Below, piece by piece: positions 1-39,577 of a stretch of DNA of 39,577 nt. The position numbers and the translations under genes were made by a program. Source of the DNA: Spirochaetia bacterium. GTDB lineage: Bacteria > Spirochaetota > Spirochaetia > Treponematales > Breznakiellaceae. Where the stretch lies: the NCBI GenBank assembly GCA_025997755.1, contig BNVA01000003.1, positions 1 through 39,577 of the forward strand, written 5' to 3'. Below the pieces are notes generated by a model, which was not told the DNA's origin, made no database searches, and saw only the letters and a program-made list of their open reading frames with translations. Numbering within the stretch: the first letter of the stretch is position 1; each line of letters opens with the position of its first letter.

Positions 1-759
1 TGGGACGACACTGTAATTATGATAAACAAGGAACGGGCGTGTTTACGTTATTACGGGACGGAACAGCTGGCACTTTACAAAGCGCATTTACACAAAGATA
101 AAGCGGGTTTGGATGAAGATAATATTTTAAATCTCCTGCCAAAGGATGCTACGGTTGTCCACGACCACAACAAAGTGAATTACAACAATGATTATTCATT
201 CGCTAATGCCGAGTGCAACGAACATTTACTCCGGGACTTGAAAAAAGTGATTGACAATCTAGGCTCAGAGTGGGCGGCACAACTGAAGCAACTGCTTAGC
301 GGGACCAATAAAGAGCGTGAAAAGAAAAAGTCAGAAGGATGTGATGAATTTGACGAAAGTTTCACCGCTGATTTTTTTCAGAAGTTCAATCAAATAATGT
401 TATCGGCGTATTCGGAAAACAGAAACTCCGCGGATAAATATTATGGGCACTAAGAACTCACTCTGATTACTCGTATTCTGGACTACAAAAATGAATATCT
501 AGCTTGGGTTCTGGATTTTGACATTCCGTTTACCAATAATCTTTCTGAAAGGAGCTTGCGGGATGTAAAATCGAAGATGAAGATTTCCGGGCAATTCCAA
601 AACGAGAAAACCGCAAAGTATTACGCGAACATTAAGTCATATATCGAAACCTGCAACCGAAACGCCGTGAACGGCTTTTATGCTTTATCCAGACTCTGCA
701 CTGGCAAACCCATCTCGTTGAATGAGGTTTTTCAGCAGGCTAAAATAGGCTGTGAATAG
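1..759 (+). pseudogene. IS66-family transposase (TnpC), C-terminal part, interrupted by a stop codon
   Basis: The reading frame is already open at base 1, so the 5' part lies outside the window. The translation has the IS66 DDE core pattern: a VVHDHNKVNYNN stretch near base 160, a CNEHLLRDLKK stretch near base 220 (family CNAHLLREL), and a C-terminal NNLSERSLRDVKSKMKISG block near base 540 (family NNxAERxLRxxKxxxKxSG). A TAA at 451-453 interrupts the frame. The codons on both sides stay in the same frame and both match the family, so this is a nonsense mutation rather than a frameshift. The frame ends at TAG 757-759. The remnant is probably inactive. No IS66 orfA or orfB genes and no terminal repeat are visible in the window. 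Confidence 0.8.
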
Positions 760-791
760 TAACATTTTAGGTTGTTTCATAAGCCTACACC

Positions 792-1124
792 CTATACTCT
801 GCCTACAAAACTTTGTAAAAGTTTAGGATCATCGGCGGCTTGTTTTAGAATGTCTGCCATTATGCCGCTATACCCTTTGCCTAGCGATTTGTATTTTGTT
901 ATATAGTCGGGTTCAAGTCTTATCGTTACCGGCTGCCGTTTCTTTTTGCGGTTTCGCTCTGCCGCCAAAAAGGCAAATTCCTTGAGTGCATCGGGAGAAA
1001 GTTCAGGGCAGTCGTCAAGATTTATCGGGTATTTTGCCGCTTCTTTTATTTCCGCTTTTATTCGTTTCCATTCTTCTTTGCTAGGCTTTTGCCCAACCTT
1101 TACCGTCGATTTGATAATAGCCAT
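792..1124 (-). CDS. brnA: BrnA-type antitoxin
   Basis: About 110 residues. The C-terminal part carries PVTIRLEPDYITKYKSLGKG followed by YSGIMADILKQ, the ribbon-helix-helix DNA-binding segment typical of BrnA antitoxins. In this family the antitoxin neutralises BrnT and represses the shared promoter. I placed the start at the ATG reading MAIIKS; a longer version beginning at 1154 is possible. The gene begins inside the 3' end of the toxin gene, a 44-base overlap, so the two are co-transcribed and probably translationally coupled in the usual toxin-first BrnT-BrnA order. The pair sits between an IS66 remnant and an intact insertion sequence, a common setting for acquired toxin-antitoxin modules. 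Confidence 0.82.
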   Translation of the reverse strand: MAIIKSTVKVGQKPSKEEWKRIKAEIKEAAKYPINLDDCPELSPDALKEFAFLAAERNRKKKRQPVTIRLEPDYITKYKSLGKGYSGIMADILKQAADDPKLLQSFVGRV

Positions 1125-1395
1125 TATAACTTTTCCTTTCGGCTTTTGTAGCAAGCCGCGCCATTATTAAGCGCTTATTAGTGCCTGTTTCCGCATGCAC
1201 TACAAAAAGCGTTTTATCCACCTTGCCTATAGTTTGGCACCTTGTTTCGCCGGACGTGTTGCCCTCACTGTTGTCTATGCGATCTATCCTTTCGGGGTCG
1301 GAAAAAATATACTGCGCTGTTTCAAAACTTACACGATGTTTAAATAAATTTAGTTTTGCTTTTTCAGTATCCCATTCTATCCCATCTATAGGCAT
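1081..1395 (-). CDS. brnT: BrnT-type ribonuclease toxin
   Basis: About 104 residues. The N-terminus reads IEWDTEKAKLNLFKHRVSFE and is followed by TAQYIFSDPERI, the hallmark BrnT start (W-D-x-x-K-A-x-x-N-x-x-K-H-x-V-S-F). Downstream come a GET-R-x-x-TIGKVDKTLFVVH strand and RLIMARLATKAERKSY, the conserved basic C-terminal segment. BrnT toxins are RelE-fold ribonucleases that inhibit translation. The ATG of MPIDGIEWD is the likely start because family members begin just before the WD motif; upstream in-frame ATGs exist, one of which lies at the edge of the neighbouring IS. The C-terminus runs about 14 residues past the usual end, into brnA. The insertion sequence ends only about 50 bases upstream, so the native promoter may have been displaced. 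Confidence 0.82.
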   Translation of the reverse strand: MPIDGIEWDTEKAKLNLFKHRVSFETAQYIFSDPERIDRIDNSEGNTSGETRCQTIGKVDKTLFVVHAETGTNKRLIMARLATKAERKSYNGYYQIDGKGWAKA

Positions 1396-1447
1396 ATATA
1401 CCAGTGTATTACTTTTTGTAGGCTTTGTCAAATTCATGTATTTTAAG

Positions 1448-1469
1448 GGGTGCACCAAAAAATCGAGTG
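1448..1469. repeat. Left terminal inverted repeat of the ISKra4-like element
   Basis: Begins GGGTGCACC followed by six A and TCGAGTG. It matches the reverse complement of the right end with one indel in the A run and one substitution. The outer GGTGCACC is itself palindromic. Confidence 0.85.
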
Positions 1470-1520
1470 CAAATATGAAAAGAGTGATAAACTGAAATTA
1501 TCCTATTGGAGGGGATAATT

Positions 1521-2918
1521 ATGGATAAAAGAACAGTGGACGAGCGGATAGAGGAAGCAGGGCAGGTTTACAAGCAAAAGCTTCGGGAAAGGATGGGCGC
1601 TTTAATGACAATCGAAGGACCCAACGCGATTACGCTAGACGGAATAGAATCAATGTGGGGGCAAATAAACAAAGAAGCCGAAAAACTCACGGGTGAGTTT
1701 TTTAATGATGTCTTGAGCAATAATTTGCAGAATGAGTTGCTGCTTAAAAAAAACGAACTAGAAAATGCGGGTTTTGATGTACGCAACGGTGGAAAAAGGT
1801 CTTATTCGATTTTAACAACGAACGGGGAAATGCGAATACAAAAGACAGTTTTAAAGTTGAATCCGTCTGATAAGACCATCGGTAAAAATTGCAAAACCGA
1901 AGCTATAGTCCTAGATGATTATTTCAAATTAAAACAAATGCCGCATAAGATAACAAACGAATTAACAACGGAAGTTTGTTTTTGGGCGCAAAACCAGGGG
2001 TCTTATGAAAGCGCGCAAGAAATTCTGCGTAACAAAATGGATATAAATATAAGCGATGAATACATACGGACAATTACAATGGAAGTAGGGGAAAAAGTTT
2101 TTGATGATGATACAAAGAGAGCCGGTGACACAGGGCATTTAATTGACGAAATGCCTCCTAAACCCACTAAAAGCGGTGTTATATATGTAATGATAGATGG
2201 TTCAATGATAAACACGCGGGAAAAGAATGATGGCGGGTCTTCAAAGTGGAGTGAAATAAAACTGGCGGTATTTTTTAGCGGCAACGATTTAATAGCGTGT
2301 TCAAATGGAAAAAGACATATAATCAAGAAGAAAGACTATGCGGTAAGCACAGGTGATGTAAATGAATTTTCAAAATATTTATTAGAATGCGCGGTACGCA
2401 ATGGATATGGAAAATATGAAAAAGTTGTTATAGTAAGTGACGGCGCAACATGGATAAGAAATCTGTGTTACGATATTTTCCCTGATGCAATTCAGATACT
2501 GGATTTTTATCATTTAGCCGAACATGGAGGCGACACCGGAAAAGAGCTGTTTAATGACGAGCCTAAAAAATATGTGCCGTGGGCGGAAACTATAATTGCA
2601 TTTTTACGGGAAAGTGAAACAGGCAAAGCCATTGAGATACTATCGGAAAGCAAAGAAATTCCCAGTTGCAATCAGAAACTTATAACGTATATTAACAACA
2701 TTATCGAAAAAATAGACTACAAGAGATATATTCGCAACGGATACTTTATCGGTTCGGGGCCAATAGAAAGTGCAAACAAGGTCGTGGTTCAGCGGCGGTG
2801 TAAGCAATCCGGTATGCGGTGGAACCTGTCAAACGCAGGATTCATGCTTTCATTACGCTCAAAAGTTGAGAGCGGGCTTTGGACTAGCACTGCAAACAGG
2901 CTTTTGTCGACCGCCTAA
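1521..2918 (+). CDS. ISKra4-family transposase
   Basis: 465 residues. The DDE catalytic core is visible: IYVMIDGSMINTRE (first Asp), VVIVSDGATWIRNL followed by ILDFYHLAEH (second Asp and the following helix), and FIGSGPIESANK before QRRCKQSGMRW (Glu). The last two blocks are typical of ISKra4 transposases. The start is the ATG at 1521, preceded by GGAGGGG at 1508-1514; an in-frame TTG at 1506 lies inside that ribosome binding site and is unlikely. The N-terminal third has no motif I recognise. The protein would catalyse cut-and-paste or copy movement of the flanking inverted repeats. No frameshift or internal stop is seen. Confidence 0.85.
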   Translation: MDKRTVDERIEEAGQVYKQKLRERMGALMTIEGPNAITLDGIESMWGQINKEAEKLTGEFFNDVLSNNLQNELLLKKNELENAGFDVRNGGKRSYSILTTNGEMRIQKTVLKLNPSDKTIGKNCKTEAIVLDDYFKLKQMPHKITNELTTEVCFWAQNQGSYESAQEILRNKMDINISDEYIRTITMEVGEKVFDDDTKRAGDTGHLIDEMPPKPTKSGVIYVMIDGSMINTREKNDGGSSKWSEIKLAVFFSGNDLIACSNGKRHIIKKKDYAVSTGDVNEFSKYLLECAVRNGYGKYEKVVIVSDGATWIRNLCYDIFPDAIQILDFYHLAEHGGDTGKELFNDEPKKYVPWAETIIAFLRESETGKAIEILSESKEIPSCNQKLITYINNIIEKIDYKRYIRNGYFIGSGPIESANKVVVQRRCKQSGMRWNLSNAGFMLSLRSKVESGLWTSTANRLLSTA

Positions 2919-2921
2919 AAA

Positions 2922-2942
2922 CACTTGATTTTTGGTGCACCC
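2922..2942. repeat. Right terminal inverted repeat of the ISKra4-like element
   Basis: Reads CACTTGATTTTTGGTGCACCC, immediately after the transposase stop codon. Its reverse complement matches the left end at 1448-1469. Confidence 0.85.
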
Positions 2943-3037
2943 TTTTTTAAGGTTTCGTCAGACGGATGGGGCTTTCAATCCCTCCCCAAGCGCGCAGTTA
3001 TGGATTATAAATTAAAGTTAAAACACGCTGTCGTAGA

Positions 3038-4183
3038 TTATTGAGATTGGAGCAGAGCGGCTTCGATTTTTCGCTGTTCGAGAGCCGCCCGTGCATCTTC
3101 CAGATTCTTTTCCGCTAACGCTACATTGTTGTCGGCAGTTTTGATTCTGCCGCCTTGCCCGCCTAGAGCCTTTTTTATTAATTCAATTTCTGCTGCTTTT
3201 GCCTTTGATGCTTCATTTCCAACTATTGGTTCACCAAATTTATTCCTTACAACATTTATATTTGCTTTTTCATACTCGCCCTGAGCAATAAGTAGATCTT
3301 CTTCCAGCGTTTTTTGACGTGTCCGTTCCTGCAGAGCCTTCTGTTTTGCAGCTTCAAGCGCCCTTTCGTATTCGCGTAACTCGTTTTCTGCCTTCTCCGC
3401 AGCAGTCTTTGCTTTCGCAAGCAACTGCGCCTTAGTTGGCGGCGGCGGTGCCGGGTTGAATTTTTGGGGGTCGGCGCCTTTAACCGGCTCTTTTTTAATG
3501 GCTTCCACCACTTCTTTATTGACAACCTCTTTAAGCTCTATCTGCATATTTCCATCAGCATCAGGGTCGTAAAGAGGTATAATAATCTGTGTTCCACCGG
3601 GCCAGTCCCTAAAAGAAGGTGATAAGCCTAAAGTGTCGCCATTCAAATATTTAACCACTTCCTTCTTATAAAATTCATTAAAGCGATCAAAATTTTTACG
3701 GTTTATTGCATTGTACACGGTAACATAGATTGCTATTTCGTCTGCAACATTTTGAGGATAGCGGTAAGCGGTTTCAATATAGCCGGAAAGAATGTACCGC
3801 AGATTAGATATTGTATCTACACCGGCTTGTTTTCCTAACATTATAATATCGGCAGAAAGTCCATCTGCATCTGTTGTGCTGATGTCATATATTTCTTCAA
3901 GTGAGTAACGCGCAGTATCGCCCACAATAATATTTTGCTTTCGATTTCCCTTATTGTCAAAAAGCGCATTTGCAAGCGCTTTTCCTATAGCCCTTATTTG
4001 TTCAACCGAAGTTCCGTTGTTGACAACATTAGGGTTGTTTTCAAATTCAACTTTCCCTTGGGACTTACCAAGCTCTGTTTTATCTATATCAATGGCGCTT
4101 AAAGATATAGTCCAAAAACTCAAGAAAACAGCGGATAACACCAATATCTTAGGGACGCCCCTTGTAAATAGTGTTTTAATCAT
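3038..4183 (-). CDS. P83/100-family exported antigen, shortened C-terminus
   Basis: 381 residues. Residues 1-30 form a signal peptide (basic start, long hydrophobic run, SLSA region). The segment KSQGKVEFENNP followed by EQIRAIGKALANAL and the TDADGLSADIIMLGK block match the conserved N-terminal domain of the spirochaete P83/100 family, known as a serological antigen of Borrelia and Treponema with unsettled function. A proline stretch (PAPPPPTK, about residue 245) leads into a long Ala/Glu/Lys-rich coiled coil that runs to the end. Family members I remember are nearer 480-700 residues, so the C-terminal globular domain appears to be missing. The gene starts 10 bases after the flaB stop with only a weak ribosome binding site, so it is probably read from the flagellin promoter. 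Confidence 0.7.
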   Translation of the reverse strand: MIKTLFTRGVPKILVLSAVFLSFWTISLSAIDIDKTELGKSQGKVEFENNPNVVNNGTSVEQIRAIGKALANALFDNKGNRKQNIIVGDTARYSLEEIYDISTTDADGLSADIIMLGKQAGVDTISNLRYILSGYIETAYRYPQNVADEIAIYVTVYNAINRKNFDRFNEFYKKEVVKYLNGDTLGLSPSFRDWPGGTQIIIPLYDPDADGNMQIELKEVVNKEVVEAIKKEPVKGADPQKFNPAPPPPTKAQLLAKAKTAAEKAENELREYERALEAAKQKALQERTRQKTLEEDLLIAQGEYEKANINVVRNKFGEPIVGNEASKAKAAEIELIKKALGGQGGRIKTADNNVALAEKNLEDARAALEQRKIEAALLQSQ

Positions 4184-4193
4184 TGCTTTATTG

Positions 4194-5051
4194 CTACCGC
4201 ATTAGGTTTAGCACAGATTGATGGCTTACGTTAGCTTGAGCCACCATAGACGTACCGGATTGCGTTAGAATCTGATCCTTTACAAAATTTACCATTTCAC
4301 TAGCCATATCAGCATCGCGTATGCGTGATTCGGCGGCGGCTAAGTTTTCCGAACCGGAATCTAAACCCCTCATGGCAAATTCAAGGCGGTTTTGGTAAGC
4401 GCCTAGGTCTGCCCTTTGCTTGCTTACAACTTCAAGTGATTTAGAAATTGTGTTAATTGCGCGGTTCGCATCATCGGTAGTAGTTATCTGAATGCCGGTA
4501 GTTTCGCCAAGCGCCCGGAGACCTAAGCCTGCGGATGTCATCGTGGAAACATAGACACGCTCACTCTGATCCATATTTGCCCCTATGTGAAACCACATAG
4601 AAGCTGTTGCATTTCCCCATTCCCCGTTAGAAAATCGACCTGTAAGCATATTTAGACCATTAAACTGGGCATGAGAGGCAATTCTATCAATTTCATCAAT
4701 AAGCTGCGAAACTTCAACTTGTATCATCGTTCTGTCGCTTTGAGTATAAATACCGTTGGCAGATTGAATGGCAAGCTCTCGAAGTCTATGAAGGACATCT
4801 GTTGTTTCTTGCAAATAACCTTCACTTGTTTGAATAAAAGAAATGTTGTCCATGGCATTTGCGGATGCACGGTTAAGTCCGCGAACAAGGCTGCGCATTT
4901 TTTCTGAAACTGAAAGATCGGCGGCATCATCCCCGGCGCGGTTAATGCGAATACCTGAGCTAAGCTTTTCTTGGTCTTTAGACACGTTACCCACAGCAAG
5001 CCCAAGCGACCTTTCTGCGTGAACTGCGTTTAAATTATGATTTATGACCAT
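4194..5051 (-). CDS. flaB: Periplasmic flagellar core flagellin FlaB
   Basis: 285 residues, the usual spirochaete FlaB length. The N-terminus MVINHNLNAVHAERSLG, the segment LSSGIRINRAGDDAADLSVS and the C-terminal SRIRDADMASEMVNFVKDQI with a final VLNLMR are hallmark D0/D1 flagellin segments. No variable outer D2/D3 domain is present, as expected for filaments confined to the periplasm. FlaB subunits polymerise into the core of the endoflagellum after export by the flagellar type III system, so there is no cleaved signal peptide. A strong AAGGAGG precedes the ATG. A sigma-28-like promoter lies about 70 bases upstream. Only one flaB copy is in this window; treponemes often have several elsewhere. 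Confidence 0.96.
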   Translation of the reverse strand: MVINHNLNAVHAERSLGLAVGNVSKDQEKLSSGIRINRAGDDAADLSVSEKMRSLVRGLNRASANAMDNISFIQTSEGYLQETTDVLHRLRELAIQSANGIYTQSDRTMIQVEVSQLIDEIDRIASHAQFNGLNMLTGRFSNGEWGNATASMWFHIGANMDQSERVYVSTMTSAGLGLRALGETTGIQITTTDDANRAINTISKSLEVVSKQRADLGAYQNRLEFAMRGLDSGSENLAAAESRIRDADMASEMVNFVKDQILTQSGTSMVAQANVSHQSVLNLMR

Positions 5052-5119
5052 GTAATCCTCCTTGGGGTTTTAACTAACCAAATTTACTAGCCATTTTTAT
5101 AATTAAAGCCATTACACAA

Positions 5120-5147
5120 CTATCGGCAAATTTCATAAAAAACTTTA
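5120..5147 (-). promoter_or_regulatory. Sigma-28 (FliA)-like promoter of flaB
   Basis: On the minus strand the sequence reads TAAAGTTT, 12 bases, then GCCGATAG. The FliA consensus is TAAAGTTT-N11-GCCGATAA, so 15 of 16 positions agree and the spacer is one base long. The expected transcription start is near 5113, giving a leader of about 60 bases before the flaB ATG. Confidence 0.75.
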
Positions 5148-5283
5148 TATTAATTTACACCTTATTTTTAAAAATCGTCAAGCGCTCCCGGCGGCAGGCA
5201 TCGCGCAGCTAGAACAATAGACACAGGGCGCAAATATGGGTAAGAATTAACACAATAAAAACTTAACATAAGGAATGTTTGGT

Positions 5284-6585
5284 ATGATTTTTAATCCTGA
5301 GTATGAATCTATGGATCATGAGGCAAGGCATAAGCTGCAATTTGCCCGTTTAAAAAATCTTGTAGAAAAACTTTACGCCGATGTCCCGTTTTACAGGGAA
5401 AAAATGGACAGGATGGGAATAAAGCCAAAGGATATTCGCAAACTTTCGGATATTTCGGAGCTGCCGTTTACAACAAAGGATGATTTGAGGGAGACCTTTC
5501 CTTACGGTCTTTTGGCAACTTCAAGGTCAAATATTGAGGAAATTCACATGTCGTCTGGAACTACCGGTATACCGGTTGTGGATGCCTACACAAAAAAGGA
5601 TATTGACATCTGGGGCGAATCTATGGCGCGTACCCTTGCCGGAGCTGGCGGCAACAAGGACGATACCGTGCAAAACTGCTACGGCTACGGACTTTTTACA
5701 GGAGGGCTGGGCGCTCACTACGGAGCTAAGTACTTGGGGGCGAACGTGATACCCATGTCGTCGGGAAATACGGCGCGTCAGCTTCAAGTTATGCAGAGTT
5801 TTGGTTCGACTATACTCACCTGTACCCCCTCATACGCTCTCTACATGGCGGAGGAAGCTCTCGAAGCCGGTATAGACCCGCGCAAACTCCCCCTTTGCAA
5901 AGGCTGTTTTGGCGCGGAGCCTTGGAGCGAAAATATGAGGAAGGAGATAGAGTCGCGTTTCGGTATGAAAGCGTACGACATCTACGGGCTTACCGAAATT
6001 ATCGGTCCCGGCGTGGCTTTTGAATGCGAGGCTCAGGACGGACTTCATATAAACGAAGACCTATTTTATCCTGAAATTATTAATTCCGATACCGGCAAGC
6101 CGCTGCCAATAGGCGAAAAAGGCGAGCTTGTCTTTACCACACTTACCAAAGAAGGAACGCCGCTGTTACGTTACCGCACACGGGATGTTACTTATTTGAT
6201 GGAGCAGCCGTGTACCTGCGGACGCACTACGATAAGAATGCACAGGCTTTTCGGCCGCACAGACGATATGCTGATAGTACGAGGCGTGAACGTATTCCCA
6301 AGTCAGATCGAGCATGCTCTAATTGAAATTGAAGGCACAGAGCCTCAGTATTTGATCATATTAAACCGCGGCGACAATCATCTTGACGAAATTGAACTTC
6401 AAGTTGAGGTAAGAAAGGACTTCTTTAGCGATGAAACAAAAAATTTGGAATCGCTTAAAGAAAAGATTCAAAATGTGTTAAAATCAAAATTGCAAATCGC
6501 TATAAAAGTAAAATTGGTGGAGCCTAAAACTATAGAACGCTCTATGGGAAAGGCAAAAAGAGTGATTGACAACAGAAAAATATAG
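5284..6585 (+). CDS. paaK: Phenylacetate-CoA ligase-like adenylate-forming enzyme
   Basis: 433 residues. The start reads MIFNPEYESM, matching the family MIWNPExE beginning; I prefer this ATG over one nine bases earlier because AAGGA is then correctly spaced. Motifs: YADVPFYREKM near the N-terminus, the AMP-binding loop MSSGTTGIP, YGYGLFTGGLG, FGAEPWSE, DIYGLTEIIGPG, LLRYRTRDVT, and GRTDDMLIVRGVNVFPSQIE at the hinge to the small C-terminal domain. The family activates phenylacetate or other aryl acids with ATP and CoA. In anaerobes such enzymes commonly sit beside an ACT protein, as here, and are linked to aromatic amino acid or arylacetate metabolism. The actual substrate cannot be read from sequence. 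Cytoplasmic. Confidence 0.88.
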   Translation: MIFNPEYESMDHEARHKLQFARLKNLVEKLYADVPFYREKMDRMGIKPKDIRKLSDISELPFTTKDDLRETFPYGLLATSRSNIEEIHMSSGTTGIPVVDAYTKKDIDIWGESMARTLAGAGGNKDDTVQNCYGYGLFTGGLGAHYGAKYLGANVIPMSSGNTARQLQVMQSFGSTILTCTPSYALYMAEEALEAGIDPRKLPLCKGCFGAEPWSENMRKEIESRFGMKAYDIYGLTEIIGPGVAFECEAQDGLHINEDLFYPEIINSDTGKPLPIGEKGELVFTTLTKEGTPLLRYRTRDVTYLMEQPCTCGRTTIRMHRLFGRTDDMLIVRGVNVFPSQIEHALIEIEGTEPQYLIILNRGDNHLDEIELQVEVRKDFFSDETKNLESLKEKIQNVLKSKLQIAIKVKLVEPKTIERSMGKAKRVIDNRKI

Positions 6586-6622
6586 AGAAATAAAAACAGG
6601 TAAAGGGGATTGAGGTGGTAAT

Positions 6623-7039
6623 ATGCAAATAAATCAGATTTCGGTGTTTTTAGAGAACAGTGCGGGACGGCTTGCGGAAGTAACAAAAACTATGTCCGAT
6701 GCCGGTATAAATCTAAGGGCAATAAGCATTGCCGACACAGCCGATTTCGGCATATTGCGCATGATCGTTAATAAACAAGACGAAGCGCAAAATGCCCTGA
6801 TTAAAGCCGGCTTTACAATCAGGCTTACCAAAGTGCTGGTTGTCGAAATAGACGACAAGCCCGGTTCGCTTGCCGTCCTAATGGAACTTTTTCAAAAATC
6901 TAATGTTAACGTCGAGTATCTTTACAGCTCGCTTCAAAACAACAACGGCAAAGCAGTTTGTATATTTAAACTAAACGACTACGATAAGGGACTAAAAATC
7001 GTCAAGGAAGCGGAGCTTACCGTTGTGGAGCAATTTTGA
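6623..7039 (+). CDS. Tandem ACT-domain protein
   Basis: 138 residues forming two ACT domains. The first (residues 1-68) begins QISVFLENSAGRLAEVTKTM and DAGINLRAISIADT; the second (about 70-138) begins VLVVEIDDKPGSLAVLMELF and VNVEYLYSS. The G-R/S-L-A turn after the first strand is the usual small-ligand site. Proteins of this type bind amino acids and are typically encoded beside phenylacetate-CoA ligases, 38 bases upstream here. There is no catalytic or DNA-binding domain, so it probably acts as a ligand sensor for a partner. The ATG follows GAGGTGG. The stop TGA overlaps the next start by one base (TGATG), coupling translation to glgA. Confidence 0.85.
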   Translation: MQINQISVFLENSAGRLAEVTKTMSDAGINLRAISIADTADFGILRMIVNKQDEAQNALIKAGFTIRLTKVLVVEIDDKPGSLAVLMELFQKSNVNVEYLYSSLQNNNGKAVCIFKLNDYDKGLKIVKEAELTVVEQF

Positions 7040-8619
7040 TGAAAATACTATTTGCTTCAAGTGAAGCCGTTCCTTTTGCAAAAACCGGAGGACTTGCCGA
7101 TGCGGTTTCTTCGCTGTCATTGGCTCTGGCAAAACTTGGAAACGAAGTAAAAATCGTCATACCTCGTTATTACAGCATAGACAAGAATGATCTAACTCCT
7201 TTAGAAGATCCAATGGGTGTGCCTATGGGCTGCGGAATTGAAGAATGGTGCGGCGTTTTGCATACGAAAATGCCCGGATCGCCTGCAAAAAATCCGGTTA
7301 TCGTGTATTTTATCGATCATGAAATCTTTTTTGGGCGCGACGGCATCTACGGATCGCATTTTGAGCCGGATTTTATCGACAATCCACGCCGGTTTACCTT
7401 TTTTTCACGCTCAGTTTTTCAACTTTGCAGGAGAATTTCGTGGTTTCCCGATGTAATTCATGCCAATGACTGGCCTACCGCACCGGTTCCCGTGTTTTTG
7501 AAGTACGGTCAGCGGCAAGCTGAGTTTGAAAAGACAATTTCTGTGCTTACAATCCACAATTTGGGGTATCAGGGCGTCTACGATAAGAATAATTTTGAAT
7601 ATACCGGACTTGGCTGGAATGTGTTTTACGAAGGCGGGTTTGAGGATTGGGGGATGATGAATATGCTCAAAGCGGGTATCTACTCCGCAGACAAACTCAA
7701 TACCGTCTCACAGACTTACTGCGAAGAAACTAAAATTCAAGAGCATGGCTTTAGACTTGACGGGCCTCTGCGTTATCGCTCCGCCGATTACCGGGGGATT
7801 CTGAATGGCATAGACGAGCATATATGGAACCCTAAAACCGACAAACTCATCCCTAAAACCTATTCCGCAGAGGATATGAGCGGCAAGGCGGAGGCAAAGA
7901 AGGCGCTGCAAAAAGAATTCGGCTTGCCGGTGGAAAGCGATGTGCCTGTAATCGGCATGATTGGAAGACTTGTCGGGCAGAAGGGTATAGGCGAGCTTTT
8001 CGGTCCCTGTCACGGTTCGGCGTATTCGATATGCCGCGACATGAACTTACAGATTGTGTTAATAGGAACCGGAGAGGCTTGGTGCGAAGGGGAGATCAAC
8101 GGTCTTAGCTCAAGACTTCCGAATTTCAAGGCAAAAATAGGCTATAGCGAAAAATTGAGTCATCTTGTTGAGGCGGGCAGCGATTTTTTCCTTATGCCGT
8201 CCGGATACGAGCCTTGCGGTTTAAATCAGATGTATTCGTTAGTTTACGGTACCCTGCCCATAGTGCGGCGCACCGGCGGGCTTGTGGATACCGTGCAAAA
8301 TTACGATGAAAAAACAGGCGAAGGCACGGGTTTTATGTTTGACGATTTAACGCCGCAGGCTATATACAATACCGTAGGCTGGGCAGTCCATGCTTACTTC
8401 AACCAACGCGCCAACATTGAGGCTATGCGGCTTCGCGGCATGAAGCACAATTTTTCGTGGGCAGTATCCGCAAAAAAATATATCGAAATGTACACAGATG
8501 CGGGTGTAAAGCCGCAAGTTTCGGGAGCGACGGGACTCGAACCCGCGATCTCCGGCGTGACAGGCCAGCGCGATAAACCAGCTTCGCTACGCCCCCTTAA
8601 AAAAAAGTCTAGCAAATAA
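7039..8619 (+). CDS. glgA: Glycogen (starch) synthase, with C-terminal read-through across an antisense tRNA gene
   Basis: 526 residues in the open frame. The N-terminus MKILFASSEAVPFAKTGGLA holds the K-T-G-G ADP-glucose binding motif of GT5 synthases. WFPDVIHANDWPTAPVPVFL, LTIHNLGYQG, IGMIGRLVGQKG, and MPSGYEPCGLNQMYSL with RRTGGLVDTV complete the two Rossmann domains and the catalytic Glu region. The enzyme adds ADP-glucose to growing alpha-1,4-glucan. The recognisable domain ends near residue 490 (KYIEMYTDAG), the normal length. The remaining roughly 33 codons read through a complete tRNA-Asp gene on the other strand and its promoter -10, giving an unrelated GATGLEPAISG-type tail. Either the native stop was lost or the gene acquired this tail recently. 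It starts by one-base overlap with the ACT gene. Confidence 0.9.
   Translation: MKILFASSEAVPFAKTGGLADAVSSLSLALAKLGNEVKIVIPRYYSIDKNDLTPLEDPMGVPMGCGIEEWCGVLHTKMPGSPAKNPVIVYFIDHEIFFGRDGIYGSHFEPDFIDNPRRFTFFSRSVFQLCRRISWFPDVIHANDWPTAPVPVFLKYGQRQAEFEKTISVLTIHNLGYQGVYDKNNFEYTGLGWNVFYEGGFEDWGMMNMLKAGIYSADKLNTVSQTYCEETKIQEHGFRLDGPLRYRSADYRGILNGIDEHIWNPKTDKLIPKTYSAEDMSGKAEAKKALQKEFGLPVESDVPVIGMIGRLVGQKGIGELFGPCHGSAYSICRDMNLQIVLIGTGEAWCEGEINGLSSRLPNFKAKIGYSEKLSHLVEAGSDFFLMPSGYEPCGLNQMYSLVYGTLPIVRRTGGLVDTVQNYDEKTGEGTGFMFDDLTPQAIYNTVGWAVHAYFNQRANIEAMRLRGMKHNFSWAVSAKKYIEMYTDAGVKPQVSGATGLEPAISGVTGQRDKPASLRPLKKKSSK
8522..8596 (-). tRNA. tRNA-Asp (anticodon GUC)
   Basis: Read on the minus strand, a 75-base cloverleaf folds fully: acceptor GGGGGCG with CGCTCCC (one G-U), D stem GCGA/TCGC, anticodon stem CTGGC/GCCGG around loop CTGTCAC, five-base variable loop, T arm GCGGG-TTCGAGT-CCCGT, and discriminator G as expected for aspartate. 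The anticodon GTC corresponds to + strand bases 8559-8561. CCA is not encoded. The whole gene lies antisense within the open frame of glgA. Confidence 0.95.
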
Positions 8620-8635
8620 TTTACATTTACGTCAA
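8606..8635 (-). promoter_or_regulatory. Sigma-70-type promoter of tRNA-Asp
   Basis: On the minus strand TTGACG, an 18-base spacer and TAGACT lie just before the tRNA, with nine bases between the -10 box and the first tRNA base. Spacing and position fit a dedicated tRNA promoter. The -10 box overlaps the last codons of glgA. Confidence 0.7.
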
Positions 8636-8673
8636 GTGCACGAATTGCGCCATCAGCAATTTTACTTTTAGCC

Positions 8674-9633
8674 TTAGCCGCCCTTGCTGATCGATTCTTC
8701 GTTTAAGCCGTAGCCCTCGTTTTTTTCGTTATCGGGAGCGCCTGCGGGTTCGATATGCACCATTATATCAAAAATATTGTCGGCAAGTTTCTGCCTTATA
8801 GCGTCTTCCACTTTGTTTGCTATGACATGAGCAGCCTTTACCGTCAAGTTGCCGTCAACCTCGATGTCCAAGTCGATGTCCCAAAAACCGGCTATGCGCC
8901 GCATACGCGCCCTGTGCGGGTTGCCCGCGCCCTCAACGGAGTGTACCGCCTCAAAAACAGCGCCGTACTGCTCCGGTAGAGAGCCGCCGTCCATCAATTC
9001 TGTATTGGTCTCCATGAATATGCTCACCGCCGATTTTAGCACCCAGACGCCTACAAGGAGCGCCGCAACCGCATCTATCGCGCCTATGTTGAATATACGC
9101 GAGGCGGCAAGTCCCACCAAAACTCCGGCCGAAATAAAGACATCGCCCGCCATATTTTTTGCATTTGCCATAAGCATGGGGGATTGCGCTTTTTTCCCCG
9201 TTGCGTATTGGTTAAATGCCAAGAGCAGTTTTCCCGCTATCGAAACGCAGGTAACGATAAGAGCCGCCGGTTCCGGCACGGCAAGCTCCTTGCCCGAAAT
9301 AAGGTTTGAGGCGGAACTTATAATAAGTTGAAATCCAGCGAAAAACAAAATAAACGATAGAGAAGTTGTGGCAATGGTTTCCGCGCGTCCGTGTCCCCAT
9401 GGATGATCGGTGTCGGCAGGCTGCGCTATAACCCGTGATACAAACAGTGTCATTGCCGATATAAGCACGTCAATCGAAGTGTCTATACCGTCGCCTACCA
9501 CCGCAAGGCTGCCCGAAACCAAACCTAAGGTAATCTTTGCCGCCGCCAAAACAATATTGCCGCAGATCGCTATAAGCGATGCTTTTTTTATAAGACCGGC
9601 TTTAACATTTATATTTTGTTTTTCTGTTTTCAA
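8674..9633 (-). CDS. Cation diffusion facilitator (CDF) metal efflux protein
   Basis: 319 residues, with about six membrane helices in the first 220 and a cytoplasmic ferredoxin-like C-terminal domain (IAGFWDIDLDIEVDG, AHVIANKVEDAI). The helix 2 site is D51-x3-D55 in GDGIDTSID. The conserved HPWGHGRAE is at residues 77-85. The helix 5 site reads N160-x3-D164, where the Zn/Fe exporters of the FieF type have His-x3-Asp. Asn at this position is, as I recall, seen in some manganese-exporting CDFs, so Mn(II) is a possible substrate; this is inference. The start codon is TTG after AAGAGGA. The family exports divalent metal in exchange for protons at the inner membrane. Confidence 0.88.
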   Translation of the reverse strand: MKTEKQNINVKAGLIKKASLIAICGNIVLAAAKITLGLVSGSLAVVGDGIDTSIDVLISAMTLFVSRVIAQPADTDHPWGHGRAETIATTSLSFILFFAGFQLIISSASNLISGKELAVPEPAALIVTCVSIAGKLLLAFNQYATGKKAQSPMLMANAKNMAGDVFISAGVLVGLAASRIFNIGAIDAVAALLVGVWVLKSAVSIFMETNTELMDGGSLPEQYGAVFEAVHSVEGAGNPHRARMRRIAGFWDIDLDIEVDGNLTVKAAHVIANKVEDAIRQKLADNIFDIMVHIEPAGAPDNEKNEGYGLNEESISKGG

Positions 9634-9671
9634 AAAGTCCTCTTAATTATTTTATCACATTGTTTTATATT

Positions 9672-11102
9672 TTACCATTCGCCTGCAAAAATTATTTCGC
9701 ACTCAAGATCGATGTTGAGTTCCTCACGGGCTTTTTTTTGAACCATTTCGACTAACGCACGTATGTCGGATGCTTTTGCGCCGCCGGTATTAACGATAAA
9801 GTTACCGTGCCAATCGGCGATTTTCGCGCCGCCTATCTGTGTGCCGCGCAGTCCCAAATCCTCAATTATTTTTCCTGAAGGCTTGCCAAAATTATGATTA
9901 TTTTTAAAGACGGAGCCTGCGGACGGATAACGGAAGTGTCCTTTTTTTTCACGTTCGTTCCGGTAGCTGCGGCAGAGTTTAAAAATACTTTCTTTATCGC
10001 CTTGTTGCAGCAAAAAACGTACGGACAAAATTAAAACTTTTCTTTTTTGAAACGGACTTTTTTTATAGTCCCATTCATCTTTATTAAAAGGAACAATCAC
10101 TCTGTTAAAATGTTCGTCCAAAATTTCTACGGATTCAATAATGTCCGAAACAGATTTGTCCCAACACCGGGCATTCATCCATACCGCCCCGCCTATGGTG
10201 CCGGGAAGCCCTGCAAGAAACTCCAACCCGCTTAAACCCTTATCCGCCGCAATATCCGCCGCCGTATCGCTTAACGTTCCCGAACGCAGGACTAATCTGT
10301 TATTTTGCGCATAATCTTCTGCAAAGCCCGACCATTCGCTTGTGTCAAAAACTATACCGCGTATACCCTTGTCGGAAACAACAAGATTTGCGCCTCCTCC
10401 TAAAATAAACAACGGCACATAATTATCTTTCGCATAACGCAGAATCCTGTCCGCGCTGTCTAAAAATAATTCAGGCGGCGGACGGACATAAATATCGGCA
10501 TTGCCGCCAACCATAAATGTTGTATGCCGGCTCATAGGCTTGCGCATTTTACGGCAGAGGTCTTTTAAAAAGATTTCAATATCTTCGGTAAAGTGACGGA
10601 AATACGGAAGCCGCCTTTCTTCCTTAAGCAGATCGATTAACAGCAAGAACGCCTCATAATATGCCCTGCGCTTTTCAAGCTCTTCGGCAAAAATAAAACA
10701 ACAATCCATCCAGTCTTCACGATCAAGAAATTTGTTAAGCGGAAAGTTTATGCCTCCCAATCCCCGCCACATTGAAAGCGCCGCGTCCTCTTCAAAATTA
10801 AAAAGATAGTAGATGATGAGTTTTGCCTGATACTCAGGTTTGTCGGATTGTTCTTCCAGAAATTCACGGTAATTAAATGTACTGCGTTTGTCGTGCGTAT
10901 AACTGTAAACTTTGTCGTAATCACGCCGCCGCTGCCTGTCCGAAAGAATCTCGTAGGCGGCAATGAGTTTTTGCATTAAATCCTGGGCGGCAGCGCCTGC
11001 AATATCGGGGTGCAGTTTTTTCGCCTTCTCCCTAAACGCCCTTTTTATTTCCGCGAAAGAAGCGTCCTCACGCACACCAAGAATTTGATAGTTATTGTCC
11101 AA
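9672..11102 (-). CDS. murB: J-domain-MurB fusion: UDP-N-acetylenolpyruvoylglucosamine reductase with N-terminal DnaJ-like domain
   Basis: 476 residues in one uninterrupted frame. Residues 1-65 are a J domain (NYQILGVREDASFAEIKRAF, HPD at 31-33, AYEILSDRQRRRDYD), with no G/F or zinc-finger region. Residues 70-185 are helical and unrecognised. From about residue 190 a complete MurB follows: TTFMVGGNADIYV, the FAD pyrophosphate loop LGGGANLVVSDKG, GLEFLAGLPGTIGGAVWMNA, the catalytic serine in PSAGSVFKNN, and IGGAKIADWHGNFIVN, with a Glu near the C-terminus. MurB reduces enolpyruvyl-UDP-GlcNAc to UDP-MurNAc in peptidoglycan synthesis. The start is TTG. An internal ATG before the MurB part has no convincing ribosome binding site. 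It follows flgJ by 25 bases. Confidence 0.88.
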   Translation of the reverse strand: MDNNYQILGVREDASFAEIKRAFREKAKKLHPDIAGAAAQDLMQKLIAAYEILSDRQRRRDYDKVYSYTHDKRSTFNYREFLEEQSDKPEYQAKLIIYYLFNFEEDAALSMWRGLGGINFPLNKFLDREDWMDCCFIFAEELEKRRAYYEAFLLLIDLLKEERRLPYFRHFTEDIEIFLKDLCRKMRKPMSRHTTFMVGGNADIYVRPPPELFLDSADRILRYAKDNYVPLFILGGGANLVVSDKGIRGIVFDTSEWSGFAEDYAQNNRLVLRSGTLSDTAADIAADKGLSGLEFLAGLPGTIGGAVWMNARCWDKSVSDIIESVEILDEHFNRVIVPFNKDEWDYKKSPFQKRKVLILSVRFLLQQGDKESIFKLCRSYRNEREKKGHFRYPSAGSVFKNNHNFGKPSGKIIEDLGLRGTQIGGAKIADWHGNFIVNTGGAKASDIRALVEMVQKKAREELNIDLECEIIFAGEW

Positions 11103-11127
11103 TCCGATGCCTTTTAAAAATGCTCAT

Positions 11128-11577
11128 CTAAGGGTTTTTTAGCATTAGTTTTCCGCGTTGACCTGTTAATTCAAGGTAGGCAAGCTCGGCAAGACCAAAG
11201 TTTGCGTTACGCGAAAAATCTTTTGCGTATTCGTCGTAGAGCATATCCTCGTACATCTCCCCCGCAAAGCCGGTTTTTGTCAACTCCGATGATTTATCCA
11301 CGGTTCTACGCATTCCGGTTATCAAGGTTTTTAACAAAAAAGTTTCAAGAGCCTCGCATTGCTCGTAGAGTTTATCAGTTTTGTCTATTTTGATAGGGGA
11401 CTTTTTCCCTGCGGCGCTGTCTTGTGCGCCATCTTTCACTTTCAAGCTGTTTTCCAAAAGCTGTGCAAAACTTGAATTTGCTGTCTTGCCGTCCGCCTGT
11501 GAAGACAAGCGGCGTAAAGTTTCCGCCGAATAACGTGAATTATCAATTTGTAAAGAACCAAAAGCCGCAGCATCCAT
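11128..11577 (-). CDS. flgJ: FlgJ-type flagellar rod-binding protein (rod domain only)
   Basis: 149 residues. The C-terminal half, LYEQCEALETFLLKTLITGM with GFAGEMYEDMLYDEYAKDFS and NFGLAELAYLEL, matches the rod-binding domain of FlgJ. The muramidase domain found in enteric FlgJ is absent, as is usual in spirochaetes, where another enzyme opens the wall. The N-terminal 60 residues are polar and probably disordered. The protein would cap or scaffold assembly of the periplasmic flagellar rod. The ATG at 11577 is preceded by GGGAGAGG; a GTG six bases further upstream is in frame but lies within that site. The downstream neighbour is the J-domain-MurB gene. Confidence 0.85.
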   Translation of the reverse strand: MDAAAFGSLQIDNSRYSAETLRRLSSQADGKTANSSFAQLLENSLKVKDGAQDSAAGKKSPIKIDKTDKLYEQCEALETFLLKTLITGMRRTVDKSSELTKTGFAGEMYEDMLYDEYAKDFSRNANFGLAELAYLELTGQRGKLMLKNP

Positions 11578-11605
11578 ATACACCTCTCCCTATATTTCTT
11601 TTATT

Positions 11606-11630
11606 TTATCGGTTTTTTTGTTATACTTTA
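11606..11630 (-). promoter_or_regulatory. Possible sigma-28-like promoter of flgJ
   Basis: The minus strand reads TAAAGTAT, nine bases, then ACCGATAA. Both boxes resemble FliA elements (TAAAGTTT and GCCGATAA), and the site sits about 30 bases before the flgJ start. The spacer is two bases shorter than optimal, so this is tentative. Confidence 0.35.
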
Positions 11631-11664
11631 TAATGAAATAACTACCATGTGGTTAAGGTTTTTA

Positions 11665-11692
11665 TAAAGTTTGCTTTTATAAATTCCGAAAA
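11665..11692 (+). promoter_or_regulatory. Possible sigma-28-like promoter upstream of the 11732 gene
   Basis: TAAAGTTT is followed by 12 bases and TCCGAAAA. The first box is a perfect FliA -35 and the spacer equals that of flaB; the second box differs from GCCGATAA at two positions. The stretch TAAAGTTTGCTT is identical to the start of the element before ftsK at 16282. Confidence 0.4.
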
Positions 11693-11731
11693 ACGTATAA
11701 CTGAGTGATCTAATTTCACGGAGGGGGACGA

Positions 11732-13165
11732 GTGTTTATGAAGACAAAGCTGCTGCCGATAGCAGTTGCAATTTCAATAGTCAGCTTGAGTTTTATTAAA
11801 TGTGAAGATGCAGAAATTCCGGTTAAGGAATATAGCGTTGTAAGCAACTATTCTCTGCCGCCTTTTGCCCCCGATTCTGATATTCTTGGGGATGACAATT
11901 TTCCTCTTTATCCCTACGGCTCAACAAGGGTAAATACACCGGGTTTAAGCATTGCTAAGGCGTACAGAACCGCCGACGGCGTTGATCACATTGTTTTGCA
12001 GGGCACTATAAACAGCGGAATATACGGCGGATCGGCTATTGCCGGAGGAACATCAAGCGCAACAAGCGGCTTGTTTTGGGATGAATGTGATGTGGTAGGT
12101 GGTGGTACATTCTCCTATGCAGGGCGCGGCGACTTTAAAGTGAATACCAGCAATTACCCCGGTACTGCCGATGCTGCATCACTAATACCGATTCGGGAAC
12201 TTGATTTTAGCTCGGAGTGGAAATCAAAGGGCTGCTACACTGCCGTAACTTTGAGCGGGCTAGTCGGTAATGATAAAAATATCGAAATCATAGAAACTAA
12301 TGCAGCCTTGAATTTGTGGAGCCAGCAATATAGAATCACGCACTATCCTGAGCTTCAAACATTTTTTAACAAAGATTATGTTTATTACAGAAGGTATATT
12401 TACCCAGACGATCCTAATTTGTTTCCGCCGAATCCCGATGCGCCAAGCGAAAAAAGCGATCCCAGGGGAGGTTTTTCTTTCCTTATCTCCAGCGCTGCAA
12501 ATCCGCCTACGGCAACATTCGAGATGAATTATCCTGACGGCACCAGAAAAGTTGTTGTTGTCGATTATAGTCAGGTACAGTACCGCGAAGTTGATATTGA
12601 AAAAGTTGAGCTGGAGGCAAGCACTGATCCGGATGAAGGAACGATAAACGGAGAAACTTTGCCTGACCCCGACCCCGATGCCGAGGATATGGATATACAC
12701 GCATTAAAGTATACAGGCGCTTTTTCTCATAATAGTGGTGCCGGTTCGTTACGTTTTCTGCCGGTTTATACAAAAGCGACAATTGGTATTACTAGACCTA
12801 ACTATTTTCATCCCGCTATTGCGCCTACCGATATGCGTCCCGCGACAAATACAATAACCAAGGTGAGTTTTGCGGGTATAGATTTGTCGAGTGAAGACGA
12901 TGGAGAGGATTTCGATAATATCCGGCTTGCCAGTAACCTTGAGTATTTTTTTGAAGATCCTAGTGATCCAGCTACAGCAACTGGATCTGCCGGACGTATA
13001 GGTATAAGACTAAAGAGTGATTTAACTGAAAATGATCAGCAGACAGGCACCGCGTACGTTTATTTGTATCTGCGATACCCTTGTTATTATAACAAGGACG
13101 CAAGTGACCCGGACGAACAGGAATATTATTACGATAAAATAATCATAACGGTAACGGTTAATTAA
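11732..13165 (+). CDS. Predicted exported, possibly lipid-anchored protein of unknown function
   Basis: About 477 residues. An N-terminal signal MKTKLLPIAVAISIVSLSF is followed by IKC, which could be a spirochaete-style lipobox, though Lys before Cys is unusual. The mature part is rich in Asp, Pro and Tyr, has a Gly/Ser-rich section (about residues 90-140), an acidic PDPDPDAEDMD run near residue 315, and ends in strand-like segments (AYVYLYLRYP, KIIITVTVN). I recognise no catalytic motif. The start may be GTG 11732, well spaced from GGAGG, or ATG 11738. It is followed after 20 bases by a predicted outer-membrane beta-barrel and preceded by a sigma-28-like element, suggesting a two-gene cell-envelope unit. 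Confidence 0.75.
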   Translation: MFMKTKLLPIAVAISIVSLSFIKCEDAEIPVKEYSVVSNYSLPPFAPDSDILGDDNFPLYPYGSTRVNTPGLSIAKAYRTADGVDHIVLQGTINSGIYGGSAIAGGTSSATSGLFWDECDVVGGGTFSYAGRGDFKVNTSNYPGTADAASLIPIRELDFSSEWKSKGCYTAVTLSGLVGNDKNIEIIETNAALNLWSQQYRITHYPELQTFFNKDYVYYRRYIYPDDPNLFPPNPDAPSEKSDPRGGFSFLISSAANPPTATFEMNYPDGTRKVVVVDYSQVQYREVDIEKVELEASTDPDEGTINGETLPDPDPDAEDMDIHALKYTGAFSHNSGAGSLRFLPVYTKATIGITRPNYFHPAIAPTDMRPATNTITKVSFAGIDLSSEDDGEDFDNIRLASNLEYFFEDPSDPATATGSAGRIGIRLKSDLTENDQQTGTAYVYLYLRYPCYYNKDASDPDEQEYYYDKIIITVTVN

Positions 13166-13185
13166 TTAAGAGGCGGGAAGAGGTA

Positions 13186-13962
13186 ATGAAAAAATTTATA
13201 TTAACGGCGGTATTCTTTTTACTGATTTTACACGCATCTTTTTCTCTTGACCTTGCCGCCGGTGCAGGTATAAGCGGAGATTTTATTTTTAACACATTAG
13301 CGGCAGAAGTTAATGGCGGAGATTACACACAAAAATACAGTCAACTTGCCATAGGCGGCTTATTGTTTTTTGACGCGCAATACGTGGAGGCTGATTTAAG
13401 ATTTTACGGAACATCAACACAATTCAAGCACAATCCTAAACTTGCCGAATGGGGAACGCATGTAGATCAGGATTGGCTTTTGGGCGGCGTAGGTTTAGGT
13501 TTAGGTTTGTTCGGTAAGTATCCTTTTATTTTAACAAATGAATTTACGATTTTTCCTTTATTAGGCGTACAATTTGATCTTCAGTTGTCACAAAATTACA
13601 TGAAAGATTATACGCCTTATGACGGCACAAAAAAAGGCGATAGTTACGGCAAAGCGTTTGATTGGAGCGCCATAACTTTTAAAGCCGGCGTGGGTGCGGA
13701 CTATTCAATATCGGATTCGTTATTTATACGCGGAGAATTACTTTTTAACTTTAAACTGAACAGCAATATGGAAATGTCTTATATTAAGGCAATAAAAAAC
13801 TCTACAAACGAAATACCCACCAACCTCAATATGGGCTTCGGTATCAAACTGGCGGTTGGATACAGGCTTGGAAGCGTTTCAACATCATTCGGAGGCGGAT
13901 CAAGAACCACAAGACAGCCCAGAGAGCCTGCAGGTGATGATATATACTATCCTGTTCAATAA
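13186..13962 (+). CDS. Predicted outer-membrane beta-barrel protein
   Basis: 258 residues. The N-terminus MKKFILTAVFFLLILHASFS is a signal peptide. The mature sequence alternates hydrophobic and polar residues in short strands with aromatic girdles (LAIGGLLFFDAQYVEADLRF, WLLGGVGLGLGLFGKYPFI, FKAGVGADYSISDSLFIRGE, LNMGFGIKLAVGYRLG), the pattern of an eight- to ten-strand barrel. A basic, proline-containing C-terminal tail (TTRQPREPAGDD) follows the last strand. AAGAGG precedes the ATG. Probably co-expressed with the upstream exported protein. No specific function can be assigned; a small OmpA/OmpW-like barrel is the best structural guess. Confidence 0.75.
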   Translation: MKKFILTAVFFLLILHASFSLDLAAGAGISGDFIFNTLAAEVNGGDYTQKYSQLAIGGLLFFDAQYVEADLRFYGTSTQFKHNPKLAEWGTHVDQDWLLGGVGLGLGLFGKYPFILTNEFTIFPLLGVQFDLQLSQNYMKDYTPYDGTKKGDSYGKAFDWSAITFKAGVGADYSISDSLFIRGELLFNFKLNSNMEMSYIKAIKNSTNEIPTNLNMGFGIKLAVGYRLGSVSTSFGGGSRTTRQPREPAGDDIYYPVQ

Positions 13963-13977
13963 TAGTTATAATACGTT

Positions 13978-14316
13978 ATGAAAGACTGCATATTTTGTAA
14001 AATTATTTCCGGCGATATTCCGTCAAAAAAATTGTACGAAGACGGCGAGTTTTTAGCCTTCCACGATATTACTCCTATGGCGCCGGTACATTTTTTAGTC
14101 ATACCCAAAAAACACATTGCAAATATTATGGAATGTGATGATCCCGCTCTTTTAGGAAAACTGCTGGACAGAGGGCAAAAGCTGGCTGTAGAAACCGGTT
14201 GTGCGGATAAAGGCGCGCGTTTTGTAATCAACTGCAAGAGCCATGGCGGACAAACGGTGGATCATCTGCACCTTCATGTTCTTGGCGGCAGAGCCTTGGG
14301 CTGGCCGCCTGGTTGA
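13978..14316 (+). CDS. HIT-family nucleotide hydrolase (HinT-like)
   Basis: 112 residues. CIFCKIISGDIPSKKLYED at the N-terminus, FLVIPKKHIANI in the middle, and the histidine triad HLHLHVLGG at residues 96-104 identify a HinT-branch HIT protein. These cytoplasmic homodimers hydrolyse purine nucleoside phosphoramidates and adenylylated amines with the central triad histidine as nucleophile. The length is standard. The gene begins 15 bases after the barrel gene and ends 6 bases before the next one. Its ribosome binding site is weak. The physiological substrate in bacteria is generally unclear. Confidence 0.93.
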   Translation: MKDCIFCKIISGDIPSKKLYEDGEFLAFHDITPMAPVHFLVIPKKHIANIMECDDPALLGKLLDRGQKLAVETGCADKGARFVINCKSHGGQTVDHLHLHVLGGRALGWPPG

Positions 14317-14322
14317 TTTTTA

Positions 14323-14760
14323 ATGTTTGCCAATAAGCGGACAGCGTTTTTATTATTTCTCTTTGCAGTGTTTGCACACGGCGTTTTTGCGGAAAATAAA
14401 AAAATTGAACTTATCGGCATAACCATTGAAGAACTTTTTTCAAAATACGGCGCTCCTGTTTCTGTCTACGCCGTGCGCGGGGCGGAAATATGGCAGGATG
14501 ATGTTGTATTTGAATATGGCGATATTGATTTTTATATATACAAAGATCGTGTATGGCAGATAAGCGTCAAAGACGCAATAGGCTTGAATGTAGGCGATCC
14601 GAAAGCGGCTGTATTTTTAGTGTTAGGCGAAACCGCAAAAGACCTAAGCTCACATATACTAAAAGATATTCCTGAAAAAAGCTGGCCGCTTCAATGGCGT
14701 TTTAATATTAACGAAAACGGAAAAGTTTCATCAATATTTTTGTATAGAATGGATTATTAA
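14323..14760 (+). CDS. Small exported protein of unknown function
   Basis: 145 residues. MFANKRTAFLLFLFAVFAHG and VFAE form a signal peptide with an AxA-like cleavage region, so the product is probably periplasmic. The mature part contains TIEELFSKYGAPVSVYAVRG and, later, GLNVGDPKAAVFLVLGE, which look like two related short alpha/beta units (x-ELFxKYGAP and GDPKAAVxxxLGE), reminiscent of BamE/SmpA-like repeat units but not close enough to assign. It fits tightly between the HIT gene (6 bases) and aroDE (2 bases), so it is co-transcribed. There is no clear ribosome binding site, which suggests translational coupling. Confidence 0.7.
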   Translation: MFANKRTAFLLFLFAVFAHGVFAENKKIELIGITIEELFSKYGAPVSVYAVRGAEIWQDDVVFEYGDIDFYIYKDRVWQISVKDAIGLNVGDPKAAVFLVLGETAKDLSSHILKDIPEKSWPLQWRFNINENGKVSSIFLYRMDY

Positions 14761-14762
14761 AA

Positions 14763-16259
14763 ATGACAAAAATTTGTTTGTGTTTAACAGGTAAGACAAT
14801 AGAACGCAATTTAGAAGTATTATCAAAATACCAGCCTTATATCGATCTTGCGGAATTGCGCGTTGATTATTTAGATTATAATGAACAATTCTATGTACGA
14901 AAGTTTCCGTCATTGGCGGGTGTTCCCATTATCCTTACCATACGCCGTAAGGTCGACGGCGGAAATTATGAACGCGGCGAAAGTTCACGGATTGTACTGC
15001 TCTCAAAAGCTCTTGCCTATGCTCAGTCCGACAGACGTAAGAATTTTGCCTATGTTGATCTGGAAGAAGATTTAGATGTACCCGGATTGGAAGATGCGTC
15101 GCGGGCGTTTGGAACAAGGATAATACGCTCGTTTCACGACTTTACAGGCGTCCCGCCAAACATTGCCGAACGTATACGATCCTTGTCGCACGTAGGCGAT
15201 GAAATTGTTAAAGCCGCCGTAATGATAAATTCATGCGATGATATTACGACACTTTTTAAAGTATCAAAAGAATTAAAAGACCTGGAAAAAATAATTTTAG
15301 GTATAGGGGATGCCGGTTCTTGTACACGTATACTTGCGGCAAAATTTGATGCCTGCTTAACGTATACTTCCGCAAAATACGAAGACGATTTTTCAATGGG
15401 AGCTCCCGGGCAATTAGACCCAAAGGAATTGTCGGAAACATACAGATTCCGTTCAATAAATAAAAACACCGCTATTTACGGAATTACCGGTTATCCGTTA
15501 AGTTCAACGGGAAGTCCCGCCCTGCACAATGCCGGTTACGGAATGGATAATATAAACGCAGTTTATGTCCCGTTTCCTTCCAAGACAGTAAGTTCATTTT
15601 TACAGATGGCGGATGAGATCGGAATGGAGGGTGCATCGGTTACGGTGCCGCATAAAGAGACAATTCTGGAACATCTTTCAAAAATGACGGATGAGGTTCG
15701 CTCGGTTGGAGCGTGTAATACAATACTGCGTACCCCAAACGGCTGGGAAGGTTATAATACGGACACACACGGCTTTTCCGATTCACTTTTAAATTTTATA
15801 GGACAAAAAGATATTAGATGGACACATATCACAATTATAGGGGCAGGCGGAGCGGCGATGGCTGTCGCAGCGGAATTACACAGACTAAAGGCAAAAGTTC
15901 TTATTGTAAACAGAAACAAAAGACGCGCCTGTGAATTAGCGGAACGCTATAATTTTAAATGGGATGTAATATCCGAGGACTGCGTTAAGCGCATAAAAAA
16001 ATATTCAAATATAATCATTCAAACAACTTCCTGCGGTATGGAACCGAATATAGACGACGATCCCCTGCCGTACTATAAATTCAACGGTAAAGAAATAGTT
16101 ATGGACATAATTTATAAACCGGAACGTACCAAATTTTTGCTGCGTGCAGAAGAAGCCGGATGCCGTGTTATTAGTGGTTATGATATGCTTATGCGGCAGG
16201 GTAAACATCAATATTCACTTTTTATGAAAAAAGATTATCCTGAACCGCAGCGAGCATAA
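14763..16259 (+). CDS. aroDE: Bifunctional 3-dehydroquinate dehydratase (type I)/shikimate dehydrogenase
   Basis: 498 residues, a fusion of two shikimate-pathway enzymes. Residues 1-225 are type I dehydroquinase: AELRVDYLD, ILTIRRKVDGG, the catalytic His in IIRSFHDF, and the Schiff-base Lys in IVKAAVMI. Residues from about 232 on are shikimate dehydrogenase: YGITGYPLSSTGSPALHN for shikimate binding, the catalytic Lys in SVTVPHKE, NTDTHGF, the NADP loop IGAGGAAMAVAAEL with VNRNKRRA after it, and DMLMRQGKHQYSLF. The fusion carries out steps 3 and 4 of chorismate synthesis, as in plants and chlamydiae. The family HS-x-SP site reads SSTGSP here, but the serines are kept. The ATG follows the previous stop by two bases. 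Confidence 0.93.
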   Translation: MTKICLCLTGKTIERNLEVLSKYQPYIDLAELRVDYLDYNEQFYVRKFPSLAGVPIILTIRRKVDGGNYERGESSRIVLLSKALAYAQSDRRKNFAYVDLEEDLDVPGLEDASRAFGTRIIRSFHDFTGVPPNIAERIRSLSHVGDEIVKAAVMINSCDDITTLFKVSKELKDLEKIILGIGDAGSCTRILAAKFDACLTYTSAKYEDDFSMGAPGQLDPKELSETYRFRSINKNTAIYGITGYPLSSTGSPALHNAGYGMDNINAVYVPFPSKTVSSFLQMADEIGMEGASVTVPHKETILEHLSKMTDEVRSVGACNTILRTPNGWEGYNTDTHGFSDSLLNFIGQKDIRWTHITIIGAGGAAMAVAAELHRLKAKVLIVNRNKRRACELAERYNFKWDVISEDCVKRIKKYSNIIIQTTSCGMEPNIDDDPLPYYKFNGKEIVMDIIYKPERTKFLLRAEEAGCRVISGYDMLMRQGKHQYSLFMKKDYPEPQRA

Positions 16260-16281
16260 AATAGTCCGCTTAAAAAAAATC

Positions 16282-16308
16282 TAAAGTTTGCTTATTTTTA
16301 TCCGATAA
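16282..16308 (+). promoter_or_regulatory. Sigma-28 (FliA)-like promoter upstream of ftsK
   Basis: TAAAGTTT, an 11-base spacer, then TCCGATAA: 15 of 16 consensus positions at the optimal FliA spacing. It lies in the 114-base gap between aroDE and ftsK, with an expected start near 16315 and a leader of about 60 bases. Confidence 0.6.
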
Positions 16309-16373
16309 TCTTAAAGGGAATGTATTGTAAAACAAAATCAATTTCCCGCAGGATTAAAAAAACCTAAGGATGG

Positions 16374-19001
16374 GTGCCGGTTAAAATGAACTCAATTTTA
16401 AAACAAGCTTCAAATTTTGTTCATAGCAGGATTAGAAAAAGGAAGTTTATAAATTTACGCGGCGTTCTAAAGCAAAGCGAAAATTCTAAAAATCCAAAAA
16501 TTTTTATGTTAGGCGGAGCGGCTGTTTTAGCGCTTATTGCGTTAATAGCCGGTATATCAATAACATCTTCATTGTTTGGTGTTCCGTTTGCTTCGTCGGC
16601 GCTAGGAAATTTCTTTGCCGACTCTTATGGAATTCTCGCGTTTTTTATTCCTGCTTATTTACTGGCTGCGGCAGGAATACTGTTAGACGGAATCTACCGT
16701 CCTGCAAGAATATTTGTATTGAATTGTACTATTTTTCCTTTTATTACACTGGCAATAGGTTTTTCTTTTCTACGCGATTTTGAATACTTCATGGAAAAAT
16801 ATATACTTCTGTCGATATTCGGCAAACACGGTTTTAGTTTTTTGATAGTTCTATTAACGGTAATGGAAAGTATCGTAATAGCATCTATTTCAACCATATT
16901 TTTTCCGTCTCCTGTTGTAAGGCGTGTGCGTCATTCTCAGCCTGTGTCCAATGTTCCGCACCCTAAAGCGTCAGGCGATCCGAAAGACGAAATAAAAATA
17001 TTGCGCATACCTATTGAAAATATGGAAATGAACAGTACAACGGCTGCGCAAGACCCTTCGTTAGAAGTTGTAAAAGAAGCGTATACACAAGCCTTTGAGG
17101 AATTAGAAGAATTACGGGATGCAAATATTGATGCTGTAAGTACAGACCTTGATGCGGCTTTTGCAAAACTTCATCCCAATCTGGATTATCTAAATCAAAG
17201 ACTGCAAAACTTTGACAAAGGTTTAGCGGAGATCGATGTAAGTTTTGAAAAATTAGACAAAAATCTTGGTGCGCTGGAAAATGAACTGGTAGCGCTTAAC
17301 GGAGAAAATACAGAAGCGTTATACGATGTTGAAGAATTTGAGGAACCGGACGAATTAGATGAGATTGAAGCCGCCGGCGATATTAAAGAAATTGAGGAAA
17401 TCGAAGAAATTGAAGAAACCGGCGGGATTGAAGAACTCGACGAAATTGAAGAAATAGAAACCATAGAAGAGCCCGAGGAAACCGGCGGGGACGATTTAGA
17501 GCGCCTCATAGATGAGGTGGAAGCAAGGGCAGAGGAAAATACGGCAGAAGTTATAAAAAAAATCGTGCCTCAAAAAAAAAAACCAATCAGATATGGAGTG
17601 CCTGTTGAAGGTGTATTAAAGGAATACGAAGACGGGCAGTACTGGATTATTGATGATGCCACGAGGCAAGCGGCTTTTATTTTAAAAGAAACGTTAAGCG
17701 AATTTAAAATCGAAGCGGAAGTTACAGGCATACGCAAGGGTCCTGTAATAACAATGTTCGAGATACTGCCTTCCCCGGGTGTAAAACTTTCGAAAATTGT
17801 AAATCTTCAAGACAATATCGCGCTGCGCCTGGCGGCATCCTCCGTGCGTATCGTAGCGCCGATACCCGGTAAACACGCCGTAGGAATTGAAATTCCCAAC
17901 AAAAAAAGAAACATTGTTTCATTTCGTGAAATAATTCAGGCGGAACTTCAGCGTGAAGGTAAAAAACCGGAGATACCCGTTGTTCTTGGAAAGGACATCG
18001 CGGGAGAAGGTGTAACAGTAGACCTTGCTACAATGCCGCATCTTTTGATCGCAGGCTCAACCGGTTCAGGAAAATCGGTCTGTGTAAATACAATGATACT
18101 TTCTATACTCTATCAATGCGATCCGTCAAAGTGCCGGTTAATTTTAATAGACCCAAAAATTGTTGAATTAAAACTTTACAATGATATTCCGCATCTCCTT
18201 ACTCCGGTTATCACGGAACCTAAACGGGCTTTTCAGGCGCTTCAATACTGCATATATGAAATGGAACGCCGCTATGCCTGCCTTGACTCAATGGGTGTGC
18301 GCGATATTAAAACGTATAACAAACGCATAAAAGAACGGAATATAGCGGCGGAACATATGCCATATATTGTTGTAGTAATAGATGAATTTGCAGACCTTAT
18401 GGCGACGACAGGCAAAGAGCTTGAATCTACCGTAGCGCGTCTTGCCGCAATGAGCCGCGCTGTTGGCATACACCTTGTACTTGCTACACAGCGTCCGTCT
18501 ATTGATGTTATTACCGGATTGATAAAATCAAATATACCCAGCCGTATTGCGTTTATGGTAGCCAGCATGATGGATTCAAGGATCATTATAGATTCTCCGG
18601 GTGCGGAAAAACTTTTAGGCAAGGGAGATATGCTTTATTCAGGCATTGTAGACCCGTTCCCAATCCGTCTGCAGGGCGCTTTTGTTTCCGAAGAAGAAGT
18701 CGAAGCTGTTGTGGATTACGTTAAAACTTTAGGAGACCCTGATTATATTGACGAAGAAATATTTTTTGACGAAGACGACGAGGAGACAGCCGCCAATGTT
18801 TATACGGAAGGTGATGATCCGTTATACGACAAGGCTTTGGAAATTGTTGTACATCAGGGTAAGGCAAGCGCAAGTTATATTCAGCGCAGATTAAAAATCG
18901 GATACAACAGGGCGGCGCGCCTTGTTGAGGAAATGGAGCAGAGAGGGGTTGTAGGTCCTTCACAAGGCTCTAAACCGCGCGAATTGTTACGTGCAATTTA
19001 A
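16374..19001 (+). CDS. ftsK: FtsK/SpoIIIE DNA translocase
   Basis: 875 residues. Four membrane helices lie between residues 43 and 185. A linker of about 250 residues follows, including an acidic Glu-Ile-Glu-Glu repeat block (about residues 320-380). The RecA-like motor has Walker A AGSTGSGKSVCVN near 560 and Walker B VVVIDEFADLM near 666, then LVLATQRPSIDVITGLIKSN. The C-terminal gamma winged helix (ALEIVVHQGKASASYIQRR, GYNRAARLVEEMEQRGVVG) is the domain that reads KOPS/SRS orientation sequences. The protein pumps chromosomal DNA through the division septum and activates Xer recombination at dif. GTG 16374 is preferred because AAGGA is near it; ATG 16386 is the alternative. A sigma-28-like promoter precedes the gene. 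Confidence 0.95.
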   Translation: MPVKMNSILKQASNFVHSRIRKRKFINLRGVLKQSENSKNPKIFMLGGAAVLALIALIAGISITSSLFGVPFASSALGNFFADSYGILAFFIPAYLLAAAGILLDGIYRPARIFVLNCTIFPFITLAIGFSFLRDFEYFMEKYILLSIFGKHGFSFLIVLLTVMESIVIASISTIFFPSPVVRRVRHSQPVSNVPHPKASGDPKDEIKILRIPIENMEMNSTTAAQDPSLEVVKEAYTQAFEELEELRDANIDAVSTDLDAAFAKLHPNLDYLNQRLQNFDKGLAEIDVSFEKLDKNLGALENELVALNGENTEALYDVEEFEEPDELDEIEAAGDIKEIEEIEEIEETGGIEELDEIEEIETIEEPEETGGDDLERLIDEVEARAEENTAEVIKKIVPQKKKPIRYGVPVEGVLKEYEDGQYWIIDDATRQAAFILKETLSEFKIEAEVTGIRKGPVITMFEILPSPGVKLSKIVNLQDNIALRLAASSVRIVAPIPGKHAVGIEIPNKKRNIVSFREIIQAELQREGKKPEIPVVLGKDIAGEGVTVDLATMPHLLIAGSTGSGKSVCVNTMILSILYQCDPSKCRLILIDPKIVELKLYNDIPHLLTPVITEPKRAFQALQYCIYEMERRYACLDSMGVRDIKTYNKRIKERNIAAEHMPYIVVVIDEFADLMATTGKELESTVARLAAMSRAVGIHLVLATQRPSIDVITGLIKSNIPSRIAFMVASMMDSRIIIDSPGAEKLLGKGDMLYSGIVDPFPIRLQGAFVSEEEVEAVVDYVKTLGDPDYIDEEIFFDEDDEETAANVYTEGDDPLYDKALEIVVHQGKASASYIQRRLKIGYNRAARLVEEMEQRGVVGPSQGSKPRELLRAI

Positions 19002-19015
19002 AAAAGGCAGTTTGT

Positions 19016-20047
19016 GTGAATATTCTCTTTCACTCTAACCATATAACGGAACGCGGAACCGAGATCGCTCTTTTTGATTATGCGCTTGGAAATGTAAATA
19101 TCTTAAAAAACAATTCGTTTATAGCGTCTCCAAAAAGCGGTTTGAGCAATGTTGATGTTTTAGAAAAATTTAAACAAAACTTTAAAGTATGCCTGTACGA
19201 AACACACGAAGAACTTATAGATTTTATAAAAGCAAACGGTATTTCATTGATATACAAGATCGTACACGGCGGCTGTAAAGAAGGCGATATAGCAGAAGGC
19301 ATCCCCCATTTTATACACTGTGTTTTTTCTACAAACAACCGTTACGGTACATTTTACTGCGGAATATCCGAGTATTTAAATTTTTGGTTCAGAACAAAAT
19401 ATCCTTCTCTTCCGCATATAGTAAAAAAATTTTCAGGCAGTACATGTTCATTACACAGCGTTCTTAACATTCCAAAAGACGCTTTAGTGTACGGCGGATA
19501 CGGCGGCGAAAACAACTTTAGTATTGTATTTGCACAAGCGGCTGTAATAGAAACCGCAGCCAAAAATCCTAACATACATTTTATTTTTTTGAACTTTAAG
19601 CCCTTTACGAGGAATGGCGAAGATTTTCCTAACATTCATTTTTTACCAAAGAATGTGGATCGCGATTACAAAGAAAAATTTATAAATACCTGCGATGCAA
19701 TGATACACGCGCGAAAAGACGGCGAAATATTCAGTCTTGCAATAGCGGAGTTCTCTGTAAAAAATAAACCTGTAATTACATTTGCGCCTAACATAAAAGA
19801 TAATTTTTTTATATGCGTAAAGCAGTTTATAAAATTTATTATAAAAATGACGCCGACATACTACAAAGGGCATCTTTTTTATCTTGGCAATAAAGCAATA
19901 AAATACTCAACCTCAAAAAAGTTAATAGACATATTTGTAAATTTTAAATCAAAATATTTAAAAGATATAAACTACGACTGCTATTCGGAAGAATACAGCG
20001 AAGAAAAAGTAATGCGGATATTCGGCGAAATTATAAAAGACAAATAA
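19016..20047 (+). CDS. Glycosyltransferase-like protein
   Basis: 343 residues, GTG start. The beginning MNILFHSNHITERGTEIALF followed by DYA resembles a GT4-like group whose members start with HSN-x-x-x-ERGTE. A second Rossmann-like half is visible: ALVYGGYGGENNFSIVFAQA, NIHFIFLNFKPF, FINTCDAMIHARKDGEIFSL and AIAEFSVKNKPVITF, where the E-x-F-x-L-A-x-AEF segment corresponds to the donor-binding E-x7-E of GT-B enzymes. No membrane segment is evident. The gene follows ftsK by 14 bases. The sequence is richer in Lys, Asn, Phe and A/T than its neighbours, which could mean transfer. The acceptor and sugar are unknown. It converges on rnpB with three bases between them. Confidence 0.65.
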   Translation: MNILFHSNHITERGTEIALFDYALGNVNILKNNSFIASPKSGLSNVDVLEKFKQNFKVCLYETHEELIDFIKANGISLIYKIVHGGCKEGDIAEGIPHFIHCVFSTNNRYGTFYCGISEYLNFWFRTKYPSLPHIVKKFSGSTCSLHSVLNIPKDALVYGGYGGENNFSIVFAQAAVIETAAKNPNIHFIFLNFKPFTRNGEDFPNIHFLPKNVDRDYKEKFINTCDAMIHARKDGEIFSLAIAEFSVKNKPVITFAPNIKDNFFICVKQFIKFIIKMTPTYYKGHLFYLGNKAIKYSTSKKLIDIFVNFKSKYLKDINYDCYSEEYSEEKVMRIFGEIIKDK

Positions 20048-20050
20048 AAA

Positions 20051-20420
20051 GCGATGAACCATAAGCCGGATTCTGTATTTAAAACATAATGTTTTAAAGC
20101 CGTCTGCCATCTATCTTGCGCTGTTTTTACAAACAGCGTCTTTGCAGCCTACCCGCGGCTATAATCGGGCGTTAGCCGCTGTTTGGCTTTGCTCCTGATG
20201 AGGCTTGCCTTGCGTATCCGTTACCGGAAACGAGGCGGGCTTTTACCCCGCCATTTCACCCTTACCAAACCGCAAGCGGCCCGGCGGTATACTTTCTGTT
20301 GCGCTTTCTGTCCCGCCCTTACGAACGGTCCCGGGCGTTACCCGGCATCATTGCCCTGCGGAGCCCGGACTTTCCTCAAACCGGTGAAAAACAACGGTTC
20401 GCGGCGACGTGGTTCATCGC
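20051..20420 (-). ncRNA. rnpB: RNase P RNA (bacterial class A)
   Basis: Read on the minus strand, the 5' end GCGATGAACC pairs with the 3' end GGTTCATCGC (P1). The universally conserved GAGGAAAGTCCGGGCTCC is at 20377-20360, and the 3' ACAGAATCCGGCTTAT block is at 20076-20061. Between them are GTAAGGGTGAAA, a GGTAA region and the GTAGGC segment expected of class A. Length is about 370 bases. It begins 15 bases after the zinc-ribbon gene, so it may be co-transcribed or use a promoter inside that gene. Short open frames across this interval are artefacts. Confidence 0.95.
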
Positions 20421-20434
20421 TTGAAAAAACAAAA

Positions 20435-21283
20435 CTATTCTTCATAATCCATATTTATTTTGTCATCTTCGCTGTCATCTTCGTCATCATCAAATTCATC
20501 GTCGTCTAAGTCATCAAGGTCGGAAAGGCTGCCCGCAGTATCATTGTCAAAATAATTTTCCTCGCCGTCATCAGATTCTTCGTAGGAAAGTATGCTGGAG
20601 CAATACGGACAAGAGACAATATCTTTTCCTGCCCTTACATCATTTGCAAACTGCGCGGGCAGTATCATATTGCAGCATGTACACACGCCGTTTTTTATCG
20701 CGACAATGCCTCTGCCGCCCTTCTTTTTTATTATACGTTCAAATTTAAACAGCAATTCGGAATCCATACCTTGTGTGAGTTCCTTTTCTTTTGTTTCAAG
20801 TTCCATTAATTGATGTTTACGGTTTGCAACATCCGATTCAACAGTTCGTCTTCGCTGCTGTAATTCCGCTTCCTGCTGATCCATCAATTCTTTGCTTTGC
20901 TGCATTTGATTGTTCAACTCGTTTAAGTTATGCTCGATCTGCTGCAAGTCTTTCCGGTATTGCTGCTCTTTTTCGGAAGCGTCTTTTATTTCTTTGTCTA
21001 GATTTTCGTACTCACGCTGTGTGCTGATCACATCCATGTGCTTTTCCGCTTTCTCGCGTGTGCTTTCCGCTTCAAAAAGTAAATTACGGCATTCGCCTTC
21101 CGACAATTTTACCTTAACGTATTCCTGATCTTTATCTATCCACGCTTTTTTTAATCGGAGCAATAACTCTTCCTGAGTCGTAAGCATCTTTGGAATCTCG
21201 CTTATCTCACGCTCCAGCTCAATTTTTCTTGCAAGCACATCCTGCAAGTCGCGCAATTTATCAAAAATCTCTTCCGTGGCCAT
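20435..21283 (-). CDS. Coiled-coil protein with C4 zinc ribbon (COG1579-like)
   Basis: 282 residues. Residues 1-175 form a long coiled-coil hairpin rich in Glu, Lys and Gln. A zinc ribbon follows at about residues 200-230 with CTCCNMILPAQFANDVRAG and then CPYCSS, giving two CxxC pairs. The C-terminal 50 residues are strongly acidic (LDDLDDDEFDDDEDDSEDD). Proteins of this group are widespread but poorly characterised; proposed roles involve nucleic acid binding or, in chlamydiae, secretion and sigma-factor interaction. The gene lies directly downstream of rpoD in a dnaG-rpoD operon and directly upstream of rnpB. AGAGGTAAG precedes the ATG. Confidence 0.85.
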   Translation of the reverse strand: MATEEIFDKLRDLQDVLARKIELEREISEIPKMLTTQEELLLRLKKAWIDKDQEYVKVKLSEGECRNLLFEAESTREKAEKHMDVISTQREYENLDKEIKDASEKEQQYRKDLQQIEHNLNELNNQMQQSKELMDQQEAELQQRRRTVESDVANRKHQLMELETKEKELTQGMDSELLFKFERIIKKKGGRGIVAIKNGVCTCCNMILPAQFANDVRAGKDIVSCPYCSSILSYEESDDGEENYFDNDTAGSLSDLDDLDDDEFDDDEDDSEDDKINMDYEE

Positions 21284-21326
21284 ACTTACCTCTTTAAAAT
21301 AATAAAATAATTACAATACGTTAAAA

Positions 21327-23141
21327 TCAGCGATCCAGAAAATCTTTTAATTTTCTGCTTCTTATAGGATGGCGCAGTCTGCGAAGCGCTTTTGCCTCAA
21401 TTTGTCTTATGCGCTCCCGTGTAACATTAAAACAAAGCCCTACTTCCTCAAGCGTAAGTGAATAGCCGTCGTCCAACCCGAAACGCATTTTAAGAACTTC
21501 CTGTTCCCTTGGCGGCAGAGTGGACAGCACAGAAAAAAGCTGTTCCTGCAAAAGAGTAAATGCCGTCCTTGTAGCCGGATTCTCTACATCCTTGTCTTCG
21601 ATAAAATCGCCCAATAGGGAATCTTCTTCCTCTCCTATAGGTGTTTCAAGCGAGATAGGCTCACGGGCAACTCCCTTTACCGATTTTACCCGTGTATTCT
21701 GCCAGCCCAGCCTGTCGGCAATTTCTTCATCCGTAGGCTCCCTGCCAAGCTGCTGCATAAGCTGCCGCGATTCCCTCGAAACCTTGTTGATCTGTTCGAT
21801 CATGTGTACGGGAACACGTATCGTACGCGCCTGATCCGATATTGAGCGGGTTATAGCCTGCCGTATCCACCATGTAGCGTAGGTAGAAAATTTAAAACCT
21901 TTTTGATATTCAAATTTTTCAACGGCTTTTATAAGCCCAATGTTTCCTTCCTGTACAAGATCAAAAAAATGAAGTCCGCGGTTTGTGTATTTTTTTGCTA
22001 TAGAAACAACAAGACGCAAGTTTGCGGTTATAAGCCTGTCCTTTGCCTCTTTTAACATCTTTCTGCCGCGGTTTATTTCTTTAGCTTTAGATTTTATAAT
22101 TTCGATACTGTCTTCAAACTCGGCTTCAAGCTGCTGAAAACGTTTTTTTGTAAGCTGTAGTTGTTGTATTTTTTCTTTTATCTCATCGGCAGACATTCCT
22201 AAATCACTTTCGGTATACTCCCGGTCTTCTTTTATCGTCAACTTTCTTCCAAGTTCACGCAGGTCTTTAGGCGAGGAAACTTTCAAACGTTTTTCGAGTT
22301 TATCCTGTTCTTTTTTTAGACGGTTGATTTTTTTTGACGCTTGAACAAATTTTTCGGAAAAATCGCTTATCTCCTCTGGATGAAGTTTTGATTCGGCTAT
22401 CACATCAAGAATGTTTTTTTTAAGCCGTATTAGTTCTTTATCCGCAAGATAATCCGTTCCATGCGTAATATGTTTTCGTTTAATCTCGACATAATTTTTT
22501 AAATCGCTGCCTATAAGTTTGAGTGTATCTTTATAGCATGAATTAAGCCTGCGCCTCTCGGTCATATACTCCGTGATCTCTTTTTTTGTTTTTGACAAAC
22601 TTAATTCTTTCGGATCTTTTTTTGAATAGACACGCCCCGCTATGTGATAAAATTCGTTAAGGATCATACCGGATTGTTTAACAACATTTTTAATTATGTT
22701 TTCGCCGGACTCCATTTGTTTTGAAAGCGTGATCTCCTGCTCGGCGTTAAGAAGTTTTACACGCCCAATCTCGTGCAGATAGTATCGGATAGGATCGTCT
22801 ATACTTGATTCTTTATCACCACTGTAAGAAAGACGTTTTTTATCCTGTGCCGCATTCTTGCGTAACACCTGCTCAACTTCTTCATCATCAAGCGTATCTT
22901 CCTCGATCACTTGAATATTGCTTTCCGCAAGCAAAGCGAGGACATCTTCAATCCTGTCGGTGTTAGCTATGTAATCCGGCAGAGAATCCTGAAGCTCCTC
23001 AAAAGTTAATGATTTCTTTTCTTTTGCGTGTGCAAGCAGTTTGATAACGGTAGGATCATTTTTTACTTCAATTTTTTCGGGTTCTGTCTCCCCATCGTGT
23101 GGTTCTTCGCTCTTTACTTCCTCTTTGATTTCTTCGCTCAT
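21327..23141 (-). CDS. rpoD: Primary RNA polymerase sigma factor (sigma-70)
   Basis: 604 residues. Region 1.1 is acidic. Region 1.2 ([20 protein letters not shown]) starts near residue 110. A long charged non-conserved insert follows. Regions 2.1-2.4 (about 365-435) read [40 protein letters not shown] and [17 protein letters not shown], the -10 recognition helix. Region 3 is [11 protein letters not shown] onward. Region 4 has [20 protein letters not shown] and [20 protein letters not shown] for -35 recognition. It directs housekeeping transcription. The start overlaps the dnaG stop by four bases (ATGA), so it is in the classical dnaG-rpoD operon. Confidence 0.97.
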
Positions 23142-24943
23142 GCTTCAACCCCCTTCAGTCCCAGTAACTTGGTATCAAGATACTTTTTCTCGTGAATAAG
23201 CTCATCCATATCACTCGCGCTATCCTTTGCCAAACGCATCTTAGCTACCAGCACAGACCTTTGATGAACAAGACGTTTTTCAATAACTCTTTTAATGCTA
23301 TTTCTGACAATAGCCTCGCAATTTTTGGAAAACTCATCTTTTGAATTCTTTTCTACAACAAACTGTTTTAGACCTTCATTTTTTATACAGGATAAAACAT
23401 CGTCTATTTCAAAAGAATCCATACGATGACATTCTTCAAGCGCTATGTAGAGTTCTCGTGCGTCTTTGTTTTCAAACTCCTCTATGGGCAAAGTTGTTCG
23501 CAATTCCGTCCAAAGTTCGGGTTTTGCTTTGATGTTTACAGCAATCGCGGTGAGCAGATAAAGCTCATCATTCATTCGTACGGTTTTCAGCGGCGGCTCT
23601 CCCGTGTTTTCCCGTACATCTAACTTTTTTCCTTCGTGCCAAAATTTATAATCATTCAATACTGATCGAGCTTCCAAGCCGAAAAAGTCAGCTATCCTTC
23701 TAAAACAGGACTCTCTCTCCACTTCTGAATCCACCACGTCTAAAAACGGAAACAAAAAGGTCACAGCCTTTGCTTTCCCTGCCGAATCATTAGTGTTAAA
23801 AGAACGCTTACCTTGAGCCAAAAGAAACTCTATATCTAGTATACCAAATTTGAAAAAATTATTCAAGGCTTGTGCGCCATGAATTTTAAGAATATCGGCC
23901 GGGTCCTTACATTCCGGCATCTGTGCCTGCTTGTGATCCGCCACAGAGCAGGAAAGCCCGTTTTTACGGCAGATTAAAATAGCCTTGCAGGCGGCGTTTA
24001 GTCCCGCAGAATCGCTGTCAAAGCTAAGAATCACCCGATCCGCCCAGCGTTTTAAGAGTTTTGCCTGTTCGTCGGTAAACGCCGTCCCTAGGGGCGCTAC
24101 GGCGTTGGTTAAACCTGCCTGATGCAGGGATATAACGTCCATATAGCCCTCCGCTAGTATAGCCGTCTTAGTTGCCCGCATCTCCTTTATTGCAAGGTCG
24201 ATGGCAAACAGGGTTTCGCGCTTTTTGTAAACCGGAGATTCCGTTGAATTCAAATATTTGGGACCATCGCCCTGTAAAATTCTGCCCCCGAAAGCTACAA
24301 CCTTGCCGTTTTTATTGCTTATCGGAAAAATCAAACGGTTGGAAAAAAAAGCGGTATGCGGGTTGTTTTTTGAAAAAAGACCGCTTTCCGCAAGAAATTC
24401 CGCAGAATAACCTTTTTTTGACAAAAAACCGAACAACCACGAGCGATCCGCAGGTGCGTAACCTAATTTAAACCGCTCTATGGTCTCTAAACTTATTCCC
24501 CTAGACAAAATATAGTCTTTTGCCGCTTTGCCCGCTTCATTTTTTAAGAGCAGATAGTTAAAACTACCGGATACACGGTTATATAGGTCGGTTAAACTGT
24601 CAAGTTTTTTAAAATCCTCGTTTTCCTCTGCGGAGCCGCCGGAGTTTTCGCGTATTATAGGCACTCCGAAACGTTTTGCAAGCGTTTCTATAGCTTCGGG
24701 GAAGGAGAGCCTGTCCGTCTCCATCAAAAAATTGATTATGCTGCCGCCTTTTTGACAGCCGAAACAATAGTATGTTTTTTTATCGGGGTCTACGGTAAAA
24801 GATGGTGTCTTTTCGTTATGAAAGGGGCAGCAAGCCCAATAGCGCCCGTTCTTTTTTTCAAGCCGTACATAATCGTTTACAACGGCTGCTGCGTCGAGAC
24901 GGTTTTGCACTTCTAATATTGTCGATTCACTTATTCGTCCCAC
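23138..24943 (-). CDS. dnaG: DNA primase
   Basis: 601 residues, GTG start. The N-terminal CHC2 zinc domain reads [18 protein letters not shown] followed by [10 protein letters not shown]. The RNA polymerase domain has [19 protein letters not shown], the TOPRIM Glu in [17 protein letters not shown] (about residue 261), DSDSAG, and CKDPADIL. The C-terminal helicase-binding region is present ([14 protein letters not shown] onward). DnaG makes the RNA primers for Okazaki fragments, recruited by DnaB. The length is normal. It is the first gene of the dnaG-rpoD-zinc ribbon run and overlaps rpoD by four bases. The 88 bases before it hold an AT-rich segment with a TATAAT close to the start codon but no clear -35. 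Confidence 0.96.
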
Positions 24944-25031
24944 ATTATAAAATATATCAAAATTTGCGTGTTTTTTAAATAGCTGTTCTTAGCTGCGTTC
25001 TACAGACAAGCGGCGGATATCAGCGCTTCCA

Positions 25032-26012
25032 TTAGGGAGTCCCCCCGATCCGCTCGTACTGTTCAAAATCGGCAAAAAGGATGGTCTCATCTTTCAGTTC
25101 AGGAATGGAATTCATGCCGGCGGAGTCGGTAGTGATCTGCCGGTAGATGCCCCACTTGGGCCGCACAAAGGTAGTGCCCGACCGGATCATGATAAACGGT
25201 TCCGGGTTGTTCCAGTTCGCTGCCTTATATGTATATTCCAGCAGCTTCTTGCCATCGCTATGCCGGGTTACCTTGATCGAGTATTCCGGCGGATCGTCGT
25301 ATAACACTTTTTCCTCAACCTGCACCCACTGGTTGAAAAAATCCGCCATGGGTATATTGTCCACAAGGTAGACGTTGCTGCTTGCCGTGCCGCCGCCGGC
25401 TGCGGGCGGCCTGTAAACCAACTGCACTACTTCGTTACCGTTGCTCTTTTTGCGCAGGTCCAGGGTAATGGTGGGAATTTCGTCGCCGCCTACAGGCTTG
25501 AGCTGATGGATGTGGGTAAAGCCTGAGGATGCGACAAAGCCCGGCGGTATTCTGAATTTCCAGACAAACTTGTGAGCCTCGCCCCTGACGCCTTTCAGTG
25601 TTTCAGGCGAATGGGCGTCACTTTTCATTTCGTTGCGCTGCCGGTCTACCCGTTCCGGACCTGAAGGGTCATCGTCCGGGGTACGGTGCAGGGTAAAAGC
25701 AAACACGTCCTTGTTCAACACCGAATCAAACTGCTGGGTGATGTGTTTTACATCGGGGTGCGCGGCGGTATAGGAAGACCTCGTCTCGTCGGGCGTCTCT
25801 ATTTCGTAGCCTTTTGAACGGATAACGGCGTAGGCGTCCAAGGTTAAATCGGCACTCAGGTACACCGCAGGGTTCCAGTTTTCAGTTTCGCCGTCTTTCA
25901 CTTTTTCGTCTTTTTTCTCAGACGACGGGGACGAGTAATTGGGGCAGGAGATCAGCGCCGCCGCCGTTACGAGACATACAAGAAGCAGGATAAGAGAAAC
26001 CGCTTGTTTCAT
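25032..26012 (-). CDS. Predicted lipoprotein with a polysaccharide-lyase-like jelly-roll domain
   Basis: 326 residues from the ATG at 26012, which follows GAGGT; longer in-frame starts exist. MKQAVSLILLLVCLVTAAAL followed by ISC is a lipoprotein signal with a good lipobox. A short Lys/Glu/Ser linker leads to a beta-rich domain with HKFVWKFRIPPGFVASSGFT, HIHQLKPVGGDEIPTITLDL, FFNQWVQVEEKVLY, PKWGIYRQ, and ILFADFEQYE at the end. The H-x-H-Q-L-K, W-x-x-KWGIYR and terminal FADF pattern is reminiscent of concanavalin-like polysaccharide lyases, so polyuronide or other glycan binding or cleavage is possible; catalytic residues were not verified. The gene is divergent from the poly-G lipoprotein gene. 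Confidence 0.65.
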   Translation of the reverse strand: MKQAVSLILLLVCLVTAAALISCPNYSSPSSEKKDEKVKDGETENWNPAVYLSADLTLDAYAVIRSKGYEIETPDETRSSYTAAHPDVKHITQQFDSVLNKDVFAFTLHRTPDDDPSGPERVDRQRNEMKSDAHSPETLKGVRGEAHKFVWKFRIPPGFVASSGFTHIHQLKPVGGDEIPTITLDLRKKSNGNEVVQLVYRPPAAGGGTASSNVYLVDNIPMADFFNQWVQVEEKVLYDDPPEYSIKVTRHSDGKKLLEYTYKAANWNNPEPFIMIRSGTTFVRPKWGIYRQITTDSAGMNSIPELKDETILFADFEQYERIGGTP

Positions 26013-26056
26013 GTAATCTATTCTACCTCTTTTTCTATAAAAATAAAAGGATTTTT

Positions 26057-26094
26057 CACGATAAACGCATGAAAGAGGTATTATCATTATCGTG
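26057..26094. repeat. Inverted repeat CACGATAA...TTATCGTG in a divergent intergenic region
   Basis: CACGATAA at 26057-26064 and TTATCGTG at 26087-26094 are exact inverse copies separated by 22 bases, between the two divergent lipoprotein genes. The left arm extends to a 14-base word (ATGCGTTTATCGTG on the minus strand) found again at 29504-29517 upstream of rimP. It could be an operator or a promoter-associated element. Confidence 0.45.
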
Positions 26095-26111
26095 GGTTAG
26101 GAAAATTTTTC

Positions 26112-26141
26112 TTTACTTTCCTTCCGATAATGTTGTATATT
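26112..26141 (+). promoter_or_regulatory. Tentative promoter of the poly-G lipoprotein gene
   Basis: TTTACT, an 18-base spacer and TATATT preceded by TTG resemble an extended sigma-70 promoter about 40 bases before the start codon. An overlapping TCCGATAA at 26123-26130 equals the -10 of the ftsK sigma-28-like element, but no good matching -35 is present. Confidence 0.35.
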
Positions 26142-26179
26142 TAAGTAGGAATATTTTTTATTTTAAGAAGGAGCAATTT

Positions 26180-28397
26180 ATGAGTATTAAAAAATGCGGG
26201 GGGGGGGGGGGTTATAGCGCCCTCTAAAATTAGCAAAAAGCAGCGTATAGCGTGCTTTATAGCCGGAATAGCCCTGTTCACAGGTCTATCACTGGTATTC
26301 GTAACCTGTAGAGCCGAAACGCCAAATTATGCGGAAGAAAATAAAGATTTTAGAATAATAGACACCATACCATCAGATATAGTAGTTACATTCAAAAACG
26401 GCTGGGAAACTGAGCTTTACAACGGCGAAATGAATGACGATCCTTACACAAAATATAATATTCACTTAGGCGTAACACCTCAAACAATGAGAGCCGTTTA
26501 CGATAAGACTGAAAAATTAGAGTACGACGAAGCTGTAAAAAAGTATAACAAACTCTTAGCGGACTGGAATGATTATGAGGCACGCCGAAATAGGGGCGAT
26601 GAGGATTTAGCAGACTACCTGCCCGAAGAAGACCCGATTGAGCCAGTAGCGCCTACGGCAACCCTGCCCTACTTCCCCGGCTCTTCCGCAATTGATGAAC
26701 ACGGTGTAGAGCACAAATACGTCGGTAAACAGCCCGAGTGGGATTATCACACATTCATAGGGTGGGAAATCTATCCCGCATACCCGGATTCTGCAGGCGC
26801 TTATGAACTAACCCTTAACGGCGCGATAACCGCGGATGTTACGGCGGTGGCAAAGTGGGCGGATGCTCCCGCCCGTCCTTTTAAAGAAATCACGTTTCAA
26901 AAGGCGGACGGCTCCGGTGTTTTTGAAAAGCGTTTTGCAATTCCCACAGAATTCGCTTACGAACCTGATAACCTTCTTGCAGGGACAGATAGTGTGCCAT
27001 GGGATGATGACGATGACCCCAATACCCCTGACATCTATATAACTTACGATGTAGGTAATGCAAAAATGGACAACGGAAATCCTATAATCTTAAAATATGA
27101 GGACTTTCAAATTCGGGAAAACTATGTGCGGGGCGGAACTGGAACTATAACTCAGAACGAACCGCGTGTACCTGTTTTTACGCGTGATCATTACAATGTC
27201 TCCGATACTCCTTGGAAAGACTCAAAAGGAGCTGCCATCAATCCGTTGGGAACGAATTTTGAAACCGACGCATTTGTATACCAGCAATGGTCGCCTAAAC
27301 AATACATAATTACGTTTAACGGCAACGGAATAGGCGATACAATCAGTAGTTTAAATATAACGCTTACAGATCTTGACGCCCCTACCGTTGCCCAAAGCGG
27401 TTTGGTAGGAACGGATAAACGGCTTCCAACTTATGCGGGAACTGCAACGGTTGATAATTTAACATATTACACCTTTAGCCACTGGATGGATAACCCTGAA
27501 GGCGGCAATACGTACACAAACAAAACACAAATAACCGGCGATACCACGCTTTATGCCAAATGGGTCGTTGCAGGCGGCGCTGAATATGTATTCCCTGTTA
27601 CAGGCGCAGTCCAAACATTTATGGTTCCCACAGCAGGTACCTACACAATTGAAGCATGGGGGGCGCAAGGCGGCGGCGAATCAGATAACACGGGGTTCTA
27701 CGATGTCGGTGGTTTTGGCGGCTATTCTATGGGGACTATTAGCCTAACAGGAGGAACGCTTTATGTCTATGTCGGTTCTAAAGGCGCTGCCGGAGCAGCA
27801 GGCAATAATGGCGGTAATGGCGGTAATGGCGGATACAATGGCGGCGGTAATGGCGGTAATGGTGTCAACTATAAGGGGGGAAATGGCGCAGGCGGCGGCG
27901 GCGGCGCTTCCGATGTCCGTGTAGTAGGCGGCGATTGGGATAATCCAGACGGTCTAAGATCCCGCATCATTGTTGCCGGCGGCGGCGGCAGTGTCGGTCC
28001 CGGTTCCGCTCGCGGCGGCGCAGGCGGCGGAATAAATGGGGGGGCTGCCAACAACTCTCTAGCAGGCGCGACTCAGACTGACGGCAACGCTTTCGGCATA
28101 GGCGGTAATGGCGGCAATGGTAGGACCAGCGCTAATGACAATGGTGTAGAAGGACGCGGCGCAGGCGGCGGCGGTTACTATGGCGGCAGAGGCGGCGAAA
28201 CTAATAATTACTTTGTAACAAATTCTTCAGGCTCCGGCGGCTCAGGCTACGTCAAGGGTATAACATCCGGCAATTCAACCATGATGTCCACTGCACCGGA
28301 ATTTACGGGTTTAGAATTTACAGGCGGCGTAACAACAGCCGGACTACACACAGGCAACGGCAAGGTGGTTATAACCTTCATACCGCAGCAGAACTAA
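26180..28397 (+). CDS. Poly-G-controlled surface lipoprotein (phase-OFF): Listeria-Bacteroides repeats plus ALK-type glycine-rich domain
   Basis: The ATG at 26180 follows AAGGAG at ideal spacing. It reads MSIKKC into a run of 14 G, then meets TAA at 26225. In the frame one base over, the sequence is open from the G run to 28397 and starts with a lipoprotein signal (KKQRIACFIAGIALFTGLSL, then VFVTC). Thirteen G, or sixteen, would join start and body into a protein of about 738 residues with lipid-anchored Cys43. The body has three units ending in AKW, QQW and AKW; the last (TYYTFSHWMD, DTTLYAKW) is a clear Listeria-Bacteroides repeat. It is followed from about residue 470 by F-x-V-x-x-AGTYTIEAWGAQGG and a long Gly/Asn-rich region, as in the ALK glycine-rich domain. 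No alternative ATG, GTG or TTG lies between the tract and 26430. Function is probably adhesion or surface display. Confidence 0.78.
26198..26211 (+). repeat. Poly-G tract of 14 (simple sequence contingency locus)
   Basis: Fourteen consecutive G begin at codon 7 of the lipoprotein gene. It is much the longest homopolymer I saw in the window. Slippage by one base would switch the reading frame. The exact count depends on sequencing accuracy. Confidence 0.85.
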
Positions 28398-28419
28398 AAG
28401 GTTAGAGCTTAAAAATGAG

Positions 28420-28461
28420 GGCTAGGTACTTTCCCTAAGGGGATGGTATCTAGCCTTTTTT
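28420..28461 (+). terminator. Rho-independent terminator after the poly-G lipoprotein gene
   Basis: GGCTAGGTAC (28420-28429) pairs with GTATCTAGCC (28446-28455) with one G-U/A-type mismatch, enclosing a smaller CCCTAAGGG hairpin, and is followed by six T. It lies 23 bases after the stop codon. Confidence 0.8.
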
Positions 28462-28472
28462 GTATTTGTATA

Positions 28473-28560
28473 AGAGATCACGGAGAACACAGAGCGTAAA
28501 TTGATTTTTTATTTCTTTTCTCTGTGATCTTTGTACTCCTTCTTCGCTTTGTGGTTTTTA
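28473..28560. repeat. Dispersed-type inverted repeat of the CACAGAG/CTCTGTG kind
   Basis: AGATCACGGAG (28474-28484) followed by AACACAGAGCG is mirrored by CTCTGTGATCT (28520-28530), then TTTGTACTCC and CTTTGTGGTTTTTA. Similar CACAGAG-rich intergenic repeats occur in many environmental bacterial genomes. It sits just before the Rpn-type gene. Confidence 0.5.
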
Positions 28561-28651
28561 TTAAAATATTTCCGGTAAAAAAATCTCCTGCCATACAAGC
28601 GTTATGCGGAATTTCGCCGTACATAGGGTACTAAATCTATATGGAGGCATT

Positions 28652-29470
28652 ATGGAAAAAGAATTAGTATCCCTGCTAAACGATTATGTTTTTAAACTTG
28701 TCTTTGGCGATCAGAAAAATATCAAAAATTTGGAAAGCCTTTTAAAAACTATTCTCGATCTGCCGCACGAGGAATACGCGGGGCTTACCATCGTAGACCC
28801 TTTTTTAAAGCGGTTATGGAAAAACGACAAAATGGGCATCTTGGATGTAAAAGTACTCACCAGGAGCAAAAAGGTGATCAATGTCGAGCTTCAGATTGAG
28901 TTTCTTAGCGTTATGCGAAAGCGTGTGGTGTATTATCTGGCAAAATTGATAGCCGAACAACTAAAAAGCGGTTTTGATCACGGCAAAATACAGGAAACCA
29001 TCTGCATTGTAATCTGCAACCACTCACTGGGATTTGCTTCACCGGACTATTTAAACACTTGGACAATGAACAACAAAAAAGACGGCGAACAATTTACAGA
29101 TTTGATGAAAATAGTTACAATTGAATTAAGCAAACTACCGAAAGAAGATGACGGTAAGGCGGTCTGGCCGTTTTTGCAGTGCTTTAAATGTAAGCGCAAG
29201 GAGGACTTTGATATGTTGGCAAAGAAACACCCCGAAGTAAAAGAAATCGCAGTTCAGGTAAAAAAGCTCTCGTTTTTTGAGCGGCACCGCATGATAGCGG
29301 AGAAAAAAGCGATGTGGCGTGCCGACCTCCGCGCTATGATGACCGACGCCCGCGAAAGCGGACTTTCCGCAGGCAGGGAAGAAGGTCTTTCCAAGGGCGC
29401 TGCCCAGCGCGAGCAGTTACGACAGGAAATCGAACGGCTTAGGGAAGAAAATGCCCGATTGCGATCGTAA
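28652..29470 (+). CDS. Rpn-family PD-(D/E)XK nuclease / putative transposase
   Basis: 272 residues. The start ATG follows GGAGG. The N-terminus LLNDYVFKLVFGDQKNIKNL with SLLKTILDL is the typical opening of the PDDEXK_2 (Rpn, recombination-promoting nuclease) family. The nuclease core is GILDVKVLTRSKKVINVELQ, with Asp and the E-x-Q pair in place of E-x-K. RVVYYLAKLIAEQLKSG follows. The C-terminus is a charged coiled coil (EQLRQEIERLREENARLRS) after a Gly-Ala stretch. Rpn proteins have been linked to RecA-independent recombination and more recently to phage defence. This copy looks intact. It is isolated between a dispersed repeat and the rimP operon, consistent with a mobile or rapidly turned-over gene. 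Confidence 0.85.
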   Translation: MEKELVSLLNDYVFKLVFGDQKNIKNLESLLKTILDLPHEEYAGLTIVDPFLKRLWKNDKMGILDVKVLTRSKKVINVELQIEFLSVMRKRVVYYLAKLIAEQLKSGFDHGKIQETICIVICNHSLGFASPDYLNTWTMNNKKDGEQFTDLMKIVTIELSKLPKEDDGKAVWPFLQCFKCKRKEDFDMLAKKHPEVKEIAVQVKKLSFFERHRMIAEKKAMWRADLRAMMTDARESGLSAGREEGLSKGAAQREQLRQEIERLREENARLRS

Positions 29471-29503
29471 ATAATTTACATATAATACAGATTCTTGGCT
29501 CTT

Positions 29504-29517
29504 ATGCGTTTATCGTG
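29504..29517 (+). repeat. Second copy of the word ATGCGTTTATCGTG
   Basis: Identical over 14 bases to the minus strand of 26057-26070. It ends 12 bases before the -35 box of the promoter at 29530. Confidence 0.45.
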
Positions 29518-29529
29518 GGGAGCGCCCTA

Positions 29530-29558
29530 TTGACATTATTTTTGTTGGGGGCTAGTGT
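29530..29558 (+). promoter_or_regulatory. Sigma-70-type promoter of the rimP-nusA-infB operon
   Basis: A perfect TTGACA, a 17-base spacer and TAGTGT lie 78 bases before the rimP start. Transcription would begin near 29565. The -10 box is imperfect (consensus TATAAT). Confidence 0.55.
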
Positions 29559-29586
29559 ATGTATAGACATATACATCTTGTTGATT

Positions 29587-29615
29587 AAAAGGCTGCGTCG
29601 ACAGCCTTTTTTTTT
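29587..29615 (+). terminator. Terminator-like hairpin in the rimP leader (possible attenuator)
   Basis: AAAAGGCTG (29587-29595), a six-base loop and CAGCC followed by nine T form a classic intrinsic terminator. It lies 20 bases before rimP and downstream of the promoter at 29530. It may end transcription from the Rpn gene, or attenuate the operon that encodes NusA. Confidence 0.75.
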
Positions 29616-29635
29616 AAACATGAGGTTGGCGGATT

Positions 29636-30121
29636 ATGCGGTACACAAAAAGGGCGGCAGACCCTTTGTATGACAGTTTGGAGCCGGTGGTTAAGGGCTT
29701 GGGAATGAGCCTTATTGAATTGTCGGTATCCAAACACAAGGGTAGTGTTCAGATACGCATTTTTGTTGACGGCGGAGGAGCGGCAGTCGGAATTGATGAT
29801 TGTTCGCGTGTTCACCGCGCCTTGCTTCCCAGGCTGGAGCTTAATTTCGGACAGCAGGACTTGTATGTGGAGGTGTCGTCGCCCGGTATAGAGCGTCTTA
29901 TCAAAGACGGTTCTGAATTTGAGTACTACCTTGGCAGGGGAGTACGCTGTTACCGGACGGATATTTCAGACTGGACAAGCGGTATTCTAAGCAGTGCCGA
30001 TGAAAATATGGTTGTTTTAAAGGAGAAAGATGGCAAAATGACGAGCTTACCTTACGAACTTATTGCAAAGGCAAAATTATATTCCGGCGTGGAAGGACTG
30101 GGAAAAGAGGCGGCACTGTAA
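29636..30121 (+). CDS. rimP: Ribosome maturation factor RimP
   Basis: 161 residues. The N-terminal domain has PLYDSLEPVVKGLGMSLIEL and IRIFVDGGGAAVGIDDCSRV; LYVEVSSPGIERLIKDGSEF is the family hallmark (E-V-S-S-P-G-x-x-R-x-L) at the join to the SH3-like C-terminal domain. RimP assists maturation of the 30S subunit. The gene sits at the head of the conserved rimP-nusA-infB order, and its stop overlaps the nusA ATG by one base (TAATG). The ribosome binding site before the ATG is weak (GAGG thirteen bases upstream, or GGCGGA nearer). Confidence 0.92.
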   Translation: MRYTKRAADPLYDSLEPVVKGLGMSLIELSVSKHKGSVQIRIFVDGGGAAVGIDDCSRVHRALLPRLELNFGQQDLYVEVSSPGIERLIKDGSEFEYYLGRGVRCYRTDISDWTSGILSSADENMVVLKEKDGKMTSLPYELIAKAKLYSGVEGLGKEAAL

Positions 30122-31635
30122 TGGCAAAGGATGTGTCGGAAGCAATTCAGCAGATCATTCAAGAGCGTAATATCTCCGAAGATTTGGCACTGCAAATAGT
30201 GGAAAATACGATTTTGGCGGCGTATAAAAAGAAATTCGGCGGTACGGATAATGCTGTTGTCCGGTTTGAAGATGATAATAAAAAAGTCGCTATTCTAGCA
30301 AAAAAGAAAATAGTAGACGGCGTTTATGACCCTGTTACGGAACTTGAGCTTGAGGAAGCGCGCGGGCTTGACCCCGAGGCGGAGGAAGGCGACGAAATCC
30401 TTATCGAGCTTGATCCAACCAATTTCGGAAGGTTGGCGGTTCAAAGCGCAAAGCAAACGGCTAATCAGTATATACGCGATATAAGGAAGGATAGTCTTTA
30501 TTCGGAGTACAAGGACAAAGAGGGCGAGATCATCATCGGCTACTATCAGCGTGAGCGAAACGGGACTATTTATGTTGACCTTGGAAAAATTGAGGGGACT
30601 TTACCAAAAAAATACCAGTCGCCCCGCGAGATTTACCATGTAAACGACCGTATTAAGGCTTTGATCCACAAGGTTGAAAAAACGGAGACGGGGCTTCAGG
30701 TGATTCTTTCCCGCTCTCATTCCGATTTTGTACGCGCAATTTTCGAGCTTGAAGTGCCGGAAGTTTACGACAAGACAATAGAAATTCATAAAATTGTGCG
30801 TGAGGCGGGCTACCGTACCAAACTTGCGGTTTATTCAACCAGAGATGATGTTGATCCGGTGGGCGCTTGTGTCGGTTTGAAAGGGCAGCGCATACAGTCG
30901 ATCATTCGGGAGCTTGAAGGTGAAAAGATCGATATTCTGAAATACGACCCCGATCCGCAAACCTTTATCAAAAACGCGCTTTCCCCTGCGGATGTCCGCG
31001 AGGTTATCATTTTGGATGAGGGAAAACATCAAGCACTTGCTGTTGTCAACGAAAATCAACTTTCACTTGCTATAGGCAAGCAGGGGCAGAATGTCCGGCT
31101 TGCAAACCGGCTTTCCGATTGGAACATTGATGTAAAGACTATGGCTCAATTTGAGGAGATGGATATTTCCAGTGAATCCCGCAGGGCGGTTTCCCGTCTT
31201 TTTGGCGACGACGAGTACGAAGAAGTTATTTCAAGAATTTCGGAATTGCCCAATGTTGATGCTGCCGTTTCAACTATTCTACTTGAAAACGGAATTGAAT
31301 TTATCGAGGATTTCCTTTATTTGGATGCCGAGAAACTGGCGAAAATTGAAGGTATCAACGAGGATCAAATTTCCGCGCTGCGCTTACTCATCGAAGAGTT
31401 TGTAGAAGTTGTTGAGGAGCAGGAAGGCGAAGTTGACGGGGAAGATGAAGCGGCGGAGGAAGAGCCGGAAGCCGAAGTTCAATCTGAAGCGCCCGCTCCT
31501 GCCGATGAGCCTAAGGCGGAGGCGGAAGAAGATGAAGAAGTTTATGAGTGCCCTGAGTGCGGAGCTAAGATCACTACAGATATGACAAAATGCCCGAAAT
31601 GCGGGATAGAAATAAGTTTTGAATATGCGGAATAG
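30121..31635 (+). CDS. nusA: Transcription termination/antitermination factor NusA with a C-terminal zinc ribbon
   Basis: 504 residues. The N-terminal RNA polymerase-binding domain is residues 1-130. The S1 domain follows (GYYQRERNGTIYVDLGKIEG). KH1 and KH2 are marked by DPVGACVGLKGQRIQSIIRE and LAIGKQGQNVRLANRLSDW. A helix-hairpin-helix type segment (about 355-425) contains EDFLYLDAEKLAKIEGI. Then come an acidic Ala/Glu linker of about 50 residues and a zinc ribbon at about 477-495: CPECGAKITTDMTKCPKCG, two CPxCG knuckles. NusA controls pausing, intrinsic termination and rRNA antitermination. The ribbon is not part of standard NusA. Start overlaps rimP; infB follows after 8 bases. Confidence 0.94.
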   Translation: MAKDVSEAIQQIIQERNISEDLALQIVENTILAAYKKKFGGTDNAVVRFEDDNKKVAILAKKKIVDGVYDPVTELELEEARGLDPEAEEGDEILIELDPTNFGRLAVQSAKQTANQYIRDIRKDSLYSEYKDKEGEIIIGYYQRERNGTIYVDLGKIEGTLPKKYQSPREIYHVNDRIKALIHKVEKTETGLQVILSRSHSDFVRAIFELEVPEVYDKTIEIHKIVREAGYRTKLAVYSTRDDVDPVGACVGLKGQRIQSIIRELEGEKIDILKYDPDPQTFIKNALSPADVREVIILDEGKHQALAVVNENQLSLAIGKQGQNVRLANRLSDWNIDVKTMAQFEEMDISSESRRAVSRLFGDDEYEEVISRISELPNVDAAVSTILLENGIEFIEDFLYLDAEKLAKIEGINEDQISALRLLIEEFVEVVEEQEGEVDGEDEAAEEEPEAEVQSEAPAPADEPKAEAEEDEEVYECPECGAKITTDMTKCPKCGIEISFEYAE

Positions 31636-31643
31636 GAAGGAAC

Positions 31644-34376
31644 ATGGCGCAGGAAACTGACAATACACAAAAACCCAAAGTTGAGCTGATTAAACGTTCA
31701 AAGGAACCGGAAGAAAGCACAAAAACGGATACGGCCGAACGAAAAAAAGTCGTTATTGTAAAAAAACGGGCTGCGCCTCCTCAAAAAAACCGGGCACAGG
31801 AGGGTGCGGCTTCTTCCGTGCCGGAAAAACCGGCGTCAAAAGTAACTGTCGTTGCACGAAACGAGACGGTCCCGGCATCTGAAAAACCTTCCGCCGCCGA
31901 AACAAAAGAATCCGATGTGATCCTTATAAAAACTACGCCTAAACCGGATGCCGCGCCTGAAAATAACGCGGCGGAGAAAAAAACTACGCCTGCCGGTACT
32001 GCGGTTTCTGCAGGGCAGGTTTCTTTTCTGGCTCCAACCCAGCGCCCTGCGGTACAGGCAGGACGTGTAGGCGGTAAATTCATAGGTCCCAAACCGCCGC
32101 GTGCCGACGGTGAACGCAGACCGGCGGCTTACAGCAAAACCGGAGCAAGGGGCGGGACTAATGCCAAAACAGGCAGCGCTCCGTTTAACAATGAAGGCGG
32201 CTATGCGGGCAGAGCGCCCTACCAAGGCGGCGGCGTTCAAACCGGCGGCGGCAGCGGCGGCTATCAGGGCGGACGCGGGCAGGGCGGCTTTAACAGGCAG
32301 CAGACAGGCGCTCCGCATACGGGCGGCGGCTTTAACCGACAGGGCAATGATTCTGCGGGAGGAAGACGCCCATATCAACCGGGTGGAAACACGGGCGGGC
32401 AGGGTTTTCAGCGTCCGCCGTTTCAGCGTCAGGGCGGCGGTTTCGGCGGCAGACCCGGCGTAGGCAATAACGCGGCTCAGCCGCTTCTGCCTTTAGACGG
32501 AAAAACCCCGGGGAAACGTGCGTTTAAGGCAAAAAAACCGGTTTATCAGCGCCGCGACAAAGAATTGGAGATGGAGGCAAAACTCCTTCAAACCAAAAAA
32601 CGTGTTGCGATTATGGCAAATCCGGTTCCGAAATCCATCGACATCATGGAAGTTATCTCGGTTTCCGAGCTTGCACGTAAAATGAATTTAAAGGCATCCG
32701 ACCTAATCGCCAAACTTATGAGTATGGGGATGATGGTAACTATAAACCAGCAGATTGATTCGGAAACGGCAACCTTGCTGGCAGCCGAATTCGGCGCCGA
32801 TGTAAAAATTGTAAGCCTATACGATGAAACACTAATAGAAACAGAAAACGACGATGCGGAAACAATGACGCCGCGTCCGCCGGTTGTAACGGTAATGGGA
32901 CACGTCGATCACGGTAAAACAAAGCTGTTAGACGCAATCCGCAGCGCCGATGTAGTCTCCGGTGAGTTCGGCGGAATAACTCAGCATATAGGCGCGTATA
33001 TGGTAGAAACGCCGATGGGCAACATCACCTTCCTGGATACCCCGGGACACGAAGCCTTTACCAGAATGAGAAGCAGAGGCGCGCAGGTAACCGACATTGT
33101 AGTCCTTGTCGTCGCGGCAGACGACGGCGTAATGCCTCAAACTATAGAGGCAATAAATCACGCAAAAGAGGCGGATGTCCCAATCATCGTAGCGGTAAAC
33201 AAAATGGATAAACCGGAAGCGAACCCCGACAGGGTAAAAAGCCAGCTTTCGGAATTGGGATTACAGCCTGAGGAATGGGGCGGGCAGACTATGTTTGTCG
33301 AGCTTTCCGCCTTAAAGAAAACCGGTATTGATAAACTAATCGAAGCGATACTACTGCAAGCCGAAATCCTTGATCTGCGTGCAAATTATAATAGGAGCGC
33401 GGAAGGAAAAATTCTTGAATCACGCATAGATCACGGAAGGGGCATAGTTGCTACCATCATGCTGGAAAAGGGTACGCTTGAAATCGGCGACAGCTTTGTA
33501 GCGGGCGTTTGGCCTGGCAAGGTTCGGGCTATCTTTAACGATAAGGGTAAAAAAATTGAAGAAGCGACACCCGCGATGCCCGTCGAAGTACTGGGTTTTG
33601 AAGGTATACCAAATGCCGGCGATCCCCTGCAGGTTGTGGAAGATGAAAAAACGGCGCGCGGCTTTTCCGCAAAGCGTCAGGAACTTAAACGTTTTGAAGA
33701 TGCAAAAAATGTAAGAAAGATCACGCTGGATAATCTTTACGATACTATAAGCGAAGGCGACATACAGGAATTAAAAGTAATAATCAAAGGCGATGTACAA
33801 GGCTCGGTGGAAGCGTTACGCGCAAGCCTTGAAAAACTTTCTACAAAAGAGGTAAGGCTTAACGTAATACAGGCGCTGCCCGGCGCTATCAACGAAGGCG
33901 ATGTAAACCTTGCCGCTGCGTCTAACGCTATTTTGATAGGCTTTAACGTACGCCCGACGCCGAAAGCAAAAGCCCTTGCGGATCAGGAAAAAGTTGACGT
34001 TAGGCGTTACAATATTATCTACCGTGTTGTGGAAGAAATGCAGCAGGCAATGGAAGGAATGTTAAAGCCCGATACAAAAGAAGAAGTTATTGCCAATGTA
34101 GAAGTAAGGAACGTATTCAAAATGTCAAAGTCCGGTATCATAGCAGGCTGTTATGTGCTGCACGGTACCGTAAAACGTTCGGCAAGCGTCAACGTAATCC
34201 GCAACGATACGGTGATACATACGGGAAAAATCGCGTCTTTGCGCCGTTTTAAAGATGATGTTAAAGAAGTTGCTTCCGGCTTTGAATGCGGCATGGGTAT
34301 AGACAATTTTGAAGATGTTAAAGTAGGCGATGAGCTTGAAGTATTTGAGATTGTCGAAGTTGCCCGTCATCTATAG
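31644..34376 (+). CDS. infB: Translation initiation factor IF-2
   Basis: 910 residues. The N-terminal 150 are basic and Ala/Pro-rich. Residues about 165-280 form a low-complexity Gly/Arg/Gln region with many GGG and RQ units ([20 protein letters not shown]). The IF-2N domain is [20 protein letters not shown]. The GTPase has G1 [12 protein letters not shown] near 418, G2 [11 protein letters not shown]3 DTPGHEAF and G4 NKMD. Domains II-IV follow, ending in a beta-barrel that binds fMet-tRNA ([20 protein letters not shown]). IF-2 brings initiator tRNA to the 30S subunit and promotes subunit joining. AGGAAGG precedes the ATG. It is the last gene of the operon and converges on the acyltransferase gene with 8 bases between and no evident terminator. 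Confidence 0.97.
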
Positions 34377-34384
34377 TTGTTAGG

Positions 34385-35158
34385 CTAATTTATTCCCTTT
34401 ATGCGCGGCATCTTGCCTTTAGAATAGATTTGAGTTCCCGCGCGCGGGTTTTCCGCACGGCGGCGTTCTATCTCGTTCTGCATGATCTGCCTAACGGCTT
34501 GTGCATACTCTTTTACGGATTTTAAATTCGGCTCCCCGTTTTCGTCAAAATTAACATGATCTTTTGGGTAAACAGGATCAAGGACTACAACTTTCATTTT
34601 TGGAAATTTTCTGCCAAGTGCCGTCCCTTTTGGAAAAAGTCCGTCGTAAAAAACAGAAACAGCCGGAATAACAGGTATGTTTAATTTTGCCGCGATAAAG
34701 AATGCTCCGCTTTTAAAAGGAGCAATCTCCTGATTATGCGTATAACACTCACCTTCGGGATAGAAGTGCATAAAATGATGCCGCTTTAATGCCCGCTCAC
34801 TAATTTCAATAATCCGGTCTATGCCCCTTCCTCCGGGCGGCAGCGGTATTCCGCCCAGTAAGCGTGTAAATGTACCCAAAAAAGGGGCTTCCACGGTTAA
34901 TTCAAGCATTGTATGCCAAGTCCTGCGGGGAAGCACGGCACCGCACGCTATTACCGGGTCTAAAAATGTCGTATGGTTTGAAACAAAAACGGCATTACCT
35001 TTAAACAGCCTAATCTTGTTTGTATTTTCGTATCGAACCGAATAAAGAAAAATATTTACCAGCTGAGCTATAGGCCAGACAATATAAAATGTCAGCCCCG
35101 AGAGAAGCCTAAAACGAATCGAGAAATCAATTAGGGGCATTCCCCGTCTGTAACGCAT
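34385..35158 (-). CDS. PlsC-family acyltransferase
   Basis: 257 residues from the ATG at 35158, chosen because it overlaps the upstream stop by one base (TAATG); a start at 35182 is the alternative. A hydrophobic segment near residues 20-40 would anchor it in the inner membrane. The acyltransferase motif H-x4-D is VSNHTTFLDP (His62, Asp67). Motif III reads MHFYPEGECYT, and FKSGAFFIAAKLNIPVIPA is motif IV. The family transfers acyl chains from ACP or CoA to glycerophosphate, lysophospholipid or other hydroxyl acceptors. Coupling to a GT2 glycosyltransferase suggests an acylated glycolipid or carotenoid-glycoside type product, not ordinary phosphatidate synthesis. The C-terminal 40 residues are basic. 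Confidence 0.85.
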   Translation of the reverse strand: MRYRRGMPLIDFSIRFRLLSGLTFYIVWPIAQLVNIFLYSVRYENTNKIRLFKGNAVFVSNHTTFLDPVIACGAVLPRRTWHTMLELTVEAPFLGTFTRLLGGIPLPPGGRGIDRIIEISERALKRHHFMHFYPEGECYTHNQEIAPFKSGAFFIAAKLNIPVIPAVSVFYDGLFPKGTALGRKFPKMKVVVLDPVYPKDHVNFDENGEPNLKSVKEYAQAVRQIMQNEIERRRAENPRAGTQIYSKGKMPRIKGIN

Positions 35159-36300
35159 TAACTTACTACTCTGCCTTTCCAAACAAAGCCTTTACCGGAA
35201 ACCGTCCTGAACCACGACCACAGAGACATGAAAAGTAAATTAACGTATAAAACAGGCCACAAAAAAGCGCCCCAAAAATTTATTCTGCGTCCTATAAAAA
35301 GTGTAAGCCATGTAATTGTCGCCAGAATGTTTACAATACCGCACTGCAAAAGATACGGGCTGTCAACAGCGGCAAGAATAAATAAAAGCGGAAAAGGTAA
35401 AATAAAAAACAGCAAAACTGCAATGGCAATAATAAAAATTATAAAGTGATTTTTGCCTACAAAATCAAAAATGTTTTTTCCGATTCCTTGTATACCGGCA
35501 CTGTATCCTTCGTACATACGGCAGCGTACCTGATTCGTAATATCCAAAAACTCGGTAACATAACCTTGAGACTTAACATTGCGTGACATATAAACATCTT
35601 CCGTGGTTTTATCTTTAAATGAATCAAAACCGCCTGTTTTATCGTAAACATCATGTTTAATCGCTATAAACTGTCCTACGGCGGCGGAAAAATAACCCAG
35701 TTTAATAATGTGATTTAAAAACATAGGAATAACAAATCCTGTTAAAAAGAACATTATTGGCACGGTTGTAATTTCACCAATCGTTCTAAGCTCCTGTCCT
35801 ACATAACCGGAAATAAAATCCGCCCTTGATGTTTCAAAATTTGTAGCAACCCATGAAACGCTTGTGGGACCATGAACTGTATCGGCATCCGTAAAAAGAA
35901 TGTACTCGCCCTTTGCTTTTTTCATTAACTGGTGCAGGGCAAAAGGTTTGCCGTACCAATCGCTTGGAAGCGGGTCACCTTTAAAAACATGAACCCTTGT
36001 GTCTTCTTTTTCTATACGCTGCAGTATATTCCATGTCTCATCGGTGGAATTATCATCAATAACAAGGATCTCATAGTTTTTGTAAGTTTGATTTCTAAGC
36101 GAAAGAAGACAGCGTTCAATATTTTTTTCTTCGTTACGCGCCGGAACAAGAACCGATATAAGCGGCCCGTTAGTCAACGACGGAGCCTGAGTTTGGGCCC
36201 TCATGCTCAAAATATTTATAGTTGACATTAAATAAAAGTAGACGCTTATAGTAATCATAACTATAAAATATATTTTTAAAAGCAGCTCAATTTCCGGCAT
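35158..36300 (-). CDS. Membrane GT2 glycosyltransferase
   Basis: 380 residues. One N-terminal membrane helix, a cytoplasmic GT-A domain and about four C-terminal helices. Motifs: ISVLVPARNEEKNIERCLLS, EILVIDDNSTDET, KGEYILFTDADTV with the D-x-D metal site, GYFSAAVGQFIAIK, and the acceptor-side TEDVYMSRNVKSQG (E-D general base). The segment DWYGKPFALHQLMKKAKGEY is typical of the CrtQ/CruC-like branch that glycosylates carotenoid or lipid acceptors and is often encoded with an acyltransferase, as here. I cannot tell which lipid is the acceptor. The ATG follows AGGGGCG. It lies 12 bases after the TPR gene and is translationally coupled to the acyltransferase. Confidence 0.85.
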   Translation of the reverse strand: MPEIELLLKIYFIVMITISVYFYLMSTINILSMRAQTQAPSLTNGPLISVLVPARNEEKNIERCLLSLRNQTYKNYEILVIDDNSTDETWNILQRIEKEDTRVHVFKGDPLPSDWYGKPFALHQLMKKAKGEYILFTDADTVHGPTSVSWVATNFETSRADFISGYVGQELRTIGEITTVPIMFFLTGFVIPMFLNHIIKLGYFSAAVGQFIAIKHDVYDKTGGFDSFKDKTTEDVYMSRNVKSQGYVTEFLDITNQVRCRMYEGYSAGIQGIGKNIFDFVGKNHFIIFIIAIAVLLFFILPFPLLFILAAVDSPYLLQCGIVNILATITWLTLFIGRRINFWGAFLWPVLYVNLLFMSLWSWFRTVSGKGFVWKGRVVS

Positions 36301-36312
36301 AAACGCCCCTCT

Positions 36313-37056
36313 CTATTCTGTTTCATATTTTATGGATAGGTCTCTGCCTGTTAGTAGATCATTGGCGTATTTATTTGTCGGGTAAACGGAGAGGGCTTTA
36401 TCTATCCAAGTTTTTGCTTCTTCAATTTTTTTTTCGCGTATATATCCGTACGCGAGCGCGGAATAAACATTAAAAAGGTCATCTTTTTGAGAATCGTAAG
36501 CGCCGTACAAAATTGCCAGCATATCATTTATGCCTTTTTTAACATTACTAAAAGGAGGCGGCGCGTATACCCAGCGGCTTGCAATTAAATACTGCGCACC
36601 GGCGTTTCTGCTGTTCAGTTTTAACGAATTTTTTGCGAATTTTTCTACGTCAAGCCCGTTGAGCATCACCCAGCCTACCGGTTTTAGCGTACAAAGCTGA
36701 CTTATATTCGCCGCCCTCATCTCCCAGCCGGTGGACGAGGGCTGTTGTTTTATTGATTTTTCTGCAAATTCAAGACCTTTTTGATAGTGTTCCATAGCTA
36801 TTTCGTTTTTCAACTCAAAATGATATATACGCGCCAAATAATATTCACACACCGAAAGGCTGTTATCAAGTTCAAAACCGGTGAGTATTTCCCGCGCAGT
36901 CTGTACGGTTTTAGCGGTAAGGAGTTCCGCCTGTGCCGCCGTATGAGTTTGCTCATAAAAGGCATCGCGCAGGGGAAGCAGAAAATCCGGCAGGGCTTCT
37001 GCATTCACGTATAGAGGACATATCATAAAAAAAAGAGCTAAAAATTTTTTTTTCAT
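36313..37056 (-). CDS. Exported TPR-repeat protein
   Basis: 247 residues. MKKKFLALFFMICPLYVNAE is a signal peptide with an AxA-like end; an in-frame ATG four codons earlier is less likely. The mature part is all-helical, with tetratricopeptide-like units: CEYYLARIYHFELKNEIAME with HYQKGLEFAEKSI, AQYLIASRWVYAPP, and FNVYSALAYGYIREKKIEEA with KTWIDKALSVYPTN. No catalytic motif. Such periplasmic TPR proteins usually act as assembly or binding platforms. It lies 12 bases upstream of the glycosyltransferase gene. An 88-base gap separates it from the RNB gene and holds no feature I can name with confidence. Confidence 0.75.
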   Translation of the reverse strand: MKKKFLALFFMICPLYVNAEALPDFLLPLRDAFYEQTHTAAQAELLTAKTVQTAREILTGFELDNSLSVCEYYLARIYHFELKNEIAMEHYQKGLEFAEKSIKQQPSSTGWEMRAANISQLCTLKPVGWVMLNGLDVEKFAKNSLKLNSRNAGAQYLIASRWVYAPPPFSNVKKGINDMLAILYGAYDSQKDDLFNVYSALAYGYIREKKIEEAKTWIDKALSVYPTNKYANDLLTGRDLSIKYETE

Positions 37057-37144
37057 GGAAAAGATCATAGTTTTAATTGACTATATAAACAACCTCAATT
37101 TTTTTACTTTATGCAATCATCTTACCGGAAAGCATTATTTTGGG

Positions 37145-39016
37145 CTAGACTGCGGTGAAGTGTACTTCGCTTTGCTCTAGCCGGACACGTTTTAGTTTAA
37201 TTTTTACTGTTTCGTTAGGCACAATACCGGAGGCTGAATGGGGTAAAGCCGTCTGTACTTCCAACCCCAGCTTAGGGATAAAGAGGACTGCAAGAGGTCC
37301 CTTGCGGTCGAGAAAAACCGCATCCCAAACACTGTCGATTTTATCGCTCAAATAAACCGCAATCCAGTACGCCCTGGAAGCCCTCTCGGCATGAACTCTT
37401 GAAATTGCTCCCCGGTCGGACTGAGCTATGCGGGCAAGGAGTTCATCGGTTTCGACAGGCGGTTTGCCCAGAAGAAATGCGCGTATCTGTTGATGCGCCA
37501 GAAGGTCTGTGTAGCGGCGCAGCGGGCTTGTAACCTGAGTGTAAATATCCAGTCCCAGCCCCCAGTGGAGACCGGGTTTGCAGGAAAGCGTACGCGGACG
37601 CATACAGCGGCGCAGTTGGTATGCCCCTGCCAGCCCGTCGAGAGGATTTGCCGGAAGATCGCCTGTTTCCTGGCTTACAAATGGAAAAGGCAGCTTATTT
37701 TTTAATGCCCAACCGGCAGCGGCTTCACCTGCAAGCAGCATACATTCCCGAACGGCAATTGCGGAGTGTGTGTCTTTTTGAGGATAGATGTCTACGGTAC
37801 AGTCCTTTACAGTTATATGAATTTCAGGAAAGTCGATAAAAACAGCTCCGGCATCCGACCTGCGCTTTATATTCCGCTCTGCAAAATCAAAAAAAGGCTG
37901 AAATTTAATGTTTTCGTCGGCTTCCTCATAGCTTAGGCGTGTAATATGGACTTTTGAACGGACAATTTCCGTATTTATTATCTTTCCCTCGCCGTCAATT
38001 TTGATTATAAAACTTAACGCGGGCGAAATTTCCGATAAACCAAGCGCAAATACAGGCAAAGCTTCCTCGGAGATCATACGAAAAGTCCCTTCGGGAGTGT
38101 AAAATGTGGTTCCGCGTGAGCGCGCCTCAATATCCGCATCGGAATTCGGTATTATTGATGCCGTCGGGTCTGCAATATGGACAAAAAGAGTACAGCCGTC
38201 ATTTTCGATTTTGATTGATACGGCATCGTCCGGATCTTCGCTCCAAACGGAATCAACGGCAAAAGCATCGAGACCGGAAAGATCTTCGCGATCCTCATCC
38301 GGCAGCGGGGGAACAGCGGCTTTAGCGGAAATTGTGCTTACATCAAAGCGGCTTGGATACGGATTAAAGAAAGGAGTCCAAACTCCGGTTTCCAGCAATA
38401 ATTTATGAGCCGCTGTAGGCTCTTCCGAAAGACCGGCATCGTGCATCGTTCTGCTTTTTTCAGTTAAGCCCATGGCTAGAGCCTTAACATCCTGCAAAAA
38501 ATGTTCATCTTCCGGCAGTATTAGTTTGTTTGTTTTTAAGCGATCCGTTTCTTTTAAGCGATCTATGAAAGCCGTTCTTTCCGCAGCCTCGTTTTGCTTT
38601 ACACTGCGTTTTTTTATTTCGGCTTCAATATCTTCTTTTGGACGCGGCAATATCTGTCCTGAACCGGCGCTGCCGGAAAAATACAAACCGTCGGCTAATA
38701 GGAGGTAGGCGTTCCACGCGCTTTTGGCAGTCCATTCATTCCAAGCAAGGTCTGCAATATCTTTAAGCGTAATAGCCGTGCCTTCCTGTACAAAAGAAAC
38801 GGTAAGTTCCCAAACTTCGTTAATATCCGTTTCCGGCGGAGTGTTTTCAAGTTCATTTAAATTTGTGAGGGGACCTTCGTGCAGTATAAAAATATCTTTT
38901 TCGCGGACTTTTACCTGCGATCCGTCCTGCAATTTGATATTTATTTTTTCACCTGCATCCGTAACAAGGGCAGGTTTGTTTTTGTAAAGGGCAAGGCTGT
39001 TTTGTTTTATCATCAT
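37145..39016 (-). CDS. RNB-domain exoribonuclease (RNase II/R family)
   Basis: 623 residues. A small SH3-like N-terminal domain ([20 protein letters not shown]) replaces the paired cold-shock domains of enteric RNase II/R. A helical middle region follows. The RNB catalytic domain begins [20 protein letters not shown], with the clustered Asp residues that bind two Mg ions, then [12 protein letters not shown], and ends with the family signature [21 protein letters not shown] short OB/S1-like C-terminus completes it. The family degrades single-stranded RNA 3' to 5'. Start ATG 39016 overlaps the guaA stop by four bases (ATGA). This architecture resembles the shorter RNB proteins of cyanobacteria and spirochaetes more than E. 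coli RNase R. Confidence 0.88.
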
Positions 39017-39577
39017 TCCCATTCTATAGTAGCAGGAGGCTTACTGGATATGTCATAACTTACCCTGCCTATTTCCGGTACTGAGTTTGTTATAAGCGTG
39101 GATATTTCTATAAGGTCTTTTGAAGGGAAGGGGTAGACATCGGCCGTCATTCCGTCGGAGGAGCAAACGGCGCGAAGGGCTAGAACCCAGCCGTATTTGC
39201 GTACATCGCCCGCAACCCCCACCGACTTGATAGGCAGCAGAACGGCGAATGCCTGCCATATATCATCATAAAGACTTTTTTCGCCATTCGGTGCGCGGCG
39301 TTTTTTTAGCTCGCCTATAAAAACCGCATCGGCTTCGCGGAGTATGCGGCATTTTTCCTGTGTAACTTCGCCCAAAATACGCACGGCAAGCCCCGGTCCC
39401 GGAAAAGGATGACGCATGACCACTTCCGCATCTAAATCAAGCAGTCTTCCGAGTGCGCGTACCTCGTCTTTGTAGAGCTTGTCCAGAGGTTCGATTATAC
39501 GTCCGGCTTTGCGTTTTGCCTCAACAAGAGCGCTTCCCACATTGTGATGGCTTTTTATCAGATGGGCTTTATTTCCT
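39013..39577 (-). CDS. guaA: GMP synthase (glutamine-hydrolysing), C-terminal part; runs off the right edge
   Basis: About 187 residues are in the window; the frame is open to the last base. The sequence starts with [19 protein letters not shown] and continues [75 protein letters not shown] and the universal end [17 protein letters not shown]. This is the end of the ATP-pyrophosphatase domain plus the dimerisation domain. The full enzyme converts XMP to GMP using ATP and glutamine. The glutaminase and P-loop parts lie outside the window. Four-base overlap with the RNB gene downstream. Confidence 0.96.

Follow-up and report, generated by a model that had tools for sequence, protein, structure and literature searches.

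How a lipoprotein can be made from a gene whose start codon and signal peptide lie in different reading frames is the question raised by the locus described here, found in a 39,577-base stretch of DNA from a Spirochaetia bacterium (contig BNVA01000003.1; the whole stretch is hereafter called the window). Translational phase variation of this gene is the reading that best fits the sequence, and we put its probability at about 0.8. A poly-G tract separates the start codon from the signal peptide, and its length would set whether the lipoprotein gets translated: replication slippage at the tract would shift the frame, so that some cells would produce the whole lipoprotein and others a short peptide only. 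The elements of the locus are as follows.

26168..26182, plus strand: ribosome-binding site AAGGAG and leader ATG (26180), from direct reading; GGAG also precedes the leaders of six homologues
26180..26227, plus strand: short frame as assembled, encoding a 15-residue peptide that ends at TAA 26225, from direct reading
26198..26211, plus strand: 14-G tract, from direct reading, run counts, a Markov estimate and homologue comparison
26214..26309, plus strand: predicted signal peptide in the body frame, with a hydrophobic core and a candidate lipidation Cys (VFVTC), from the sequence and its likeness to the relative P0002
26310..27461, plus strand: predicted exported N-terminal region, from homology to P0002, P0003 and the tract-bearing loci
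27462..27560, plus strand: one weak Listeria-Bacteroides repeat, PF09479 below its curated cut-off
27630..28382, plus strand: ALK/LTK-type glycine-rich domain, from PF12810 and a fold match
26430..28397, plus strand: the ORF as gene callers would list it, 655 aa without the signal peptide, from ORF calling

The start codon with its AAGGAG, the 14 G, the early stop and the long open frame given in the preliminary description of this DNA are all confirmed by direct reading of the window. AAGGAG ends six bases upstream of ATG 26180, six codons (MSIKKC) lead from there to the tract, and TAA 26225 closes this frame, whereas the body frame is open from just past TGA 26181 to the stop ending at 28397 and has 727 residues after the tract. 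Within 26184-26432, the sole ATG, GTG or TTG of the body frame is ATG 26430, which comes after the signal peptide and is preceded by no evident ribosome site. Synthesis of the signal peptide therefore needs a start at 26180 and passage through the tract, or else a non-standard start, which supports the earlier proposal that tract length decides whether the signal peptide is made. The gene thus carries a long mononucleotide tract in its 5' part (G14 at codon 7), with an early stop in the other register and a full product that, among ATG, GTG and TTG starts, is reached through the tract only. Since the tract lies inside the coding sequence, it does not occupy the promoter position of the treponemal tpr genes that had been cited as a precedent, and the closest parallel is with the frame switching of Campylobacter genes. 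Around the lipoprotein gene, scans for promoters and terminators gave nothing above chance level.

In the window, the tract stands alone as the only G/C run of at least 8 bases. Seven overlapping 8-mer G/C matches were counted, all of them from the 14-G run, against 0.62 expected from shuffles, and a first-order Markov model gives an expectation of 0.0001 for runs of at least 14. Shorter runs fall off steeply (19 of length 5, three of length 6, one of length 7), with none between 7 and 14. As to its surroundings, a PD-(D/E)XK family transposase (PF12784) lies directly downstream of the lipoprotein gene at 28604-29470. The window also encodes a Borrelia P83/100-type protein (PF05262, which takes its name from spirochaetes) at 3038-4183 and, both on the minus strand, a class A RNase P RNA (20047-20420) and a tRNA-Asp (8522-8596).

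The product is probably an exported surface protein with a lipid anchor, its surface location being predicted from the sequence. A lipoprotein signal peptide ending in VFVTC had been described; the hydrophobic core followed by VFVTC is indeed seen, although VFVTC fits the canonical lipobox motif loosely, and the corresponding endings in relatives are SSC or FSC. The C-terminal domain is of the ALK/LTK type by both Pfam and fold, as had been proposed: PF12810 matches the 26430-28397 ORF with 101.3 bits against a cut-off of 24.5, and the first 19 PDB matches in a fold search of the structure model are all ALK/LTK extracellular domains (E 6e-9 to 1e-5), with modest TM scores by target of 0.31-0.48 and rmsd values of 7.5-11.3. 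The model was built from 17 sequences and has a mean pLDDT of 50 overall, with block means of 49-89 over the C-terminal domain; no sequence relative of the ORF was found in the PDB at E 0.001. The protein thus shares its C-terminal domain with the ALK/LTK glycine-rich domain proteins, but, unlike the ALK/LTK receptors, it is bacterial, predicted to be exported and devoid of a kinase domain in a Pfam scan. The plural Listeria-Bacteroides repeats of the preliminary description, on the other hand, reduce to a single PF09479 stretch of 24.1 bits, under the curated cut-off of 27; two relatives, P0004 and P0005, are annotated with this repeat.

The relative that bears most directly on the frame question is P0002 (AGMMS50212_03810, 749 aa, from Spirochaetia bacterium AGMMS50212), in which MSIEKC, four glycines, the signal peptide and the body follow one another unbroken in a single frame. 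It therefore has the same leader as the window gene and a glycine run at the tract site, but in frame, unlike the window. This glycine run, known from the protein sequence, would correspond to a G tract at the DNA level. P0002 can be aligned to the body of the window protein over its whole length. The leader is the best conserved part (57 of the first 60 residues after the tract are identical), identity in the eleven subsequent 60-residue bins lies between 33/56 and 54/60, and the final 7 residues all match. A second AGMMS50212 hypothetical protein, P0003, is of the same family and source, but its leader differs and it has no run. When residues 1-60 of P0002 served as query, P0002 alone was matched among proteins of 0.55-1.75 times its length, so that the leader tract of the window is common to one relative only. 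At the DNA level, the leader (26214-26520) was matched in 3 of 194 genomes of the order, by 5 short stretches of 24-44 bases. We accordingly rejected the idea of a widely shared leader cassette.

Where the window belongs was addressed with its DnaG. A DnaG search matched 349 of 390 genomes of the order at 1e-60 and, among the matches listed, the nearest to the window were eight of the 11 members of the genus of genome G001 (G277, G001, G225, G219, G185, G202, G307 and G366), at 56-59% identity, which places the window beside that genus. As for the other three members, G364 is among the 390 genomes and appears in neither listed DnaG set, and G391 and G392 lie outside the 390. Going by their names, we take these relatives to be termite gut spirochaetes.

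A contig scan of genomes returned three loci in Spirochaetaceae bacterium Nm470_bin15 and one Paenibacillus locus, and by way of locus L003, genome G001 and its genus were searched (11 genomes, 4 of them matching P0002 at 1e-15). Six homologues have the layout of a ribosome site (GGAG), a leader with an SSC or FSC lipobox, about 100 residues, a run of 13-14 C in a proline-rich linker, and then the rest of the body. Counting L006/L012, on the basis of their shared sequence, as one gene on two contigs, this linker tract is present at one shared position in 8 of the 10 homologues that cover the linker, in four genomes (L006/L012, L007, L019, L023, L024, L145, L146 and L147; it is absent in L005 and L018). 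Of the other two, L007 has an insert in its leader, and the leader of L023 lies outside the covered sequence. In L003, the leader region of a lipoprotein homologue is interrupted at 7380-7542 by 163 bases bounded by inverted ends of 19 nt (95% complementary); this element looks like a small, MITE-like insertion.

All eight linker tracts are out of frame as assembled, with C14 in seven and C13 in the eighth, and both halves of these genes are nevertheless kept as protein. Upstream of the tract, Nei-Gojobori dN/dS (own script) spans 0.21-0.84 among 15 pairs, 4 of which were too saturated to give a value, and downstream it spans 0.17-0.71 among 28 pairs with one such case, in a comparison where many distant pairs are near saturation and the higher values come from the closest paralogues in G225. 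That the out-of-frame window gene is a decaying pseudogene is hard to credit in view of these values below 1 on both sides of the tract in the homologues, and of its own 727 open residues, alignable to P0002 throughout and preceded by a conserved leader.

The homologues also bear on the possibility that the interruption arises from an assembly or base-calling error in the homopolymer, the true gene encoding a lipoprotein without interruption, with a run of constant length. Such runs are weak points of metagenome assemblies, some of the relatives' tracts lie near contig ends, and the exact tract length in the window is uncertain. A tract at the same site, its two flanks intact, in each of three genomes, and another in the single-contig genome G017, make an error improbable as the explanation.

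In order to see which registers occur in nature at the linker site, products were collected with a profile of the N-terminal domain, admitting only those of about half to twice the query length. Of the 17 products obtained, ten run through the proline run into one and the same OFF frame, P0127 ends in the other OFF frame as read against the L145 flank, and P0135 stays in the body frame, the ON register, through about 59 of its final 71 residues before diverging; P0125 breaks off at the run, where its contig ends, and four further products terminate upstream of it. Seven of the 17 had apparently been counted already (P0121 as L145, P0122 as L019, P0123 as L146, P0124 as L147, P0125 as L012, P0133 as L024 and P0137 as L023). 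Except in products that match a fetched locus, where the DNA can be read, their proline runs are presumed to be C tracts. Because the length limit excluded full-length ON products, the ratio of ON to OFF says nothing about the population. Natural copies in the ON register are nonetheless available for both sites, namely P0002 for the leader and P0135 for the linker, both known as proteins only.

These ON copies weigh against a further explanation, in which RNA polymerase or the ribosome slips on G14 or C14 and yields a constant fraction of full-length protein. Such a rescue would account for conserved halves around linker tracts that are out of frame at length 14 in seven of eight cases (the eighth being C13), but it sits poorly with the in-frame P0002 and P0135 and with some other tracts in the same genomes that join open frames in register, and we regard it as unlikely. 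The case for frame switching in the window gene is built, in turn, on fixed tract sites in one family, conservation on both sides of the tract and the occurrence of ON and OFF registers in nature. The earlier proposal of phase variation is in this way strengthened by an in-frame relative and by equivalent tracts in homologues, while variation of tract length within the population is predicted. What the genes display is the design of a frame switch; its activity in cells is likewise predicted.

A tract between a start codon and a signal peptide had also been taken as strong evidence in itself, and this argument is weakened by the abundance of tracts in the lineage. Of 390 genomes of the order, 241 contain a 12-G pattern, with overlapping counts from 0 to 1066 (the maximum in G001) and from 108 to 1066 in the eight genomes nearest the window. 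For a census, 20 contigs or contig starts were sampled from each of G001, G225, G364 and G277, within the genus, and G063, outside it (890 kb). These five tract-rich relatives contain 78 G/C runs of at least 11 bases, at densities of 21 per Mb (G225) to 142 per Mb (G001). Run lengths form a second peak after a gap: 26 runs of 7, eight of 8, three of 9-12, eight of 13, 43 of 14, 18 of 15 and eight longer. The peak is at 14 in the five taken together but at 15 in G063, and A/T runs in the same 890 kb have no second peak. The description of the lipoprotein as switched off is therefore an overstatement: 14 is the commonest assembled length whatever the place (43 of the 78 long runs), in and out of genes, so that an OFF register in an assembly is not to be read as off in cells. 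The 14 G of the window probably reflect no more than the most frequent length among the cells of a mixed population.

With regard to location, 6 of the 78 runs lay within 60 bases of a sequence end and were dropped. Of the remaining 72, 23 fall in ORFs of at least 100 aa by our own simple rule, compared with 79-88% of random positions, and the other 49 belong to no called ORF; of these, 13 are flanked by 3' ends on both sides, a setting in which a switch would not be expected. The simple rule can miscall genes that are split by a tract, and hence a frame-tolerant recount with random sites was made; it kept the result that tracts avoid genes. A 150-codon open frame adjoins 22 of the 72 tracts as against 3036 of 4000 random sites (76%), and a 100-codon frame 39 of 72 as against 3416 of 4000. 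Tracts thus characterise the lineage and are for the most part excluded from genes, and since they also arise without acting as switches, a tract alone is weak evidence for one. Among 30 tract-adjacent pieces, 16 had Pfam matches, to surface-type domains and also to pseudouridine synthase, radical SAM, MazG, glycosyltransferase, PD-(D/E)XK and C39 peptidase domains.

In two genomes, G013 and G024, a protein with a Peptidase C39 domain has a 13-base tract on its 5' side (L032:1501 and L033:1501), possibly a second conserved tract-bearing family; an in-frame 12-base tract (L022:2505-2516, G032) separates two parts of what appears, from its translation, to be a sugar PTS transporter; and in G001, a C14 (L074:6583-6596) and a G13 (6664-6676) on opposite strands, 67 bases apart, lie between two convergent ORFs. 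In G017, a single contig of 4,059,867 bases, run lengths decay in the ordinary way over 400 kb with one exception, a C16 (L090:10977-10992) in the gene of a lipoprotein that has five stretches of cadherin-like domain; it follows the lipobox Cys by 24 residues and leaves the gene out of frame in the assembly.

Loss of mismatch repair, as far as mutS is concerned, was rejected as the cause of many tracts, given that the gene is present equally often in tract-free genomes. In 56 genomes hand-picked from the table of 12-G counts, mutS1 scored above cut-off in 27 of 28 tract-rich genomes (the exception, G225, has a fragment) and in 26 of 28 tract-free ones; for recA, taken as a control, any match was found in 25 of 28 and 28 of 28, respectively.

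The census also bears on the view that the tract is passive, in which the replication machinery lengthens any G/C run above about 9 until it reaches equilibrium near 14 and the gene merely caught one, switching being real but a tolerated side effect rather than a selected function. Runs of exactly 14 in and out of genes, with only three runs of 9-12, are what such growth would give, and so is the placement of tracts mostly away from long open frames. Against it, the linker tract recurs at one position in 8 of 10 genes in four genomes even though tracts are rarer in genes, a recurrence that may in part reflect descent by duplication. We consider the passive view possible, if rather doubtful; being compatible with the mechanism of frame switching, it is weighed here with odds that do not add to 1.

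Frame switching itself would probably amount to a random on/off switch in an unusually tract-rich lineage, and might be useful, for example, in attachment or on meeting phages or hosts. More broadly, and tentatively, at somewhat short of even odds, we propose that genomes of this lineage carry tens to several hundred G/C tracts each, driven by replication to about 14 bases with mutS present, that some tracts have been recruited as lipoprotein frame switches, and that within one family the switch has changed place between leader and linker. Were this true, the richest symbionts would, to our knowledge, exceed any known phase-variable bacterium in slippage loci.

Poly-G frame switching is textbook knowledge in a few mucosal pathogens. 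Our findings would extend it to an uncultured and presumably harmless spirochaete lineage and to bacterial proteins that share the fold by which the animal ALK receptor binds its ligands, with the switch at two different sites of one family among relatives. The peak at 14 and the gap at 9-12 offer a testable case of tract-length equilibrium, and the lineage a case of switch recruitment from a neutral supply of tracts. Among the literature matches listed, none was recognised, by title and start of abstract, on tracts in termite or other symbiotic spirochaetes, and none concerned phase variation of lipoproteins with ALK-type glycine-rich domains. As far as those matches go, novelty lies in the gene family, in the change of switch site and most of all in the tract density and the 14-base peak.

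Already known are poly-G/C frame switching and variable poly-G in Treponema pallidum, mostly studied in promoters (PMC7864442). T. pallidum resembles the window in being a spirochaete with poly-G and surface proteins; most of its tested tracts are reported to vary in length, those of tprE, G, J and L act in the promoter, on transcription, a table note allows for tracts inside ORFs too, and tracts were selected at 8 nt or more, a bar below the lengths in the window lineage (PMC7864442). Campylobacter likewise has G/C tracts inside genes whose length sets the reading frame, with 5-81 phase-variable genes per strain, tract lengths that peak at 9-10 and, in one data set, 82% of poly-G tracts in ORFs (PMC6321876). 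Unlike Campylobacter, the five sampled relatives of the window have a peak at 14 (15 in G063) and, by our own simple rule, 23 of 72 tracts in ORFs.
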